Positions 1 through 64,000 of a DNA stretch of 64,000 bases are shown here, piece after piece. A model generated the notes under the pieces. That model was not told where the DNA came from. It did no database searches and worked only from the letters and a program-made list of their open reading frames with translations. The stretch's first letter is position 1. Every line of letters begins with the position of its first letter. Origin of the DNA: Candidatus Bathyanammoxibius amoris (GTDB lineage Bacteria; Planctomycetota; Brocadiia; Brocadiales; Bathyanammoxibiaceae); the NCBI GenBank assembly GCA_024451685.1, contig JAMXCW010000001.1, forward strand, positions 62,001 to 126,000, given 5' to 3'. Both the position numbers and the translations under genes were made by a program.

Positions 1-275
1 GATGCCATGTTTTATCTCCTTGATGAAACTTGAAAGCGGCAGAGGTTTCACGATAGAATCTTGATGATAAAGTTAATAAGTGATTTCTGACGAAAAGAGG
101 ATTATCCAGCTTTGGTTAGTTGCACTAACACATCGCAACGTCGTGGATGCTTTGTTAAGAGACTGGAGGCACCTCTTTTTTATGATGTAAATACTTACTA
201 GTTACTTTGCTATGTCTTTGTCCCCCCCCACTGTCAAGGAGTTGCTAAGTATATACGATAAAACACTTAGAGCTT

Positions 276-1301
276 TCACACCCTGATACAGCTCACCAGA
301 TGACCTTCTGATGTCTCTCTGAGTTTGGGTATCAGCCGTTTGCAGTCGCGTATCATCTCCGGACACCGGGTATGGAACGCGCACCCCCTGGGCGGGTTGA
401 GCGGTGACGGTATGTCGCCGCCCAGTATCACCCTGCCGCCGTTGCCGGCCCCGGGTTTGGTCCTGGGGACGGCGGCGAGCAGGGACCGGGTGTACGGGTG
501 CAGCGGCTCACTGAAGAGTTCGTCAGTGCCGGCCCTCTCCACTATCTTGCCCAGATACATTACCGCGACCTCGTCGCTGATGTGCCTCACCACGTGGAGG
601 TCGTGCGCGACAAATAGGTACGACAGCCGGAACTCCTCCTGCAGTTCTTCCAGAAGGTTTATTATCTGCGCCTGTATGGAGACGTCGAGCGCGGAGACCG
701 GCTCATCGCAGACGATAAAGTCGGGTCTGAGGATGATGGCACGGGCAATGGCGACCCTCTGCCTGCCGCCGCCGCTGAACTCGTGCGGGTAGCGGTTGAC
801 GTCCGTGGGGAGCAGGCCGACCCTGCCGAGTATCCATTCGACCGCCTCCCTCCTCTCGCTGCGGCTGCCTACGCCGTGTATCTTCATGGCCTCGCTGATT
901 ATGCTGCCCACCGACTGCCTCGGGTTAAGTGAACTGTACGGGTCCTGAAAGATTATCTGCATACGGCGCCTCAGCCTGCGCAACTCCTCCTTCTTCAGGT
1001 CGAACACGGATTTTCCGTTAAACATGAAGCTGCCGCGGGTAGGCTCTTCGAGTCTGAGGAGTGTCCTGCCCGTTGTGGTCTTGCCGCAGCCGCTCTCGCC
1101 CACAAGCCCGAGCGTTCTGGCACGGCCCAGTTCAAAACTGACGCCGTCAACGGCCTTCACATACCGGGTATCTCTGTGGAAGAGTTTTTCCGTGTGGACG
1201 GGGAAATATTTCTTGAGGTCTTTGACCTTTATCAGGAGGCCGTCTTTGACCTCGCGCGGTACGGGAATCTGCTTGGAAATCTTTACTTTCTTTTTATTCA
1301 T
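276..1301 (-). CDS. Oligopeptide/dipeptide ABC transporter ATP-binding protein (DppF/OppF type)
   Basis: A cytoplasmic ATPase subunit that powers peptide import. The Walker A motif GESGCGKTT, the ABC signature FSGGGRQRVAIARA, the Walker B region IVCDEPVSALDVS and a switch His (VAHDLHVV) are all present. The C-terminal extension carries the CAFHTRCP cysteine motif typical of the oligopeptide (OppD/DppF) ATPases. At 341 residues it has family length. It overlaps the end of the upstream ATPase gene by 8 bp, which suggests translational coupling. No permease or binding protein is visible in the 275 bp that follow to the window edge, so partners are either beyond the edge or elsewhere. The substrate cannot be read from the sequence. 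Confidence 0.93.
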   Translation of the reverse strand: MNKKKVKISKQIPVPREVKDGLLIKVKDLKKYFPVHTEKLFHRDTRYVKAVDGVSFELGRARTLGLVGESGCGKTTTGRTLLRLEEPTRGSFMFNGKSVFDLKKEELRRLRRRMQIIFQDPYSSLNPRQSVGSIISEAMKIHGVGSRSERREAVEWILGRVGLLPTDVNRYPHEFSGGGRQRVAIARAIILRPDFIVCDEPVSALDVSIQAQIINLLEELQEEFRLSYLFVAHDLHVVRHISDEVAVMYLGKIVERAGTDELFSEPLHPYTRSLLAAVPRTKPGAGNGGRVILGGDIPSPLNPPRGCAFHTRCPEMIRDCKRLIPKLRETSEGHLVSCIRV

Positions 1302-2262
1302 ACAACCAGCAGGCTACCTTGTGTCCGCCGTTTACGCTCGTCAACTCAGGTTCCCTCTCGCGGCAGCGGTCCAGGACGTCGGGACATCTGGGCTGGAACC
1401 TGCAACCCCTCGGGAGCCTGGCCATATCGGGCACAAAACCCTCGATACTGTAGAGTTTTTTGCCCCTGGAGGATAATTGCGGCAGCGATTTAAAGAGCCC
1501 CCGGGTATAGGGATGTAATTTCTTCCCGAAAAATTCGTGCACCTCGGCGTATTCAAGAATCCTTCCGGCGTACATGACCGCCACAAAATCTGCCGTCTCT
1601 GCCACGATGCCCAGGTCGTGTGTGATGAGCAGAACGGCCATGCCTGATTCCCGCTGCAGTTTCCGCAGTAGCGCTAGTATCTGCGCCTGGGTGGTGACGT
1701 CGAGAGCGGTAGTGGGTTCGTCCGCTATGAGCAGTGATGGGTTGCAGACAAGCGCCATGGCAATCATCACCCTCTGCTTCATGCCGCCTGAAAGCTCGAA
1801 CGGGTAGCTTGAGAACTTTTCCTCGGGGTCCGGCAGGCCCACACGGGCGAACATCTCGATAACTTCCTTACGGGCCTCCTTCCGGCGCCTGGGGGTGTGC
1901 AGGAGGAGTGTCTCCATCACCTGCTCGCCGATGGTCATGAGGGGATTAAGCGAGCTCATAGGGTCCTGAAATATCATAGATATGTCGCCGCCCCGTATGC
2001 GGCGCATCTTTTTTTCAGACAGGACACTCAGGTTTTTTTTGTCTTTAAAGCGGATTTCACCATGCACTATCCTCCCCGGCTTGGGGACGAGGCGGAGTAG
2101 AGACAGGCCCATGGCGCTCTTTCCGCACCCGCTCTCACCGACTACGGCAAGCGTGTGTCCGCTATGTATATCGAAGCTGGTACCGTCCACCGCCCGGACA
2201 ATCTCGGGGCGGACGAAGAAATAGGTCCTGAGGTCTTTAACCCTTATGAGAGTTTCCGTCAT
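1294..2262 (-). CDS. Oligopeptide/dipeptide ABC transporter ATP-binding protein (DppD/OppD type)
   Basis: First gene of a two-ATPase unit; it pairs with the downstream DppF-type ATPase to form the heterodimeric motor of a peptide importer. Walker [10 protein letters not shown], signature [14 protein letters not shown], Walker [15 protein letters not shown] and switch His ITHDLGIV are visible. The C-terminal cysteine motif CRFQPRCPD is the OppD/DppD hallmark. Length is 322 residues. The start at 2262 is preceded by a purine-rich AAGAGA on the minus strand. Walker A has Ala where Ser/Thr usually doubles (GKSA), a common variant in DppD proteins. Confidence 0.93.
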
Positions 2263-2501
2263 GCAGTCTCTTTTTCCCCACCTTTAGAATCGTTTCCTTT
2301 CCCCCCTACCCCGTCAAGGGGGATGGAAACATGTCTGGTGCGTCGAGACGTACCTTGCATTAATCGCATTAATCTAATTTGGTGAAAAATACATCAATGA
2401 TTTTATCACAAAAGACAGACGGTACAAGGGGAAGGTTGGTTAATGCCGGGTTTTCGCCATTACGCCCTTTCAGGTTGTTCGTCCGTGACGGGGCTTCCTT
2501 G

Positions 2502-2530
2502 TTGACAGTGGGCGCAGTTGGGTACATAAT
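2502..2530 (+). promoter_or_regulatory. Sigma-70-type promoter of ridA
   Basis: TTGACA at 2502-2507 and CATAAT at 2525-2530 with a 17-bp spacer; six and five matches to the consensus. The predicted transcript starts near 2537, leaving a short leader that contains the GGAGGT ribosome site of ridA. Confidence 0.7.
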
Positions 2531-2578
2531 CGGGCACGGTCTAAATCTATAAAGAGTTCATTGTGGAGGTTTCAAAAG

Positions 2579-2989
2579 ATGGCCATCCAGCGAGTAAATT
2601 GCAAGAAGAGAATATCCTATCATGAGGGTCTTATGTCCGACGGGACGATTATCCCGGCCGAGGCCATGCAAAAGGGTTCTTTTCTCTTCTGTGGCGGTTC
2701 CATACCCAAGGATCCGGATAACAACTGGCAGGTACCCCTCAGCTTTGAAGACCAGTGCCACACCACCTTTGAGAACATGCTGGGCGTGCTCAAGGCGGCC
2801 GGGACCTCACAGGAAAATCTGATAAGGGTGATTATCTATCTGACCGATATGAGGAACTGGGAGACCATGAACAAGATATATCTCCAGTACATCAAGTCGG
2901 CGCCTTCCAGGGCCTGCATCGGCATAGACTCCCTTAACAACGGGTACCAGGTTGAGATCATAGCCGACGCCTGGGTGCCAGCCAAGTAA
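2579..2989 (+). CDS. ridA: RidA/YjgF/YER057c/UK114 family deaminase
   Basis: Members hydrolyse reactive enamine/imine intermediates released by PLP enzymes such as threonine dehydratase. The 136-residue protein shows the conserved C-terminal block with the substrate-binding Arg in SAPSRACIGID and the closing VEIIADAWVP. A longer reading from TTG at 2561 is possible, but GGAGGT at 2565-2570 lies 8 nt before ATG 2579, so that start is preferred. It stands alone, with its own promoter, between an ABC unit on the other strand and a radical SAM gene. Some members of the wider family have other amidohydrolase roles, so the exact substrate is open. Confidence 0.88.
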   Translation: MAIQRVNCKKRISYHEGLMSDGTIIPAEAMQKGSFLFCGGSIPKDPDNNWQVPLSFEDQCHTTFENMLGVLKAAGTSQENLIRVIIYLTDMRNWETMNKIYLQYIKSAPSRACIGIDSLNNGYQVEIIADAWVPAK

Positions 2990-3109
2990 CAGCAAGGTTG
3001 CGTTCCACAGCAGTCTGGCGAAGGATGTCTTTTCCTCTCTCGCGACATATCCGGGTTGAATCTTGCGACTTGACGCGTCCCCTTGCTTTGATGTAAAGTT
3101 CACAGACAA

Positions 3110-4135
3110 ATGTCTTTAATGAATCTCAGTACACAGTGGAGGGCCTTGAGCCCGAAGAGGTTGCTGAACCGCCTTGTGGGCGCTCTCCAGTTCAGGCTGG
3201 GCGCCTCGAGGCTTTATGCCTATCCCTCGAAGATTACCATTGAATCGGGGAATATATGCAACATGCGTTGCCCCCTCTGCCCGACCGGCCGGAACGATCC
3301 CTCGGCAAGAAAGGGCCTGATGCCGTTTGAGACATACAAAAAGGTGGTTGATGAGCTGGGTGAGTACCTGTACCTGATGAAGCTCTACAACTGGGGTGAG
3401 CCCCTGCTTAATCTTGAGCTTGTACCGATGATAAAGTACGCCGTCTCCAAAGGTATAATTGTCAAGATAAGCACCAACCTTGACATGGATATGGATGCCG
3501 AACAGATAAAGGCTCTGTTGCGCTCGGGCGTTCATAAGATTTACGTCTCCTGTAACGGCGCTTCGGAGGATACCTACTCTATTTATCACGTGGGGGGTAA
3601 TTTTAAGAGAGTGATGGACAACATGAAACTGCTGGCCGATATGCGTTCCGAGTGCCGTTCTTTTACCGACGTTGTCTGGCTGTTTCATGTCTTCAGCCAT
3701 AACGAACATGAGATAGAGAAGGCCGGGGAGATGGCAACAAAGCTTGGCGTAAGACTACAGATAAGCAAGATGAAGCCGGATATGGGTAAAGAGATATTTG
3801 AAACGGCGGAGGAGGCCATTGAGAGGGACGGTAAATGGCTTCCCAGGAACCCGAAGTACAATATTTTTGACATGGAGAAAAAAACACCCAGGAGGCGTTA
3901 TTCGTGCAACCTGCTCTGGACGGAGACGGTTGTAAACTGGGACGGTTCCATACTGCCTTGCTGCTCCATATACAGTGAGAAATACGCCTTCGGAAATATC
4001 CGGGAGGGCACGTCATTCCGGGAGATATGGAATGGAGAGTCTTATCAAGCGGCCCGCAGGGAGGTCCTGTCTAAGGGGAACGGAATATGGACCATCTGCC
4101 GGGTGTGTAAGAGTACGGGGTTTCTCCATGAGTAA
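3110..4135 (+). CDS. Radical SAM protein with SPASM-like C-terminal domain
   Basis: The cluster motif CxxxCxxC is at residues 50, 54 and 57 (ICNMRCPLCP), followed by the glycine-rich GLMPF strand typical of AdoMet radical enzymes. The C-terminal third has further cysteines in a SPASM/Twitch arrangement: SCNLLWTE, ILPCCSIY and WTICRVCK, likely binding auxiliary iron-sulfur clusters. Such proteins modify peptides, sugars or other small molecules; the substrate here is unknown. The neighbours are an LPS-type kinase and LptF, so an envelope role is conceivable but unproven. No Shine-Dalgarno is seen; a weak TTGACG-N18-TAAAGT promoter (3070-3099) would start transcription almost at the ATG. Its 3' end overlaps the convergent kinase gene by 65 bp. 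Confidence 0.85.
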   Translation: MSLMNLSTQWRALSPKRLLNRLVGALQFRLGASRLYAYPSKITIESGNICNMRCPLCPTGRNDPSARKGLMPFETYKKVVDELGEYLYLMKLYNWGEPLLNLELVPMIKYAVSKGIIVKISTNLDMDMDAEQIKALLRSGVHKIYVSCNGASEDTYSIYHVGGNFKRVMDNMKLLADMRSECRSFTDVVWLFHVFSHNEHEIEKAGEMATKLGVRLQISKMKPDMGKEIFETAEEAIERDGKWLPRNPKYNIFDMEKKTPRRRYSCNLLWTETVVNWDGSILPCCSIYSEKYAFGNIREGTSFREIWNGESYQAARREVLSKGNGIWTICRVCKSTGFLHE

Positions 4136-5690
4136 CAGGTATGTTTGAAGAATGTAGCCTGTAAAACTTTCTCAAGAGTTCCACGTCATTTTCCTGCAGC
4201 AAATCACCGAGAAATTCCTCAAGTCTATTCAGGTCCGATTCCCTGTCCTCCGTACCGGTGCCGTCCATCGTCATTGTCAGCGCCATCTTGAATTTAAAGG
4301 GGCTCATAAGGTACACGTTTATCCTTCCCGAAGGCGGTTCCAGTATACCTATGTCCCCTGTGGATAAGTTTGCCGATAAAACACCATGGTTGTGTAGTTT
4401 GGCCAAAAACCTGGCGGCATGCCAGAGAAGCGCCCGTTTTTTCCCTGGACACGAAAGGGATTCCTCAACGGCCGTACGCAGGTCTTTAAGTGCGGCGATA
4501 TGCCTTATAAAAAGGTAACCCCGGTAAGACGTCCCTTCGCCGGTTTCTACAGCACCGATAACCGGACTTACCGGGAGGTTGGCCTTTGTCAGGGCGTTAG
4601 CGGCCTGCCAGGCTCCTGCTGCCAGCCCGGTGCCTGCGGAGCCTGAACCGGCGGGCAGGAATTTATAAACGTCTACCTCCATATCTCCTGAACGTATTTT
4701 ACGGCAGGTCTTGTAGGACAGGAACGGTCCCAGAGTCTGTGTTGCTCCCACGTTTTCCAGGTTTTTATCTGCGTTTTTCATCAAACGTATCAGTTCCTCT
4801 ATGCCGCAATTGTTTTCAAGGAAGTAGGCACTCAGCGAGCCGTTTGTGTAGCGCTCGTAGCCTCTGCCCCCCCGCACGCAGGCGTTATGTATCCTCAGGG
4901 CGTCCTTCCGCAGTATCCAGCAGGTACTTCTGTCTAACTCCCTCATCCACTGGAGAAGTGGCTGTTTATCCATATCATCATCTGCCAGATACGCCTTTAT
5001 AAACCGCAGTCTGTCAGTTGCAGTGAAGTCTGCTCTGACACGGTTGAGTTTGGCGAGGGTCCAGTTTCTCATATCATCTGAAAGCCGGTCACGAACGTAC
5101 GTCCTTTCAAAATCAATTAAGCATATGACCGGTACCGGGTCGTCAGGGTCTTTAAGGAGAAAATTGTTCAGGGAAAAATCTGTCTGAAAGATGCCGCTCT
5201 CGTGGCTTTTTCTGGCGAGCCTGCCCAGGGTCTCGATTACTCTTGACCTCTGACACCGCGGGAGATCCTCCCTGTTCAGATAGTCCCTCAGATTAACGGC
5301 GCTGTCTATCTTCTTCAGCAGGACATAGCACTCTACCACGAGGCCCATACGCCTCTTTTCCCCCGCGGCCACGGGCACAACTGCGGGCACTCCCCTCTCA
5401 AGGGCCGTCAGCCCCGTTACAAGTTCCCTCACCGCCTTAGAGCTGGAAAAAAGACATTTCAGTTTGAGAGGCAGACTGGTCAGGCGGAACGCCTTTAGAT
5501 ATATCTCTTCACCGCCGGCAGTCGTACCCAGAGAGGCAAATACCTTACGTCGCCCCTTCTTATGGATACTGACGGCTTCTTCCCAGGTAGGGTTGTTAAG
5601 CTCCAGCAGTTTACCCCCAAGGGTATGCGCCTCACTCTCCGGGACGTACCAGGTTATACTTCCGGTGTTCTTTCGGAGGATTTTCTGCAT
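4071..5690 (-). CDS. Two-lobed WaaP/InaA-like lipopolysaccharide kinase (active N-half, degenerate C-half)
   Basis: The N-terminal half (about residues 45-270) resembles eukaryotic-like LPS core kinases: a candidate ATP Lys in IYLKAF (K66), a catalytic-loop-like QTDFSLNNFLL (D171) and a metal-binding LIDFERT (D193). The C-terminal half (about 320-520) repeats the layout with GYLFIRHI and KLHNHGVLSANLS, but the catalytic Asp is replaced and the DFE equivalent reads YLMSPF, so it looks like a pseudokinase. At 539 residues it is about twice a normal WaaP. It starts 12 bp after lptF on the same strand, so the two probably form an operon. Phosphorylation of heptose/Kdo or another sugar is inference. 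Confidence 0.75.
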   Translation of the reverse strand: MQKILRKNTGSITWYVPESEAHTLGGKLLELNNPTWEEAVSIHKKGRRKVFASLGTTAGGEEIYLKAFRLTSLPLKLKCLFSSSKAVRELVTGLTALERGVPAVVPVAAGEKRRMGLVVECYVLLKKIDSAVNLRDYLNREDLPRCQRSRVIETLGRLARKSHESGIFQTDFSLNNFLLKDPDDPVPVICLIDFERTYVRDRLSDDMRNWTLAKLNRVRADFTATDRLRFIKAYLADDDMDKQPLLQWMRELDRSTCWILRKDALRIHNACVRGGRGYERYTNGSLSAYFLENNCGIEELIRLMKNADKNLENVGATQTLGPFLSYKTCRKIRSGDMEVDVYKFLPAGSGSAGTGLAAGAWQAANALTKANLPVSPVIGAVETGEGTSYRGYLFIRHIAALKDLRTAVEESLSCPGKKRALLWHAARFLAKLHNHGVLSANLSTGDIGILEPPSGRINVYLMSPFKFKMALTMTMDGTGTEDRESDLNRLEEFLGDLLQENDVELLRKFYRLHSSNIPVTHGETPYSYTPGRWSIFRSP

Positions 5691-5702
5691 TGCCGAGATG
5701 TC

Positions 5703-7304
5703 CTATTTCCTGAAAAGCTTGATGAGGAGAATGAGCGCGATAATCCCCAGGATTATGTTAGCTCCCCACATAGTAGGTCCCGGTGGAAACCCCTGTTTTC
5801 TGGCTAGTGACTCGCCCATTATAAGTAAGGGGTAATATACTACCAGGGCTATACCGAAGCTTATAAAGAAGCCGATAATCATGTTACCCATCCTCGTCAT
5901 TATACCGATGGGGATGCCTATAAGGACAAATGCCAGGCACGAAAGACCCGGAGCCAATCTCCTGTGTATGGCGACACTTATGTCGCGGGTTATTTCATGA
6001 TGCTCGGCCAGGCTATACATCTTCCTGGCCTTATGGACCCCCTCGGCCATAGCGCGTTTTTCTTTAGACAATTTCTCAGTTTCCTCAGCCAGGTTCGCTA
6101 ACCTCTTTTCCTCTCTATCTATACTTTCTAGAGCCAGGCGTTTTGCCTCTTCGGCCTCCAGTAACCGCACTGTTTCATCCTCTATCGTTTCATTAACCTC
6201 TGCCACCTTGCGCTCGATATTCGTCGCCTCTTCCGACTTGCGCCTCTTCCCGGCCTGTGCCATTTCCTTTGCAAGAAGAAGTTCCTGTATCGACTCTTCC
6301 GCTATGCGTAGATAGTCCTGAGAAACCCGAATCTCGTTTTTGATATTTACCAGATTGGTCCTCTGCTCGGAGATGGTATCTCTGGCCTTTGCGGCCTGTT
6401 CATTTGCCACCCGGACCTTACTGTCTACGGAAGATAATTCCCCCTCAACTTGACCCAATTTCCTCCTGAGTGCTCTCTTTCCGGCCTCAAGTTCGTCCAA
6501 TTCAATCCCTTGTTTTGTGATTTCCCTGTTAACCTGCTTCTTATACTCCAGGAGTTTGAGAAAGGGCATGTACTTCCTCATTGTCTTACGTTTCCTCAAC
6601 CCCAGGGGCATTATAAAAGTTGTTTCCCCGAAAGGTATGACGGTCGGCGTGGAACCCACTTTGGCCTGGCTTATGTTAATAAACTCCCCGTCCTTCAGGG
6701 CGCACACAACGATGTTTTTGTCCATCTCTATGCCCAGCCGTGCCTCTTTTGCCATAATTATGTTGTTTATGTGCTCACCGTCCGACTTAAGTATGGTTAT
6801 GTTCTTGAACACGTCACCCTCGATATCCTGGATAGTTATGTAATAAGGGTCCAGCTTGACCTTGCCGCCCGCAGCCATTATGTGCTGGACAAGCTGGTGG
6901 GTGGCCCTGTCCCTTAAGGTCGTAATCATTTGATAGGAGCGGGGCAGGACCTCCGCGTTAATTACAACAGAGAAAAAACTGAAGAAAAGACCCACTAGCG
7001 CCACGGGCACGATGATCGTCCTGAGATGGATACCGCTGGTGAGGATTGCCCATACCTCGTTGTCACCGCTCATACGCCCGTAAGTTATTATGGTAGCAGC
7101 CAGCAGTGCCGTAGGCAGCGCATAGGGTAGGGCGTACATCATAAAGTAAGGAAGCATCGCGACAATGATGGCCATAAAGGCGGCACCCTTGTGCATCGCC
7201 TGCAGTATAAGCCCCAGCATGAGCAGGAACTCAAATACCACGATGGTCGGGATGAAAATACGGAAAAATTCCTTGAGGATGTATTTTTGTAAAATTACCT
7301 GCAT
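5703..7304 (-). CDS. LptF/LptG-family LPS export permease with coiled-coil insertion
   Basis: LptF and LptG form the inner-membrane channel that, with LptB, extracts LPS and passes it to LptC. Three transmembrane helices occupy about residues 12-36, 45-75 and 95-116, then a jellyroll-like beta domain (about 120-235). Three more helices follow at about 450-470, 472-500 and 510-530. The family is usually near 360 residues; this one has 533 because of a highly charged, Glu/Lys/Arg-rich stretch at about 250-430 with heptad-like leucine spacing, placed between the beta domain and helix 4, where periplasmic exposure is expected. It is first in a pair with the WaaP-like kinase. No second LptF/G or LptB gene is in the window. 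Confidence 0.85.
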   Translation of the reverse strand: MQVILQKYILKEFFRIFIPTIVVFEFLLMLGLILQAMHKGAAFMAIIVAMLPYFMMYALPYALPTALLAATIITYGRMSGDNEVWAILTSGIHLRTIIVPVALVGLFFSFFSVVINAEVLPRSYQMITTLRDRATHQLVQHIMAAGGKVKLDPYYITIQDIEGDVFKNITILKSDGEHINNIIMAKEARLGIEMDKNIVVCALKDGEFINISQAKVGSTPTVIPFGETTFIMPLGLRKRKTMRKYMPFLKLLEYKKQVNREITKQGIELDELEAGKRALRRKLGQVEGELSSVDSKVRVANEQAAKARDTISEQRTNLVNIKNEIRVSQDYLRIAEESIQELLLAKEMAQAGKRRKSEEATNIERKVAEVNETIEDETVRLLEAEEAKRLALESIDREEKRLANLAEETEKLSKEKRAMAEGVHKARKMYSLAEHHEITRDISVAIHRRLAPGLSCLAFVLIGIPIGIMTRMGNMIIGFFISFGIALVVYYPLLIMGESLARKQGFPPGPTMWGANIILGIIALILLIKLFRK

Positions 7305-7384
7305 TTACCGCCCCTAAACCCCCCGAATTATATCATTAATACTATTCTCGTGGTCAACGTAAATCCCGCCGCTGAGCACATTTC

Positions 7385-7412
7385 TTGACACCACGTCTAT
7401 AAACCATATAAT
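7385..7412 (+). promoter_or_regulatory. Consensus promoter of the rfaE1-rfaE2 operon
   Basis: TTGACA (7385-7390) and TATAAT (7407-7412) are both perfect consensus hexamers with a 16-bp spacer. Transcription would begin near 7419, about 20 nt before the GTG start of rfaE1 and just upstream of its AAAGGAGGT ribosome site. Confidence 0.8.
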
Positions 7413-7439
7413 AACACCATCTTAAAGGAGGTATCAAGG

Positions 7440-8456
7440 GTGAAAGATGACCTCGGTAAATATATTGAGATAATCAACAATATCCCCGGAGTAAGTGTGG
7501 CGGTAATAGGGGATATGGTGGCCGATATTTATGTGTACGGCAGGCCGTTCAAACTCTCCAGAGAGGCTCCCGTCATCGTCGTAAAGTACGAGGGCGAGAC
7601 CATAGTCCCGGGAAGTGCAGGCAACACGGTCAACAACCTCTCCAAACTGGGAGCGAAGGTCTTCCCTGTGGGGATAGTGGGTGATGACAGGGAGGGCGGC
7701 TTCCTGAAGAACCATTTCTCGGAGGATGGAGTTGACACCGCTGGACTGTTTGTGTCCAAAGAGCGCGGTACCATATCGAAGACCCGGCTTCTCGCCGGTG
7801 ATACCCACGCCTCAAAACGACAGGTCGTCCGAATAGACAAAGAAGTCAGCTGGAACATGCCCGACTCCATGGAGAAAAAGATACTCGACTATATTGACGA
7901 GGTAAACAAGAAGGTAGACGTCTGGATAGTCTCCGACTACGGCTACGACATAGTAACGCTCGGGGTGCTGGACAGGATGAAGAGGATCGCCGGAGAAAAG
8001 ACGGTAGTGGCGGACTCCCGCAGGAGGATATGCGATTTTGCCGGCGTGACGATTATAGCCCCCAATGAGTCAGAAACGGAGGCGGCCACGGGCATAACCA
8101 TTAGTGGTGAAGACGACGTGATAAAAGCGGGCAAGAAACTGCTCAAGAAGATGGGCTCTGAGGCCGTAATCATTACCCGTGGGAACTACGGGATGGTGCT
8201 GTTTGAAAAGACCGGCAATGTAGAGAAGATACCGATATCCGGCCCCAACGAGGTCACGGACGTTACCGGGGCGGGCGATACCGTCACCGTCATGCTCGCG
8301 GTGGCCAGGGCCGCAGGGGCCAGTTACGCACAGGCCGCGCGGCTCTCAAACTACGCCGCCGGCGTCGTAGTGATGAAAAACGGCACCGCCACCGTAAGCC
8401 GCTCTGAACTGGTGGATGTTATTACAAGAGACCTGCGGGGTGAAGGCAATGGGTGA
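7440..8456 (+). CDS. rfaE1: D-glycero-beta-D-manno-heptose-7-phosphate kinase (RfaE1 / HldE kinase domain)
   Basis: Phosphorylates heptose 7-phosphate at C1 in ADP-heptose synthesis for LPS inner core. It is a PfkB/ribokinase-fold enzyme: N-terminal substrate region VIGDMVADIYVYG, the glycine pair in VPGSAGNTVNNL, and the C-terminal anion hole and catalytic Asp in DVTGAGDTVT. At 338 residues it matches the kinase half of E. coli HldE, and the nucleotidyl half is a separate gene next door. The GTG start at 7440 has AAAGGAGGT seven bases upstream. It overlaps rfaE2 by 8 bp, so translation is likely coupled. Confidence 0.93.
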   Translation: MKDDLGKYIEIINNIPGVSVAVIGDMVADIYVYGRPFKLSREAPVIVVKYEGETIVPGSAGNTVNNLSKLGAKVFPVGIVGDDREGGFLKNHFSEDGVDTAGLFVSKERGTISKTRLLAGDTHASKRQVVRIDKEVSWNMPDSMEKKILDYIDEVNKKVDVWIVSDYGYDIVTLGVLDRMKRIAGEKTVVADSRRRICDFAGVTIIAPNESETEAATGITISGEDDVIKAGKKLLKKMGSEAVIITRGNYGMVLFEKTGNVEKIPISGPNEVTDVTGAGDTVTVMLAVARAAGASYAQAARLSNYAAGVVVMKNGTATVSRSELVDVITRDLRGEGNG

Positions 8457-8940
8457 GGTCATAAGAGACCATGACAAACTCGCCTCCATACTGGAGAGAC
8501 TCAGGGCAAACGGTAAACGTGTCGTGTTCTGCAACGGCTGCTTCGACGTCCTGCACGTAGGCCACGTAAGGTGCCTCAGCGGGGCGAAGGCCCGCGGCGA
8601 CGTGCTGGTGGTGGGCGTTAACAGCGACAGCTCCGTTAAGGAGATAAAGGGGCCCAAATACCCGTTAATGCCGGAGGAAGAGCGGATGGAGATAGTAGCA
8701 GCCATAAGGGGTGTGGATTACGTTACCTGCTTCCCGGAACCCAGCGCGGACTCAATCATCCTAAGGCTCAGACCCGACGTCCACGCCAAGGGCACCGACT
8801 ACACGTACGAGAACGTACCGGAGAGAGAGACCGTTTTATCTTATGGGGGAGAGATAGCCATAGTAGGCGACCCGAAGGACCACTCCAGCACCCACCTCAA
8901 GGAACAGCTTATAGAACGGGCTTCAGAAAAAGACTCCTGA
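8449..8940 (+). CDS. rfaE2: D-glycero-beta-D-manno-heptose 1-phosphate adenylyltransferase (RfaE2)
   Basis: Transfers AMP from ATP to heptose 1-phosphate, giving the precursor of ADP-L-glycero-D-manno-heptose. The nucleotidyltransferase HxGH-type motif FDVLHVGHVRCL is near the N-terminus and the second motif appears as DHSSTHLKEQL near the end. The product is about 163 residues from ATG 8449, which overlaps the stop of rfaE1 (ATGGGTGA); an in-frame upstream ATG at 8416 is less likely because it lies well inside rfaE1. The phosphatase (GmhB) and epimerase (HldD) steps are not in this window. Confidence 0.92.
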   Translation: MGEVIRDHDKLASILERLRANGKRVVFCNGCFDVLHVGHVRCLSGAKARGDVLVVGVNSDSSVKEIKGPKYPLMPEEERMEIVAAIRGVDYVTCFPEPSADSIILRLRPDVHAKGTDYTYENVPERETVLSYGGEIAIVGDPKDHSSTHLKEQLIERASEKDS

Positions 8941-9048
8941 CTCGTCCATCAACTAGGGGCACGTTGCGACATGCCACTACACAAGTGCCGCTTGCCAAAA
9001 CCGCATAAATGGGACAACTTCAACCCCTTTAATCACCCCCGCTTAGTG

Positions 9049-9077
9049 TTGACATAACCGGTGAGGTGGACTACAAT
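9049..9077 (+). promoter_or_regulatory. Sigma-70-type promoter of trpE
   Basis: TTGACA at 9049-9054 and TACAAT at 9072-9077, spaced by exactly 17 bp; six and five consensus matches. The leader to ATG 9137 is about 53 nt. I see no Trp-rich leader peptide or attenuator hairpin in it. Confidence 0.75.
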
Positions 9078-9136
9078 TACAACTTCTTTAGAGAGAATAT
9101 CTTGCAGAGATAAATATAAACCCTTGCGGTATTAAA

Positions 9137-10633
9137 ATGAAACCGACCTATTATCCATCTTACGAGAAATTTAAAGAGTTGTCGGGAAAGGGCAATATGG
9201 TGCCCGTATATCGTCAACTGCTGGCGGATACGCTTACCCCAGTCTCCGCCTTTAAAAAGATTTCCACCGCGGGACATGCCTTTCTCCTTGAAAGCGCCTC
9301 AGGTGGCGAGAAGATGGCCAGATATTCATTTATAGGGGCAAAACCCTTCATGGAACTCAGTTGCCGCGGCAACCAGACGGAGATAACCAGAAACGGGAAA
9401 AAAGAACGTTCGGAGTCCCGGGACCCCATCGATACCCTCAGGAAAGAGATAGAAAAATTCACGCCCGTAAATGTAGACGAACTCCCGTATTTCACGGGAG
9501 GCGCGGTAGGCTACTTCAGTTATGATGCGGTGCGGTACACGGAGGAACTGCCCGTGGACACCGTGGACGACCTGAAGTTACCGGATGTATTATTCATGTT
9601 CTTCGATTCCGTGATAGTATTCGACCACCAGGATAAGGTGATAAAGGTGATAGCCAACGCCTTTCTGGATGGAACCGGCGCGGAGAGTGCATACAAGGAC
9701 GCAGTCCGCAGGATAGACGACCTTGTAGACATGCTGCGCACACCGGTCGAGTCGGTCAGCGCGGATATAACCACGAACGGGCGTGCCGGCAAAGACTTCT
9801 CATCCAACTTCGACAAGGAAGATTTCCTGCGCGCGGTAGAAAGGTGCAAGGAGTACATCAGGGCGGGCGACGTCTTTCAGGTGGTAATTTCCCAGAGACT
9901 GGGGCTTAAGACGAAGGCGAAACCCCTTGACATATACCGCGCTCTGCGGGTCATCAACCCTTCCCCTTATATGTTTTACCTTGACCTGGGAGAGCTGAAG
10001 CTCATAGGTTCCTCCCCGGAGGTGATGGTGAAGGTAGACAGGGGCAAGGTTACCGTGAGACCGATAGCGGGGACAAGGAGGAGGGGTCGCACAGAGGAAG
10101 AAGACAAACGGATGGAAGACGAACTGGTGAATGACCCCAAAGAGCAGGCGGAGCACGTAATGCTCGTAGACCTGGGGAGGAACGACGTCGGGAGGGTCGC
10201 CGAGTATGGGAGCGTTCACCTGGAGGACAGGATGATAGTCGAGCGGTACTCCCACGTCATGCACATCACCTCCTCCGTAACGGGCAGGCTCAGGCCGGAC
10301 AAAACCCTCTTTGACACGCTGAGGTCCTGCCTCCCGGCGGGCACGCTTTCGGGCGCCCCGAAGGTCAGGGCGATGGAGATAATCGAGGAGCTTGAGCCCA
10401 CGCGCCGCGGCCCCTATGGCGGGGCCGTTGGATATATAGATTTCTCAGGCAACATGGACACCTGCATCACCATTCGCACCATCGTATTAATTGGCGACAC
10501 GGCCTACGTCCAGGCAGGAGCCGGTATCGTGGCCGATTCCGTCCCGGAACTGGAATACAAAGAGACCCTTAACAAGGCAAGGGGGCTGATGGTGGCAATC
10601 GAGACGGCCGAGACGTTACACAATAGCGGTTAA
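9137..10633 (+). CDS. trpE: Anthranilate synthase component I
   Basis: Converts chorismate to anthranilate with ammonia supplied by TrpG. The C-terminal chorismate-binding domain shows the family motifs: KEYIRAGDVFQVV, the PSPYMFYL strand, GSSPEVMV, the RPIAGTRRRG loop, and the Mg-binding DLGRNDVGR with LPAGTLSGAPKVRAME. The N-terminal part (residues about 5-130) has the TrpE regulatory domain layout and a LLESASGGEKMARYSFIG stretch, close to the LLES Trp-feedback site of known TrpE proteins. At 498 residues it is typical. No trpG follows, so the glutamine amidotransferase partner must be encoded elsewhere. PabB is the main alternative, but the N-terminal match favours TrpE. Confidence 0.92.
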   Translation: MKPTYYPSYEKFKELSGKGNMVPVYRQLLADTLTPVSAFKKISTAGHAFLLESASGGEKMARYSFIGAKPFMELSCRGNQTEITRNGKKERSESRDPIDTLRKEIEKFTPVNVDELPYFTGGAVGYFSYDAVRYTEELPVDTVDDLKLPDVLFMFFDSVIVFDHQDKVIKVIANAFLDGTGAESAYKDAVRRIDDLVDMLRTPVESVSADITTNGRAGKDFSSNFDKEDFLRAVERCKEYIRAGDVFQVVISQRLGLKTKAKPLDIYRALRVINPSPYMFYLDLGELKLIGSSPEVMVKVDRGKVTVRPIAGTRRRGRTEEEDKRMEDELVNDPKEQAEHVMLVDLGRNDVGRVAEYGSVHLEDRMIVERYSHVMHITSSVTGRLRPDKTLFDTLRSCLPAGTLSGAPKVRAMEIIEELEPTRRGPYGGAVGYIDFSGNMDTCITIRTIVLIGDTAYVQAGAGIVADSVPELEYKETLNKARGLMVAIETAETLHNSG

Positions 10634-10698
10634 TCCAAAAATTCCACTTAATTACGCCCTCTGCCATAACCCGCCTTTATACGGTGAATTAATAGCTT

Positions 10699-10727
10699 TT
10701 GACTTGTAAAGTCCTTCGTGATAACAT
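10699..10727 (+). promoter_or_regulatory. Candidate promoter for the GlmL-like/membrane cluster
   Basis: TTGACT (10699-10704), 17-bp spacer, TAACAT (10722-10727). If used, transcription starts near 10734, only about two bases before ATG 10736, so the first gene would be essentially leaderless. Confidence 0.45.
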
Positions 10728-10735
10728 CTTGCCCA

Positions 10736-11101
10736 ATGGACACAATATACGAAAAAATTGACGAGCTCCGCGGCCGTCTGCGGCACGCGTTCGCCATAGA
10801 GGGGCAGGGAAAAGGGGGTGACAGGGGCCTCACGGATGACGAAATGGCCCTCATCAGGAAGCTGGCGAAAGCCGTCGTGCGCAGGAGGATGTCTTCACCC
10901 GCGGCACTTTTCCTAGAAACGTTCCAGCCGCTTAATTTTATCGGGAGCCAGGCAATGTTTTTCCTCCGCCCCTTCATGACCTTCATCTTCTCTGCGGCAG
11001 AGTACGACAGGCTGGCCAATATCATGGAAAGACGCTCGAGTTTTGAGATATTGATACGTGAGATTGAAAGGGCCGAAGATGAGACGCATGGCCAACAATA
11101 A
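10736..11101 (+). CDS. Conserved-looking small protein of unknown function
   Basis: I do not recognise this 121-residue protein. The N-terminal half is charged and helical (YEKIDELRGRLRHAF), the middle holds a hydrophobic stretch with FIGSQAMFFLRPFMTFIF that could associate with a membrane, and the C-terminus is a charged helix rich in Arg and Glu. The GTG at 10718 is also in frame but lies inside the probable -10 region, so ATG 10736 is preferred. It overlaps the start of the GlmL-like gene by 23 bp (or 14 bp if that gene starts at 11088), implying coupled expression with the downstream cluster. Confidence 0.6.
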   Translation: MDTIYEKIDELRGRLRHAFAIEGQGKGGDRGLTDDEMALIRKLAKAVVRRRMSSPAALFLETFQPLNFIGSQAMFFLRPFMTFIFSAAEYDRLANIMERRSSFEILIREIERAEDETHGQQ

Positions 11102-12944
11102 AGATAAAGGACGGGAATCGTCTCAACAGACGCCCGCGGAAACACCTGCACACAAGCCCGATAAACTTGACGTAATCCTTGCCACGGATTGTGGCAGCAC
11201 CACCACCAAGGCCATCTTAATCGAAAAAAAGGGCAATGAGTACCGCCAGACCTATCGCGGCGAGGCCCCCACCACCGTCGAGGCCCCTTTTGAAGACGTG
11301 ACCAGGGGCGTACTCAACTCCATGACGGAACTTGAAGAATTATCGGGCAGAAAGATCCTGGACGGGGAGAAAATTATGATGCCCTCGGAGGGCAACGACG
11401 GGGTGGACATCTACGTCTCTACCAGTAGCGCGGGCGGCGGCCTGCAGATGATGGTCGCGGGGGCCGTCAAGAGTATGAGCGCACAGAGTGCCCAGAGGGC
11501 GGCACTGGGCGCGGGCGCCATAGTTATAGACGTCATCGCCTCCAACGACAAGAGGATGCCGCATGAGAGGATTGAACTCATACGCCAGATCCGACCGGAC
11601 ATGATACTGCTCTCCGGCGGCACTGACGGCGGTACGGTCAGCCATGTCGTGGAACTGGCCGAATACATAGCTGCCGCAAACCCGAGGGCCAGACTCGGCA
11701 CCACGTTCAAGCTGCCCGTGGTCTACGCCGGAAACAAGGACGCCATAGAAAAGGTCCGTGAGACGTTGGAGGACAAAACCAGTTTACACGTTACCGACAA
11801 CATCCGCCCCACACTGGACACGGAAAACCTGATGCCTGCGCGTCAGGCCATACAGCAGCTCTTCTTAGAACACGTGATGGCCCACGCCCCCGGCTACAAG
11901 GAACTGATGTCGTACACCTCTGCCCCGATTATGCCCACCCCCGCCGCGGTCGGTGTTATAATCGAAAACGCAGCCAGGACGGAAAATATCAACGTGGTAG
12001 GTGTGGACATTGGCGGGGCGACCACCGACGTCTTCTCCGTCTTTGACGGCGTCTTCACCCGGACGGTAAGCGCCAACCTGGGCATGAGCTACAGCATCTC
12101 AAACGTACTGGCCGAGGCGGGGGTTGAAAACATAATGAGGTGGGTACCCTTCAGCATAGACGAGTCAGACCTCCGCAACAGGATTAAGAACAAGATGATA
12201 CGCCCCACTACGATACCGCAGCTGCTGGAAGAACTGAAGATAGAACAGGCCATCTCCAGAGAGGCGTTGAGGCTGGCCTTTGAGCAGCACAAAACCCTGG
12301 CGGTAAAATTAAAAGGGGTGCGGAAGGCCAGAGACATATCAGAAGCGTTTCGAGCCGAAGAAGAGGAGTCGCTGGTGGACATGTTCTCGCTGGACCTGCT
12401 CATAGGAAGCGGCGGTGTCCTGTCACATGCCCCAAGACGCTCTCAGGCAATGATGATGCTAATAGACGCCTTCGGGACACAGGGCGTTACGCGCATCGCC
12501 GTTGACAGCATATTCATGATGCCGCACCTCGGAGTACTCTCCACCATCAGTCCAGAGGCCGCCCAGGAGGTCTTCATTAAGGACTGTCTGGTGCACCTGG
12601 GCACCTGTGTCTCCGTTAACAATACCAGGAAAATCGGTGAGAAGTGCCTCAAGGTAAAAATCACCATGCCCGGCGGGAAGGTTATGGAGGAGTCCCTTAC
12701 GTTCGGGGAGTTGAGGCTGTACCCGCTGGCGGCCGATGAGGAGGCCGAGGTAGAGGCAGACCCAACGAGACATTTTGACCTCGGCAAGGGGAAGGGCTCG
12801 GCAATCAAGGAAAAGGTACGGGGAGGTGTTGTAGGCCTTGTTATTGACGCTAGAGGCAGGCCCCTTGATACGGCTGCCGCAAGGGATAAAGGGGTCAGCC
12901 AGCTTACCAGCTGGGCCAGGGCCCTCGACGCATACCCGGAATGA
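11079..12944 (+). CDS. GlmL/MutL-family ASKHA ATPase
   Basis: About 621 residues of the actin/hexokinase/Hsp70 superfamily group annotated as glutamate mutase MutL or GlmL, which reactivates the B12-dependent mutase in clostridia. Visible blocks are the phosphate-1 motif ATDCGSTTTKAIL near the N-terminus, the phosphate-2 motif GVDIGGATTDVFSVF mid-protein, and conserved LLSGGTDGG and GSGGVLSHAPRR stretches. No glutamate mutase (MutE/MutS) lies nearby. Instead the gene leads a run of membrane-protein genes, so a role in that complex seems more likely than mutase repair; this is inference. The start at 11079 is chosen for the GAAAGGG eight bases upstream; ATG 11088 is an alternative. Confidence 0.85.
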   Translation: MRRMANNKDKGRESSQQTPAETPAHKPDKLDVILATDCGSTTTKAILIEKKGNEYRQTYRGEAPTTVEAPFEDVTRGVLNSMTELEELSGRKILDGEKIMMPSEGNDGVDIYVSTSSAGGGLQMMVAGAVKSMSAQSAQRAALGAGAIVIDVIASNDKRMPHERIELIRQIRPDMILLSGGTDGGTVSHVVELAEYIAAANPRARLGTTFKLPVVYAGNKDAIEKVRETLEDKTSLHVTDNIRPTLDTENLMPARQAIQQLFLEHVMAHAPGYKELMSYTSAPIMPTPAAVGVIIENAARTENINVVGVDIGGATTDVFSVFDGVFTRTVSANLGMSYSISNVLAEAGVENIMRWVPFSIDESDLRNRIKNKMIRPTTIPQLLEELKIEQAISREALRLAFEQHKTLAVKLKGVRKARDISEAFRAEEEESLVDMFSLDLLIGSGGVLSHAPRRSQAMMMLIDAFGTQGVTRIAVDSIFMMPHLGVLSTISPEAAQEVFIKDCLVHLGTCVSVNNTRKIGEKCLKVKITMPGGKVMEESLTFGELRLYPLAADEEAEVEADPTRHFDLGKGKGSAIKEKVRGGVVGLVIDARGRPLDTAAARDKGVSQLTSWARALDAYPE

Positions 12945-12958
12945 GCTTTTTGTTTTTG

Positions 12959-13014
12959 TGTAGCGTTGGAGCTTGCTCCAACGCTTGGACGTGGCAGCAA
13001 GCTGCCACGCTACA
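12959..13014. repeat. REP-like double-hairpin palindromic element
   Basis: An outer 7-bp inverted repeat (TGTAGCG at 12959-12965, CGCTACA at 13008-13014) encloses two perfect hairpins: GCGTTGGAGC/GCTCCAACGC at 12963-12984 and CGTGGCAGC/GCTGCCACG at 12990-13009. The architecture matches bacterial REP/BIME or small non-autonomous elements. It sits between the GlmL-like gene and the next gene of the cluster. Confidence 0.7.
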
Positions 13015-13034
13015 TAAGATAGCGCAGGGACAGG

Positions 13035-13070
13035 CCCGCCCAAATAATGGCGGGTCCGCCCCAGGCGGAC
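13035..13070. repeat. Tandem GC-rich hairpins following the REP-like element
   Basis: CCCGCC/GGCGGG (13035-13054) and GTCCGCC/GGCGGAC (13054-13070) are two adjoining perfect short stems. They extend the palindromic region beyond the REP-like element and could stabilise the upstream message or be part of the same repeat family. Confidence 0.5.
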
Positions 13071-13125
13071 TGGACGCCGTAAAAGATGTTTTTAGGGAGT
13101 TTCACTTTTTTAGCGAAGAGACCTT

Positions 13126-14262
13126 ATGGCTCATGCATACACACCGGGACTAAGAGTCGCTGAAGGGATAACGGTACGGAAGAACCGTGTCCTGCCCCTG
13201 CCGGGCAAGACCCTTGTAAACGTGGGAGACAGGGTGGAGGCGGAGACAATAGTGGCCAGGACGGAGATGCCGGGCAAGGTCTTTTCCGTCAACGTGGCCG
13301 GCCGCCTCAGCGTACCCCCCGGTGACGTGAAAAAGTACATGCTCAAGAACGAAGGCGATTCCGTCGAGAAAGACGGGATAATCGCGGAATCAAAGTCGTT
13401 CATATCATGGCTGAAGGCGTCCTGTTTTTCCCCGATAACCGGTACCATAGAGAGCATATCCACCATTACGGGTCAGGTCCTGTTGAGGGAACCCCCCAAG
13501 CCCCTGGAAGTGCTCGCGTATATCGATGGGAAGGTGGTCGAGGTAAAGGAAGGCGAGGAGGTGGTGGTTGAAAGCGTTGCCACCTTCATTCAGGGTATCT
13601 TCGGTATCGGCGGTGAGACGATAGGGCCGCTGGAGATGGCCGTAAAGTCTCCAGATGAACAATTAACCCCGAACAGTATCAATAAAGAACACAGCGGCAA
13701 GATAGTGGTCGGTGGCTCGCTGGCGCGCAGGGACGCCCTGGAGAAGGCGATAAAGCTCGGCGTTAGAGGCATCGTAGTAGGAGGCATATTCGACGAGGAC
13801 CTGAAGGAACTTCTGGGGTACGACCTGGGGGTAGCTATCACAGGGTCTGAGCACGTCGGGCTGACGCTTGTGGTTACGGAGGGTTTTTCGGGTATAAACA
13901 TGGCCCAAAAGACCTTTGAACTCCTCAGGGACAATGCCGGCGCCAGGGCGGCCATAAACGGTGCCACCCAGATACGCGCGGGTGTCTTAAGGCCTGAGAT
14001 AATAATCCCACATATCGGCAAAGGAGGTAAAGAGGCCGCCTCCGGGCCTGAAGAGGTTGAGGGGGAAGAAGGCATGAAACCCGGCGACATGGTGCGGATA
14101 ATAAGAGAACCCTATTTCGGGACGATAGGAGAGGTGGAAGACCTGCCTGTCCAGCCTCAGAAGATAGAGACAGAGGCCGAGGTCAGGGTGGTAAAGATAA
14201 AACTTCCCGACGGTCCAAGCGTTATCATCCCGCGGGCAAACGTGGAGGTACTTCAGTTTTAA
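13126..14262 (+). CDS. Protein with barrel-sandwich-hybrid-like N-terminus and KOW-like C-terminus
   Basis: A 378-residue soluble-looking protein of unknown function. The N-terminal 150 residues repeat short beta strands with turns such as NVGDRVEAETIVART, FSPITGTIESIS and YIDGKVVEVKEGEEV, the pattern of lipoyl/RnfC-like barrel-sandwich domains; no lipoyl-type DKA motif is seen. A middle segment (about 195-300) has an alpha/beta character (GGSLARRDALEKAIKLGVRG and following). The C-terminal 65 residues contain GDMVRIIREPYFGTIGEV, a KOW-like strand-turn. It lies 181 bp after the GlmL-like gene and 24 bp before the first membrane gene, so it probably links the ATPase to the membrane proteins. 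Confidence 0.7.
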   Translation: MAHAYTPGLRVAEGITVRKNRVLPLPGKTLVNVGDRVEAETIVARTEMPGKVFSVNVAGRLSVPPGDVKKYMLKNEGDSVEKDGIIAESKSFISWLKASCFSPITGTIESISTITGQVLLREPPKPLEVLAYIDGKVVEVKEGEEVVVESVATFIQGIFGIGGETIGPLEMAVKSPDEQLTPNSINKEHSGKIVVGGSLARRDALEKAIKLGVRGIVVGGIFDEDLKELLGYDLGVAITGSEHVGLTLVVTEGFSGINMAQKTFELLRDNAGARAAINGATQIRAGVLRPEIIIPHIGKGGKEAASGPEEVEGEEGMKPGDMVRIIREPYFGTIGEVEDLPVQPQKIETEAEVRVVKIKLPDGPSVIIPRANVEVLQF

Positions 14263-14286
14263 AGGACTTTTTGGCACTGGGAGAAA

Positions 14287-15522
14287 ATGAGATTAATCGT
14301 CTTTTTACTGTGTGTATTCATAACGACCGTTTTTTTCGGTACAGGCGCCGCGGCACAGTATCTGGAGCAGGAATTTGCGGAATCGACTCTGCCCGAGGAA
14401 CTGAGGGCGTTTGACCTCCCCAACGACGCCGGCGGGAGTATCGGCATGAGCTGGAAGGTCTCACCGAGCGATTCGCCCGACGTGGACTACATAATCTACG
14501 TCTCCACGTCGGAGAACGGTCCCTGGCGGGAGGCCGTGAGGATAACCTCCACGACCGGCCACAAGAGCGATGTGCCCGCTCTCTTCGGTTTCCGCAAGAA
14601 GCAAAAAAATTATCACTTCGTGGAGATTGAGCCGCGCGAAATCCTGACAGAGTCCAACGTCAAAAAGCCTTATTATTTCAAACTGGCCATGGTGAAAGGA
14701 AAAGACGTTGTAGAATTTGACGAGGTGGTTTCCGCGCGGGCCAAAGGCAACTGGTTCGACCTGTCAAAGCTCAACAATTTCATTATTATGATAGTGTTTT
14801 CAGCGCTGGTGCTCTTCTATATCTCCCACGCCCGGCGGCATCCCGGGATGTTCCTCAGGAAGATAAGCGGACTTGATGCGGTGGATGAGGCCCTGGGGAG
14901 GGCCACGGAGATGGGCAGGCCCGTGCTCTTCGTCCACGGCCTGACCCCGATAGGGAGCATATCAACCCTGGCCGCTATAAACATATTGAGCCGGATTGCC
15001 ACCAGGGTCGCGGAATACGATACGGTGCTAAAGGTCGTGAACAACGACCCCATAGTCCTCACCGTCAGCCAGGAGGTGGTGAAGGAGTCGTATCTGGAGG
15101 CTGGCAGGCCCGACGCCTACAACCAGGACAACGTGGTCATGGTCGCCTCGGAGCAGTTTCCCTACGTGGTTGCTGTATGCGGGATAATGACCAGAGAGAA
15201 AACAGCTGCCAATTTCTTTGTCGGATTCTTCTACGCCGAGTCGCTGCTCCTGGCCGAGACAGGTGCCTCCACGGGCGCCATCCAGGTGGCCATGACAGAC
15301 TCTTACACCCAGCTGCCGTTCTTTATAACCACCTGCGACTATACGCTGATGGGTGAGGAACTTTATGCCGCAAGCGCATACCTCTCGAGGGAGCCCATGC
15401 TCCTCGGGGCCCTCCGCGCGCAGGATATCGGCAAGGCGGTTATCATGGCGGCGCTATTTTTCGGGACCATACTGTCAAGCTTTGGGATAAATTTTGTTAC
15501 GCATCTATTTATGGGCTTCTGA
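14287..15522 (+). CDS. Membrane protein with signal peptide and fibronectin-III-like ectodomain, function unknown
   Basis: The 411-residue product begins with a cleavable-looking signal (hydrophobic about 3-22, ending GAAAQY). Residues about 40-155 look like an extracytoplasmic beta domain of FnIII type (SIGMSWKVSPSD, VDYIIYVSTSENGPW, YYFKLAMVKG). A transmembrane helix follows at about 164-183, then a conserved region (about 190-370) with LFVHGLTPIGSIS, VVMVASEQFPYV and ETGASTGAIQVAMTDSY, and a C-terminal hydrophobic helix at about 385-408. I recall proteins like this only as domains of unknown function. It is the first of four membrane genes closely spaced on the plus strand. Confidence 0.7.
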   Translation: MRLIVFLLCVFITTVFFGTGAAAQYLEQEFAESTLPEELRAFDLPNDAGGSIGMSWKVSPSDSPDVDYIIYVSTSENGPWREAVRITSTTGHKSDVPALFGFRKKQKNYHFVEIEPREILTESNVKKPYYFKLAMVKGKDVVEFDEVVSARAKGNWFDLSKLNNFIIMIVFSALVLFYISHARRHPGMFLRKISGLDAVDEALGRATEMGRPVLFVHGLTPIGSISTLAAINILSRIATRVAEYDTVLKVVNNDPIVLTVSQEVVKESYLEAGRPDAYNQDNVVMVASEQFPYVVAVCGIMTREKTAANFFVGFFYAESLLLAETGASTGAIQVAMTDSYTQLPFFITTCDYTLMGEELYAASAYLSREPMLLGALRAQDIGKAVIMAALFFGTILSSFGINFVTHLFMGF

Positions 15523-15546
15523 TTCCATTTACTGGAGGAGATAAAC

Positions 15547-16200
15547 GTGCCCTTCCTGCGAAGGACGATACCGCTGGCCATATGCTTCCTGATGGGCATT
15601 TTGATGGTCTTTCAATATTACGTGCCCAGTCAGCTTTCCCGCGATTTTCTTGAACTGATGACACGGTGGGACAAGATAATTGCGGGCTTCGCGGTATTTA
15701 TCGGCGCATACAGCCTTTTTCATCTTCACTACGGCAGGATAAAGTTCAAGACCGCCGGCTGGGGTTACAGCATCTTTGTCTTCATCGGCGCCGGTACAAT
15801 GCTGGGCTTCGGACTATATAACGGCAGTGACGGGTTCTGGGTGGACAAGAACGAGGGCACCATGTTTGACTGGTTGTACATCTACGTCCAGGTGCCCGCC
15901 GGTGCCACCATATTTTCCATCCTCGCCTTCTTCATGGCCTCGGCCGCCTATCGCACGTTCAGGGCCAGGACGGTTGAATCCGCCCTGCTGCTGGTGGCCG
16001 CGATTATTGTGATGCTGGGCAGGGTGCCGCTGGGGGCGCTTATATCCGAACACCTCCCGACAGCCGCCGACTGGATAATGAGCGTGCCCAACCTGGCCGC
16101 GAAGAGGGGCATACTCCTCGGCGTGAGCCTGGGCGCGATTGTCACGTCCATAAAGATAATATTCGGCATCGAGAGACAATACCTGGGGGGAGGTGACTAG
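15547..16200 (+). CDS. Polytopic membrane protein, function unknown
   Basis: The 217-residue protein has about five to six hydrophobic helices (roughly residues 7-26, 43-60, 72-92, 113-135, 145-165, 188-207). A polar loop GLYNGSDGFWVDKNEGTMFDW sits between helices 3 and 4. The start is GTG 15547, with GGAGGAG at 15534-15540. It follows the FnIII-like membrane protein by 24 bp and stops immediately before the next gene. No homologue is recognised from sequence alone; tight packing implies one complex with its neighbours. Confidence 0.65.
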   Translation: MPFLRRTIPLAICFLMGILMVFQYYVPSQLSRDFLELMTRWDKIIAGFAVFIGAYSLFHLHYGRIKFKTAGWGYSIFVFIGAGTMLGFGLYNGSDGFWVDKNEGTMFDWLYIYVQVPAGATIFSILAFFMASAAYRTFRARTVESALLLVAAIIVMLGRVPLGALISEHLPTAADWIMSVPNLAAKRGILLGVSLGAIVTSIKIIFGIERQYLGGGD

Positions 16201-17049
16201 TTGCTGCAGAAACTGGTAAACATGGACAGGCGCATAATATTCGCCCTGGTCGCGATTGCGGTCATCGTCTCGCTGCTCATGAGTTTTCGTCTGCCCGTGC
16301 CCGCCACGCCTCCTGTGCTTGGCATCTATGACACGATAGAAGATCTGCCGCCGGGCTCGCACGTGCTGATTGCGTTCGACTATGACCCCTCCGCCATGGA
16401 GGAACTCCAGCCCATGGCCGTGGCCCTCCTGCATCATCTATACGGTAAAGACCAGAAGGTGATTGGCATGACGCTGTGGCCCGGCGGGACGGGGCTGGCG
16501 GAAAAGGCCCTGGTGACGGTGGCCAAGAAGTACGGCAAAAAGCCCGGTGAGGACTATGTCTTTCTGGGCTATAAACCGGGGGTAGCCTCCCTCATTATCA
16601 ATATGGGTGAGAACCTTCACTCCGCGTTCCCCAAAGACTTTTACGGGAACGATACGGCGACCATCCCCGCCCTGAAGGGTGTGGAATCACTGAGTGATTT
16701 TAACTACGTCATAGACCTTGCCGCGGGCGCAAGCGCTGAGGTCTGGATAGCGTTTGGAAAGGAAAAGTACAAGTTTGACATGGCCGTCGGCTGCACGGCC
16801 GTCATCGGCCCTGACATGTACCCTTTCCTCGACTCGAAGCAGATAAACGGGCTTATGGCGGGATTGAAGGGCGCCGCGGAGTATGAGGTGCTGGTCAATT
16901 ATCCGGCGCGCGCGGTTGAGGGTATGAGACCGCAGAGCGTGACGCACGCGCTGGTCGTCGTCTTCATTATCTTCAGCAACGTGGTCTTCTTCGCGAGCGG
17001 CGGATGGCGCACTATGCGGCGCGGGGGATCTGGGAGGTCGCGCAGATGA
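16201..17049 (+). CDS. Double-anchored membrane protein with alpha/beta domain, function unknown
   Basis: The 282-residue product has an N-terminal transmembrane helix (about 11-30), a soluble region (about 45-245) and a C-terminal helix (about 252-270) followed by an Arg-rich tail. The soluble part alternates strands and helices: SHVLIAFDYDPSAMEELQP, KVIGMTLWPGGTGLAEKAL, EDYVFLGYKPGVASLI, KFDMAVGCTAVIGPDMYPFL. Translation probably begins at TTG 16201: the upstream stop abuts it and GGGGGGAGGTGA ends 4 nt before it; ATG 16222 is an alternative. The 3' end overlaps the next gene by ATGA. Confidence 0.65.
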   Translation: MLQKLVNMDRRIIFALVAIAVIVSLLMSFRLPVPATPPVLGIYDTIEDLPPGSHVLIAFDYDPSAMEELQPMAVALLHHLYGKDQKVIGMTLWPGGTGLAEKALVTVAKKYGKKPGEDYVFLGYKPGVASLIINMGENLHSAFPKDFYGNDTATIPALKGVESLSDFNYVIDLAAGASAEVWIAFGKEKYKFDMAVGCTAVIGPDMYPFLDSKQINGLMAGLKGAAEYEVLVNYPARAVEGMRPQSVTHALVVVFIIFSNVVFFASGGWRTMRRGGSGRSRR

Positions 17050-17789
17050 ACAGGGGTGTGGACTTCTGGATACTGGCAGGGACGCTCATCGTCTTTACGG
17101 CGGTAAACGCCTTCTTCTTCGCCGCGGGCAGTTTTAAGATAAACTGGGACAGTTTCGGCATTATCATCGCCGCCGGGCTGACCCTGGCCATGTACAGCTT
17201 CCTTTACAAGGACAACCCCGTCTTCAAGATTGCAGAGAACCTGTACGTAGGCGTGGCACTGGGTTACACCATTATAATAACCTGGTTCAGCGCCCTTAAG
17301 CCGGACATCTACGACCCCCTGTTTGTACCCTTAGTCACAGGGGCCGCCAGACCGGCGTATATAGTGATCGTGCCCATGATCCTGGGGATATTTATGTTGC
17401 TGAGGATATCGACACAGCTGTCCTGGCTAAGCCGGTGGTCATTCGCGTTTGTGGTGGGGCTTGGGGCCGGTATCACCATCCCCAACTACATACACACGTT
17501 TATCCTGAGACAGCTTGAACCCTCCATGCGTCCCCTGTTCTACGGTAACGAGTCGCTGCTCATCAGCATAAACGGCGTCTTTGTGCTCGTAGGGGTCGTC
17601 ACTGTCCTTTTATACTTCTTCTTTTCGATAGAGCACAAGGGGCCGGTGGGTGTGGCCTCAAAGATAGGAATCTATTTCCTAATGGTAAGTTTCGGCGCCT
17701 CTTTCGGCTACACGGTGATGGGCCGTATGAGCCTCCTGATAGGCCGCATGATATTTATGCTCAAGGACTGGCTGGGCGTGCTCCACTGA
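17046..17789 (+). CDS. Polytopic membrane protein, function unknown
   Basis: The 247-residue product has about seven to eight hydrophobic helices spread over its length, with short polar loops and a two-Pro motif in VGLGAGITIPNYIHTFI. The ATG at 17046 overlaps the stop of the previous gene (ATGA), a strong sign of coupled translation; the in-frame ATG at 17004 lies deep in the upstream gene and is unlikely. It closes the cluster that begins with the GlmL-like ATPase. The next gene is on the other strand. Confidence 0.65.
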   Translation: MNRGVDFWILAGTLIVFTAVNAFFFAAGSFKINWDSFGIIIAAGLTLAMYSFLYKDNPVFKIAENLYVGVALGYTIIITWFSALKPDIYDPLFVPLVTGAARPAYIVIVPMILGIFMLLRISTQLSWLSRWSFAFVVGLGAGITIPNYIHTFILRQLEPSMRPLFYGNESLLISINGVFVLVGVVTVLLYFFFSIEHKGPVGVASKIGIYFLMVSFGASFGYTVMGRMSLLIGRMIFMLKDWLGVLH

Positions 17790-18043
17790 GGACGCATAAT
17801 TAGATTGTAGTTGCTCGATTTGTCGAATTTGATTACATAGCTCACGCGGACACACCTTTTCTGGGTTTCAACGAAGTAAACTTCATTGTCTGCCTCAGGT
17901 ATGGAAATGTTTCTGGCAGATGACGGCCTTCTTGCTTAACTACGTAACGAGTCTTCGGTCTGGCCGTTGACCACGGCGGGTGCCACATAAACGGGACAAT
18001 TCATGTCACGCCAGAGGCGGATTCGCTCAGGCAAAAATTGCCA

Positions 18044-19267
18044 CTACGGCTTCTGGGACGGTTCGTACGCTGGCTGTGCGGCGGCGGGCTTTCTGATTAT
18101 CGGGAGTCTCAGGGTAATTGTGCTGCCCTTTCCTTCCTCACTTTCCACGTCTATCTTGCCGCCGTGTCTTGTTATTATGCCGTAGACGATACTCATGCCC
18201 AGCCCGCTGTCCGCAGGGGTCTTTGTGGAGAAAAACGGTTCAAAGATACTCTCCCGCGCTTTTTTCGACATGCCCACGCCGGTGTCAGATATACTAACAC
18301 AGATGTAGTCGCCGTCCCTCCACGAACGAAAGGAGAGACGTCCCCCCTCAGGCATTGCGTCCAGGGCGTTATTGATTATATTTTCCAGCGCGCTCCTTAA
18401 TTCGGAAGGGTCGGCCTCTATGGTCGGTATTTTTTTAAGACCGCCCAGGTCTATGTCGAAGGTTATTCCCCTGGCCTGCGCCATCTCTTTCCACATGGGC
18501 CTTGAAAAATCAACCTCATCTTGTATCAACCCGCGCATGTTTACCGGAACAAACCTGGATGAATCAGCCTTTGGCCTGGTGGACTCATACATCTTGTGGA
18601 TAATCTCGGCGCCGTCCCGGGTCACCTTACGGAGGGCGTTAAGACCTTCCGTTATCTCTTTATGTTCCTCATGGCCGCCCTCCAGCAGCTGCGGGTTACT
18701 CTGGATGACTGCAAAGAGACTGTTAAACTCGTGGGAAAGCCCCGCAACCACCGCGCTCAGGGCCCTTAATTTTTCCGCTTGCGGGAGGCTCTTCCCCGAC
18801 CGCGTTTCCTCCGCAATATCGCCCACAACGGCAATGAGCTTCTCTATCAAGGCGCGGTATTCTTTTGACGATTTACGCAGACTCTCCTCAACGTCTTTTT
18901 TATGAAAGGTTATCTCAATGGTCGCCCTTATCTGGTCTTCATTAAACGGTTTCAGGATATACCCGAAGGGTTCCACCTTCTTCGCCCTCTTGATGAACCT
19001 GTCATCCGCGTAGGCGGTCAGAAAAGTGACCGGAATACCCAGTTCGGCCTTTATTGTCTCGGCGGCCTCTATACCGTCTAACTCTCCCGGCATGACGATG
19101 TCCATCAGGATCAGGCTGGGTTTCAGCTCCCGGGCTAGCTTCACGGCCTCCGTCCCCGAGGACGCCGTGCCCACCACGTCGTAGCCGCCCTTCCGCAGCT
19201 CACGCACCAGAAGCGCAGTGTCGTCTTCAGAATCCTCAACGATCAACACCTTAAGCGGTCTACCCAT
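18044..19267 (-). CDS. Hybrid REC-histidine kinase (N-terminal receiver)
   Basis: A soluble sensor kinase of about 407 residues. The N-terminal receiver (about 5-120) has the acidic pair in VEDSEDD, the phospho-acceptor Asp in LILMDIVMPG, the Thr/Ala switch (FLTAYAD) and the Lys in ILKPF. A short helical linker leads to HisKA with the phospho-His in VVAGLSHEFNSL, then a GHKL ATPase with the N-box IINNALDAMPEGG, G1 SDTGVGM, F-box FEPFFSTK and G2 GLGMSIVYGI. No transmembrane or PAS domain is seen, so it is probably driven by phosphotransfer from another kinase. ATG 19267 is preferred over GTG 19288 because AGGACAGGG precedes it. No partner regulator lies beside it. Confidence 0.88.
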   Translation of the reverse strand: MGRPLKVLIVEDSEDDTALLVRELRKGGYDVVGTASSGTEAVKLARELKPSLILMDIVMPGELDGIEAAETIKAELGIPVTFLTAYADDRFIKRAKKVEPFGYILKPFNEDQIRATIEITFHKKDVEESLRKSSKEYRALIEKLIAVVGDIAEETRSGKSLPQAEKLRALSAVVAGLSHEFNSLFAVIQSNPQLLEGGHEEHKEITEGLNALRKVTRDGAEIIHKMYESTRPKADSSRFVPVNMRGLIQDEVDFSRPMWKEMAQARGITFDIDLGGLKKIPTIEADPSELRSALENIINNALDAMPEGGRLSFRSWRDGDYICVSISDTGVGMSKKARESIFEPFFSTKTPADSGLGMSIVYGIITRHGGKIDVESEEGKGSTITLRLPIIRKPAAAQPAYEPSQKP

Positions 19268-19288
19268 ATAATCCCTGTCCTGTATCAC

Positions 19289-20134
19289 GAAGCCCCTGCA
19301 AAAGTCACCTCAATGCCCGGTGTCATTCTGAGGCAGTCAATGTGCGCATACATTAACAACAAAATATCAAGCCTCTCGTATGTGGACCTGAGCCACCCGC
19401 TTTTGCAAAAAACGTAGGTGAGAGGGCCCCCGTATATAATATTAGAGGTTGCGTCCGGACACGCTTGGACCACCTCCAGGTTAGACGCAAAGGTATCGGT
19501 TTTTGTCTCAGGTGTCAACCGTTTATTTTACTAGGGGTTACGGGGGAACAACCTTCTCCATTACAACTGTTTGTTTGAGGTTATTCCGGTTATCCGGACA
19601 GTGGCCGTTTAATAGAGGGTGCAACGTGATTCTCCACGAGGCAGGACAAAATTTCATCCATACAGGTCGAGTCTGTTGTGCAGATAAAGAGACATTCCTT
19701 TTGGTAAGAGGAAGTCAATGACTTTAAAAGGAAGGAGGAAGGAGGCCAGTTGCCCCCGGCCTGGCCTCCTTCCTGCAAAGACATTCTTCCTGCCATTTAC
19801 TGTCTAAGGAAGAAGGATAGATTGATTGAAGGCAGTATTCTATAAGAATACAATTTTGATGCCAAGCCCATGGATTTTTGCAGGGGGGATGTGGCCGGTA
19901 TCTTACGCTGCGCCAGGTTAGCTATCTGTACAGAAATCAAAGGCTTATCTCTGGTTGCGAAAACCTTAAAATGGGCCTGCGGTTATTGAGACCGTTCTCA
20001 ACGAAGTGTCGCCATATCGCAATCTACGACACCATAAGATAATCGGTCAAAAAGGCAGTTCGGTTAAACGCAGGTCTATAAAGGTGTGGGCGCGGCAAGC
20101 ATCCATTAATTGAGCATATCATAAAATAAGCAAG
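19289..20134. other. Gene-poor stretch
   Basis: About 850 bp without a convincing gene. A 77-codon minus-strand frame (19285-19518) overlaps the kinase start but looks unlike a protein family. The clearest structure is the long hairpin at 19737-19773. A fragment near 19328 (GTCATTCTGAGG) resembles the 5' arm of the repeat at 44961. Confidence 0.5.
19737..19773. terminator. Strong 13-bp hairpin, possible minus-strand terminator
   Basis: GGAAGGAGGCCAG (19737-19749) and CTGGCCTCCTTCC (19761-19773) pair perfectly around an 11-nt loop. On the minus strand it is followed by TCCTTCCTTTTAAAG, a weak T tract. No gene is visible upstream of it on that strand, so an unannotated RNA or a pure structural repeat is possible. 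Confidence 0.4.
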
Positions 20135-20208
<74 letters not shown>

Positions 20209-20503
20209 ACATTCTCTACCGTACTTTTACGTATTGTAGCAAAACCGCCCATGCAATCAACATTTCTTGATATTTTCGTCAAATCTGTTGTAATGGAAAA
20301 CTAGACACTTGCAAGCGCCGGGAAATTCGTATACAAATAACGATTTAGTTTTAGGAAAGAAGCCAGATTCAGGGAAAAGGGGATTGCTTGCTTATGTCTT
20401 TCGCCTTTTCTTTAATAATGGTTTCCTTTTCCTGCATTGACCGTCTTTGAGGGCCATAAGTAGCTCGAGGTTTATATACCGGGATTATGTTTTTGTCCAT
20501 TTT

Positions 20504-21631
20504 ATGAAAACGATCCTCATAACGGGCGGTACGGGGTTCCTGGGCGGTAGCCTTGTCAGGAGATTGGCCAGGAAAGATTATCGGCTCATCCTGCTGGTAA
20601 GAAATAAAGGTAAACTAGGCGGCGGCGGTCTTGGAAGACTGCTTGCCGAGGAAGACGGTAAAGTACCCGCACACTCGGCTAGAATTGAACTCTTGGAGGG
20701 TGACGTCACCCGGCCCCTTCTCGGCCTTGAGAGTAAAGTGTTTCTGAGGCTGGCTGACGAGGTAGACACGGTATTCCATTGTGCGGCACTCACGGATTTT
20801 GACGACAGGGACACCCTGCTGCGCACAAACTTTGTCGGCACAAAGGAGGTGCTGGACTTTGCTGTGGCGCAAAGGCCGAAGCGCTATCACCATATTAGCA
20901 GCGCATTTGTGAGTGGCAAAAGTAATCCTCAGTGGAATAACGCGACACGCAAAGGAAGATATAACAACGCCTATGAGGAGTCAAAGCTCGTTGGCGAGGT
21001 ATTAGTTAGGAAGTATACCTCTTTGTATCGACTACCTGCTACCATTTATCGGCCCTCGATGATAATAGGAAGTTCAAAGAACGGTTACACAAAGTGTTTT
21101 AAGGGTATGTACTTCTTTGCAAAGGCATTGTACTTAATCTCTAAGACTTCCGAGTACGCGCGCGGTGAATCTTTCAGGATGTTCGGGCTCATAGATGCCG
21201 GTATAAACCTTGTCCCGATGGACTACGTAGCCGACAGCATCATGGCAATTTCCGGTGACGATGACGATGAGAGAAGCATCGGAAAGACTTTCAACGTAAT
21301 AAACCCCAACCCGCCAAGCCTGCAACAACTAAAAGTGCTGCTGGTCCGTACCATGGGCATAAGAGACCCGGAGATAGTGCCACTCACTGACCAGACTACA
21401 CTTAATTCGCTGGAAAGGTTATATCTGTCCTATACAAGGCCATACCTCCCTTACGTTCACAATAAATACAAGTTTTATTCCAGCAATACCCGGGAACTCC
21501 TTATGGAAAAGGACATTATCTGTCCCAGGATAGACCGCCGGCTTGTATCGCTCCTAACAGACTTTGCCATAAGAAACAACTGGGGCAATGACACGGAACA
21601 AAAAAAGCCGGTGCTTGGAGGGCTTAACTGA
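20504..21631 (+). CDS. Extended SDR / thioester-reductase-like NAD(P)-dependent oxidoreductase
   Basis: A 375-residue Rossmann protein: the nucleotide motif TGGTGFLGGSLVRRL is at the N-terminus, then DEVDTVFHCAALTDF, HHISSAFVSG and a YEESKLVGEVLV stretch whose Tyr-x-x-x-Lys is the SDR catalytic pair; IYRPSMIIG completes the family pattern. The layout (long C-terminal part after VPMDYVADSI) resembles the thioester-reductase/male-sterility (NAD_binding_4) group that reduces acyl thioesters. ATG 20504 is the likely start, although the frame opens at 20447. Its stop overlaps the SCP2-like gene by one base (TGATG), so the two are expressed together, pointing to lipid chemistry. Confidence 0.78.
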   Translation: MKTILITGGTGFLGGSLVRRLARKDYRLILLVRNKGKLGGGGLGRLLAEEDGKVPAHSARIELLEGDVTRPLLGLESKVFLRLADEVDTVFHCAALTDFDDRDTLLRTNFVGTKEVLDFAVAQRPKRYHHISSAFVSGKSNPQWNNATRKGRYNNAYEESKLVGEVLVRKYTSLYRLPATIYRPSMIIGSSKNGYTKCFKGMYFFAKALYLISKTSEYARGESFRMFGLIDAGINLVPMDYVADSIMAISGDDDDERSIGKTFNVINPNPPSLQQLKVLLVRTMGIRDPEIVPLTDQTTLNSLERLYLSYTRPYLPYVHNKYKFYSSNTRELLMEKDIICPRIDRRLVSLLTDFAIRNNWGNDTEQKKPVLGGLN

Positions 21632-21993
21632 TGCAGAGACCCGATATCCCGGACGAGACCACACACAGAGAATACTTCGGCAACCTGGTGATACCCCGGA
21701 TAAACAACTCACCAATGACCCGCATCGAAGGGCTGAACATCAAGTTGCAGTTTGAAATTACCGGCAGGGACGCGGGCAAATGGACACTTGTGGTCGAGGA
21801 CGGCAAGGCAAAGGAAGTAGTCGAGGGAGATGCCATTATACCCGACTGCACCCTGGGCTTGAGTGGAGACGTCTTTATGGGCATAGTAAGGCAGGAAATA
21901 AACCCGCTAAACGCCTTCTTCGAAGGAAAGATAAAGGTAAGTGGTGATACCACGGCGGCCATAAGGATAGCCGCACTTGCCCCATACCTTTAG
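21631..21993 (+). CDS. SCP2-like sterol/lipid-binding domain protein
   Basis: The 120-residue protein ends in a small SCP2-like fold: LQFEITGRDAGKWTLVVEDGKAKEV followed by PDCTLGLSGDVFMGIVRQEINPLNAFFEGKIKVSGD, where the GKIKVSGD strand is typical of the family. These domains bind acyl or sterol-like lipids in a hydrophobic tunnel. Translation is coupled to the SDR gene by a TGATG overlap. Together they suggest a reductase with a lipid carrier; the lipid itself is unknown. Confidence 0.75.
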   Translation: MQRPDIPDETTHREYFGNLVIPRINNSPMTRIEGLNIKLQFEITGRDAGKWTLVVEDGKAKEVVEGDAIIPDCTLGLSGDVFMGIVRQEINPLNAFFEGKIKVSGDTTAAIRIAALAPYL

Positions 21994-22461
21994 GAATAAT
22001 AAGGGAACGTGCCCGTTTTGTCGTGAAACGTAGAGCAAAATCAAGTCCTTTAAATAGCGGATGTGGTTTAGACAGACTTTTTGTACATCGGCAGGACGTT
22101 CACCGCAGGACATTCAAAGGTGGAGCCCGGTATTATGTCACTTGCATAGGCCCTCAAGCAATGGCATACTTATCGGTGTCTTCACCACGGGGGCCGAGCT
22201 AGCCTCGGCCCTCACTTTATCTCTTTGGCTGAGGCCCCCAAGTATTGGTCGGGCTTGTAGTACCTACCTGGTTAGGGTGCTCTTTAGAGGTACGTGCAAA
22301 CGGCCCGGGGAGCTTCAACAGCGCTTAACCGGTTTGTATCCTCGGACAACCAATAGCCATTTACTAGTCAAGGCAGATTTGATAGACTCTGTCATCCGGG
22401 GTGGATGAGCATGCCCTCAGTATGACAGTCGAGCAGGTATTTGTAGAGGTTTTTTAGAGAT
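21994..22461. other. Intergenic region with GC-rich hairpins
   Basis: About 470 bp without a supported gene. GGGCCGAG and CTCGGCCC (about 22185-22205) form a short stem, while GGGGGCC can alternatively pair with GGCCCCC near 22238-22244. A second, looser hairpin ends in TGTCAT/ATGACA (about 22389-22428). This could be an untranslated regulatory leader of the downstream flavoprotein gene, an unidentified RNA, or repeat debris. Confidence 0.4.
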
Positions 22462-23106
22462 ATGAACCCTCCGGTACTCGGAATAAGCGGGAGTCCGATA
22501 GAAAACAGTAACACAGACCGCCTGATAAAGATGATACTTGATGAGACGGGTCTGGATTGGGAATTTATAAAGCTCTCGGAACTCGATATACATCCGTGCA
22601 ACGCGTGTAAGGGTTGTGTGAGCGACAACGTGTGCAAGCAGGAAGACGACTGGCAGGGTATAGCAGGCAAGGTGCTTGACGCCCAGGCGCTGGTAATAGG
22701 GGGCTACGCGCCGTACGGGAGCCTTGACGCCCGGACCAAGGCGTTTATGGAGCGAATGTACTGTTTCCGCCACCAGAAAGCGCTCAGCACGGGCAAGCTG
22801 GGCGTGGCGGTTGCGGTGGGCATCAACGAGAACGATATTCCCGGTGCAGAACGCGCGGCGGAGCAAATAGTGCAGTTTATGCAGATGGAGCGGATGGAGG
22901 TGCTTGGACAGGTGACCGCGTCGGGGAACGTGCCATGCCTCTCATGCGGCTACGGCACGGAGTGCGAGATCAGCGCTGTCCCGTGGATATTCGGCAAGGT
23001 AGACACCATTACTGATGATATGTTCAAGCGGGTGGAAGACCAGCCCGGGGTGATTGAACAGGCTGCGCGCCTGGGTAGAGAGATAAAAAGGCGTTTGAAT
23101 AATTAA
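22462..23106 (+). CDS. Iron-sulfur flavoprotein-like / NADPH-dependent FMN reductase family protein
   Basis: The 214-residue protein has the flavodoxin-like phosphate loop GISGSPIENSNTDRL at its N-terminus and the central GGYAPYGSLDARTKAFMERM block that borders the FMN site. Four cysteines at about 48-61 (HPCNACKGCVSDNVC) match the compact cluster motif of archaeal and anaerobe iron-sulfur flavoproteins; two more (PCLSCGYGTEC) follow near 154-163. It likely shuttles electrons in the cytoplasm. The partner is unknown, and the next gene on the strand is a VOC-like protein 28 bp on. Confidence 0.75.
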   Translation: MNPPVLGISGSPIENSNTDRLIKMILDETGLDWEFIKLSELDIHPCNACKGCVSDNVCKQEDDWQGIAGKVLDAQALVIGGYAPYGSLDARTKAFMERMYCFRHQKALSTGKLGVAVAVGINENDIPGAERAAEQIVQFMQMERMEVLGQVTASGNVPCLSCGYGTECEISAVPWIFGKVDTITDDMFKRVEDQPGVIEQAARLGREIKRRLNN

Positions 23107-23134
23107 ATAGGGGGCCTTAGTAACAGAGGGCATT

Positions 23135-24496
23135 ATGGCAAAGACCGATGTGTTTGACTGGAAGCGTTGTCCGGACGCCGAGCGCTTTATAAAGGGACAC
23201 GTAAACACCTTTCTGAAGACAAACCAATGGGCCGCTAACTTCGCAACTTCTCTCGTAGAAAAAACCGGTACTCTGTTTTTTGACTGGATAGACCACATAG
23301 TAATGCCCGATTCTGGAAACATCAGGGCCACACTGGAGAATCTCGGCTTCAGCAAAAATCCTCTGGCTGAGACCCCTCCGGGTATATCCGCCTACTCGCA
23401 TCCCGGAGCCATATTCCCAGACATACTTATAAGCGAAGGTACAGAAGAATCAGTTCTGGAGGTGGCGCTGAAGCCCGAAGCGCTGGCGGCGTTTGCGGCC
23501 GTCCACAGCATGACGCACGCCGTGGAGGGTGAGCCCCTCACCCGTTATCGCAGGCTGGTCGTGAGCGAAGAGAATAACACGAGACTTCTGGCCGTGGAAC
23601 GCCGCGGGTATCGAGGGTACGTTCCAGAAAAACCGAAAGCCAGGTATTATACCAAATACGCAGACACAGAGGGGCTCTGGCGGTCAAGGTGCCGCTGGTA
23701 TGCGGACGAGAAGGACGGGTTCAGAGAGGCCAAAGAGACGATTGACGACATGATTTCCCGTGTGGGCAGGGACCTTGCGGCTTATCTTATCTTTAAGGCG
23801 GAGCGCGAGTACTGGGTCTTCCGGAACCGTGCGGCACGTATCCAGAAGGGACGTCAAGATACGCTCGGCCTTGGCTGGGGCAATCATGACCATCATGCCT
23901 TCAGGTGCTCTCGCAGGCATATGTCAGACCTGATAGGCATACTGGAAAGGCTTGGATTCGTGTGCCGGGAGCGGTTTTACGCCGGTAAAGAGGCCGGCTG
24001 GGGGGCGCAGGTGCTGAGGCATATGGTTTTACGGATAACCGTCTTTGTCGACCTGGACCTGACGCCGGAGGAGACAGGGATAGATTTCGCGCACCGGCCC
24101 CTGCCGCCGGTGAATAAACTGGGCGCGGTCGGACTCTGGGTGGGCCTCCACGGCGAGAGCTTCTTCCAGGCCGGGCTACACCACATGGCAGGCAGGTTCG
24201 ATTTCGAGCGGCTCCGTAAAGACCTGGCGAAAGAAGGTGTTGAGAGCATGAAGCCTTTCTCCAATTTTGACTTCCTTAAGCAGTCATTTACCGAGGGTGA
24301 GGTCTGGCGGGTGAAACAGGAGCGGGCAAAGAGGCTTTTAGAGGATGGGTATATAACAGAGGGGGAGAGCCGTAGATTTACCGAAAAAGGTGTAAGGGGA
24401 AGCCATCTGGAGAATTTGCAGAGGAGGGAGGGTTTTAAGGGGTTTAACCAGAAATCCATCAGCGCCGTCATCCGGGCCACCGACCCCAGGCGGTAA
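23135..24496 (+). CDS. Large conserved protein with VOC-like metal-binding region, function unknown
   Basis: I do not recognise this 453-residue protein as a named enzyme. The part from about 245 to 365 resembles a vicinal-oxygen-chelate module: a His-rich first strand (WGNHDHHAF), a helix and LGFVCRERFYAG, then LRHMVLRITVFVDLD and a second set with GLWVGLHGESFFQAGLHHM. Several His residues could bind a metal. The N-terminal 240 residues are mixed alpha/beta with many charged residues. A GAGGG ribosome site precedes ATG 23135. It follows the flavoprotein gene closely, so a shared pathway is possible. The call rests on motif resemblance only. Confidence 0.55.
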   Translation: MAKTDVFDWKRCPDAERFIKGHVNTFLKTNQWAANFATSLVEKTGTLFFDWIDHIVMPDSGNIRATLENLGFSKNPLAETPPGISAYSHPGAIFPDILISEGTEESVLEVALKPEALAAFAAVHSMTHAVEGEPLTRYRRLVVSEENNTRLLAVERRGYRGYVPEKPKARYYTKYADTEGLWRSRCRWYADEKDGFREAKETIDDMISRVGRDLAAYLIFKAEREYWVFRNRAARIQKGRQDTLGLGWGNHDHHAFRCSRRHMSDLIGILERLGFVCRERFYAGKEAGWGAQVLRHMVLRITVFVDLDLTPEETGIDFAHRPLPPVNKLGAVGLWVGLHGESFFQAGLHHMAGRFDFERLRKDLAKEGVESMKPFSNFDFLKQSFTEGEVWRVKQERAKRLLEDGYITEGESRRFTEKGVRGSHLENLQRREGFKGFNQKSISAVIRATDPRR

Positions 24497-24508
24497 ACTC
24501 TAACATAG

Positions 24509-24530
24509 GACTGGGGCTCTGTCCCCGGTC
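24509..24530 (+). terminator. Hairpin after the VOC-like gene
   Basis: GACTGGGG and CCCCGGTC (24509-24530) form an 8-bp stem with one G-T pair and a 6-nt loop, 13 bp after the stop. There is no clear T run, so termination may be weak or the stem may protect the 3' end. Confidence 0.4.
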
Positions 24531-24689
24531 AGATGTTAAATGCATGGCGTATCATCAAACATGGGTGGCAGAGCACCTATGCTATATCTGTTACGATGAG
24601 TTTGCAGGGACAGGTTTTCTTGGCGTGCCCTTATCGCGGGGCGAGAAGCACCGCGCTATCCGCTACAGGACATATTGCGCCGGCAGGAA

Positions 24690-26003
24690 CTAGTCCCAGT
24701 TCTCGGCGTCTACCTGCGAGTATACCGCTAACTGGTCTTCGGTGAGGAGCTTTTCTTTGCCGGTCTCCATATCCTTCAATTTCACCAGTCCCTGGGCCAG
24801 CTCGTCGGGTCCGATTACAATGACCCTCTTCGCCCCCCGCTTGTTTGCCGACCGCATCTGTGCCTTCGGGCTCCGGCCTTCATAGTCCAGGTCGCAGGAG
24901 AGGCCCTGCGCCCTCAGCCTCTGGGCGATCTTGAAGCACTCCCTGTGCGTGCCGTCGCCGATGGAGACCAGATATACCTGTGTTACGGGTTCACCCTCGT
25001 CTACCGGCACTTTATTCTGATATGCCTTTTCAAGGGCGAGCATGCTGCTCTCCATGCCCATGGCGAAGCCGACGGCGCCGGTTGGCGGACCGCCTATCTC
25101 GGCGATGAGGTTATCGTAACGCCCGCCGGCGCAGATGGCACTCCTGGCGCCGAGCATCGGGAGGACTACCTCGTATACGGTCTTGGTGTAGTAATCGAGT
25201 CCCCTTACCAGGAAGGCGTCCAGGTCGTACTTTATGTTTATGTCTGTTAATGCCTCTTTGACCACCTCAAAGTGGTCTTTACACGCCTTGCAAAGATAGT
25301 GGTATATCACGGGCATCTTGCGGGCTATTTCTTTGCATCTGTCTTCCTTGCAGTCGAGGACGCGGAAGACGTTTCTCTCCATACGTGCCAGGCATAGCTT
25401 GCAGAGGTCCTTTTTGTGTTGTGACAGTTGCTCTTTTAATGTCTTGCGATACGACGGCCTGCACTCCTCGCACCCGATGGTGTTTAGTTTTACTTCATAA
25501 TCGACCAGGCCGAGGCGGTCATATACCTGGGTGGCCACGCTTATCGTCTCCACGTCTACAAGTGGGTCCATCGTGCCCACTGCCTCTATGCCCATCTGGT
25601 GGAATTGCCGGAGACGGCCCGCCTGGGGTCTTTCCTTTCGGAACTGGGGTCCGACATAGTAGAATTTTTGAAATTTCTGCGTCTTGTACAGTTCGTACTC
25701 GACGTATGCGCGCATCACCCCGGCGGTGTTTTCCGGCCGGAGCGTGATGGATGAGCCTTCGCTGTCAGAAAAAGTATACATCTCTTTTTCTACGATGTCT
25801 GTGGTATTACCGATGCCCCTGACGAAGAGCCCGGTGTTTTCAAAGACGGGGGTGCGGACCTCGTGGTAGCCGGAGAGCTCGAATATCTCCCTGGCTACCT
25901 CCTCGAGCCTCCGCCACAGGCGCCACTGATGAGGCAGTATGTCTTCCATGCCCCGTGGTGCCCGTAACTCCAGGTTTTTCTTTGGTTTCTCTTCGCTGGC
26001 CAT
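24690..26003 (-). CDS. hisS: Histidyl-tRNA synthetase
   Basis: Class II synthetase that charges tRNA-His. Motif 1 region (PRGMEDILPHQ onward), motif 2 (YYVGPQFRKERPQAGRLRQFHQ), the His-A loop (LVRGLDYYTKTVYEV) and motif 3 (GAVGFAMGMESSML) are present, followed by an anticodon-binding domain (VYLVSIGDG... RVIVIGPDELAQG). Length 437 residues is normal. The insert around residues 175-250 carries several Cys pairs (GCEECRPSY, LCKLCLARM, LCKACKDHF), which may bind zinc. It stands alone on the minus strand with its own promoter. Confidence 0.95.
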   Translation of the reverse strand: MASEEKPKKNLELRAPRGMEDILPHQWRLWRRLEEVAREIFELSGYHEVRTPVFENTGLFVRGIGNTTDIVEKEMYTFSDSEGSSITLRPENTAGVMRAYVEYELYKTQKFQKFYYVGPQFRKERPQAGRLRQFHQMGIEAVGTMDPLVDVETISVATQVYDRLGLVDYEVKLNTIGCEECRPSYRKTLKEQLSQHKKDLCKLCLARMERNVFRVLDCKEDRCKEIARKMPVIYHYLCKACKDHFEVVKEALTDINIKYDLDAFLVRGLDYYTKTVYEVVLPMLGARSAICAGGRYDNLIAEIGGPPTGAVGFAMGMESSMLALEKAYQNKVPVDEGEPVTQVYLVSIGDGTHRECFKIAQRLRAQGLSCDLDYEGRSPKAQMRSANKRGAKRVIVIGPDELAQGLVKLKDMETGKEKLLTEDQLAVYSQVDAENWD

Positions 26004-26051
26004 AGCGTGTCGGTTAATCTTTTCTATGCATAGACTTATAAATATAGAGCC

Positions 26052-26079
26052 ATTATAACGGTTGTAGCCGTGGATTCAA
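26052..26079 (-). promoter_or_regulatory. Candidate promoter of hisS
   Basis: On the minus strand TTGAAT (26079-26074) and a perfect TATAAT (26057-26052) are separated by 16 bp. The leader to the start at 26003 is about 40 nt. Confidence 0.5.
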
Positions 26080-26249
26080 GCTCTTTGGAAACAGGCTTGG
26101 AATTCCCGGGGATTTGTTGTATTTTCTGTTGAATGACAGTTGGCGAAGGTGGCGGATGACGGACGGTGTCCGGTTGTCAGGATGTGCCTTTCCCCTCGAT
26201 GTGAGAGGTTATTATCAGGGGCTGGTGTTTGTGTATTCAGGGAGGAAGC

Positions 26250-26417
26250 ATGAAATTTACTGGATGGCTGTTTATGCTGGCAGGTCTGCTGCTTGTACTC
26301 GATGCCTTATACTGTGGTATAATGCTGGGGTCGATGAAGAAGGAGATGATTTTATTATTTATAGGTGTTGTGGTCTTTTATCTGGGGAGGATGATTGAGG
26401 CAAGGGCGCCACAATGA
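26250..26417 (+). CDS. Small two-helix membrane protein
   Basis: A 55-residue protein with two hydrophobic helices (about 5-24 and 34-48) joined by a short basic loop (GSMKKEM). GGAGGA at 26241-26246 precedes ATG 26250, supporting translation; a frame extension to 26229 has no such site. The function is unknown. It is convergent with another small membrane protein gene that ends 14 bp on. Confidence 0.6.
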   Translation: MKFTGWLFMLAGLLLVLDALYCGIMLGSMKKEMILLFIGVVVFYLGRMIEARAPQ

Positions 26418-26430
26418 AACAAGGCCCGGT

Positions 26431-26643
26431 CTATAATCGAGGCCTGCCGGTCCTTTTCCCTGGCCGTGTTTCCCTGCGACGACCTTTAGCCTGTTCCTCC
26501 AGGGTTTTTTGTGTCCTGGGGTCCTTTCTGTTGTCCCGCATCAAATATCTGCGAAAGAGTATTTGGATGGCAAAAAATATGCCCACGAGAAAGGTGATCG
26601 CGGCGGCTGCTGTGATTGCCTGAAGAGCTTGATTCACGTCCAC
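26431..26643 (-). CDS. Small single-helix membrane protein with basic tail
   Basis: About 70 residues: a hydrophobic helix at about 10-30 (ITFLVGIFFAIQILF) and a strongly basic, hydrophilic tail (RDNRKDPRTQKTLEEQ and an Arg/Lys-rich end). The start is GTG 26643 or the second GTG at 26637, which has better spacing from AAAAGGA. It lies downstream of lpxB on the same strand with a 111-bp gap. The function is unknown. Confidence 0.55.
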   Translation of the reverse strand: MDVNQALQAITAAAAITFLVGIFFAIQILFRRYLMRDNRKDPRTQKTLEEQAKGRRRETRPGKRTGRPRL

Positions 26644-26754
26644 ATTCCTTTTGGCTGGAGTTAAACCATTTCCTGCCGTTTAAGTAAGACCCTGCCAATA
26701 AAAGATTATAATTTTCATCGCAAACGGGTGCAAGTGTTAACTGAACCTGGTCTG

Positions 26755-27897
26755 CTAAACGCTGCTGTTTATCATACGTAAGACCTCTTCCGCCGCGTGC
26801 ACTGACGCACCGGTCCCGCCTACGGCTGCCTTGACCCGTTTTAATCCCTCTATGATGTACTTCCTCTTGTCTGTGTCCTGCAGCAGTTCCAGAACCCGGT
26901 CGGCTATCCATTGATGGTTGTCTCTCCACATGAGTGCTTCGGGGACAAGATGCTCCCCGGCAACCATGTTGACGAGGCACAGGAAGGGGGTTTCTATGTA
27001 CGGCTTTGCCACGAAGTATGCAAACGGTGTAATACGGTAAACGACCACCATCGGGGTAAGATGAGCGGCCACCTCCAGAGTTACCGTTCCGGAGCTGCCC
27101 AGGCAGACGGTGGATGCCTCAATGACCTCCGGCAGGTTGCCGATGACTATCTCACCCGGGAAATCGAACCTGCTTACGATACTATTTACCAGGTCTACGT
27201 TCCGCGGATGGTGGCAGGATATGATGAAATTTGTCTGCGGTAGTTTCTTCCGCACGACGTCTGCCGCCCTCAGGAATATGGGCAGGAGCTTGTTTATCTC
27301 CTGCTCTCTGCTTCCCGGCAGGATTGAGACCAGGCACTCTCCCTTCTCAGCCTTAAGGCGGTCTACCAGGGCGTCGTCTTGCGCCCGTTTGCTGAGTTCG
27401 TCAAAGAGCGGGTGGCCTACGTACTTGAAGGACATACCTGTAGGGGCATAAAATTCCTCTTCGAAGGGATAAACAAGGAGCAGCTGTTTAACTACTTTTT
27501 TCAGCTTTTTTATCCTCCAGCTGCCGTGGGCCCAGAGCTGGGGGCATATGTAGTAGATGACCGGCACCCCGCGTTTGGCCGCCGCGCGTGCGAGGTAGAT
27601 ATTGAGGCCGGCGTAATCTATCAATACGGCAAGGTCCGGCTTTTCTTCATCGAAGAAGCGTTTGCAGTCGTTGTACACCTGCCAGAGGGTGGGTATCTTG
27701 ATGAGGGTGCTTGCCCACATGATTGCGTGGTCGTCCATCGCGTGCATACAATGGAGTCCGGCGTCGTGCATCCTGTCTATCCCCAATCCATAGAACGTCA
27801 CGCCGGGGTTTCTCTTGAGTACCTCCTTCATGAGGTTGGCGCCGTGGATGTCACCCGAAGGGTCGCCTGCACTTATGAATATCTTTTTCTCAGTCAA
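26755..27897 (-). CDS. lpxB: Lipid-A-disaccharide synthase
   Basis: A GT-B glycosyltransferase at the inner membrane that joins lipid X and UDP-diacylglucosamine to form the lipid A disaccharide. The N-terminal GDPSGDIHGANL, the LIDYAGLNIYLAR block, YYICPQLWAHGSWR, the LLPGSREQEINKLLP motif, and the C-terminal GSSGTVTLEVA with MVVVYRI are all diagnostic. Length 380 is normal. It shows that the organism makes lipid A, consistent with rfaE1/rfaE2 and LptF earlier in the window. A small four-helix membrane protein gene lies directly upstream on the same strand (20 bp gap). Confidence 0.95.
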   Translation of the reverse strand: MTEKKIFISAGDPSGDIHGANLMKEVLKRNPGVTFYGLGIDRMHDAGLHCMHAMDDHAIMWASTLIKIPTLWQVYNDCKRFFDEEKPDLAVLIDYAGLNIYLARAAAKRGVPVIYYICPQLWAHGSWRIKKLKKVVKQLLLVYPFEEEFYAPTGMSFKYVGHPLFDELSKRAQDDALVDRLKAEKGECLVSILPGSREQEINKLLPIFLRAADVVRKKLPQTNFIISCHHPRNVDLVNSIVSRFDFPGEIVIGNLPEVIEASTVCLGSSGTVTLEVAAHLTPMVVVYRITPFAYFVAKPYIETPFLCLVNMVAGEHLVPEALMWRDNHQWIADRVLELLQDTDKRKYIIEGLKRVKAAVGGTGASVHAAEEVLRMINSSV

Positions 27898-27917
27898 CGT
27901 CTCGCCTCATCAGGTAG

Positions 27918-28268
27918 CTATGTGTTTGTTGTCAGAAGAAAATCCAGGACGGTGCTCAACAGATTAATGGTAAACAACACAAACGCGCCTCCCCATACGA
28001 ACGCCCAGGAGTATGACATGTCGAAGCAAAACCACCCGTACATCACGTCCAGCCAGAACAGCGTTATGAGAAATGCCGGCAGGAAAACGTTGATGCTGAT
28101 GATTAACCAGAACAACACACGGTGCTCGGGGACGAGGATTTCATGACAGACATTAACTTCTATCAGGAAAAATACTATGAGTGTCAGGAGGCTGAGCCTG
28201 ACCCAGCACCTGGAGTACAGAGTGCCGGCGAACACCAGGACCAGAAGAGCGATTATCATTGGTTGCAT
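27918..28268 (-). CDS. Small polytopic membrane protein
   Basis: The 116-residue protein has about four hydrophobic helices (roughly 4-20, 24-40, 50-75, 88-108). No motif is recognised. It lies 20 bp upstream of lpxB and probably shares its transcript. Its start is close to the end of the transposase-like gene (6 bp away), so whatever promoter it once had may have been displaced if that element inserted here. Confidence 0.6.
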   Translation of the reverse strand: MQPMIIALLVLVFAGTLYSRCWVRLSLLTLIVFFLIEVNVCHEILVPEHRVLFWLIISINVFLPAFLITLFWLDVMYGWFCFDMSYSWAFVWGGAFVLFTINLLSTVLDFLLTTNT

Positions 28269-28273
28269 GTCAG

Positions 28274-29668
28274 TTATGGTTTCCTGACGTCACTGGAAAA
28301 CTGTAGTGAAGTTCCGGGTTTCTTTACGCCAAAAGCCCTCAGTAGTACGTTCGTCTGACGAGGTATCTTCGTCATGTAGTTTAACTTCCTCCCCGATACC
28401 GTGTTCGTTACCAGCTTAATATCCTTCAACCTGTCCAGCAGCTTAAGAGACGTGAATCCGCTTCCCATCTGCAACCGGGAGACCCCTTTGTCCAGGTCGT
28501 TCTTAAGAAGATACGCAAGCAGACATATCAAGACATATCCCCTTTTGTATCCAACTCTGGACAATGTCCCGGGAGGGGCCGTTATACTGCCGAGAAATTC
28601 TTGCAGTTTAAGGTGTTCTCGGTGGGCCCTTACGGTTTTGGTCAGAAACGCACGGCCCGTGACGTTTGTCTTCAGCACAAACTTAACGCCACTCTTATCC
28701 CGGGAACGGGCGGTCTTCCTGGAAATTACGTAAGTACGGGTCTTTTTATTATTGCCGGTCTTTATTCTATGTGCCACCCATGCCCTGCCTGCCCCGCAGG
28801 CGACCCTGTTAACGGCCTTTTTATTCCACCTGTTTATGAAGGCCACATAGGGTAAGTCCTCTTTGTGGAAGAGGTTAATAGTGCCGTTGCCTACGGTCTG
28901 CCTGTTGGTTACGAACGTTGTCTTACGCCCTTTCAGGTACCGTCCGATGCCGTCGTGTGCGAGCAGGTCCTGCATAAAGGACCGGGGGCTTTTCCCCTCA
29001 TATATGCCGTATGCCCAGGCAACACCACCGGCAACGAGGATTACCAGTAGTGAACCCTTCTCTTTTAGTGGGCTTTTGCGCGCACCAGGGGTATTCATCC
29101 TGAACCTGATAATATAGCAAAAGGACGCGGACCTTTTCTGAACGGCCTTCGATATGACGCGCAGTCCGCTGCTGCCGCCGTCTCTCCCCAGGTGCGTTAA
29201 AAGCCCCAGGACCGTCTTTTTGAGGCGAACCCTGCCTGAACGCAGGGGACCGGCCAGTTCTGGTAGATAAACCCTGCCCAGCCATTCATCAAGTGAGGGT
29301 TGACCACCGGGGTACAGCAGATGGTGAAACGTAAGGGCCATGAGACAGGGCCTCATCCTTTCGGAGAGCTTGTCGTTACCAAGAACGTTCTCGATTTTAA
29401 GTCTGTTCCATACAGTCTTCAAAAGGAGCATGTTTCCATACTCCTTCACCGATTCGGACTTCAGCTCTTTAAGCGGAATGAACCTCTCACCGGAATAATT
29501 ACCCAGAGATTTCGTGAGCCCCGGCAGCTTATGCCTTACCTTCTCCACGTTGCCGAGGTTCCACAGCACCCGTTGCTTTATCTTTCCGTTGTGCCTGTAG
29601 TTCTCGACTATCCGCAGGTAACGGTGTATTTTCCCGCCGCTCTTGGTCTCTACAATCCTTGCAAACAT
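28274..29668 (-). CDS. IS1634/IS4-like transposase with degenerate catalytic motifs
   Basis: A 464-residue intact frame. The N-terminus (MFARIVETKSGGKIHRYLRI ... KQRVLWNLG) and the C-terminal RGYVLICLLAYLL match the IS1634-like transposase layout. The usual first Asp segment (YDVTTLYFE-like) is not found; the second Asp position reads FVTNRQTVGNG, with Asn in place of Asp. So the protein is probably catalytically dead. I find no clear terminal inverted repeats or target duplication in the 100 bp on either side. It may be a decayed or domesticated relic. Confidence 0.65.
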   Translation of the reverse strand: MFARIVETKSGGKIHRYLRIVENYRHNGKIKQRVLWNLGNVEKVRHKLPGLTKSLGNYSGERFIPLKELKSESVKEYGNMLLLKTVWNRLKIENVLGNDKLSERMRPCLMALTFHHLLYPGGQPSLDEWLGRVYLPELAGPLRSGRVRLKKTVLGLLTHLGRDGGSSGLRVISKAVQKRSASFCYIIRFRMNTPGARKSPLKEKGSLLVILVAGGVAWAYGIYEGKSPRSFMQDLLAHDGIGRYLKGRKTTFVTNRQTVGNGTINLFHKEDLPYVAFINRWNKKAVNRVACGAGRAWVAHRIKTGNNKKTRTYVISRKTARSRDKSGVKFVLKTNVTGRAFLTKTVRAHREHLKLQEFLGSITAPPGTLSRVGYKRGYVLICLLAYLLKNDLDKGVSRLQMGSGFTSLKLLDRLKDIKLVTNTVSGRKLNYMTKIPRQTNVLLRAFGVKKPGTSLQFSSDVRKP

Positions 29669-29873
29669 AATTTATCTTGTTGTATATTGCACACCAGAGG
29701 CCCCTTCGTTAACACTATTGGTTATAAGTTTAATTATGTAGACAGGTTTGTCAATGATGATTAAACTTGGTACTAAAATATAGTAACGCTTTGACAGCGT
29801 CGTATCTGCTCAACGTAGCGGCTTCTATCTATATGAAGGCATGTGATTAGTTAGTAAACGTTCTACAGACACT

Positions 29874-30350
29874 ATGAGAGTTTCCAACCACATAAAGACG
29901 TCCGGTGTCCTGGGCCTGGGCGTTTATGCCTACACGGGTGAGTTTGTGCCCGCCGCAGCATGTTTTTTGAGCGGGTGGCTCATTGATGTGGACCACTTCT
30001 TAGACTGGTGGATGAGTTTCGGGCCTACACTGCAGTATACGCGTGTACTCAACAATTTTTCAAGAAGCAGGCTTCGTCGTTTTTATGTGGTATTTCATGC
30101 GTGGGAATATGTGATTTGTCTTTTAGCGGTCTACCTCCTGTACGGTCTTCCCCAGTGGGCAGTCTACGCGGCTCTGGGTTACACGTGCCACCTGACACTA
30201 GACCAGATATTTAACGGCCCCAAGAGGCCTTTCGCCTACTTTATTACGTACAGGGCGCTCCACAACTTTAATTCTTTTTTCCTTGTTAGAGGCAGCAAGT
30301 TTGCACCAGTGTTTGCGAAAAAGCAGGTTGCGCAGACCGATGGTCACTAA
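29874..30350 (+). CDS. DUF457/YdjM-like membrane-bound metal-dependent hydrolase family protein
   Basis: The 158-residue membrane protein carries the family's acidic His motifs: WLIDVDHFLDWW near residue 40, FHAWEYV near 79 and CHLTLDQIF near 105. Several hydrophobic helices surround them. The family is inferred to bind metal at the membrane; the substrate is unknown. It has no close partner: a degenerate transposase lies upstream on the other strand and narK downstream. Confidence 0.6.
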   Translation: MRVSNHIKTSGVLGLGVYAYTGEFVPAAACFLSGWLIDVDHFLDWWMSFGPTLQYTRVLNNFSRSRLRRFYVVFHAWEYVICLLAVYLLYGLPQWAVYAALGYTCHLTLDQIFNGPKRPFAYFITYRALHNFNSFFLVRGSKFAPVFAKKQVAQTDGH

Positions 30351-30406
30351 TTGTGTCTGCACTTTATAAATATGCGGACGGTTGCCGGGGAGATGCGGCA
30401 ACCCTT

Positions 30407-31588
30407 TTACTCTACCCTCTTGAATTCCTTGCGCGCCAGATACACGCACAACAAGCATATGGCCGCGGCAATACCAAAACCGGTGAAGTAACTGCCGGTC
30501 ATATCTCTGGAGGCACCCAAAACAATGGGCATAAAGAATCCCCCCAGGCCGCCGGCCGCGCCCACCAGACCTCCGATCGCTCCTGTCTCCGCGGCGAAGT
30601 AAGTAGGTACCAGCTTATAAACGACACCGTTGCCGATACCCAAAAGGGCGCCGAGCAGGACAAAAGCCACAGATGCCATGGTGAGATTGGGCCTTAACCC
30701 TTCCAGAATGAGAAGGGCTGCTATCAGGATATACAGCACGATGAGCATCTTCCTCCCGTCCATCCTGTCGGCAAGATAACCTCCAATGGGCCTTATGAAT
30801 GACGTGACAAGTATAAAGACGGTTGTCAGGTCACCGGCCTGTACGGGTGTGATGTTGTAGACCTTTTTGAAGTACGCCGGCAGGAATAACGAGAAACAAA
30901 CGAAACCGCCAAACGTTACCCAGTAAAATGCGCAAAATGTCCAGGCAAGAGGGGTCCGCCTGAACACGCCCATTATCTCACCGAGTGACTTCGTGCTTGC
31001 GCCCGTTGGCGCGTCAGTGGTGAACTGCCAGTAAAGAACGGCCATTATAAGGCAGGGGATGGCATAGAGGGGAAAGATGCTGTGCCAGTCCCCGCCGAAA
31101 TACATGATAAGGCGTGGTACAAACAGCGTAGACAGGGCGGCTCCGACGTTCCCGATACCGTATATACCGAGCACGAGTCCCTGCCTGTGTTGAGGGTACC
31201 ACCTTGATACGTGGGGAATACCTACGGCAAAGGACGTCCCCGACATGCCGAAGAGGAAACCGCATACGAACAGGAAGCCGTATGTGTTGGCGTACATAGC
31301 CGCAATGGTGGGCAGGAAACAGAATAACAGCAGGGCGCTGAAGACCTTTCGGCCGCCGTACATATCGGTGAGAATGCCCATGGGGATGCGCATGACGGCG
31401 CCCAGAAATGCCGGTATGGATATAAGCAGGGCGAGCTGGGTCTCGCTGATGTGTAGTTCTTCCCTGAAGTACGGACCTAAAGGGGCATAAAGGGCCCACA
31501 CGGCAAAGCACACCCCAAAGGCCGCCGTGGCAAAAGAGAGTACTGTTGTATTGCCCTGTGGTTTGAAGGCGGCCGCGTCATTGGTCAT
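30407..31588 (-). CDS. narK: NarK-type nitrate/nitrite transporter (MFS)
   Basis: A 12-helix major-facilitator porter of the nitrate/nitrite (NNP) family, 393 residues. Both nitrate-signature segments are visible: GIYGIGNVGAALS (about residue 140) and VGAAGGLGGFFMP (about 345). Arginines likely to bind the anion sit in MRIPMGILTDMYGGRK and in TSFIRPIGGYLADR. It acts in the cytoplasmic membrane for nitrate/nitrite uptake or exchange; direction cannot be read from sequence. It lies 30 bp after a second narK on the same strand. Confidence 0.92.
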   Translation of the reverse strand: MTNDAAAFKPQGNTTVLSFATAAFGVCFAVWALYAPLGPYFREELHISETQLALLISIPAFLGAVMRIPMGILTDMYGGRKVFSALLLFCFLPTIAAMYANTYGFLFVCGFLFGMSGTSFAVGIPHVSRWYPQHRQGLVLGIYGIGNVGAALSTLFVPRLIMYFGGDWHSIFPLYAIPCLIMAVLYWQFTTDAPTGASTKSLGEIMGVFRRTPLAWTFCAFYWVTFGGFVCFSLFLPAYFKKVYNITPVQAGDLTTVFILVTSFIRPIGGYLADRMDGRKMLIVLYILIAALLILEGLRPNLTMASVAFVLLGALLGIGNGVVYKLVPTYFAAETGAIGGLVGAAGGLGGFFMPIVLGASRDMTGSYFTGFGIAAAICLLCVYLARKEFKRVE

Positions 31589-31618
31589 CTGTTAAGGCTC
31601 CCGTAACGGTTTCTCTCA

Positions 31619-33010
31619 CTATATCTTTTGCTTATGAAACAGTCTTGGCGTTAGAACAACGATAAGAGTCCCCAGGCATATGGCCACCCATATCGCAAAT
31701 CCGTACTTGTAGCTGCCGGTCGCATCCTTGATCAGGCCCATTACAATGGGCATAAAGAAGCCGCCGGTCCCACCAATAGCCCCGGCAAGACCACCCACCG
31801 CACCCACAGCGGTAAAATAGGAGGGGATGAGTTTGAACACGCAGGCGTTCCCTATACCGCAGCAGGCCCCAAGGACGTACAGGCATGCAACCTGTATGGG
31901 AAACGATATCTCGGCAGTCATCGCAACCAGTACCCCGAGGGAGACCCCGAAGGTGACAATCAGTATCTTTCTTGCGTTTATCTTGTCTGAAAGCCAACCG
32001 CCAAACGACCTTATAAGGGCCGTTATAAGGACGAATATAGTGGTGTATACCACAGAGGCCGTTTGTTTGTCTATGTCCCAGCGGTCATTGAAGTAGGTGG
32101 GTGAAAAGAGTGCGAAGGCCACAAAACCGCCAAAGGTCATCCAGTAAAGATATGAGAATATCCAGGCCAGCCCGCTCGACCTATAAACACTAAAGATCTG
32201 CCCGAACGTCTTGGGCTTATGACGCCTTGGCGGCTCAGAGGTCACTATCCAGTATATTATGCCCATAATCAGGGCGGGGATGGCATAGATGCCGAAAATA
32301 AGGTGCCAGCCGGGCAGGGAACCCAGCATAAATTTAGGGGGCAGTTCCTGATGCGATGTGCCCTTATCCATGTCCTCAGGAGAGAAACTATCGACATCCT
32401 GAAGCGTGTGTTCCACCGGGGTGTTTGCGGCGGCCCCACCGGTCCCGGAATCAATGACATTGCCGCCGAAGACATTTACAATCAAGATGGGCACAAATAT
32501 GGTGGCCAGTATAGTACCTACGTTACCAACACCGTATATCCCCAGCGCGGTACCCTGCTTCGACTGCGGGTACCAGACCGATACGTGGGTAATACCTACG
32601 ATGAACGACGTGCCCGCCACGCCGAAGAACAGGCCGCAGATAAGAAACATGATATAACTGTCGGCAAATATGGCACCAACCAACGGAAGGATGACGAAGA
32701 ACAGCAGTAAGGTGAATACTTTCCTGCCGCCGTATTTATCTGCCAATATACCGATGGGTATGCGGATTATGGAACCTAACAGGGCCGGAATGGCTACCAG
32801 TATCAGTGCCTGCCCGGCCGAGAGTCCGTACCACTCCCTGAAGTAGGGTCCAAGCGGGGCATATAAGGCCCAGATGGCAAAGCAAAAGAAAAATGCGATT
32901 GTGGCGAGGTAAAGTACCACAGGATTTCCAGGCGGTTCTGCCGGGAGAGGTGCTTGCGTACTACTGCCTGGTGTTACTCCGGCAGTTGGCTTTTCGGTAG
33001 TGTCAGCCAT
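31619..33010 (-). CDS. narK: NarK-type nitrate/nitrite transporter with enlarged loop
   Basis: A 463-residue paralogue of the next gene with the same signatures: GIYGVGNVGTILA, AGAIGGTGGFFMP, and the Arg-containing IRIPIGILADKYGGRK and ALIRSFGGWLSDK. It differs by a roughly 48-residue hydrophilic insert after helix 5 (about 190-240, rich in Gly, Asp, Glu and Pro). It also has a longer N-terminus rich in Thr and Pro. It is the first gene of the pair; a 30-bp gap suggests cotranscription. Anammox and denitrifying bacteria commonly have several such porters. Confidence 0.92.
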   Translation of the reverse strand: MADTTEKPTAGVTPGSSTQAPLPAEPPGNPVVLYLATIAFFFCFAIWALYAPLGPYFREWYGLSAGQALILVAIPALLGSIIRIPIGILADKYGGRKVFTLLLFFVILPLVGAIFADSYIMFLICGLFFGVAGTSFIVGITHVSVWYPQSKQGTALGIYGVGNVGTILATIFVPILIVNVFGGNVIDSGTGGAAANTPVEHTLQDVDSFSPEDMDKGTSHQELPPKFMLGSLPGWHLIFGIYAIPALIMGIIYWIVTSEPPRRHKPKTFGQIFSVYRSSGLAWIFSYLYWMTFGGFVAFALFSPTYFNDRWDIDKQTASVVYTTIFVLITALIRSFGGWLSDKINARKILIVTFGVSLGVLVAMTAEISFPIQVACLYVLGACCGIGNACVFKLIPSYFTAVGAVGGLAGAIGGTGGFFMPIVMGLIKDATGSYKYGFAIWVAICLGTLIVVLTPRLFHKQKI

Positions 33011-33739
33011 TGGACCTATACCTCAGGATGCCTTTAGAAATCCAGTGTAAACCCTTAATTACAGGAGTAAGACCACGGTGGGACTAGAGTAAAATCCCTA
33101 AAGGAACTGCTAAGGACTGCAACGATCGGCCGGGAAGACTATTCACAATTATTTATGGCCCGCAAAATCTGTTTGATTTGTTGGTTTAACTGCAATTCCC
33201 TGCCTCTATTTTTTTAGAAGTCAATACCTCACGGACTTTACACGCAATTGCCATACCATTTGTTTCGCGCCTGTTTCCCCGCCTGTAAAGGTGCAGAGGT
33301 TACATATCATGTTGACAATACAACAATTATATGAACATTAGTAGAACCCATGTGTTGAACATTGACGGAAGCGACACGCATAGTGTGTTGCATGTAATTT
33401 ACAATAGAGGCGGGATGGTGCGTAAACCGTTCTGTTTTGGAGACTTAGGTGTGTACCACCATACATACACCTTTGTGTACCTGGGTGTACGTGCTTTATT
33501 CGGAAACAGTCTGTGAGACCGGCCAGTCTAACAGCCACTGCGTGTTGGCAAAAGGTACGGCCGTCTGGTATAATTCTTCCGGGAAGCCTACGGCCTCATA
33601 CCTTTGACGGGTAATGAAAGTGTGATTGACGCCAATTGCGTCCGTTGCCGTCGCCTGGGGCCTTTATGCCTGTACCGCCTGCGGTGGAAAATGGTGCGCA
33701 TTGATATCCGAAGCCCCATTGATTAGACTAATTAATCTC
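33011..33739. other. Intergenic region between narK and the lipoprotein cluster
   Basis: About 730 bp with no gene I can support. A 61-codon frame at 33331-33516 has no ribosome site or recognisable motif. Short GTGTAC repeats occur near 33450-33491. TTGACA at 33312 lacks a matching -10. No FNR/NNR-type palindrome is evident before narK. Confidence 0.5.
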
Positions 33740-33767
33740 TTGATAGAGCCTTATTTAGCGGTAAAAT
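33740..33767 (+). promoter_or_regulatory. Promoter of the glycine-zipper lipoprotein cluster
   Basis: TTGATA (33740-33745), 16-bp spacer, TAAAAT (33762-33767); five of six matches in each hexamer. It lies about 50 bp upstream of the first lipoprotein gene. Confidence 0.6.
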
Positions 33768-33818
33768 TTGTGTGTATTTTAATGTGTAGAACAAAAGTTT
33801 TTTAGAGGAGAAAAAGAG

Positions 33819-34106
33819 ATGAACAACAGGACCTTGGTTATCTGCTTGTTCGTGGCGGCACTGGCACTTCCAGGCTGCACAACTACGGAAAAGAGTACTG
33901 CCGTTGGTGCGGGAGCCGGTATGGCAACAGGTGCCGCCGTGGGTGCTGGTGTGGCCGGTCCGGTCGGTGCGGGAATAGGTGCCGGCATAGGTTTAGGCGT
34001 CGGTGCGGTAGGCGGCGCACTGTATGGTGAGCATAAGGAAAAGAAAAAGGAAGAGGAGGAGAAAGAGGAGCTTCAGAAACAGTTGGACGAGGAGCGGGCG
34101 AAATAG
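33819..34106 (+). CDS. Glycine-zipper lipoprotein (short paralogue 1)
   Basis: A 95-residue envelope protein: a signal peptide ending in a lipobox-like LALPGC (Cys 20), a central Gly/Ala-rich zipper with GxxxG repeats (about 30-68: GAGAGMATGAAVGAGVAG and similar), and a Lys/Glu-rich helix tail (KEKKKEEEEKEELQKQ). Gly zippers pack transmembrane or oligomeric helices. It is the first of five tandem paralogues and lacks the C-terminal WVP domain of the longer ones. The function is unknown. Confidence 0.75.
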   Translation: MNNRTLVICLFVAALALPGCTTTEKSTAVGAGAGMATGAAVGAGVAGPVGAGIGAGIGLGVGAVGGALYGEHKEKKKEEEEKEELQKQLDEERAK

Positions 34107-34310
34107 TATTAACAGCACAAGCCGTCAGCCTTCCAGCACCAGGTTGATTAACATGCGGTCTCGCTGCATGGTCGGTGAGTTACCCTTTTAACAAGGCGTT
34201 TCGCATCGGACCTCTATATTGATTGCTTGATTTGTATCGATGGAGCAGTGAGGCCTGCAGCGGTTCAGATCTGAAGTGCGGGAGGCACAAAAGAGGGGAG
34301 GGTGTGTACC

Positions 34311-34601
34311 ATGAATAATAAGATTTTTATTATGTGTCTTCTCGTAAGTGTACTTGCGTTTACAGGTTGTGAGATGACAAAGACCCAGAAGGGTGCAGGT
34401 ATTGGCGCTGTAGGCGGAGCGGCGGGAGGTGCCGCTATCGGTGCGGCAGTAGGAGCCCCCGGTACAGGTGCGTTAATTGGCGGGGGCGTAGGTGCACTGG
34501 GTGGTGCACTTGTTGGTAAGCACCTGGAAAAGAAGGATGAGGAAAAGGAGAAGGAGGAGGTCAAAAAGCAGTTGGAAGAGGAGAAGGCGAAGAATAAGTA
34601 G
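34311..34601 (+). CDS. Glycine-zipper lipoprotein (short paralogue 2)
   Basis: The 96-residue product mirrors paralogue 1: signal peptide with LAFTGC, a Gly zipper (GAGIGAVGGAAGGAAIGAAVG and on), and a charged C-terminal helix (KKDEEKEKEEVKKQLEEE). ATG 34311 is chosen over 34302 because GAGGGGAGGG precedes it at suitable spacing and the next paralogues align there. No terminator separates it from the following copy. Confidence 0.75.
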   Translation: MNNKIFIMCLLVSVLAFTGCEMTKTQKGAGIGAVGGAAGGAAIGAAVGAPGTGALIGGGVGALGGALVGKHLEKKDEEKEKEEVKKQLEEEKAKNK

Positions 34602-34681
34602 CGGCCTCTTTGTTGGAAATACCCTTCGTTTTCCCGGGTAGACGCGTTTTAATCTATGGAGAAAGGTGGTGGTGAGCGGAC

Positions 34682-35173
34682 ATGGGTGAAAAATCATCTT
34701 TGTGTCTGGTATTTGCCCTGGCGATAGTGCTGGTATGCTCCGGCTGTCAGATGTCAGATACGCAGAAGGGGACGGGTATCGGAGCGGTCACCGGCGCAGT
34801 AGTCGGCACAGGTATTGGGGCGGCATTTGGTGTACCGGGGCTTGGTGCGGCGATTGGTGCCGGAGGCGGCGCCCTGGGCGGTGCGCTTATTGGCGACATG
34901 TTCGGAAGGAAGAAACAGAAAAAGCAAAAGGAAGAATTAGAACAGCAGTTGCAGCAGAAAGACCAGGAGCTGGCGGCTGCCAGAGCCGGCGATGCCGGCC
35001 ACTACGACACCGTTACCAAAAGGCGGTGGATAGATACCTCCAATATCGAGCGTGTGTGGGTGCCTGCACATACGAAGGACGGCGTCTTAATAGAAGGCCA
35101 TTACGAAGACAGGCCCGTCCCAAGCGGGAGGTGGGAGGAATACCAGGAAAAGGTCTGGGTGCCCAACAGCTAA
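34682..35173 (+). CDS. Glycine-zipper lipoprotein with C-terminal WVP domain (paralogue 3)
   Basis: 163 residues: signal peptide with lipobox-like VCSGC, zipper GTGIGAVTGAVVGTGIGAAF then GLGAAIGAGGGALGGALIGD, a Lys/Gln-rich coiled-coil linker (about 78-100), and a C-terminal beta-like domain repeating RVWVP and EKVWVP around GHYEDRPVPSGRWEEYQ. The last motif is shared with the next two paralogues. It is anchored in the envelope by the N-terminal lipid. A hairpin terminator follows at 35212. Confidence 0.78.
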   Translation: MGEKSSLCLVFALAIVLVCSGCQMSDTQKGTGIGAVTGAVVGTGIGAAFGVPGLGAAIGAGGGALGGALIGDMFGRKKQKKQKEELEQQLQQKDQELAAARAGDAGHYDTVTKRRWIDTSNIERVWVPAHTKDGVLIEGHYEDRPVPSGRWEEYQEKVWVPNS

Positions 35174-35211
35174 GAATAACTGCGTCTTTAATGAGTACAG
35201 TAATTCACTTT

Positions 35212-35270
35212 AAAAAAGGAATGCCAGCGGGACTTACGCGCTCATGTCTCCCGCGGGTGTTCCTTTTTTT
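35212..35270 (+). terminator. Rho-independent terminator after paralogue 3
   Basis: AAAAAAGGAATGCCAGCGGG pairs with CCCGCGGGTGTTCC, followed by TTTTTTT. The A-rich 5' side and T-rich 3' side could also work bidirectionally. Similar GGAAT/ATTCC terminators follow paralogues 4 and 5. Confidence 0.7.
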
Positions 35271-35348
35271 GTTCCCTGGTTTCGGTGTATGTCGGCGGCT
35301 GTTGCTTGCGCGTTTAAAAAGACGTATTTTTATCCGCCAATCTTTTTA

Positions 35349-35377
35349 TTGATTTCTTAGGCGGTATGGTCTAAAAT
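35349..35377 (+). promoter_or_regulatory. Promoter of paralogue 4
   Basis: TTGATT (35349-35354), 17-bp spacer, TAAAAT (35372-35377). The preceding bases TTTTTATTGATTTCT are repeated before paralogue 5, so the regulatory sequence was duplicated with the gene. Confidence 0.7.
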
Positions 35378-35423
35378 TCCCCTGCGAAAGTATATAAAGA
35401 AAGAAAGGAGGCGAGAGGTGAAT

Positions 35424-35930
35424 ATGGGTGGTAAACCCTTTTTATGTCTGGTATTTGTCGTTGTTGCAGCCCTGTTGTGCTCTGGATGTACAGAGACCCA
35501 GAAGGGTACGGGTATTGGCGCATTAGTTGGAGGTGGAGCGGGTGCCGCTATAGGTGCGGCGTTTGGTGTACCCGGTCTTGGTGCGGCTATCGGGGCTGGA
35601 GGTGGCGCACTGGGTGGCGCGCTGATTGGTGACCACCTGGGAAGGAAAAAAGAGAAGAAACAGAAGGCGGAGTTACAGCAACAGTTACAGCAGAAGGATC
35701 AGGAACTGGCGTATGCGCAGGGAAGGGCCAGTGCAGAACCTGCCGGCGGCTCCCAGAGGTACACCAGAAGAAGGTGGGTAGATACCAGCAGGACTGAGAG
35801 TGTGTGGGTATCCGAACATACGGTAAACGGCCGCGTAGTACCGGGTCATTATGAGGACAGGACTGTCCCAAGCGGAAACTGGGAAGAAAACCAGGGGCAG
35901 ATTCAGACTCCACAGCGGGGCGGGTACTGA
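35424..35930 (+). CDS. Glycine-zipper lipoprotein with C-terminal WVP-like domain (paralogue 4)
   Basis: 168 residues. The N-terminus MGGKPFLCLVF aligns with the other long copies, which supports ATG 35424 over GTG 35418. Then come a lipobox-like LLCSGC, a Gly zipper nearly identical to paralogues 3 and 5 (FGVPGLGAAIGAGGGALGG), a charged linker, and the terminal domain RRRWVDTSRTESVWVSEH ... GHYEDRTVPSGNWEENQ. The last motif ends in QIQTPQRGGY, unlike the EKVWVP of its relatives. The gene has its own promoter and terminator, so it is expressed as a separate unit. Confidence 0.78.
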   Translation: MGGKPFLCLVFVVVAALLCSGCTETQKGTGIGALVGGGAGAAIGAAFGVPGLGAAIGAGGGALGGALIGDHLGRKKEKKQKAELQQQLQQKDQELAYAQGRASAEPAGGSQRYTRRRWVDTSRTESVWVSEHTVNGRVVPGHYEDRTVPSGNWEENQGQIQTPQRGGY

Positions 35931-35951
35931 GTATATAGACATATCGATTTC

Positions 35952-36011
35952 AAAAAGGAATGCTATTGTAGAGATATATACAGGCAAAATTCTGCTAGTA
36001 TTCCTTTTTTT
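35952..36011 (+). terminator. Rho-independent terminator after paralogue 4
   Basis: AAAAAGGAATGCTA (from 35952) pairs with TAGTATTCC and is followed by TTTTTTT (ending 36011); a 9-bp stem with one G-T pair and a long loop. Confidence 0.65.
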
Positions 36012-36096
36012 GATTTGATGGCTACATTGGAATAAAACTTGTGACTGTGGCCCGGATTCTTATGAAGAGCCGTTTCTCTTTTTGAGAGCCTTTTTA

Positions 36097-36125
36097 TTGA
36101 TTTCTGAGCCCGGATTGTCTAGAAT
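36097..36125 (+). promoter_or_regulatory. Promoter of paralogue 5
   Basis: TTGATT (36097-36102), 17-bp spacer, TAGAAT (36120-36125); same spacing and flanking TTTTTATTGATTTCT as the promoter of paralogue 4. Confidence 0.7.
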
Positions 36126-36153
36126 TTATGGTGAAAGGGGGTGAGTGACCGAC

Positions 36154-36675
36154 ATGGGTAACAAGCCACTTTTATGTCTGACATTTGTCGTTGTGGTAGC
36201 GCTGGCAGTCGCTGGCTGTGAGGCGACGGGTACCCAGAAGGGTACGGCTGTCGGTGCGTTAGGAGGAGCGGCAGTAGGGGCCGGTATCGGCGCGGCATTT
36301 GGTGTCCCCGGTCTCGGCGCAGCTATTGGCGCTGGAGGCGGCGCACTTGGCGGCGCGCTGATTGGCGACCAGATGGAGAAGAAGAAACAGGCAAAGGAAA
36401 AAGAAGAGTTAAGGCAGCAGTTGGAAGAGAAGGATAGACAGCTGGAGGCTACTCAGCGGAGTGGGGCCCAGGAAGGCAAGACGTTTGTTGAGGGACACTA
36501 CGAAACCATTGCGAAGAAACAGTGGGTGGACACTACTACCACAGAGCGTGTGTGGGTACCTGAACATACGCAAGGTGACCGCGTAATAGAGGGTCATTAC
36601 GAGGAAAAACCTGTCCCAAGCGGTTACTGGCAGGAATATCAAGAGAAGGTCTGGGTTCCTGACCACTACGAATAG
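36154..36675 (+). CDS. Glycine-zipper lipoprotein with C-terminal WVP domain (paralogue 5)
   Basis: 173 residues from ATG 36154, which lies 9 bases after AAAGGGGGTGA and aligns with the MG.K start of its relatives. Signal peptide with lipobox-like AVAGC, zipper GTAVGALGGAAVGAGIGAAF then GAAIGAGGGALGG, a coiled-coil linker (KKKQAKEKEELRQQLEEKD), and the C-terminal YETIAKKQWVDTTTTERVWVP ... GHYEEKPVPSGYWQEYQ plus EKVWVP. This is the most complete version of the terminal domain. Confidence 0.78.
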   Translation: MGNKPLLCLTFVVVVALAVAGCEATGTQKGTAVGALGGAAVGAGIGAAFGVPGLGAAIGAGGGALGGALIGDQMEKKKQAKEKEELRQQLEEKDRQLEATQRSGAQEGKTFVEGHYETIAKKQWVDTTTTERVWVPEHTQGDRVIEGHYEEKPVPSGYWQEYQEKVWVPDHYE

Positions 36676-36713
36676 TTGTTTTTGTTGACGACATAAATTG
36701 TCTTAAAGTTTAA

Positions 36714-36770
36714 GGAATGTTAGGGGAAGCTTTTTGCGCATATTTTCTCCTGGCATTCCTTTTGTTTTTT
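36714..36770 (+). terminator. Terminator after paralogue 5
   Basis: GGAATG (36714-36719) pairs with CATTCC (36754-36759), with inner GGGGA/TCTCC pairing, followed by TTTTGTTTTTTG. Its T tract contains the TTG where the downstream frame opens, another reason to place that gene's start later. Confidence 0.65.
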
Positions 36771-36801
36771 GTTTTACGGCGGTTTACCGGGGATAGAGAA
36801 A

Positions 36802-37218
36802 GTGAAGAAACAAGACGCACAACGCAGGCCATGGTATGGCAAGGGCCTTCGTTTTGAGTGCCAGAGATGCGGCAACTGTTGCCGTGGAGAGCCTGGAGAC
36901 GTCTGGGTTACCACTAAAGAGATTGGGTCCATATCCAGTTACATGAAGGAGTCCCTGGACGGATTTGCCAGAAAGTACCTGCGGAAGGTGGGCCGAAGGA
37001 CGAGCCTCCTTGAATTCCAAAATGGTGATTGCATTATGTACTCAAACGGATGCCGTGTCTACAAGGCCAGACCAAAGCAGTGCCGTACCTTCCCATTCTG
37101 GTCCTCGAATCTTAAGGGCAGAAATACCTGGGAGGAGCTGAAGGAGTCCTGCCCTGGAGTGGACAGGGGGCGTCTCCACACACTGCATGAAATCGAACAG
37201 CAGCGTCTTGGGGAATAA
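36802..37218 (+). CDS. YkgJ-family cysteine cluster protein
   Basis: The 138-residue protein shows the zinc/iron-chelating YkgJ pattern: FECQRCGNCCRGEPGDVWVT near the N-terminus, NGDCIMYSNGCRVYKARPKQCRTFPFW in the middle and ESCPGVDRG at the end. Such proteins bind a metal or cluster via these Cys residues; their role is not well defined. The frame is open from TTG 36769, but that lies in the terminator T tract; GTG 36802 is a better start. The following 700 bp are gene-poor. Confidence 0.78.
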   Translation: MKKQDAQRRPWYGKGLRFECQRCGNCCRGEPGDVWVTTKEIGSISSYMKESLDGFARKYLRKVGRRTSLLEFQNGDCIMYSNGCRVYKARPKQCRTFPFWSSNLKGRNTWEELKESCPGVDRGRLHTLHEIEQQRLGE

Positions 37219-37934
37219 CCCCCAGCCTTTTTGGTTATTTCCCGCAGAAATTGCCGCCAGAGAAACCATACCCATCTACATCGAAACCGGCCCAGGGGCA
37301 ACATATCATAACCTCAACGGGGAAAGATACATACGAACTGTGGAGGCGGTACTCCCCGTGAAAGACATATACAGTTGCGAATCCCACCGGAAAACAGCCT
37401 AACCTGTATTCAGTACAGGGGTTACACAAAAACCAACTCTGGAAACTACAGGAAAAGCTGAAGTGGTTGGAGAATATGTGCCAAAAGCAAAGATCCCGGG
37501 AAGTCAAACAACAAACTTTACCTGTGCGGCAGAGAGCAAAAAGTGCGGCGTAGAACCTGAACAGCGCAAGACATACGGGGGCTTTTTCCTACAAAATAGT
37601 ATGAGGGGGGAGCCGGATTGGTGGCAACTGGGATGCCAATATCCTCAAAACAGGGTACTTCACCGGTGACTGGTGAAGCTTCCGTGTAAGATGCTAGTCT
37701 CGAACGCGGCATTTTTTTCTATCATCAGACTATTTAGGGAAGTGTCAGAAAGAAAAAAATATTTTAAACTCATTTGAAAAAAGGCAAAATATGTCTATTA
37801 TATAGTGTTAAGAGACATAGGGGCCAGTACAGCTAAAGCCGGAGAAAAGGCTTGAGGCAGGGGTCAAGGCTGGCGGGCTTTCCGCTTGTGCCTGAGACTG
37901 AACTGCTGAAAAATGCGATAGACGTGCAGGGAAA
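37219..37934. other. Gene-poor stretch before the actin-like operon
   Basis: About 715 bp. Short frames (37187-37402, 37463-37669) have no ribosome site or motif. A 7-bp perfect stem CTTCACC/GGTGAAG lies at 37658-37678 with a 7-nt loop and no T run. The region could hold an unidentified RNA or the regulatory leader of the next operon. Confidence 0.45.
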
Positions 37935-38321
37935 ATGATAAGAGAGCTAATAGTTTGGCTTAGAGGGCAACTTAGTTCGGTGTTATTGTGGATCTTTGGG
38001 GAGGCTCCCCAGAGAGAAGAGAAAAGAGAAGCCGCCCTAGATAAGGAGATATCAGAAAGAGTTGCCAAAGAGATTGCGCGCCAGGTTGGCAACTTGTCCT
38101 CAAGAGAAGAGATAGGTATAGAACCCGTCAAGCAATGCCCCAAGAAGACCTTAAAGATAAAAACGGGTTACGTGCCGGAGATTCTGGATTTGGAAACGGA
38201 TGGGGAAGATATTCAGACCAATCTGGGAGAGATTAAGGCCATGGAGGAGCAAAGCGGTGACGTTGACTCCAGCCTGAAAGCACTCAAAGAGATGGGCGGG
38301 AAGAATCAGAAGAAAAGCTAG
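37935..38321 (+). CDS. Small protein paired with an actin-like ATPase
   Basis: The 128-residue protein is not recognised. Residues 1-25 are hydrophobic or amphipathic (ELIVWLRGQLSSVLLWIFG) and could bind a membrane. The rest is hydrophilic and helical with many Glu and Lys, including EISERVAKEIARQVGNL and KTLKIKTGYVPEILDLE. CAGGGAAA directly precedes ATG 37935. It ends 55 bp before the actin-like gene on the same strand, so it may be that filament's anchor or adaptor; this is inferred from position only. Confidence 0.6.
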   Translation: MIRELIVWLRGQLSSVLLWIFGEAPQREEKREAALDKEISERVAKEIARQVGNLSSREEIGIEPVKQCPKKTLKIKTGYVPEILDLETDGEDIQTNLGEIKAMEEQSGDVDSSLKALKEMGGKNQKKS

Positions 38322-38376
38322 AATATATTAGTATTGTGGCACATATCCGAATTATTTTTAGCGAGAGGTTATTGGT

Positions 38377-39411
38377 ATGACAAGCATAAACAGAAAAACA
38401 GATTTAAGGGGAAATTCCTTAGGGAAGGGTGTTGACATAGGCACGGCGTTTATTTCCTGTGCGGAACAGAACGGTGACAAGGTGATGTTCAGAAATGAGA
38501 GGGACGCGTTTTTTGAGGTACAATACACCAAGTTTACAAAGAATATGCTGAACAAGGCCGGAGTGAGATATATTAAGAGGGGGGACCATCTCTATGTGGT
38601 AGGCAACTCCGCCCTTGAATTTGCGAACCTGTTCCATAAGGATACCAGACGCCCTCTCAGTCGTGGGGTGATAAACCCGGCAGAAAAAGAATCACTGCCG
38701 ATGATAGAGGTCCTCATTGCCGGCATTGTCGGCAAACCGAGGGTAACCGGCGAGGTGGCTTATTTCTCCGTACCGGGAGCGCCGATAGACGCGGATTTTA
38801 ACTCCATTTATCACGAGAAGGTGCTTCAAAAGTTTCTCGGCAAGCTCGGCTACGACGCCTTCCCCATAAACGAAGGCCAGGCGGTCGTATTAAGCGAGTT
38901 GCATGATGAAGGTTTCTCCGGCCTGGGGCTTTCCTTCGGTGGTGGAATGGTAAACGCATGCCTTAGCTACATGTCTGTCCCCTGCTTCAGCTTCAGTGTG
39001 ACAAAGGCGGGTGACTGGATTGACCAGCAGGTGGCAATGGCCACAAACGAAACCACCAGCCAGATATGCGCCGTAAAGGAGTCTTCCCTGAACCTGAGCA
39101 CGGACATTGCGAAGGACAATACCGAGGACGCCCTTTCCATATATTATAATTACCTCATTGAGTACGTGCTGGAGAACATAAAAGAGGTGTTTGAAAACTC
39201 AAAGGATAGACCCAACCTGAACAATCCGATACCCATAGTGCTGGCGGGAGGTACGACCAAACCCCAGGGCTTCGCGACCAGGTTTACAAGGTTGATGAAG
39301 CAGATAAAACTCCCGTTCCCGGTAAGCAGTGTGAGGATGGCAAGGGAGCCTCTGAAGTCCGTGGCAAAGGGCGCCCTGGTGGCCGCAAGGGCCCACGGTG
39401 AGGAAGACTAA
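38377..39411 (+). CDS. Divergent actin-like ATPase
   Basis: A 344-residue ASKHA-fold protein. Phosphate 1 reads KGVDIGTAFISCA; the connect-1 helix contains INEGQAVVLSEL; phosphate 2 reads GLGLSFGGGMVNACL; the adenosine motif is IVLAGGTTKPQGF. The bulk between (about 60-190) differs from MreB, FtsA and ParM, so it belongs to none clearly. A GAGAGGT site precedes ATG 38377. Paired with a small, possibly membrane-binding protein. A filament-forming role in segregation or cell organisation is inference; a non-polymerising chaperone-like role cannot be excluded. Confidence 0.72.
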   Translation: MTSINRKTDLRGNSLGKGVDIGTAFISCAEQNGDKVMFRNERDAFFEVQYTKFTKNMLNKAGVRYIKRGDHLYVVGNSALEFANLFHKDTRRPLSRGVINPAEKESLPMIEVLIAGIVGKPRVTGEVAYFSVPGAPIDADFNSIYHEKVLQKFLGKLGYDAFPINEGQAVVLSELHDEGFSGLGLSFGGGMVNACLSYMSVPCFSFSVTKAGDWIDQQVAMATNETTSQICAVKESSLNLSTDIAKDNTEDALSIYYNYLIEYVLENIKEVFENSKDRPNLNNPIPIVLAGGTTKPQGFATRFTRLMKQIKLPFPVSSVRMAREPLKSVAKGALVAARAHGEED

Positions 39412-39495
39412 GCAGCAAAATTGCGCAGGTAGACGTGGTTTTTCTCGACACAGTTCTCGTACCTGCGAAAAGGATAAGAGCCACAATTAATAAGA

Positions 39496-39515
39496 GACAG
39501 GCCTGCAGGCCTGTC
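39496..39515. repeat. Perfect 20-bp palindrome
   Basis: GACAGGCC TGCA GGCCTGTC is fully self-complementary, flanked by TAAGA and CCTTA that extend pairing. It lies 85 bp after the actin-like gene. It could be a terminator-like or protein-binding site. Confidence 0.6.
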
Positions 39516-39608
39516 CCTTATAATATTTATGCGGCGTGCGATTCGTGTCGGAGGTCGCCTCTTTAGAGACCTCTGACGAGATTGGCCCTCCAAATAAACC
39601 GGCGGACC

Positions 39609-39688
39609 GTGCCAGAGGCAAGCTGCCTGAGGCACGCTTGATAGTCATGCCGGAGGCGGATCCGCCTCTGGCGGAGATTCACCTCCGG
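39609..39688. repeat. Cluster of GC-rich palindromes
   Basis: GTGCCagAGGCA/TGCCTgaGGCAC (39609-39635), a palindrome GAGGCGGATCCGCCTC within 39649-39672, and CGGAG/CTCCG up to about 39688. Successive stems share GAGGC/GCCTC cores, suggesting a REP-type family related in style to 12959-13070. Confidence 0.5.
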
Positions 39689-39864
39689 CGAACTTTCAGC
39701 CTCTGGCGGGTTGAACCTTCCAGTGTTGATCCAACCCTTCGTTAAATACCTCAAAGAAAATCCCCGCCGGACGTAGGTTGTGGAATTTTAGGGCACACCT
39801 GGGAAGATACCAGTGGAACCTCCGCGGCGATTAATCCCAACCGGTAATTCATCCTAATAATAAA

Positions 39865-39879
39865 TTTTGGCCCCCAAAA
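39865..39879. promoter_or_regulatory. Possible operator upstream of feoB
   Basis: TTTTGG-CCC-CCAAAA is a perfect inverted repeat 5 bp upstream of the -35 hexamer of feoB. It is a candidate binding site for the DtxR-FeoA-type regulator encoded after feoB, but it does not match the classic DtxR or Fur box. Confidence 0.35.
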
Positions 39880-39884
39880 AGGAA

Positions 39885-39913
39885 TTGACACACGAGCGGC
39901 AAATACATACACT
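39885..39913 (+). promoter_or_regulatory. Promoter of the feoB operon
   Basis: TTGACA (39885-39890), 17-bp spacer, TACACT (39908-39913). The predicted transcript starts near 39920, which rules out the in-frame TTG at 39924 and supports ATG 39954 for feoB. Confidence 0.6.
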
Positions 39914-39953
39914 GGTATCGTAATTGAGACTCATTTGCAGGAATCCTTCCGTA

Positions 39954-42233
39954 ATGCTTCGACTAAAGAATAAAAAAGAACGCAGGTCCAAATTGAGTGG
40001 TCCCTCAATAGCCCTGGTAGGCAACCCTAACGTGGGTAAGAGTGTGCTGTTTGGTCTGTTGACGGGTAAATACGTGATAGTGTCAAACTACCCGGGTACC
40101 ACGGTTACAGTGTCGAGGGGTAAATGCAGGCAGCTGGGCGGGGGCGTGGAGGTGGTGGACACGCCGGGTGCGAACAGCCTTGTGCCTCAGTCAGAGGACG
40201 AGCGGGTGGCAAGGGACATTCTCCTCGAGGGAGAAAAGAAGGTTATACAGGTAGTGGATTCGAAGAACCTTCGAAGGGGGCTTATTCTCACTACACAACT
40301 GGCGGAGATGGAACTCCCCGTTGTGCTGGACCTGAACATGTGGGACGAGTGCCTTGAACGTGGCATAGACATAAATACCCGAAGACTCCAGAGCCTGCTT
40401 GGCATACAGGTGGTAAAGACGGTGGCCACGGAGAGGCGGGGAATAGGGGACCTGATAAGCGCGGTACCCGATGCGAAAAGGCTTAACCTGAGAGTCGACT
40501 ATGGAAAGCAAATAGAGGATGCAATCAGCAAGATAGAAAGGCTCCTGCCCGAGGGACAGCCCAAAAGGGCGATATCATTAATGCTTCTCTCAGGTGATAT
40601 CAGCCTGGAGAAGAGATTTAAGAATCTAATTGGCAAGGAGTCTATGGAAGAAATAAACGGGACGAGGGACACGCTTCAGGGCAGATATGCCGACTCCTTA
40701 AGTTATATAATAAGCAAGAAACGAGGCGCCTTTGTTGACAACATCTTGCGAGAAGTACTGAACCCCCCCTCAAAGAAGGCAGAATCAAACGCCTTCTTAC
40801 GCCCGCTGTTTTTTTTCTTCCTGATGCCTTTATTCTCTTTTGGGATGGGATATAAGGTGATGGGCCTGATACTTTTCCCTTTTTTCAAGGAATTTCCGTC
40901 TCCTTTCTTTTTGGCCCTTACCCTTAAACTTGCAGGCGGCGCCGCCGCATGCATACTTATAACCATACATCTCTTCAGGAAGGAACTGTGGACGAGAAGG
41001 ACCATTTCCGAGGTCCTGGGGAACCTTACCATGCATCCGGTAGCCGCGTATCCGATACTTATTATCGTCCTGTGGCTCGTGTATAAGATTGTTGCGGAAT
41101 TCGGCGCGGGAATTAGCGTGGATTTCCTTGAGAATAAGATATTCGGCCAGGCGGGAACGCCCTCCGGGGGGTTTGACCTCTGGGTGGGAGTACCGTTTAC
41201 GAGCATCCAATACACCATGGCCCACGTCCCCTTCCAGGGCATCAATTATTATCTGGGAGTCCTGGCGCAGACGGTAATGAGCCCGGACAACATCGTTTAC
41301 AGGTTCTTCCTCGGTTCTAAGGCAGGTGTCATTCAGATGGGACTCACGTACTCCATTGCAATCATCCTGCCTATAGTTTCGTTTTTCTTTCTGGCGTTTG
41401 GCCTGATGGAAGACAGCGGCTACCTGCCTCGTCTTGCGGTAATGCTGGACAGGTTGTTCAAGAAGATCGGTTTGACGGGCAAGGCCGTGCTGCCCATGGT
41501 TATCGGCCTTGGTTGTGTAACCATGGCAACACTTACGACCCGGATAATGGAGAAAAGGAAGGAGAGGTTGATATGCATCCTGTTGCTGGCGTTCGCGATA
41601 CCCTGCTCAGCGCAGCTTGGCGTCATCGCCTTCATTCTGGGAAGCGTTTCGGGGGTGTATTTTGCAGTTTACGCCTTCGTTATCATGTCTCAGCTCCTTT
41701 TAGTTGGTTTCGTCGCCTCCAAGATACTGCCCGGCGGGCGCTCGGACTTTATCATTGAGATACCGCCTTTCCGCTTCCCGAAGATATTAAACATAATCGT
41801 AAAGACACTCTACAGGGTGAAGTGGTTCCTGAAGGAAGCCGTTCCGCTTTTTCTCCTGGGCACAATTGCGCTGTTTATTGCGATGGAAGTAGGGATACTG
41901 AAATACATCGAGGCCGGCGGCGGCCATATCGTGGGCCTTTTAGACCTGCCCAAGGAGACCTCTGAGGGATTCCTGCTGGGCTTCCTGAGAAGGGATTACG
42001 GCGCCGTAAGCATCTTTAAGACGTTGGAGGGTAGCCAGGGCCCCTCGGGTATCGACCCGATACAGCTTCTTGTGGCCCTTGTGGTCATCACACTTTTTGT
42101 TCCCTGTATAGCCAGTGTTTTTGTTATGATAAAAGAAATAGGCATCGTCCGTACGATGCTAATTATTGCCTTTATAATACCGTACGCGTTTCTGGTTGGC
42201 GGTGTGCTCAACCTGATACTGCGTGCCATTTGA
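39954..42233 (+). CDS. feoB: Ferrous iron transporter FeoB
   Basis: Imports Fe(II) across the cytoplasmic membrane. The N-terminal G domain has G1 GNPNVGKS, switch NYPGTTV, G3 VVDTPGANSL and G4 NMWD. A helical linker is followed by about nine to eleven transmembrane helices with two Gate-like repeats. The Cys-containing pore motifs read IGLGCVTMATLTTR and AIPCSAQLGVI, where common FeoB has GCNVPA and CGARL, so it belongs to a divergent branch. About 760 residues. It overlaps the region just before the regulator gene, whose start lies 17 bp after its stop. Confidence 0.9.
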   Translation: MLRLKNKKERRSKLSGPSIALVGNPNVGKSVLFGLLTGKYVIVSNYPGTTVTVSRGKCRQLGGGVEVVDTPGANSLVPQSEDERVARDILLEGEKKVIQVVDSKNLRRGLILTTQLAEMELPVVLDLNMWDECLERGIDINTRRLQSLLGIQVVKTVATERRGIGDLISAVPDAKRLNLRVDYGKQIEDAISKIERLLPEGQPKRAISLMLLSGDISLEKRFKNLIGKESMEEINGTRDTLQGRYADSLSYIISKKRGAFVDNILREVLNPPSKKAESNAFLRPLFFFFLMPLFSFGMGYKVMGLILFPFFKEFPSPFFLALTLKLAGGAAACILITIHLFRKELWTRRTISEVLGNLTMHPVAAYPILIIVLWLVYKIVAEFGAGISVDFLENKIFGQAGTPSGGFDLWVGVPFTSIQYTMAHVPFQGINYYLGVLAQTVMSPDNIVYRFFLGSKAGVIQMGLTYSIAIILPIVSFFFLAFGLMEDSGYLPRLAVMLDRLFKKIGLTGKAVLPMVIGLGCVTMATLTTRIMEKRKERLICILLLAFAIPCSAQLGVIAFILGSVSGVYFAVYAFVIMSQLLLVGFVASKILPGGRSDFIIEIPPFRFPKILNIIVKTLYRVKWFLKEAVPLFLLGTIALFIAMEVGILKYIEAGGGHIVGLLDLPKETSEGFLLGFLRRDYGAVSIFKTLEGSQGPSGIDPIQLLVALVVITLFVPCIASVFVMIKEIGIVRTMLIIAFIIPYAFLVGGVLNLILRAI

Positions 42234-42250
42234 CGGGATACCTTCCACAG

Positions 42251-42907
42251 ATGAATGAACAGAGTATAGACGAGGTACTGGAGCACGTATGGATACATGA
42301 GGAAGAGTCTCATGGCCGTGTGGATAAGGGCATGGTTGTCCGGTGGATAGACCCTGGGACTGTGGAAACGGTCCTTGCCGAAATGGAACAAAGGGGTCTC
42401 GTCCGCATAAAAAAATCCTCCGTCACGCTGAGTGCCCCCGGCAGAGAAGCGGCAGAGCTGATTATCAGGCGGCACCGCCTGGCTGAGAGGCTGCTCAAAG
42501 ACGTGCTGGCTGTCGGGCACGACGAGATGGACTCAGCGGCCTGTATATTTGAACACTATCTCTCGGAAGAGGTGACGACCAGCATCTGCACCCTGCTTGG
42601 CCATCCCGTCCGTTGCCCGCACGGGAAGATAATCCCGCCGGGGGAATGTTGTCGCCGGAAAGAAAGAAAAGCGCTGCGCCCGCTGGTACAGCCACTTACC
42701 GACCTGGCTCCCGGTGAAGAGGGAAAGGTGGCGTACATCACTACAAGGCACCACGAGAGACTGGACAAGTTGTCTTCCCTTGGACTCCTGCCGGGAACAA
42801 CCCTGAGGGTACACCAGAAACAACCCGCACTGGTGGTATTCATGGGTGAAACACAACTGGCCCTCGATTATGATACCGCCAGAGACGTCTACATAAGACG
42901 CTCGTAA
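42251..42907 (+). CDS. DtxR-family iron-dependent regulator with FeoA-like domain
   Basis: About 218 residues. The N-terminal winged helix and dimer region show TVETVLAEMEQRGLVRIKK, the RRHRLAERLL helix and FEHYLSEEVTTSICTLLGHPVRCPHG, all of the DtxR/MntR pattern with metal-binding Glu and His. The C-terminal 70 residues (LAPGEEGKVAYITTRHHERLDKLSSLGLLPGTTLRVHQ) are an SH3-like FeoA domain. So this one gene may supply both regulation and the FeoA function for feoB, with which it is translationally linked. Start ATG 42251 is preferred over TTG 42230. Confidence 0.85.
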   Translation: MNEQSIDEVLEHVWIHEEESHGRVDKGMVVRWIDPGTVETVLAEMEQRGLVRIKKSSVTLSAPGREAAELIIRRHRLAERLLKDVLAVGHDEMDSAACIFEHYLSEEVTTSICTLLGHPVRCPHGKIIPPGECCRRKERKALRPLVQPLTDLAPGEEGKVAYITTRHHERLDKLSSLGLLPGTTLRVHQKQPALVVFMGETQLALDYDTARDVYIRRS

Positions 42908-43065
42908 CGATTCACGGGGATACCTGCATTATGACTCCCTGTCCCCCCAATGCCCAGGTTGCTGTAAGGTTGTACGAGTAATGGCCTTACGATAATTGAA
43001 CGACAAATTAAAATGGCTTGAGGTAGAACCCCGGTCGTTATAGCTTTTCCTTTCCACCTTCTTCC

Positions 43066-43094
43066 TTGACAAGTCTTGCCGAATATGCTAAATT
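43066..43094 (+). promoter_or_regulatory. Promoter of the L,D-transpeptidase gene
   Basis: TTGACA (43066-43071), 17-bp spacer, TAAATT (43089-43094) with an extended -10 (TGC immediately before). Leader to ATG 43141 is about 40 nt. Confidence 0.6.
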
Positions 43095-43140
43095 CTCCCC
43101 CGGACGGGGTGGCCTACCATTAGGATGGAATCATTTCACG

Positions 43141-44244
43141 ATGAAAAACTACAGAATTTTCGTCCACCTATCCGGGGCCATCGTCTGCATGTTTTTATTC
43201 CTTCTCCAACAAAGCCAGCGTAGCGACAACCTCCTTTATGCCGAATCAAGCCGGAGTATCAGCAGCGGGAGCATGGCCGGTGGCCAGGTAGAAGAGATAA
43301 GGCGTGAAGACATAATCTTCAGGACAAAGTCTCCCGAGGCAGTAAGAGAGCGTTCTCGTCCTTCTGAAAGACTTCATCCCAGGCGACAGACCATAAGACC
43401 CAGAGCACTTCCCACCACAACGGGTACCGTTGTTTCCAGACCCAGACGCCAACCGCTCGGGGAACAGTCTTTTGCCCACGCCGCAAAAAGGAAAACCGGC
43501 TCCCGGAGCTTAAAACACGCGGCGGGAAGGGAGTCCCTGCAGGAAACCATCGATAACGCGTACGAATATCTGTTAAGGGGTAAGAAGGAGGAGGCGCGCA
43601 ATCTTTATTCAAAGGCCCTGTTTATTGAGACATCAAGGGAGAGACGGGAGATAATAAAGAAGCATCTCGAGGTGCTCAACAAAGAACTTGTCTTTTCACC
43701 CAAGACAGGACCCGGATCCGTTACCTACGAGGTAAAATCCGGAGACAACCTCACAAAGATTGCAAAGAAGTTTAACACCACACCGGGACTCCTTATGAGG
43801 ATAAACAGGAAGAAAGACACCCGGCTCCGCGTCAATGAGCCCCTGAAAGTCCTGACCGGCACAACCAGCGTACTGGTGGACAAGAAAAACTTTACCCTGA
43901 CACTGCTTATTGACGGTTACTACGTGAAGGAGTTCCCTATCGGGACGGGAAAAGACGACAGTACGCCCGAAGGGACTTTTTTTGTCGAATCCAGACTCAA
44001 GAACCCTGTCTGGTATTCACCTGAGGGAGTATACCCCTACGGACACCCAAAGAACATCCTCGGGACTCGCTGGCTTGGATTTAAGAACAAACCCGGCACG
44101 GTAGGTTACGGTGTCCACGGCACCACGAAACCCGAGACCATTGGTACCGAGTCCTCCAACGGCTGCATAAGGATGCGGAACGAGGACGTTGAAGAGCTCT
44201 ATGATTTTGTTACCCCCAACACGAAGGTAACAATCAAGAGTTAG
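43141..44244 (+). CDS. L,D-transpeptidase with LysM domain
   Basis: An envelope enzyme that cross-links peptidoglycan stem peptides or attaches proteins to them. From ATG 43141: a signal/anchor helix (about 8-22), a basic Arg/Pro-rich low-complexity region (about 45-130), a helical segment, a LysM motif (YEVKSGDNLTKIAKKFNTTPGLLMRIN, about 197-240), then a YkuD catalytic domain (about 245-365) with the catalytic His in YGVHGTTKPETIG and Cys in SSNGCIRMRNEDV. It shows that this lineage has a peptidoglycan-modifying enzyme. About 367 residues. Confidence 0.9.
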   Translation: MKNYRIFVHLSGAIVCMFLFLLQQSQRSDNLLYAESSRSISSGSMAGGQVEEIRREDIIFRTKSPEAVRERSRPSERLHPRRQTIRPRALPTTTGTVVSRPRRQPLGEQSFAHAAKRKTGSRSLKHAAGRESLQETIDNAYEYLLRGKKEEARNLYSKALFIETSRERREIIKKHLEVLNKELVFSPKTGPGSVTYEVKSGDNLTKIAKKFNTTPGLLMRINRKKDTRLRVNEPLKVLTGTTSVLVDKKNFTLTLLIDGYYVKEFPIGTGKDDSTPEGTFFVESRLKNPVWYSPEGVYPYGHPKNILGTRWLGFKNKPGTVGYGVHGTTKPETIGTESSNGCIRMRNEDVEELYDFVTPNTKVTIKS

Positions 44245-44307
44245 TGCCGTAGGCCATACCGGCTCCTAGGAAACGTTCAACCGCTGGCTTAAGAGGATTG
44301 CACGCAC

Positions 44308-44937
44308 ATGTACTGCAAGGAGCCGCTGGAAAGATACCTGAATGATGCCGCTGCGGGAACGTCCACCCCCGGAGGCGGAAGCGTATCCGCCCTGGCCGGT
44401 GCACTGGGTACGACCATGGCCAACATGTCTATAAACATGACCGTGGGAAGACCTAAATTCCAGGCCGTTGAGGAACTGCTTAAGGACAAAGGTAAGAAAT
44501 TTGAAGACGCCAGGGTGGAACTCCTGGGCCTCATGCATAAGGACATGGAGGCGTATCAAGGTGTGATGGACGCCTATAAACTTCCGAAGGAAGGCACGGA
44601 GGAAAAAAAGAGGCGGACAGACGCCATACAGAGCGCCATGAAAGGGGCCATGGACGTCCCTCTCAGGCTCCTCAGGTGTTCACTGGCCATGCTTGAAGAC
44701 CTGGCCGAGATAGTAGACAAGGTCAACCCCAACCTGATAGGCGACGTCGCCGTCTCCGCCATCCTTGCGCGGGCGGGACTCCTGGGCGGGAAGATAAACG
44801 TGCTGGCCAACCTGGTGTACATCAAGGACGACGAGCTGAATAAAACCACTCGTACCGAGTTGGCCCAGGTGGTTGACAGGGCGGAAATCCTCTTTAATAA
44901 CGTTATGACTAAAGTTGAAGGTGCGTTTACTAAATAA
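44308..44937 (+). CDS. Formiminotetrahydrofolate cyclodeaminase / methenyl-THF cyclohydrolase family (FchA-like)
   Basis: The 209-residue protein matches the cyclodeaminase half of FTCD: TSTPGGGSVSALAGALG near the N-terminus, a helical bundle, VPLRLLRCSLAMLEDLAEI and GDVAVSAILARAGLLGGKINV. Stand-alone forms convert 5-formimino-THF or 5,10-methenyl-THF in one-carbon metabolism. It lies 63 bp after the transpeptidase. No other folate gene is nearby, so its place in a pathway is not shown here. Confidence 0.85.
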   Translation: MYCKEPLERYLNDAAAGTSTPGGGSVSALAGALGTTMANMSINMTVGRPKFQAVEELLKDKGKKFEDARVELLGLMHKDMEAYQGVMDAYKLPKEGTEEKKRRTDAIQSAMKGAMDVPLRLLRCSLAMLEDLAEIVDKVNPNLIGDVAVSAILARAGLLGGKINVLANLVYIKDDELNKTTRTELAQVVDRAEILFNNVMTKVEGAFTK

Positions 44938-44960
44938 GGTCTCTAAAAAACCCGGCACGG

Positions 44961-44991
44961 CTGTCATTCTGAGCGAAGCAAAGAATGACAG
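44961..44991. repeat. Hairpin repeat of the TGTCATTCTGAGCGAAG type
   Basis: CTGTCATTCT (44961-44970) and AGAATGACAG (44982-44991) form a 10-bp perfect stem around GAGCGAAGCAA. Similar dispersed hairpins occur in many bacterial genomes. A half copy is at about 19327. Confidence 0.65.
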
Positions 44992-45041
44992 GAAACGTTA
45001 TACAAATTACAGCAAAGCTCAGATAAAGACGGCGTTGATTT

Positions 45042-45593
45042 ATGGAATGGAACATCGTTAAGAATACGGGTGAATGCGGCAAGTGCAGGAAAACACTTCA
45101 GGAAGAAGAAGTAATCTATTCCTGCCTCCTTCTTGAGACCAACGCCTTCTCAAGGACGGATTTTTGTGAAAACTGCTGGGAAAACACTTCAGACGCCCCT
45201 TTCTTCTCCTTCTGGAAGACTAACGTACCACAGAAAAATATTCCCAGGCAGAAGTTGATAGACAACGCCGCCATGCTGAACCTCTTTCTGAGGCTGGGGG
45301 AGAACGAGAAGTATCACGACGAGCCGTGGGCAAAGAACATGCGTTACGTGCTGGCGCTCTTCCTCATGCGGAAAAAGCTGCTAAAACTCGAAAAACAGGG
45401 TAGCGACGACCTGGGGGAGTTTATGGAACTCTACAGTGTGGAGGAAGATAAACTTTTTAAGATGCACACCCCCAAACTCAGTGAGGAAGAGGTGATGAGG
45501 CTTAATGACGAGATTATGAAACTCTTTGACCCCTCCACGGCCGGCCAGAGCATCGTATTCGAGCTGACAAAGGACCCCGCCGCCCCTGCCTAG
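45042..45593 (+). CDS. Conserved-looking protein with N-terminal zinc-ribbon-like cysteines
   Basis: The 183-residue protein is unrecognised. Two CxxC pairs (GECGKCRKTL near residue 12 and FCENCWENT near 44) suggest a zinc ribbon. The remainder is helical with LARGE hydrophobic-charged stretches (RYVLALFLMRKKLLKLEKQ) and an acidic end. It converges on a minus-strand gene sharing a CTAG stop overlap (45590-45593). The function is unknown. Confidence 0.65.
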   Translation: MEWNIVKNTGECGKCRKTLQEEEVIYSCLLLETNAFSRTDFCENCWENTSDAPFFSFWKTNVPQKNIPRQKLIDNAAMLNLFLRLGENEKYHDEPWAKNMRYVLALFLMRKKLLKLEKQGSDDLGEFMELYSVEEDKLFKMHTPKLSEEEVMRLNDEIMKLFDPSTAGQSIVFELTKDPAAPA

Positions 45594-45931
45594 GCCGTGG
45601 CTGCCGGTTCTGCTGGTTCCGCCTTCTCTGTTTTCTTCGCTGTCTTTGCCGTCTTTGTTGTCTTTACCGGTTTTACGGGTTCTGCCTTACGCACCTGACC
45701 CGTGTTATGGGGACAGGTGGGACAGTCGGCCGTTATGCCGGCCTTCTTTTTATCACGGAGTTTTTTCCTGATTTCGTCGAGTTTTTCAAGCGGCGTGTCA
45801 GTCATCCTTGCCAGCCATAATATCTCTTTGCGGAGCATCCTTGTCACGCCGATACTGGGACACTGCGATTTACGTATTCCAACCGGGCAGCAGCTAACCA
45901 CCTTCTCCGGGTTTTTTGCCTTAAAAGCCAT
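45590..45931 (-). CDS. Small cysteine-containing protein with Lys/Ala/Pro tail
   Basis: The 113-residue protein starts with Cys-rich segments (SCCPVGIRKSQCPSIG), a helical middle (LDEIRKKLRDKKKA) with another CPTCPHN motif, and ends in a low-complexity tail of short KTAKT/KAEPAEP repeats. No family is recognised. The Cys arrangement could bind metal or a cluster. It is convergent with the zinc-ribbon protein gene. Confidence 0.6.
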   Translation of the reverse strand: MAFKAKNPEKVVSCCPVGIRKSQCPSIGVTRMLRKEILWLARMTDTPLEKLDEIRKKLRDKKKAGITADCPTCPHNTGQVRKAEPVKPVKTTKTAKTAKKTEKAEPAEPAATA

Positions 45932-46153
45932 CTCTCAAGCCTCCATCATGCATTCAGCCTCTTGTGTACAAAACACGGCACCAAAATGTCGAGCTAAAGA
46001 TTATACCCTTTTAAACCCACAGTTCCAAGCCTTTCCTGTCAGTCTCTTGAAAATGCCTGCAGATTACCAGACTCCACTTGTGTACCTTATTTATTCTTTA
46101 CAATAGCCGGAATTCACATAATATATTGTCCGTCAGATTAACCGTTAAGGTAT

Positions 46154-46159
46154 TATAAT
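46154..46159 (+). promoter_or_regulatory. Perfect -10 hexamer directly before dhaK
   Basis: TATAAT ends 8 nt before ATG 46168, so transcripts would start at or next to the start codon. No good -35 at 16-18 bp is visible. Confidence 0.4.
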
Positions 46160-46167
46160 TACTAGAC

Positions 46168-47166
46168 ATGAAAAAACTGATAAACGATCCAAATAATGTA
46201 GTACGGGAGATGCTGGAGGGGTTTGCCACCGCGCACCACGGGCATGTACGGCTGCTTGAAGACCTGAACGTAGTGGTCAGGAAGGATTCTCCCGTAAAGG
46301 GCAAGGTGGCGCTGGTGTCGGGCGGCGGGAGCGGGCACGAGCCGGCCCACGCCGGGTATGTGGGCGCGGGTATGCTGGATGCGGCCTGCGCGGGGGACGT
46401 ATTTACCTCGCCCAACGTGGAACAGATTCTCGGGGCCATAAGACACGTAGACGGCGGCTCCGGCGTACTTCTGATAATCAAGAATTATACGGGCGACGTG
46501 CTGAACTTTGAGATGGCCATGGAACTGGCTGCGAATGAAGGCATCTCCATAGACAAGATAACCGTTAATGATGACGTCTCGGTGGAGGAGACCGGGCGCA
46601 CGGCAGGCCGGAGGGGGATTGCAGGGACTATATTCATCCACAAGATAGCAGGCGCCAGGGCAGAGGCCGGTGGCACGCTGCATGACGTAAAGGCTTCTGC
46701 GGAGACGGCCCTCAAAAACCTGCGTTCTATGGGAATGGCCCTCTCCCCGTGCACCGTACCGGCGACCGGCAAACCCAGCTTCACGCTGGCGGACGACGAG
46801 ATGGAGATTGGTATGGGAATCCACGGTGAGCCGGGCGTCAGGCGCACAAAGATAATGAGTGCCGACAAGTTGGCCGAGACACTTCTAGAGGGCATTATGG
46901 AAGACCTCCCTCTTGATGAAGGGGATGAGGTGGCCCTGATGACGAACGGACTCGGCTCAACACCCGTTATGGAGCTTTATATCGTTCATCGCGCCGCGGC
47001 GGCCATACTCAAGGCGAAGGGGTTTAGGCTCTCTGCAAGCTACGTGGGGGAGTTTATGACCTCTCTGGAGATGAGTGGCTGTTCTTTGACCCTGCTGCGG
47101 CTTAACAGCGAGCTGAAGCCCCTGTTATTCGCCCCGGCCCGCACACCCGCCTTTATCCAAATTTAA
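46168..47166 (+). CDS. dhaK: Dihydroxyacetone kinase, DhaK subunit
   Basis: Binds dihydroxyacetone covalently through a His and receives phosphate from the DhaL partner. LVSGGGSGHEPAHAGYVG near residues 48-64 holds the substrate-binding residues, and GMGIHGEPGVRR (about 213-224) contains the catalytic His. At 332 residues it is normal. A Shine-Dalgarno is not apparent. dhaL follows 18 bp on. Confidence 0.93.
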   Translation: MKKLINDPNNVVREMLEGFATAHHGHVRLLEDLNVVVRKDSPVKGKVALVSGGGSGHEPAHAGYVGAGMLDAACAGDVFTSPNVEQILGAIRHVDGGSGVLLIIKNYTGDVLNFEMAMELAANEGISIDKITVNDDVSVEETGRTAGRRGIAGTIFIHKIAGARAEAGGTLHDVKASAETALKNLRSMGMALSPCTVPATGKPSFTLADDEMEIGMGIHGEPGVRRTKIMSADKLAETLLEGIMEDLPLDEGDEVALMTNGLGSTPVMELYIVHRAAAAILKAKGFRLSASYVGEFMTSLEMSGCSLTLLRLNSELKPLLFAPARTPAFIQI

Positions 47167-47184
47167 TACAATAGGTGAGCAATT

Positions 47185-47826
47185 ATGAAGGATATAACGC
47201 CGGAAGTGCTTATCGGTCTGGTCGAGTCACTTGCCGGGACATTTGAGGAAGAGGAATCTTTTCTGAATGAACTTGACTCGAAGGTGGGAGACGGCGAGTG
47301 CGGGACCAACCTGCGTAAGGCGTTCAGGACCGCGTCGGACAGGCTCAAGGCAAAACCTCCGGAAGACGCAGTCAGTTTGGTTGAACAGTTAGGCATGCAT
47401 CTCATTACCTCCTCGGGTGGGACAATCGGGCTGCTGTTTGGTGTGGGAATCCACGCAGCGGGTAAGGAGGCGGGCGGGGGTTCCGGTTTTAAGAAGGCGG
47501 CAGACGTAGTAAGGATGGGCAACGCTGCCATTGAGGCCATACAGACGCGCGGCAAGGCCCGGACGGGCGACAAGACCTTCCTGGACGCCCTGGTCCCCGC
47601 AGTGGCGGCCTTCAGCGACAGTATAAATAACGGGGCATCCGCCGACAAGGCGCTGAGTGAGGCCGTAAAGTCCGCCCGGCAGGGTGCCGAGGCCACGACG
47701 GGCATGATAGCACAGAGGGGCAGGGCCTCTTATCTTGGCGGGCGCAGCATGGGACACATAGACCCCGGCGCCAGGGCATTCGCGCTGGCGCTTGAGAGCG
47801 TACAAAGATACCTCATCAACACGTAG
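47185..47826 (+). CDS. dhaL: Dihydroxyacetone kinase, DhaL (nucleotide-binding) subunit
   Basis: The 213-residue helical-barrel partner of DhaK. The Mg/nucleotide motif is LDSKVGDGECGTNLR, with Glu where most relatives have Asp (GDGDCG or GDADHG). The remaining pattern (LITSSGGTIGLLFGVG, GKARTGDKTFLDAL, SYLGGRSMGHIDPGA) is typical. The GDGxCG form resembles ATP-dependent kinases rather than PTS-dependent ones, and no DhaM/PTS gene is nearby, so ATP is the likely donor. Confidence 0.92.
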   Translation: MKDITPEVLIGLVESLAGTFEEEESFLNELDSKVGDGECGTNLRKAFRTASDRLKAKPPEDAVSLVEQLGMHLITSSGGTIGLLFGVGIHAAGKEAGGGSGFKKAADVVRMGNAAIEAIQTRGKARTGDKTFLDALVPAVAAFSDSINNGASADKALSEAVKSARQGAEATTGMIAQRGRASYLGGRSMGHIDPGARAFALALESVQRYLINT

Positions 47827-47912
47827 GGCCTGTTGAATAGTTTTAGTTGGAGTTGGAAATGTTGGTTGTTTTGAGTTGTAATAGACACCTATTGGACACC
47901 AAACTTAGGGAC

Positions 47913-47941
47913 TTGACAATCCTTCCCGCTGGTAGTAGATT
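47913..47941 (+). promoter_or_regulatory. Candidate promoter of the membrane microprotein
   Basis: TTGACA (47913-47918), 17-bp spacer, TAGATT (47936-47941). It leaves a leader of about 68 nt before GTG 48016. Confidence 0.5.
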
Positions 47942-48015
47942 CCTCACCTGAGAAGCATACTTATTCGAAGAATTTGGTTCTTTGCCAAGGTGCGCTAAAA
48001 GAAAGGGGGAATGTC

Positions 48016-48090
48016 GTGCTAGACCGGAAATCGATTGTAATTATTATTGCCATAATAATTTTAGGGTATATTTATTTCGTGACAGGGTAA
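48016..48090 (+). CDS. 24-residue membrane microprotein
   Basis: GTG start with GGGGGA at 48005-48010 and 5-nt spacing. The product is one hydrophobic helix (VIIIAIIILGYIYF) preceded by a short charged start (LDRKS) and ending FVTG. Its own promoter-like sequence, good ribosome site and pure transmembrane composition favour a real gene; chance cannot be excluded for such a short frame. Confidence 0.55.
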   Translation: MLDRKSIVIIIAIIILGYIYFVTG

Positions 48091-48190
48091 AGGCCTTTAT
48101 AGAGAAGTGCTTCAACATACTATTGTCTTCGTGGCGCTTCTGCAATTTCTGTAGAAGTTGAGCAACTGTCCGGAAATTTCTTAGATGCCA

Positions 48191-48373
48191 TTACGATTCT
48201 CCCTGTGTTTCCAGCGGCCTTTCGATGGTTTTCCCGCAGTTGCATTTTCTGCTCTTCTCGTCACTCATAAACTCTACAGTCTTGCCACAATCAGGACAGT
48301 CTATCTCAGTTATTCCTTTCGGCGTTGGTTCCTCAAAATACTTGCCCCCTAATTTAGATCCACCCTCAACCAT
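48191..48373 (-). CDS. Small zinc-ribbon protein
   Basis: The 60-residue protein has CPDCGKTVEF and, 15 residues on, CNCGKTIERPL, the arrangement of a zinc ribbon. The start ATG 48373 follows GGAAAG on the minus strand. The function is unknown. Confidence 0.6.
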   Translation of the reverse strand: MVEGGSKLGGKYFEEPTPKGITEIDCPDCGKTVEFMSDEKSRKCNCGKTIERPLETQGES

Positions 48374-48422
48374 ATTACTTTCCGTTTATCCTAGTTAAGA
48401 AACTAAGTGCTTATTAAGGAAG

Positions 48423-48499
48423 TGGTCGGGGCGACTGGATTTGAACCAGCGACCTCGGCGTCCCGAACGCCGCGCTCTACCAGGCTGAGCCACGCCCCG
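48423..48499 (-). tRNA. tRNA-Pro (anticodon CGG)
   Basis: Minus-strand acceptor CGGGGCG pairs with CGCCCCG; D arm GGCTCAGCCTGG; anticodon stem CGGCG/CGCCG with loop TTCGGGA; T arm GGTTCAAATCC. It is 77 nt including an encoded 3' CCA (48423-48425), unlike the tRNA-Arg in this window. It decodes CCG. Confidence 0.95.
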
Positions 48500-48586
48500 A
48501 GATGGACTCACCGGGGGGTCAATATGTTGAGTCCTTACGTCAAAAGGTGAATCATAATAATACCAAACCTGAACGTCAAGTGACAC

Positions 48587-49119
48587 TTATTTCCATGGTT
48601 TGACCTCGAAGATCCCGCCAAAATGACCCTCCCTCTCGGCCTGACCCATCTGCATGATGTCGTCCAGCAGCTTCCCCTCTATGGCGACCTCCCCTTTTGA
48701 GATGGGTATGTATATCAGGCGCTGGATATTACATTGCTGTATTTATCTACCGGTGCCAGCTTTACCAGCGCCAGTTCAAGAATCAGGGTCTTCCTCGCGT
48801 AATCGGGGCGTTCCTTAACGATAAGGTAATGTTCTCTCAATTCCTCGGCAAATTCGTCATTTATACACTCGGTGATTTCCTCCAGTTCTTCTTCACTGTA
48901 CGTGTTGTCGTACCACTTGAATTCGGGGAGATGCTCGGTGTTGACGGGCCTTATGACCACGTTCTCGTAGATCGTAAAATCTACGTCGGGCTTGATGTAT
49001 ATACGGTGGAAGTTTGCGGTCTGTTTCATTTCCGGATGGTCGCCCAGGAAGCCCGTCTCCTTGTGGGGCTTTGCCGCGCATGAGATGAGGAAACAGAGGC
49101 TCAGGACCAATACAGCCAC
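48587..49119 (-). pseudogene. Frameshifted DUF3313-like lipoprotein gene
   Basis: The upstream frame (49119-48715, 134 residues) has a lipoprotein signal ending FLISCAAKP and the YIKPDVDFTIYENVVIRPV block typical of DUF3313-type lipoproteins, then stops at VISSA. Another frame continues the expected C-terminus from about 48725 to the stop at 48587: YIPISKGEVAIEGKLLDD and a GGIFEVKPWK end. A single-base indel near 48715-48740 explains this. It may be a real mutation, a sequencing error or, less likely, a programmed shift. It is the last gene of the Mla operon. Confidence 0.65.
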
Positions 49120-49175
49120 AAATGGTAGATTAAATTTTCTTGTATCCTTCGCAGTATGGTCTTTTCCAATAATTA

Positions 49176-49877
49176 TCAGTTGCGAACATGGTTTCTTGCC
49201 AGATAGCGTGTCGCATTTCCAGTATCTTTTGATTCTTCGGTGACACCCTCTGTGTCTTTGAGGTTGTCTTTAATGGCCTTATATACATCCCCCTGCAACT
49301 CGATGGAGATTGCCTGCATCGCCTCGCTCATTGCGGCGATAACGGCCTTTGGGTTTTTACCAGCGCAGGGGACTGAGGAGTGGTAACTATTCTGGAAAAG
49401 GACTCTCCTTTTCAGATCCGTTGGCATGCCCTTGATGAGTGTTATCTCCAGGTCGACGACTCCGTGCCAGTTATTACCCAGGTCGTTTTCGTAGATGTCG
49501 CGGACGTAACCTTGAATCTCATAGTTCCATTTTGTAGCTCCCGGGATGGGCACAACGGCAAGGTAGGTTCCGGAGTGTATAAAGTCACTGAGCGTCGCAG
49601 TAGTTATCATCGCGGCCGGATTTGCAATCCAGCGGTTATAAAAATAAGTATCTCGTTCGAAGGCGCCCTTTTTGTATACCAATCGATTGCTGTTGTAGGT
49701 GGTGGCGATGTCGAAATCGCGCACACCCAGCACTACATCGAGCGGTTTCGGCGTGGGGACATTCATGGGTTCATATTCGATCTGGTAGTAGTTGATTTTT
49801 ACTGCCGGTTGTTTCAGGTTCAGACACCCGGTAACGAGTAACAGGAGAGAGGCGCACAGTATAAGACGCGAGTTCAT
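49176..49877 (-). CDS. PqiC/DUF330-like ABC transport auxiliary lipoprotein
   Basis: The 233-residue lipoprotein has a signal peptide ending LLLVTGC and the family's first strand region YYQIEYEP, followed by LGVRDFDIATTYNSNRLVYKKG and YFYNRWIANPAAMI, all of the PqiC (DUF330) style. These lipoproteins sit in the outer membrane leaflet next to MCE tunnels. It follows mlaD by 2 bp, so it is part of the operon. Confidence 0.8.
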   Translation of the reverse strand: MNSRLILCASLLLLVTGCLNLKQPAVKINYYQIEYEPMNVPTPKPLDVVLGVRDFDIATTYNSNRLVYKKGAFERDTYFYNRWIANPAAMITTATLSDFIHSGTYLAVVPIPGATKWNYEIQGYVRDIYENDLGNNWHGVVDLEITLIKGMPTDLKRRVLFQNSYHSSVPCAGKNPKAVIAAMSEAMQAISIELQGDVYKAIKDNLKDTEGVTEESKDTGNATRYLARNHVRN

Positions 49878-49879
49878 AG

Positions 49880-50791
49880 TTAGTCCCCTGAGATTTTTCT
49901 TGGTTTGGGGGGCTCACTGAAAATCAATGTTGAGGCCCCTTCCCTTAGTGTCTGGTTTAATTCCCGGACGGTTTCTTGAGCGGCCATCAAGGTGCCATTT
50001 AATGCCGTCATGTTTTGCAGTTCAAACGTCACCGCGTTCAAATTGCCCGCCAACATTGACACGTTGTCCAAAAGGGCGTTCAACTTATCAGCGGCTCCAT
50101 CCTCCTCAAGCCTGCTTACAAGCGTGTGAAGCTTTTTGGCGGTGGCTTCCATGTGGCCAATGGTCTCACCGATCTTTGGGTTATTGAGTTGTGCAACGGC
50201 TTTATTTATGTTAGTGACAACATTAGAGTCTTTAAGCTCTGCAACAAGTGTATCCAGGTTATCCAACAAGGTTGTAAGCTTGTCGGAGATCTTCTTGATG
50301 TCAAGCTGGTTGATATTATTGACTGTCTTTTGAATCGTATCGCCAAGTTGCTCAAGGTCGGAAAAGGCTGAGGAGACAACTTCATATTTTGGGTGAAACT
50401 CTTTCTCTGCCACTTCCCAATCCACATCCAGTTTCATGTCTTTATCCCTGGGTTCGATTTCAACATACCGTAGTCCCGTTATACCTGCATATTTCACGCG
50501 CGAGATAAACTGCTCTTTCATATGGAATGATGAATTGACCTCCATTACAATCTCTATAAGTTGCCCGTCCGGAGCGATACGTATCTTGGCAACGCGTCCT
50601 ATCTTTACCCCTTTGTATTTTACCGCGGCGTCTTTGTCTAAACCGGAGGTGGATTCAGAGACGTAGGTTACGTAGATAGTTTTCTCTGTCGTGCTCAGCA
50701 ATGAGAATAGTACAATCAAGATCCCGACAACCAGACATATGCCCACGATAACAAATATCCCAACCCTAACCTTGAGAGCGTTACTGGCCAC
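49880..50791 (-). CDS. mlaD: MCE-domain protein (MlaD-like) lipid-transport component
   Basis: A 303-residue inner-membrane-anchored protein: transmembrane helix at about 8-30, MCE domain (about 38-120) with DKDAAVKYKGVKIGRVAKI and AGITGLRYVEIEP, then a long helical region (about 145-285) that may build the tunnel or needle. It binds lipids between the membranes. The gene order with mlaE and mlaF supports the call. Confidence 0.9.
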   Translation of the reverse strand: MASNALKVRVGIFVIVGICLVVGILIVLFSLLSTTEKTIYVTYVSESTSGLDKDAAVKYKGVKIGRVAKIRIAPDGQLIEIVMEVNSSFHMKEQFISRVKYAGITGLRYVEIEPRDKDMKLDVDWEVAEKEFHPKYEVVSSAFSDLEQLGDTIQKTVNNINQLDIKKISDKLTTLLDNLDTLVAELKDSNVVTNINKAVAQLNNPKIGETIGHMEATAKKLHTLVSRLEEDGAADKLNALLDNVSMLAGNLNAVTFELQNMTALNGTLMAAQETVRELNQTLREGASTLIFSEPPKPRKISGD

Positions 50792-50853
50792 GGCTAAGAC
50801 CTCCCACGACTATTGCAGAAAGTTTTGTAGATAAACAAGTCTACTATTTTAAT

Positions 50854-51621
50854 CTAGCTGTACACTCCCTCTCCAACCTGACGGTTAAAGAAGTCCCTGA
50901 CAAAGGGGTCGGCACTCCTGTCCCTCAAGTCTGCGGGATTGCCCTCGGCGATAATCTTCTTGGTCCTTTTATCAAGCATTATTACACGGTTTGCAATGGC
51001 GTAAATACTGGGCAATTCGTGTGTTACTATCACCATGGTAGTTCCAAGACTGGCGTTTAACTGCATAATAAGGTCGTCCAGACTCGCGGAGGTGATTGGG
51101 TCCAGACCGGCTGACGGTTCGTCGAAGAAGAGGATTTCCGGGTCAAGTGCCATTGCGCGTGCTATCCCCGCCCTCTTTCTCATCCCCCCGCTGAGTTGGT
51201 CCGGCAAATAGCCTTCGTACCCGAGAAGTCCTACCATGCCTAGCTTTGCACGGACGAGAAAATCGACCATTTTCCTTGGAAGATGCGTATATTCCTCCAG
51301 TGGCAGCGCAACGTTCTCGGCCAGCGTCATTGAACTTAACAGGGCGCTGGATTGAAAGAGTACGCCAAATTTACGTATAATCTGATGGTGCTCCCTGCTG
51401 TTGGCAGTGACTAAATCCCTTCCGTCTATAAGGACCTCACCTCGATAAGGCTCCTGGAGGCCAATCATGTGTCTGAGTAGGGTGCTCTTACCGCAGCCGC
51501 TTCCGCCCAGGATTATAAATATCTCTCCCTGGTGGACATCGAAGCTTATATTGTTTAGAACCACCTCATTCTCGTATCCGATGGTCAAATCCTTTACCTG
51601 TATTACAGGGTTGTTTTCCAT
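50854..51621 (-). CDS. mlaF: MlaF-type ABC ATPase
   Basis: ATPase subunit driving the MCE lipid transporter. Walker A GGSGCGKSTLLRH, signature LSGGMRKRAGIARAMA, Walker B ILFFDEPSAGLDPI and switch His VTHELPSI. The start at 51621 avoids overlap with mlaE; an in-frame ATG at 51639 would overlap it by 14 bp. About 255 residues. Confidence 0.92.
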   Translation of the reverse strand: MENNPVIQVKDLTIGYENEVVLNNISFDVHQGEIFIILGGSGCGKSTLLRHMIGLQEPYRGEVLIDGRDLVTANSREHHQIIRKFGVLFQSSALLSSMTLAENVALPLEEYTHLPRKMVDFLVRAKLGMVGLLGYEGYLPDQLSGGMRKRAGIARAMALDPEILFFDEPSAGLDPITSASLDDLIMQLNASLGTTMVIVTHELPSIYAIANRVIMLDKRTKKIIAEGNPADLRDRSADPFVRDFFNRQVGEGVYS

Positions 51622-51625
51622 AATA

Positions 51626-52774
51626 TTACCATTTAACATAGTTGAACAGAAGAGTAAACAGTGTGTCGGACATGATTATAAGAAAAATACCCGAAACCAC
51701 GGCAGAAGTGGTCAAACGGCCTACACCCTGCGCACCACCCTCAACCTGCAGGCCCCTCATACATCCGATACCAGATATTAACAGGGCGAACACGAAGCTC
51801 TTGAAAACGCCGGTGAATATATCAAATACATCAAGGGCCCTTTCAGTCTGTAATATATAGGTCCATATCGTCAGGTCCAGGAACAAAACCCCTACCACCA
51901 ACCCGCCGAAGATGCCGACCAGATCGGCCATAAGGGTCAGGATTGGCAACGCGACAACGGTGGCGATGACTTTTGGGACGATTAGAAACCGCGTGGTGTC
52001 AAGCCCCATGGACTTAATAGCGTCTATTTCCTCAGAGACCTTCATCGTACCTATCTCTGCGGCGAATGCGGACCCTGACCTGCCGGCGACTATAATTGCT
52101 GTCATCAGCGGTCCCAACTCCCTTACAACGGAAAGCCCTACCAGGTTGGCGACATAGATGTTGGCACCAAATTGCTTCAGCTGAACGGCGGCCTGAAATC
52201 CCATTATAAAACCTACGAGAAAGTTAATCAACAGTACAATGGGTATGGCCTCTATACCCGTCCTTTCTATGTAGAAAAACACCTCGCCCCACCTGATCTT
52301 ATGGGGGTACCTGACGGCATAACACAGCCCCAGTGTGACGTCCCCCAGGTATCCACAGGTAAAGACCACGTCTTTTGCAAAGCTTATGCTGGTGGTGCCC
52401 GCGCGCAGAAAAAGTCCGGGGCGCTTTTCTTTTAGATGCGCCCGTTCGCGCAGTAACGAGTCCAGGTTAAGTATGTTAAATAGTTTCTGGATCTCAGGTT
52501 TGAGATTAGACAACACTACACGGCAACCCCTTTGAGCCAGATTCGCTTTTGTCTGAGTGATGACGGCGGCAGCCGTGCTGTCGAAATAGTCAATCCCGCT
52601 GAAGTCTAATTTTATCTCTCTGGCGAGTCTCCCGGAAAGATGTGCGTTTAAGTCGCTTAAGAACGAGGATGAGTTTGCTGTATACAGATTACCGCTGAGC
52701 TTTAGGTGCATGAGTTCAGGCCCCTCTTCCACAACGGTAATATTGTAATCAGGAGCTGTTTTGGTCTTCTTCAT
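51626..52774 (-). CDS. mlaE: MlaE-type permease with N-terminal STAS domain
   Basis: A 382-residue fusion. The N-terminal STAS domain (about 10-110, with LDFSGIDYFDSTAAAVI) resembles MlaB, so regulator and permease are one chain. The permease part has about five to six helices and MlaE motifs LLINFLVGFIMGFQAA, RELGPLMTAIIVAGRSGSAFAAEIG and EEIDAIKSMG. First gene of the operon mlaE-mlaF-mlaD-lipoproteins; it has a promoter upstream. Confidence 0.92.
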   Translation of the reverse strand: MKKTKTAPDYNITVVEEGPELMHLKLSGNLYTANSSSFLSDLNAHLSGRLAREIKLDFSGIDYFDSTAAAVITQTKANLAQRGCRVVLSNLKPEIQKLFNILNLDSLLRERAHLKEKRPGLFLRAGTTSISFAKDVVFTCGYLGDVTLGLCYAVRYPHKIRWGEVFFYIERTGIEAIPIVLLINFLVGFIMGFQAAVQLKQFGANIYVANLVGLSVVRELGPLMTAIIVAGRSGSAFAAEIGTMKVSEEIDAIKSMGLDTTRFLIVPKVIATVVALPILTLMADLVGIFGGLVVGVLFLDLTIWTYILQTERALDVFDIFTGVFKSFVFALLISGIGCMRGLQVEGGAQGVGRLTTSAVVSGIFLIIMSDTLFTLLFNYVKW

Positions 52775-52838
52775 TCACCAAGAGCCGTTTTTGAACGGGA
52801 GTATTATAACCGGTATCGGGAGTTTCTCTCAAACGCAT

Positions 52839-52868
52839 ACAATAACTATATTTACAAGAAGATGTCAA
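52839..52868 (-). promoter_or_regulatory. Promoter of the mla operon
   Basis: On the minus strand TTGACA (52868-52863), 18-bp spacer, TATTGT (52844-52839). The leader to ATG 52774 is about 58 nt. Confidence 0.5.
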
Positions 52869-52997
52869 GAAAAAGATAACCTTGTTTACAGGGGGTATTA
52901 AAGACCGTTCCGGCAACAGATGGAAGTTCATCCCTAAAGTAACTGGATAATTTATCTTGAAATTACAGTTCATTTTAAGTAACTTTCAGTAACAGGG

Positions 52998-53555
52998 ATG
53001 AAGCTGAAAGGTAACAATTTATTTTATGTGTTTTTAATAATATGCTGGTTCATTATCGCTTTTGCGATAGGCTTCGCGAGAGGGGATACTGTCCAGGTAT
53101 TTGAGCTAAGCAGTTCCGCCTTCAAGGACGAGTCGTCAATCCCCAAGAGATATACGTGTGACGGACAAGACGTCTCCCCGCCTTTAAACTGGGGTGGCCA
53201 ACCTGATGGAACAAAGACTTTCTGTCTCATCTGTGACGACCCGGACGCACCCGCCGGCACCTGGGCGCATTGGGTTATATACGATATTCCTTCCGGCACA
53301 AGGGGCCTTCCCGAGGACGTGCCTAAAGAGAGGAGACTCAAGAACGGCTCCAAACAGGGCACAAACGACTTCGGGCGGATTGGCTACGGCGGCCCATGTC
53401 CGCCACGTGGCGGACCCCACAGATACTTCTTCAAGCTATATGCACTTGATACAGTTCTTGACCTGCCGCGCGGAGAGACGAAGTCTGACCTGGAGAAGGC
53501 CATGGAGGGTCATGACCTCGGCTTCACCAAGCTGGTAGGGTTTTATGGCCGCTAG
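52998..53555 (+). CDS. PEBP-family (YbhB/YbcL) protein, exported
   Basis: The 185-residue protein has an N-terminal hydrophobic helix (about 8-27) that looks like a signal peptide or anchor, then a phosphatidylethanolamine-binding fold: PKRYTCDGQDVSPPLNW, CDDPDAPAGTWAHWVIYDIP and GPCPPRGGPHRYFFKLYALD. Family members bind anionic ligands in a pocket formed by the DPDAP and GPCPP motifs; bacterial roles are mostly unknown. Placed in the periplasm by the signal. Confidence 0.88.
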   Translation: MKLKGNNLFYVFLIICWFIIAFAIGFARGDTVQVFELSSSAFKDESSIPKRYTCDGQDVSPPLNWGGQPDGTKTFCLICDDPDAPAGTWAHWVIYDIPSGTRGLPEDVPKERRLKNGSKQGTNDFGRIGYGGPCPPRGGPHRYFFKLYALDTVLDLPRGETKSDLEKAMEGHDLGFTKLVGFYGR

Positions 53556-53590
53556 CGCCTTTCTTGAAAAGATTTTAATATATTAGCCAT

Positions 53591-53821
53591 ATGCTGGATT
53601 GGAAAAGGCTAAAGGCGACCACAAGGCATAACAGGCTTATAATAATCTGTTTTCACGTACTGATTGCCGTTAAAGTTGCCTCACGGTTCACATCCTCTGA
53701 TATGCCGGTCTGGGTGTCTGTTGTCTCTTGGACCGGCGTTCTGCTCCCGTTTGCGGCCGGACTGGTGATGACTTGGCTGGCATACTACTATATGTTCCTG
53801 TCCGGGGAGGAGGTTAAATAA
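53591..53821 (+). CDS. Small two-helix membrane protein
   Basis: 76 residues with two hydrophobic helices (about 16-32 and 45-68) after a basic N-terminus (DWKRLKATTRHNR). It follows the PEBP gene by 35 bp. Convergent with pdhC, which ends 1 bp from it. The function is unknown. Confidence 0.55.
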   Translation: MLDWKRLKATTRHNRLIIICFHVLIAVKVASRFTSSDMPVWVSVVSWTGVLLPFAAGLVMTWLAYYYMFLSGEEVK

Positions 53822-53822
53822 C

Positions 53823-55124
53823 TCAGCCCGGTTTTTTGTCCGGGCCCAGCCCTACCAGGAACAAATCGGGGTCTTCGAGATATTCCTTCACGGTATTTAC
53901 GAAGCGTGCAGCGTCTGCGCCGTCTACGACCCTGTGGTCAAAGGTAAGGGATAGCGGCATAATCTTGCGGACAACCACCTTGCCTTCCCTCGCTACGGGC
54001 CGGTCCTCAATCCTGCCCAGGCCCAGGATGGCCACCTCAGGGTGGTTTGGGATGGGTGTGAAGTGTGTGCCCCCGATGAAGCCGACGTTGGTTATGGTAA
54101 AGGACCCGCCCCTAAGGTCTGCTATGTCAATCTTCTTCTGACGTGCCTTCCCGGCCAGTTCTCCTATCTCTTTTGCTATGTCGAGGACGGCCTTCTGGTC
54201 GGCACCCTTTATTACCGGCACGATGACCCCGTCGGGAGTGTCGACGGCGACGCCGATGTTAAAATATTTTTTCAATACGATCTCGTCACCTTCAAGGGTC
54301 GAGTTCAAATAGGCGTACTTTTTCAGGCCCTCGATGACGGTCTTTACCACGAACGGGATGTAGGTCAGCTTTACTCCCTTCTTTTTCGCATATTCCTTGT
54401 GTGCTTCCCTTATCTCCGCAAGGTGGGTTACGTCGGCATCGTCTTGATGGGTGACAAGCGCGGCGTTTGAAACGGCCTCGCTCATCTTTCTTGCTACCAC
54501 CTTTTTCACGCCCTTCAGCGGGACTCTTGTTATGTATCCGTACATGTCATACTTCTTGACCTGTTTAATCTCTTTCTTTTCTTTTACGGCAGCGGGTTTC
54601 TTTGCGGCAAGGTTCTTCACGTCCCCGGCGGTAACCCTTCCGCCCTTGCCCGTGCCCTTGATGCGCGAGATGTTCACTCCGGATTCCCTGGCCAGTTTTC
54701 TTACCGCCGGAGTTGCCAGCACCTTGCCCTTGGACGCTTCCTCTGCGACAGCTTCCTTCCCGGCGGGCCTCTTTTTTTTCTCATACTCATTGTTTTCTTC
54801 GGGGGCTTCTTCCAGGACGCCTACGACGGCCTCGCCGTATACCTTTTCCTTCTCTTTCCGGGCGACGGCCTTCGACACCTCCTCTCCCGCTTCCCCGATG
54901 GTTATAATAATGTCGCCCACGTAGATGGTATCGCCCTCCCTGTAATTTATCTTAAGCACTGTCCCGGCGGCAGGTGAAGGCAGGGTAAAGACGGCCTTCT
55001 CGGTCTCTATGTCGACAATGTCCTGGTCTTCCTCAACCCTGTCGCCCTCTTTAACCTTCCACTCCACCACTATGCCTTCTACAAGGCCTTCGCCGATGTC
55101 CGGAAATCTGAAGTCATATGCCAT
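53823..55124 (-). CDS. pdhC: Dihydrolipoamide acyltransferase (E2) of pyruvate/2-oxoacid dehydrogenase
   Basis: 433 residues. A single lipoyl domain (about 1-80) with the lipoyl Lys in DIETEKAVF, a charged linker, a peripheral subunit-binding domain (TPAVRKLARESGVNISRIKGTGK, about 135-170), and the catalytic domain (about 200-425) ending in LTFDHRVVDGADAARF, the His-x-x-x-Asp active site. Last gene of the trx-pdhA-pdhB-pdhC unit. The acyl group (acetyl or branched-chain) cannot be separated firmly by eye. The E3 gene is not in the window. Confidence 0.93.
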   Translation of the reverse strand: MAYDFRFPDIGEGLVEGIVVEWKVKEGDRVEEDQDIVDIETEKAVFTLPSPAAGTVLKINYREGDTIYVGDIIITIGEAGEEVSKAVARKEKEKVYGEAVVGVLEEAPEENNEYEKKKRPAGKEAVAEEASKGKVLATPAVRKLARESGVNISRIKGTGKGGRVTAGDVKNLAAKKPAAVKEKKEIKQVKKYDMYGYITRVPLKGVKKVVARKMSEAVSNAALVTHQDDADVTHLAEIREAHKEYAKKKGVKLTYIPFVVKTVIEGLKKYAYLNSTLEGDEIVLKKYFNIGVAVDTPDGVIVPVIKGADQKAVLDIAKEIGELAGKARQKKIDIADLRGGSFTITNVGFIGGTHFTPIPNHPEVAILGLGRIEDRPVAREGKVVVRKIMPLSLTFDHRVVDGADAARFVNTVKEYLEDPDLFLVGLGPDKKPG

Positions 55125-55197
55125 ATCGATGCCTGTAAGAAATGTTCTTTCATTGACACGGGGGCGAGGCAGCTTCGCCTCTACGACTAAAAGATTA

Positions 55198-56166
55198 TCA
55201 GAACTTCATTACCTTCTCAACACCTTTCAATATCCTCCTCTCATCTGGGAGGTAATAGTTCTCCAGCTTGTACAACGGGAAGGGGACGTCAAAACCCGTC
55301 ACCCTTTCGACCGGCGCCTCCAAATTAAGGAACGCCTTCTCGTTTATCTGTGCAATTATCTCCGCGCCGAACCCGCATGTCCTGGGCGCCTCGTGTACTA
55401 TCAAACACCTCCCGGTCCTTTTGACGGAATCCACGATAGTCTTCGTGTCCAGAGGGTTTATGGTCCTGAGGTCTATTATTTCTACGCTGTAGTCTGTTTT
55501 GTCGAGGGCCTCGCGCGTATATTTCATCATGGCACCCCAGGAGATAACGGTGAGGTCTGTCCCTTTGTTTATGATATTGGCGCTGCCGAGGGGGATGGTG
55601 TATTCCTCTTCCGGCACTTCTTCCTTTATCGCTCTGTATACGCGGGTGGGTTCCAGGAAGACCACCGGGTCCGGGTCCCTTATGGCCGAGATTAAGAGAC
55701 CTTTTGCGTCATAGGGCCTTGAGGGGATTACCACCTTTATTCCCGGCGTGTGTGCCAGGATTGTCTCCAGGCTCTCACAGTGCAGCTCAAGCGCCCTCAC
55801 CCCTCCCCCGTAGGGACATCTGATTACCATCGGGCATGTGAGCCCGCCCCTGCTCCTTGTCCTTATTCTGGCGGCATGTGTGGTAATCTGGTCATAGGCC
55901 GAGTAGAGGAAGCCGCTGAACTGTATCTCGGCGACGGGACGCATGCCGTTCACCGCGAGGCCGATAGATGTCCCGATGATGCCCACCTCTGAAAGGGGCG
56001 TGTCAACCACCCTTTCCGCCCCAAATTCTTCTTGCAGGCCGTCTGTTACCCTGAAGACGCCACCGCTCTTGCCGACGTCCTCACCAAGGACTACCAGCCT
56101 CTCGTCTCTCCCCATCTCCTGTCTCAGGGCGAGGTTGACGGCCTGAGCCAGATTTAGTCTAGCCAC
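55198..56166 (-). CDS. pdhB: 2-oxoacid dehydrogenase E1 component, beta subunit
   Basis: The beta chain of the thiamine-diphosphate decarboxylase: VLGEDVGKSGGVFRVTDGL, EVGIIGTSIGLAVNGMRPVAEIQF, and the C-terminal VERVTGFDVPFPLYKLE are family blocks. GTG 56166 is chosen because GGGAGAG lies 6 nt upstream; the frame is open to 56223 but those residues do not match. About 322 residues. It lies 107 bp after pdhA. Confidence 0.92.
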   Translation of the reverse strand: MARLNLAQAVNLALRQEMGRDERLVVLGEDVGKSGGVFRVTDGLQEEFGAERVVDTPLSEVGIIGTSIGLAVNGMRPVAEIQFSGFLYSAYDQITTHAARIRTRSRGGLTCPMVIRCPYGGGVRALELHCESLETILAHTPGIKVVIPSRPYDAKGLLISAIRDPDPVVFLEPTRVYRAIKEEVPEEEYTIPLGSANIINKGTDLTVISWGAMMKYTREALDKTDYSVEIIDLRTINPLDTKTIVDSVKRTGRCLIVHEAPRTCGFGAEIIAQINEKAFLNLEAPVERVTGFDVPFPLYKLENYYLPDERRILKGVEKVMKF

Positions 56167-56273
56167 TGTTGTCTCTCCCGGGAACAGAAAGGTTGTAGAC
56201 GACACACGGTAGGGGCAATTCATGAATTGCCCCCTGCACCCTTGTAAGGCGTACGTCTAAAAGCTAGAAAGGC

Positions 56274-57338
56274 TTAGCCCGACAGGTCTTTCATCTGGTC
56301 TTTCAGTTCTTCCGTAGGCCGGGCGTATGTACTGGTAAAAAAATCTGCCGGTTCGGGCGGCGGAACCTTTTCATAATCTTCAACTGCTTTTTCTATCAGG
56401 TCTTTTGATTTTTGGATAACGGACTGTTTATACTTATCGGTAAGGAGGTCATTCTTTTTCATGTATTTTTCAAGCCTGTCTATAGGGTCTTTTTTTTGCC
56501 ATTCCTTGACCTCCTGTCTTGTCCGGTACCTTGTGTCGTCGTCGGATGTAGAATGGCCTGCTATCCTGTATGTGATACACTCTATGAGCGTAGGGCCTTT
56601 TCCTTTTCTGGCCTTTTCTACGGCGCGGCTGGCGGCACCGTAAACTGCAAAGACGTCGTTGCCGTCCACCTGCACGCCCTCGAATCCATAGCTGAACGCC
56701 TTCTGTGCGAGGGTTTCTGAAGCGGTCTGTCTGGCCCTGGGCAGCGAGATGGCATAGCCGTTATTCTCGCATATGAAGACCGCGGGGACCTTGAAGATAC
56801 CGGCGAAGTTCAGTCCTTCGTGGAAGTCTGCCCTGGAGGTGGCGCCTTCTCCGAATAGTGCCATGTGTACCACCCGCTCCTTGCGCATTTTTGAGGCCCA
56901 TGCGGCGCCGGTGCAGATAGGTATGTGTGTGGAGACGGGTATGGTAAAGGGGAAGTTGTTGAGTCCTTCAGGGGGCTTGATACCCCCCCTCTCGTCCCCG
57001 CCCCTGTACTGAAGCAGCATGTACATGGGGTGGTTCCGGGTAATGAGCGCCCCTACGTCCCTGCCGGAGGGGTACAGCCAGTCCTCTTCCTTCAAGGCAT
57101 ACGCCGCGCCGACCTGTGACGCCTCCTGCCCCCTTGACTGTAAATAAGTCCCCAGTCTTCCCTGCCTCTGAAGCTTGAAGGCCTTGTCATCAAAGGCCCT
57201 TATAAGCACCATAAGCTCATAAAGCTCCTTCGTCTGTTCCGGGCTGAGCCTCGGCAGAAGGGACTTGTCGGCATTGCCACGGTTGTCAAGGACCTGCTGG
57301 TACTCCACCTTAAAACTCTTGAGGGTCTTTTTAGGCAT
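56274..57338 (-). CDS. pdhA: 2-oxoacid dehydrogenase E1 component, alpha subunit
   Basis: 354 residues. The thiamine-diphosphate motif reads GEGATSRADFHEGLNFAGIFKVPAVFICENN (GEG in place of the usual GDG). RLGTYLQSRGQEASQVGAAYAL and YRIAGHSTSDDDTRYR match PDH alpha subunits; the latter is the phosphorylation-loop region. It works with pdhB and pdhC to make acetyl-CoA from pyruvate. It follows the thioredoxin-like gene by 12 bp. Confidence 0.92.
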   Translation of the reverse strand: MPKKTLKSFKVEYQQVLDNRGNADKSLLPRLSPEQTKELYELMVLIRAFDDKAFKLQRQGRLGTYLQSRGQEASQVGAAYALKEEDWLYPSGRDVGALITRNHPMYMLLQYRGGDERGGIKPPEGLNNFPFTIPVSTHIPICTGAAWASKMRKERVVHMALFGEGATSRADFHEGLNFAGIFKVPAVFICENNGYAISLPRARQTASETLAQKAFSYGFEGVQVDGNDVFAVYGAASRAVEKARKGKGPTLIECITYRIAGHSTSDDDTRYRTRQEVKEWQKKDPIDRLEKYMKKNDLLTDKYKQSVIQKSKDLIEKAVEDYEKVPPPEPADFFTSTYARPTEELKDQMKDLSG

Positions 57339-57350
57339 ATGGCGGCCTTT

Positions 57351-57632
57351 TTAACCCCCCAGGGCCCATTCTTTGAACTTCTCATAGGTGGTGTTGCCGC
57401 AGATCTTCTTGCCCGTCTTTTCGTTGTAGAAAAAGGGGACGCCTCCGCAGAATGTGCTGCCGTTTTCGTCCTTGTCCAGTTCCTTCATGAGCGCTGCGTT
57501 CTGGCTGTTATGCCAGACCTCAAGCTTCGTGACTTTTACCCCTTCCTCGTTCTCGAGTTTTTCAATCAGGGGGTCCATTTCCTTACAGTGCACGCATTCC
57601 GTACCGTAAAAGTCGATAAGCCTGTCTCCCAT
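57351..57632 (-). CDS. Small thioredoxin-like protein
   Basis: The 93-residue protein has the redox motif GTECVHCKEMDP (CxxC) near the N-terminus, LEVWHNSQN, and a cis-Pro-like GGVPFFYNEKTGKKICG. It resembles small thioredoxin/glutaredoxin folds. First gene of the pdh operon; a link between redox state and E1/E2 maintenance is possible but only positional. Confidence 0.8.
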   Translation of the reverse strand: MGDRLIDFYGTECVHCKEMDPLIEKLENEEGVKVTKLEVWHNSQNAALMKELDKDENGSTFCGGVPFFYNEKTGKKICGNTTYEKFKEWALGG

Positions 57633-57881
57633 TTTACAACTTCTCCTGAATTGTTTAAGAAAGACGCGCGGGCGTTCTCTGCATTTGTCATGTTATCCAA
57701 ATTGCAGCTAATATCAATTGAAAAGCGCTTATTTGTGGAGGAACCAGGACGCTGTGAGGCTGGTTTTGGGGGAACCTTCGGCACGAGCCGTCATTACATC
57801 AAGTGGTTATGGGGGAGGAAATTTACGAAGTGCCCTCTTTCCCGGGGTTAGGGAGCGCGGATAACAAAAAACTTCTGCCGC

Positions 57882-58541
57882 TCAGCGGTGTTTTTCCACG
57901 CCGACCCTTTTGCAGTACCAGTGGACCTTACAGATGCTGCACTTCGGCAGAAGCGGGGTGCAGAGGTTCTGCCCGTAGGTGACAAGGATGTCGTTTATAA
58001 CGAGCCAGTACTTCCCCGGTAGTATATCACGCAGCGCAAACTCTGTCTCAAAGGGTGTCTTTGTCTTTACGTACCCCCAGCGATTGGTGATCCTGTGTAC
58101 ATGTGTGTCTACACAGATACCCGGCTTGCCGTATCCGAGCGTTACGACCAGATTTGCCGTCTTTCGCCCGACGCCGGGGAATTTCAGGAGGGTATCTATA
58201 TCGTCAGGAACCTTTCTGTCGTATTCGTCAATCAACATCTTGCAAATATCCTTTATTCTTGCAGACTTTGTTTTATAGAAGCCGACGGGGTATATTGCCT
58301 TTTGAATCTCGGGGGTCTTTAGTTTTAGCATGGCATCGGGTGTTTCTGCCAGCCGGAACAGTCTTTTGCTGGCGGCTGATGTGACGTTGTCCTTTGTACG
58401 CAGGCTCAGCAGGCAGGAAATAAGGACTTTGAAGGGGCTCCGGCTTTTAGCGACCGTGGTTACCGCGGGTTCTTTGAAGGCACTATTTTCTTTTTTTATG
58501 GTAACGATTACTTTCTGGACGTTAGTATCTGTTTTGGGCAT
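57882..58541 (-). CDS. nth: Endonuclease III (DNA glycosylase/AP lyase)
   Basis: Removes oxidised pyrimidines. The helix-hairpin-helix LLKFPGVGRKTANLV with its catalytic Lys, the catalytic Asp in GICVDTHVHRITNRWG, and the iron-sulfur ligands CTPLLPKCSICKVHWYC (C-x6-C-x2-C-x5-C) are complete. 219 residues, normal length. Confidence 0.93.
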   Translation of the reverse strand: MPKTDTNVQKVIVTIKKENSAFKEPAVTTVAKSRSPFKVLISCLLSLRTKDNVTSAASKRLFRLAETPDAMLKLKTPEIQKAIYPVGFYKTKSARIKDICKMLIDEYDRKVPDDIDTLLKFPGVGRKTANLVVTLGYGKPGICVDTHVHRITNRWGYVKTKTPFETEFALRDILPGKYWLVINDILVTYGQNLCTPLLPKCSICKVHWYCKRVGVEKHR

Positions 58542-58624
58542 ATGGTTGGAACAGCTTGTAGTGAGAAGGCACCGCTACCATTTTGGGTGGGGAAGTTTCT
58601 GGGAAAGAGTTCCTTTTTTTATTT

Positions 58625-58837
58625 TTAGGCCTGGGCAAGGTTTGGAAAGCGAAGGTCACTCACGTTTTCTTCTGCAAGGTCCTTTTCCAGTTCAAACTCA
58701 ATCTCTCTTCTTGGTTCAAGGACCAGCTTTTCGTATCTTTCCTTTATGAGTGCCAGGCGTTCCGTCTTTTGTGGCCATTCTATTACGTTGACTTTCACCG
58801 ACATCTTTCTTACCTTGGTAATTTGATCATTGGCCAT
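58625..58837 (-). CDS. Small charged protein, unknown
   Basis: 70 residues, mostly charged helix (LALIKERYEKLVLEPRREIEFELEKDLAEEN). No motif and no strong ribosome site. It lies upstream of nth on the same strand with an 83-bp gap. It could be a genuine small gene or a chance frame. Confidence 0.4.
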   Translation of the reverse strand: MANDQITKVRKMSVKVNVIEWPQKTERLALIKERYEKLVLEPRREIEFELEKDLAEENVSDLRFPNLAQA

Positions 58838-58969
58838 AGCAGGCAGTTAATATAAACGACCAAACGTTACTGAACCGCAGGTAATAAGGTAAAGCTTTTA
58901 AAAAATTATAGCGTTCACGCAATACGTGTCAAGACAGAAGGAGAGAAATTTTTGAATCTTTTTATCTCC

Positions 58970-58998
58970 TTGAAAGCTGGTAATCCTGACCCTATAAT
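58970..58998 (+). promoter_or_regulatory. Promoter of thrC
   Basis: TTGAAA (58970-58975), 17-bp spacer, TATAAT (58993-58998). The leader to ATG 59044 is about 40 nt and contains GAGAGGA. Confidence 0.75.
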
Positions 58999-59043
58999 TC
59001 TTGGAGTAAATTTTCTTTTGTTAAAAGAGAGGACTTAGTTGTT

Positions 59044-60420
59044 ATGGTAGCTGACTATAATGCCTGGTTCCAGTGCTCAAGCGGCTGTGACGAAAGATAC
59101 GAGCTTAACCAGATAGTCTACAGTTGCAGGCAATGTGGAGGGCTTCTGGAAGTAAAACATGACCTGGACAAACTAAAACAGAAAGAGCCCGGCCACTGGA
59201 AGACACTTTTTGAGAAGCGCTACATGCGGACAGAGTGGCCCTATGGCAGCGGTGTATGGGGCAAGAAGGAGCTGGTGTGTCCAAATATAAGGAATGAGAA
59301 CGTCGTTTCTTTATATGAAGGAGGCAGTAATCTTTTCTGGGCAAAACGTTTTGGCGAGGATCTGGGGTTAAAGGACCTGTGGATAAAGCAGTGTGGGAAC
59401 GCCCATACAGGTTCTTTTAAGGACCTTGGGATGACGGTGTTGGTGTCGATGGTCAAGCAGATGATCTCCGAGGGCAAGGGGATACTCGGTGTGGCCTGTG
59501 CGTCGACGGGTGACACTTCTGCCGCGCTTGCGGCTTATTGTGCGGCGGCAGGCATACCGGCAATAGTGTTCCTGCCCAAGGACAAGGTTTCTACCTCTCA
59601 GCTGGTTCAGCCCCTGGCCAATAATGCGTTAACGTTGTCTATCGACACGGACTTTGACGGATGTATGAAACTGGTTCGAGAAACATGTGAAAAGAACAAC
59701 ATATATCTTGCCAACTCCATGAATTCCCTCCGCATAGAGGGCCAGAAGACGATAAGTATAGAAATAGCTCAGCAGTTTGATTGGGAAGTGCCTGACGTGA
59801 TTGTCGTTCCCGGTGGAAATCTGGGGAACGTGACGGCCATAGGCCTGGGGTTCCTTATGATTAGGGAGCTTGGTCTGGTCGACAGGCTGCCCAGGCTGGT
59901 ATGCGCCCAGGCCGAGAGGGCTAATCCCCTCTATCGCAGTTACTTGAAGGGTTTCAAGGAATACAGACCCGTTCAGGCGCAAAAGACCCTTGCCACCGCT
60001 ATTCAGATAGGAGACCCCGTAAGCGTGCATCGTGCAATAAGGGTCTTGAAGAACTTCGAGGGTGTGGTTGAGCAGGCTACGGAGGATGAACTGGCCAATG
60101 CGGCCGCACGTGCCGACCGCAGTGGGCTGTTTAATTGCCCGCACACCGGGGTAGCGCTTGCGGTCTTGATGAAACTGACGGACAGGGGGCTTATAAAGCC
60201 GGAGGACAAGGTTGTGGTAATCTCAACGGCGCACGGGTTGAAGTTTCCGGATTTTAAGATTGGATATCACATGGGAGCACTGGACGGTGTAGAGTCCAGA
60301 TACGCAAACCGTCCTGTAGAGGTTCCCGCCGCCTACGAACCCATTAAGACGGCCATTTTCAAGGCGATTGAACGGGGATGCTACGACCTGCAGCCTTCTC
60401 AGAACAAAGACCTTTCCTAG
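59044..60420 (+). CDS. thrC: Threonine synthase
   Basis: Converts O-phosphohomoserine to threonine with PLP. The N-terminus has a zinc-ribbon-like region ([10 protein letters not shown] ... [10 protein letters not shown]), followed by [12 protein letters not shown] and the PLP Lys in [38 protein letters not shown] and [19 protein letters not shown] are the phosphate-binding loops. 458 residues. Its stop overlaps the convergent gene in a CTAG. Confidence 0.93.
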
Positions 60421-60689
60421 TGGGTGCTTTGCCTGGCGGTCTTTGTCTTTCCCTGATGATGTTCTTCTGTGCCCCTCTCTTTTGCTACCATTTTCCTCTT
60501 TTCCTTTGTTTCTTTGGGTGGATGTTTTGCCAGTTCTTCTTCGAATTTCTTTATTAACTCTGCGTTGTTGAACCCGGAACATCTACCGTGGTGCCACTTG
60601 TCCCTTGGACTCTCGTATATGGCGCAATGGTCACCGAGGTTAAGTTTACAGTCGTTACATTTGCGAACAGGCTTTTGCCACTTTATCAT
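60417..60689 (-). CDS. Small cysteine-containing protein, unknown
   Basis: The 90-residue protein has [32 protein letters not shown], a Cys/His set that could bind zinc or a cluster, then a hydrophilic Lys/Glu tail. It shares a CTAG stop overlap with thrC. The function is unknown. Confidence 0.6.
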
Positions 60690-60955
60690 ATTTAAGTCCC
60701 TTAGATGTGCTAGGTTCCTTAGAAGGTTGTCATTGCGTTAACGGCCACTCGCTTTCCTACTTCAATTATAATAAAAGTGTAGTTGCATGGAAAGGGTTTT
60801 TGCCCGGGAGTAAGTAACACACCGTCAACAAGCAATTTGCGCCATAAAGCCTCTGGTAAACCTTGGGCGGAGACGGAAAGGCATAATAACGTTGGGAAGT
60901 GTTTTTTACAACGGAAAGATTTTCTAAAGCTCAGCCCGGGCTTTCTCGGCGGCGT

Positions 60956-62023
60956 CTATCGCAGTTCTTTCCAGAGGTTATCGGGCATATCGTAGGCCAG
61001 CTTGAGGGCGCCGTCAGCACCTGCGTAAACGGGCTCATCTACCTTGTTGACCTTTCCGCCGCCATACTCCTCAAGCCCTTCCTCCAGAAGACTGCCAAGG
61101 CCCTTTAGCTGGCTCATGCCGCCGGCCAGTATTATATTGTTCCGAATGCGGGACTGGAATTCCGGGTCATATGTAGCTATAAGATTCCCGACGGCCTCAA
61201 TTATGGGTGGCACTATCGCCTTGCAGGCCTGCTTACATTCTTCTGTTATGTCGATTACTCTGGGTCTGCCTTCTACGGGAATCCTGACGACCACCCTGTC
61301 GTTTGTGTCTGAGACAAAGCCGTTTCTTTCCTTTATGTCTCTGGCCATATTGATGGTAAGCTGGGCGTCGGGATGATTCTCCTTTATGAGCTTTAACAGC
61401 AGTTCGTCAACATAGTCCCCGGCGGTGGTAAGCGTTACCTGGTCTCCTTCTTCTGGCAATGCGCCGTGCATCCTGCACAGGTCGACCGTGCCTGCCCCGA
61501 TGTCAATAATCAGGGCGTCGTCCAGCATGTCCAGCCCGTACGCTACCGAGAAGGGTTCCGAGACAACGATGACAGAGTCAACGGCCTCCATGGCCGCTTC
61601 TATCAACGATTGCTTGTTTATTACACTCGCCTGGGCGGGCGCGCCAATAACGGCATAAACCGTTTGCCCGCTTTTGTGCTGAGCCAGCGCTATGGCGTGT
61701 TTAACTATCTCTTTTGCAGCTTCTTTGTATAATTCTATCTCTTCTTCGCTTGCCAGCGTTGAATCGTCAGAATATTTTATTACCCCTTTTTCCAGGGGCC
61801 TTACAAGGTTAAGTGCAAGACGGTGCTTTAACGCCTCAAGCCCAAAGACCAGATCCTTACCCAATAATTTTCTGGAGATATCGTCTTTTGGCCATCCTAC
61901 TACGCTAACCACTGTTTTCCGTATACCGTTACTTGCGGTTATAGAGGCCCTGAAGGTACCCAGGTCCATGCCTACGTACATTACGTTGGGGTCTCTTTCT
62001 TCTGTAACAACCTCTGCCATCAT
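60956..62023 (-). CDS. MamK-like actin filament protein
   Basis: A 355-residue actin homologue that closely resembles magnetosome MamK by eye. Phosphate 1: YVGMDLGTFRASITASNG; then SVVGWPKDDISRKLLGKDLVFG, VIGAPAQASVINKQSL and the Glu-containing VVSEPFSVAYGLDML; phosphate 2: ALIIDIGAGTVDLC; adenosine motif: IILAGGMSQLKGLG; end YDMPDNLWKEL. MamK aligns magnetosomes along the cell; no mamA/B/E/M-type gene is nearby, so the role here is probably another kind of intracellular positioning. It follows the coiled-coil gene by 52 bp in one operon. Confidence 0.85.
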   Translation of the reverse strand: MMAEVVTEERDPNVMYVGMDLGTFRASITASNGIRKTVVSVVGWPKDDISRKLLGKDLVFGLEALKHRLALNLVRPLEKGVIKYSDDSTLASEEEIELYKEAAKEIVKHAIALAQHKSGQTVYAVIGAPAQASVINKQSLIEAAMEAVDSVIVVSEPFSVAYGLDMLDDALIIDIGAGTVDLCRMHGALPEEGDQVTLTTAGDYVDELLLKLIKENHPDAQLTINMARDIKERNGFVSDTNDRVVVRIPVEGRPRVIDITEECKQACKAIVPPIIEAVGNLIATYDPEFQSRIRNNIILAGGMSQLKGLGSLLEEGLEEYGGGKVNKVDEPVYAGADGALKLAYDMPDNLWKELR

Positions 62024-62075
62024 ATAACCTTCCTCCAGGGGAGCACAAAGTGATATTTTGTTACAAAATTCTTAT

Positions 62076-62846
62076 TTATTCCTTTTGTCCTTCTTCCTCG
62101 GCCTTTTGCTTGTGACGCCATTTGATATTGCTTTCCACAAGCTTGTGGAATAAACTCCCTGATTTTATCGCACCAGGGCGCGAAGCAGGGGTTTTTGGTT
62201 GTGACTGGGCAGCGCCTGAAGCGGACACGGTGGGTTGGGGATGGCTGGTTGGTGTGGTTTCACTTTTGCTTACGACGCGAAGGGGATATGTATTATGCGG
62301 GAAACTCTCAATAAGCTGAGTAGGAAGGCTCTCTTTGATATTTTCGAACAGATCGATTGGTATTGTCCCCCTTGCCCCCTCCAGTATATCCTCTACCACC
62401 TGTTGTATCTTTTCCTCGTACTTTTCACTGGTTATTGACGTTTGAGCCCTTGTGCCCCCCTGGAACGCTATCTTCCTCGCGTCCACCTCACTGCGAAGGC
62501 GGGTCATCTCATCCTCAAGTGCCACACACTTCTTTTCTAGCCTTTCCTTCTCGCCGGGAGGCCCTCCCGAGCCCTCCTTAAGTGCCTCCAATTGCTCCGA
62601 CAGGTTCTCTGATTTAATCCGGAGTTCGTCCCTTTCCTTCGATAAGGCCTCAGACCTCTTTTCAAGCCCGTCCTCGACGGCTTTTTGTACGATCTCGTTA
62701 AGCGTCTTCTCGCTAACTACGCGAACCTCGGATAGACCCTGTTTGCGAAAGGCCTTAAGGGGAATGCTCGATACCACCTGATCGATTGCACTTCCTACAA
62801 CAGAAGTACTTTCGTCTGGATAGGAGCCGAAGTGCTCTTTGTACAT
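62076..62846 (-). CDS. Coiled-coil protein in the MamK-like operon
   Basis: The 256-residue protein has a long coiled coil at about 48-135 (SEALSKERDELRIKSENL; EKERLEKKCVALEDEMTRL), a helical segment (EKYEEKIQQVVEDILEGA), a disordered Pro/Ser/Thr/Gln-rich linker (about 195-230) and a basic terminal helix (LVESNIKWRHKQKAEEE). No family is recognised. Transcribed first, it is a plausible adaptor, anchor or length regulator of the actin-like filament; this is inferred from gene order. Confidence 0.7.
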   Translation of the reverse strand: MYKEHFGSYPDESTSVVGSAIDQVVSSIPLKAFRKQGLSEVRVVSEKTLNEIVQKAVEDGLEKRSEALSKERDELRIKSENLSEQLEALKEGSGGPPGEKERLEKKCVALEDEMTRLRSEVDARKIAFQGGTRAQTSITSEKYEEKIQQVVEDILEGARGTIPIDLFENIKESLPTQLIESFPHNTYPLRVVSKSETTPTSHPQPTVSASGAAQSQPKTPASRPGAIKSGSLFHKLVESNIKWRHKQKAEEEGQKE

Positions 62847-62866
62847 GCCCTTTCCTTACAAAGCCC

Positions 62867-62886
62867 TGCTAACGGTACGGTTAGCA
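62867..62886 (-). promoter_or_regulatory. Inverted repeat in the leader of the coiled-coil/actin operon
   Basis: TGCTAAC-GGTACG-GTTAGCA is a perfect 7-bp inverted repeat lying about 20 bp upstream of the start codon at 62846, downstream of the promoter. It could be an operator or a hairpin controlling translation. Confidence 0.45.
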
Positions 62887-62921
62887 AGATTTAAAAACAT
62901 CCTATGAATTTACTTTACGGA

Positions 62922-62950
62922 ATCGTACAATAAACCAAATTCCTTGTCAA
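62922..62950 (-). promoter_or_regulatory. Promoter of the coiled-coil/MamK-like operon
   Basis: Minus strand TTGACA (62950-62945), 17-bp spacer, TACGAT (62927-62922). The leader is about 70 nt. Confidence 0.6.
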
Positions 62951-63014
62951 TAGTATAATTTCAATATATCTAAGCGTTATTAGAGAAATGGGTTATGGAA
63001 AGGTTCGAAGGCCC

Positions 63015-63044
63015 TTGCCAAGTAAACAGGCGCTGGTTTATAAT
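63015..63044 (+). promoter_or_regulatory. Promoter of queE-queC
   Basis: TTGCCA (63015-63020), 18-bp spacer, perfect TATAAT (63039-63044). The leader to ATG 63097 is about 46 nt. I looked for a preQ1 riboswitch here and did not find a convincing one. Confidence 0.6.
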
Positions 63045-63096
63045 TTGAAAAGGTATTGACGGAACCTACTGTTTGAAGGGGGAATAAGTCTGTTTT

Positions 63097-63804
63097 ATGC
63101 TAAAAGTAACGGAGATATTTAAGAGTATTCAGGGGGAATCTACCTATGCCGGGTTGCCTTGCGCCTTTGTGAGGCTGACGGGGTGTAATTTGAGGTGCAA
63201 CTACTGTGACACGGTCCATGCCTACGAGAACGGTGTGGATATGGATATTGAGGAGATACTTTCCAGTATAAGGCTGCTGGACTGTAATTTGGTGGAAATT
63301 ACCGGGGGTGAGCCCCTGCTTCAAGATGAGACCAGAGAATTAGTTTCGGCGCTCCTGGAGGAGGGTCGCCGTGTGCTGGTCGAGACCAATGGTTCGCTGG
63401 ATATAAGTGTACTGCCTGAGGGGGCCGTAAGGATTGTAGACCTGAAATGCCCTGACAGTGGTATGGTTGATGAAGTGGATTGGATAAACATTGAAAGGCT
63501 GAGACCGGGTGATGAGGTGAAGTTTGTTATAAGTTCGAGAAGGGATTATGACTGGGTAAAAGGGGTTATAGAGAAACACAAACTGACGGAGAAGGTGGAG
63601 GTTCTCGTTGGCGTAGCTTTCGGTAAATTGGAACTCCAACAGGTAGCCTCCTGGATATTGGAAGACGGGGTTGACGTCCGTTTCCAATTACAGGTACATC
63701 GTTATATCTGGCCGGCTGGAACACGGGAAGGCATAACGCTGAGGAGCATGTGTAGATATGAAAGCGGGTCTGGCAGTGGTACTCCTGAGTGGAGGTATGG
63801 ATAG
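63097..63804 (+). CDS. queE: 7-carboxy-7-deazaguanine synthase
   Basis: A radical SAM enzyme that converts 6-carboxytetrahydropterin to 7-carboxy-7-deazaguanine in queuosine synthesis. The motif [16 protein letters not shown] holds the cluster cysteines (CxxxCxxC), ITGGEPLLQ is the AdoMet glycine motif, and the C-terminal [13 protein letters not shown] is typical of QueE. From residue 212 on, the tail ([15 protein letters not shown] onward) is longer than usual because the frame runs 47 bp into queC. Confidence 0.92.
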
Positions 63805-64000
63805 CTGTGTAGTTGCAGCCATGGCCAGCGAGTCTTATGAGCTGGCCTGTCTTCACGTAAACTACAAGCAGAGGACTGAGGTAAGAGAGCTAAAGGCATA
63901 CAGCGAAATTGCGTCTTACTACGGAGTGCCTGAGGAAAAGAGGCTGGTCATAGATATGGCCTATCTGGGTGCCATTGGCGGTTCCAGTCTCACCGACCGT
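63758..64000 (+). CDS. queC: 7-cyano-7-deazaguanine synthase (QueC), 5' part, cut by the window end
   Basis: The 81 codons present begin [28 protein letters not shown] is the ATP-pyrophosphatase P-loop. QueC turns the carboxylate made by QueE into the nitrile preQ0 using ATP and ammonia. It overlaps queE by 47 bp, in another frame. Confidence 0.9.

Follow-up and report, generated by a model that had tools for sequence, protein, structure and literature searches.

A MamK-type actin gene and the gene of a coiled-coil partner form a recurrent pair in Planctomycetota

We found that a MamK-type actin gene and the gene for a coiled-coil protein directly upstream of it recur as a pair across Planctomycetota. 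We consider it likely that the pair is a two-gene cytoskeletal cassette, in which a MamK-type filament and a co-transcribed adaptor together position or tether something. The computed basis for this reading is the gene pairing, the domain architecture, conservation, co-occurrence and the finding of no magnetosome marker genes. The pair lies in a 64,000-nucleotide stretch (the window) from Candidatus Bathyanammoxibius amoris, whose genome (2.07 Mb, 95% complete) was searched for genes family by family. A search of the open-access literature found no description of the cassette. Both open reading frames are on the minus strand, at the positions given in an earlier note on this DNA. The features of the cassette, in window coordinates, are:

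60956..62023, minus strand: MamK-family actin-like ATPase, 355 aa, with the DLGT motif at D20
62028..62036, minus strand: ribosome-binding-like sequence GGAGGAAGG just 5' of the actin start, recognised in the sequence
62076..62846, minus strand: coiled-coil partner, the proposed adaptor, 256 aa
62115..62153, minus strand: C-terminal motif (C-motif) of the partner, LFHKLVESNIKWR, residues 232-244, placed by regular expression and family alignment
62448..62711, minus strand: long helices or coiled coil of the partner, residues 46-133, placed by AF2 and the family heptad signal
62625..62804, minus strand: N-terminal domain (N-domain) of the partner, approximately residues 15-74, placed by an HMM from outside the family, alignments and AF2
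62922..62950, minus strand: promoter-like TTGACA-N17-TACGAT upstream of the partner, recognised in the sequence

Judged by its sequence, the window actin is of the MamK type. It matched the NCBIfam MamK model (NF040964) over residues 15-354 with 426.9 bits (4.7e-128), clearing the curated cutoff of 400 over the full length of the protein. Scores were below cutoff against the BeeR model (NF053558; 203 bits, cutoff 530) and the NCBIfam MreB model (72 bits, subfamily cutoff 293), and Pfam MreB_Mbl gave 79.6 bits. The nearest solved structures were 5jyg and 5ljv (8e-78), which we take to be MamK of Magnetospirillum AMB-1, far ahead of BeeR (8r2n, 2.6e-39) and MreB (1jce, 2e-13). Both catalytic residues of AMB-1 MamK are kept in the window actin, E143 as E156 and D161 as D174. 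Conservation of these residues, together with the family, suggests that the window actin polymerises with ATP. The earlier note had called the protein MamK-like by eye from four motifs, among them GMDLGTF, VVGWPKD and IIDIGAGT. All four are in the protein, and the searches agree with the call.

Phylogeny placed the window actin outside the MreB branch, with very long branches between the two, and a separate MreB is encoded in the same genome. Neither an MreB nor an Hsp70 placement, either of which would speak against the MamK assignment, was seen. In a tree of 82 actins, those of the window's family formed one group with the f82 cassette actins (98/98), which a second tree recovered as well (SH-aLRT 98). 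AMB-1 MamK and the MamK of a magnetosome cluster in genome G022 fell outside this group in the free trees, and the window actin is 41-43% identical to the G022 mamK lineage. When the window family was forced to join MamK of magnetotactic bacteria, the AU test gave p values of 0.063 and 0.076, on few magnetosome MamK sequences and long branches. Genome G094 has magnetochrome genes; its MamK (locus L182) branches within the non-magnetosome cassette actins (97/94), and its score does not reach the cutoff of the NCBIfam MamK model. Because many planctomycete cassette actins pass this cutoff and the G094 MamK falls below it, the NCBIfam MamK model is not a marker for magnetotaxis.

The partner gene is separated from the actin gene by 52 nt. 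The TTGACA of its promoter-like sequence is conserved in seven of the eight family members. This conservation and the short spacing support co-transcription, in keeping with the operon proposed earlier. A palindrome before the partner gene was considered as a conserved operator and rejected, as the palindrome is not conserved. A gene for a small cysteine-rich PxxKW-like protein (60417-60689) adjoins the cassette and is conserved in the family.

The partner matched no Pfam, NCBIfam or PHROG family above that family's own cutoff. Its full-length AF2 model (mean pLDDT 74, pTM 0.36) has an N-terminal helix, long helices at residues 46-92 and 98-133, shorter helices at 140-157 and 164-181, a disordered stretch at 187-224, and a helix at 232-255 (pLDDT ~93) that holds the C-motif. 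Summed over 41 partner homologues, the heptad signal (power at period 3.5) was 23.3, compared with 9.2 +/- 1.4 for shuffled sequences; the same test on the window partner alone gave no significant signal. The family-wide signal and the long predicted helices bear out the coiled coil that had been read from the sequence earlier. Modelled alone, the N-domain formed three helices (pLDDT 83), whereas the full-length model has two short strands. The two models thus disagree on the fold of the N-domain, and a Foldseek comparison of the N-domain model with the PDB gave no match below E 6.

Sequence comparisons identify the partner as a member of a family spread over Planctomycetota, not a local gene. 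All eight genomes of the window's family that carry this actin have a homologous gene directly upstream of it. The family partners share both their N-terminal region (PLKxFxKQGLxElxVISxKxLxEL) and a short C-terminal motif, with a helical middle that varies between them. Iteration of an N-domain profile gave matches in 42 of 75 MamK-like loci, and these represent many of the phylum's families. Every match was upstream of the actin on the same strand, and no other gene in these loci matched. At one locus (L090) the N-domain gene is more than 1 kb from the actin; it was excluded from later counts, leaving 41 partners. With an N-domain HMM built from outside the family, the window partner was the only significant match in the 64 kb (i-E 7e-10). 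The earlier note had suggested looking in other planctomycetes for the partner next to MamK-like genes. That search was strongly positive, and the partner gene is present in related genomes, where its complete absence would have spoken against the idea.

The pairing is not universal: in the MamK clades of f29 and part of f25, no N-domain gene adjoins the actin. One locus (L177; G172:C944) has two tandem N-domain partner genes upstream of a single MamK-like gene. An apparent loss of the cassette in genome G007 was set aside, as its neighbours (threonine synthase and the PxxKW-like gene) are also missing and the absence may be an assembly gap.

The N-domain also co-occurs with actins at the level of whole genomes. 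Among 393 genomes, 117 carried the N-domain together with a MamK-like actin; the actin occurred without the N-domain in 25 and the N-domain without the actin in 34, and 217 had neither. The N-domain was thus present in 117 of 142 MamK genomes compared with 34 of 251 others; MamK or a second actin, volactin, was present in 147 of the 151 N-domain genomes, and the N-domain in only 4 of 193 genomes without either actin, although the strength of association in these genome counts is overstated because shared ancestry is ignored.

We found that the type of C-motif follows the type of actin. The MamK-type C-motif (hh..hF..NhxLR) is present in 34 of the 41 N-domain partners beside MamK, where 0.007 would be expected from shuffled tails. 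It is also found upstream in most loci without a detected N-domain, in genes that were selected by the same pattern. We fetched 20 loci in which the N-domain is away from MamK, and in 12 of these the gene next downstream of the N-domain gene encodes another actin. Pfam identifies this actin as volactin (273-295 bits in the five tested). None of the 12 partners beside volactin has the MamK-type motif; another C-terminal motif is common to them. Three unlinked N-domain proteins do have the MamK-type motif, and their genomes carry MamK elsewhere. The C-motif of the window partner is a diverged copy, recognised by regular expression and family alignment and missed by HMMs trained outside the family. 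A subtype C-motif HMM reached only four of the eight family members (i-E 5e-4 to 0.06).

The window contains a second cassette, of the volactin kind, at 37935-39411, with 55 nt between its two genes:

37935..38321, plus strand: 128-aa protein encoded immediately 5' of the volactin gene; volactin-type C-motif at 38199-38303
38377..39411, plus strand: second actin of the window, volactin family PF25216, 344 aa (323 bits, E 1.4e-96)

With a volactin C-motif HMM made from other genomes, the 128-aa protein was the only significant match in the window (i-E 1.6e-6). No N-domain was detected in this protein.

Across Planctomycetota, the N-domain is common to partners of MamK-like and volactin actins. 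Because the motif type follows the actin type, the simplest reading is that the C-motif selects the actin and that the N-domain has a common role. The tracking of actin type suggests that the C-motif probably docks on its own actin. We propose, tentatively and with less than even confidence, that one modular adaptor family serves several actins: the shared N-domain would hold a common target, and an interchangeable C-motif would pick a MamK-type or a volactin-type filament. On this view, MamK-based positioning of magnetosomes would be a specialised case within an older and more general organisation system of filament and adaptor.

MamK forms ATP-driven filaments to which MamJ attaches cargo (PMC13052382). 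Because MamK filaments carry cargo through MamJ, a filament with a tether is the natural model for the cassette. The MamK-type actin would form ATP-driven filaments. The adaptor would comprise the N-domain, a coiled coil that is probably dimeric, a flexible linker and the C-terminal helical motif. This last motif would dock on the filament, and the N-domain would hold a second, common target, which might be a membrane, a cargo or the cell pole. Filament and adaptor could thereby position or tether something along the cell, much as MamK and MamJ do, in cells without magnetosomes.

Neither MamI (NF040963) nor magnetochrome domains (PF18509, the MamE/P/T/X type) were found in the window genome, which fits the earlier remark, given the completeness of the genome, that the actin stands without other magnetosome genes. 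MamI was also absent from the window's family, and among 59 relatives only G022 had it. Magnetochrome was found in 4 of 392 genomes of the phylum.

A magnetosome cluster that looks complete (L041, C33:5000-24000; L131; L132) is present in the Brocadiales genome G022, which also encodes hydrazine synthase alpha. The contig encodes MamI, MamE, a lysine/glutamate-rich protein, MamK, MamM, MamN, MamO, MamP, MamA, MamQ and a MamB-like CDF protein, and the gene order is I, E, a gene in the J position, K, F-like, M, N, O, P, A, Q, R-like, B. Of the models scanned, those for MamI, MamK and the CDF superfamily gave scores above cutoff. The remaining mam genes were assigned by their best match, which fell short of the curated cutoff, and MamB by eye and BLAST only. 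G022 is possibly a magnetotactic anammox bacterium, or the cluster is a binning error. Yet two other genomes of the same family, G020 and G032, have a mamK that is 67-70% identical to that of G022; in both, TPR genes and a lysine-rich, coiled gene lie next to it (L039 and L040). Another planctomycete, G069, has matches to MamE, MamI, CDF, MamO, MamP, MamA and MamQ (L135 and L136) and no MamK-like protein.

Two other readings start from what is known of anammox bacteria and of magnetosomes. Candidatus Bathyanammoxibiaceae is an anammox family (PMC9723696), and hydrazine synthase alpha is present in the window genome, so that the anammox planctomycete host assumed in the earlier note is supported by inference from this gene and from the relatives. 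These points, and the positioning of organelles by MamK filaments (PMC13052382), are consistent with the cassette organising the anammoxosome or its contents, for example nitrite oxidoreductase tubules. However, MamK-like proteins were found in none of 30 sampled Brocadiaceae-like anammox genomes (f5) and none of 13 genomes of genus g7 of f3, groups in which hydrazine synthase is widespread. The cassette actin is also common outside Brocadiales, and 90 of 392 Planctomycetota genomes exceed the MamK cutoff. We therefore consider it unlikely that the cassette serves the anammoxosome specifically, since it is missing from most anammox genomes and present in many planctomycetes that are not anammox bacteria. 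More broadly, as the earlier note proposed, the cassette may organise some membrane compartment. Slightly less probable than an anammoxosome-specific role is a relic of a lost magnetosome cluster, in which a magnetotactic ancestor left only mamK and a MamJ-like linker. The cluster of G022, with mamK in its canonical position, would fit such a history, as would the sister genomes G020 and G032, which retain mamK without MamI (and, in G020, without magnetochrome); the AU test gave no formal rejection. The free trees, however, join the window actin to the f82 cassette actins and not to the G022 mamK lineage, and the window partner has its homologues among the cassette partners, with no likeness to the gene that G022 has between mamE and mamK. 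It is this different partner, together with the lack of MamI and magnetochrome in the window genome, that makes a relic improbable.

An actin with a small adjoining partner is also the arrangement of ParM-ParR-parC systems for DNA segregation, in which the partner would be a DNA-binding adaptor, and there is a weak match to a phage/plasmid partition profile (phrog_691, 1.2e-8). Against this reading, both genes sit in the chromosome among neighbours that are conserved, the palindrome in front of the partner gene lacks conservation, and a search of plasmid records gave no match. An upstream iteron array was absent from the six loci examined, and because there are no iterons we regard a ParM-type role as unlikely. 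We give slightly less credence still to a second cell-shape system, an MreB-like scaffold for wall synthesis. MreB is a relative, as the MreB_Mbl match indicates, but the genome has its own MreB, very distant in the tree, and mreC, mreD and rodA were not recognised by eye among the open reading frames around the cassette.

Our results are most consistent with a filament and its adaptor. MamK has been regarded as a magnetosome protein; in Planctomycetota, a phylum noted for its internal compartments, an actin of this type recurs with its dedicated partner as a stand-alone module. The cassette appears to be a general module of the bacterial cytoskeleton, so far undescribed. It makes a compact prediction that can be tested (C-motif peptide against filament) and could reveal the part that MamK played outside magnetosomes.

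Among known systems, MamK-MamJ of Magnetospirillum has the same actin family and, immediately 5' of mamK, the gene for a linker between filament and cargo. Unlike that system, the cassette comes with no magnetosome genes found, and its partner is a soluble coiled coil with an N-domain and a C-motif; the MamJ-position gene of G022 has no evident similarity to the window partner. The network of Desulfovibrio magneticus RS-1 (MamK, Mad28 and Mad20/23/25/26; PMC12748827) is by its description also a MamK with soluble coiled-coil proteins, but its genes organise magnetosomes. BeeR of Verrucomicrobiota (PMC11929497) is likewise a MamK relative outside magnetotactic bacteria, although the window actin is much nearer MamK (427 compared with 203 bits) and below the BeeR cutoff. 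Volactin (PF25216) is a separate actin family whose partner has a different C-terminal motif, yet in Planctomycetota it too is preceded by a gene with the same N-domain, and the window has a volactin cassette of its own.
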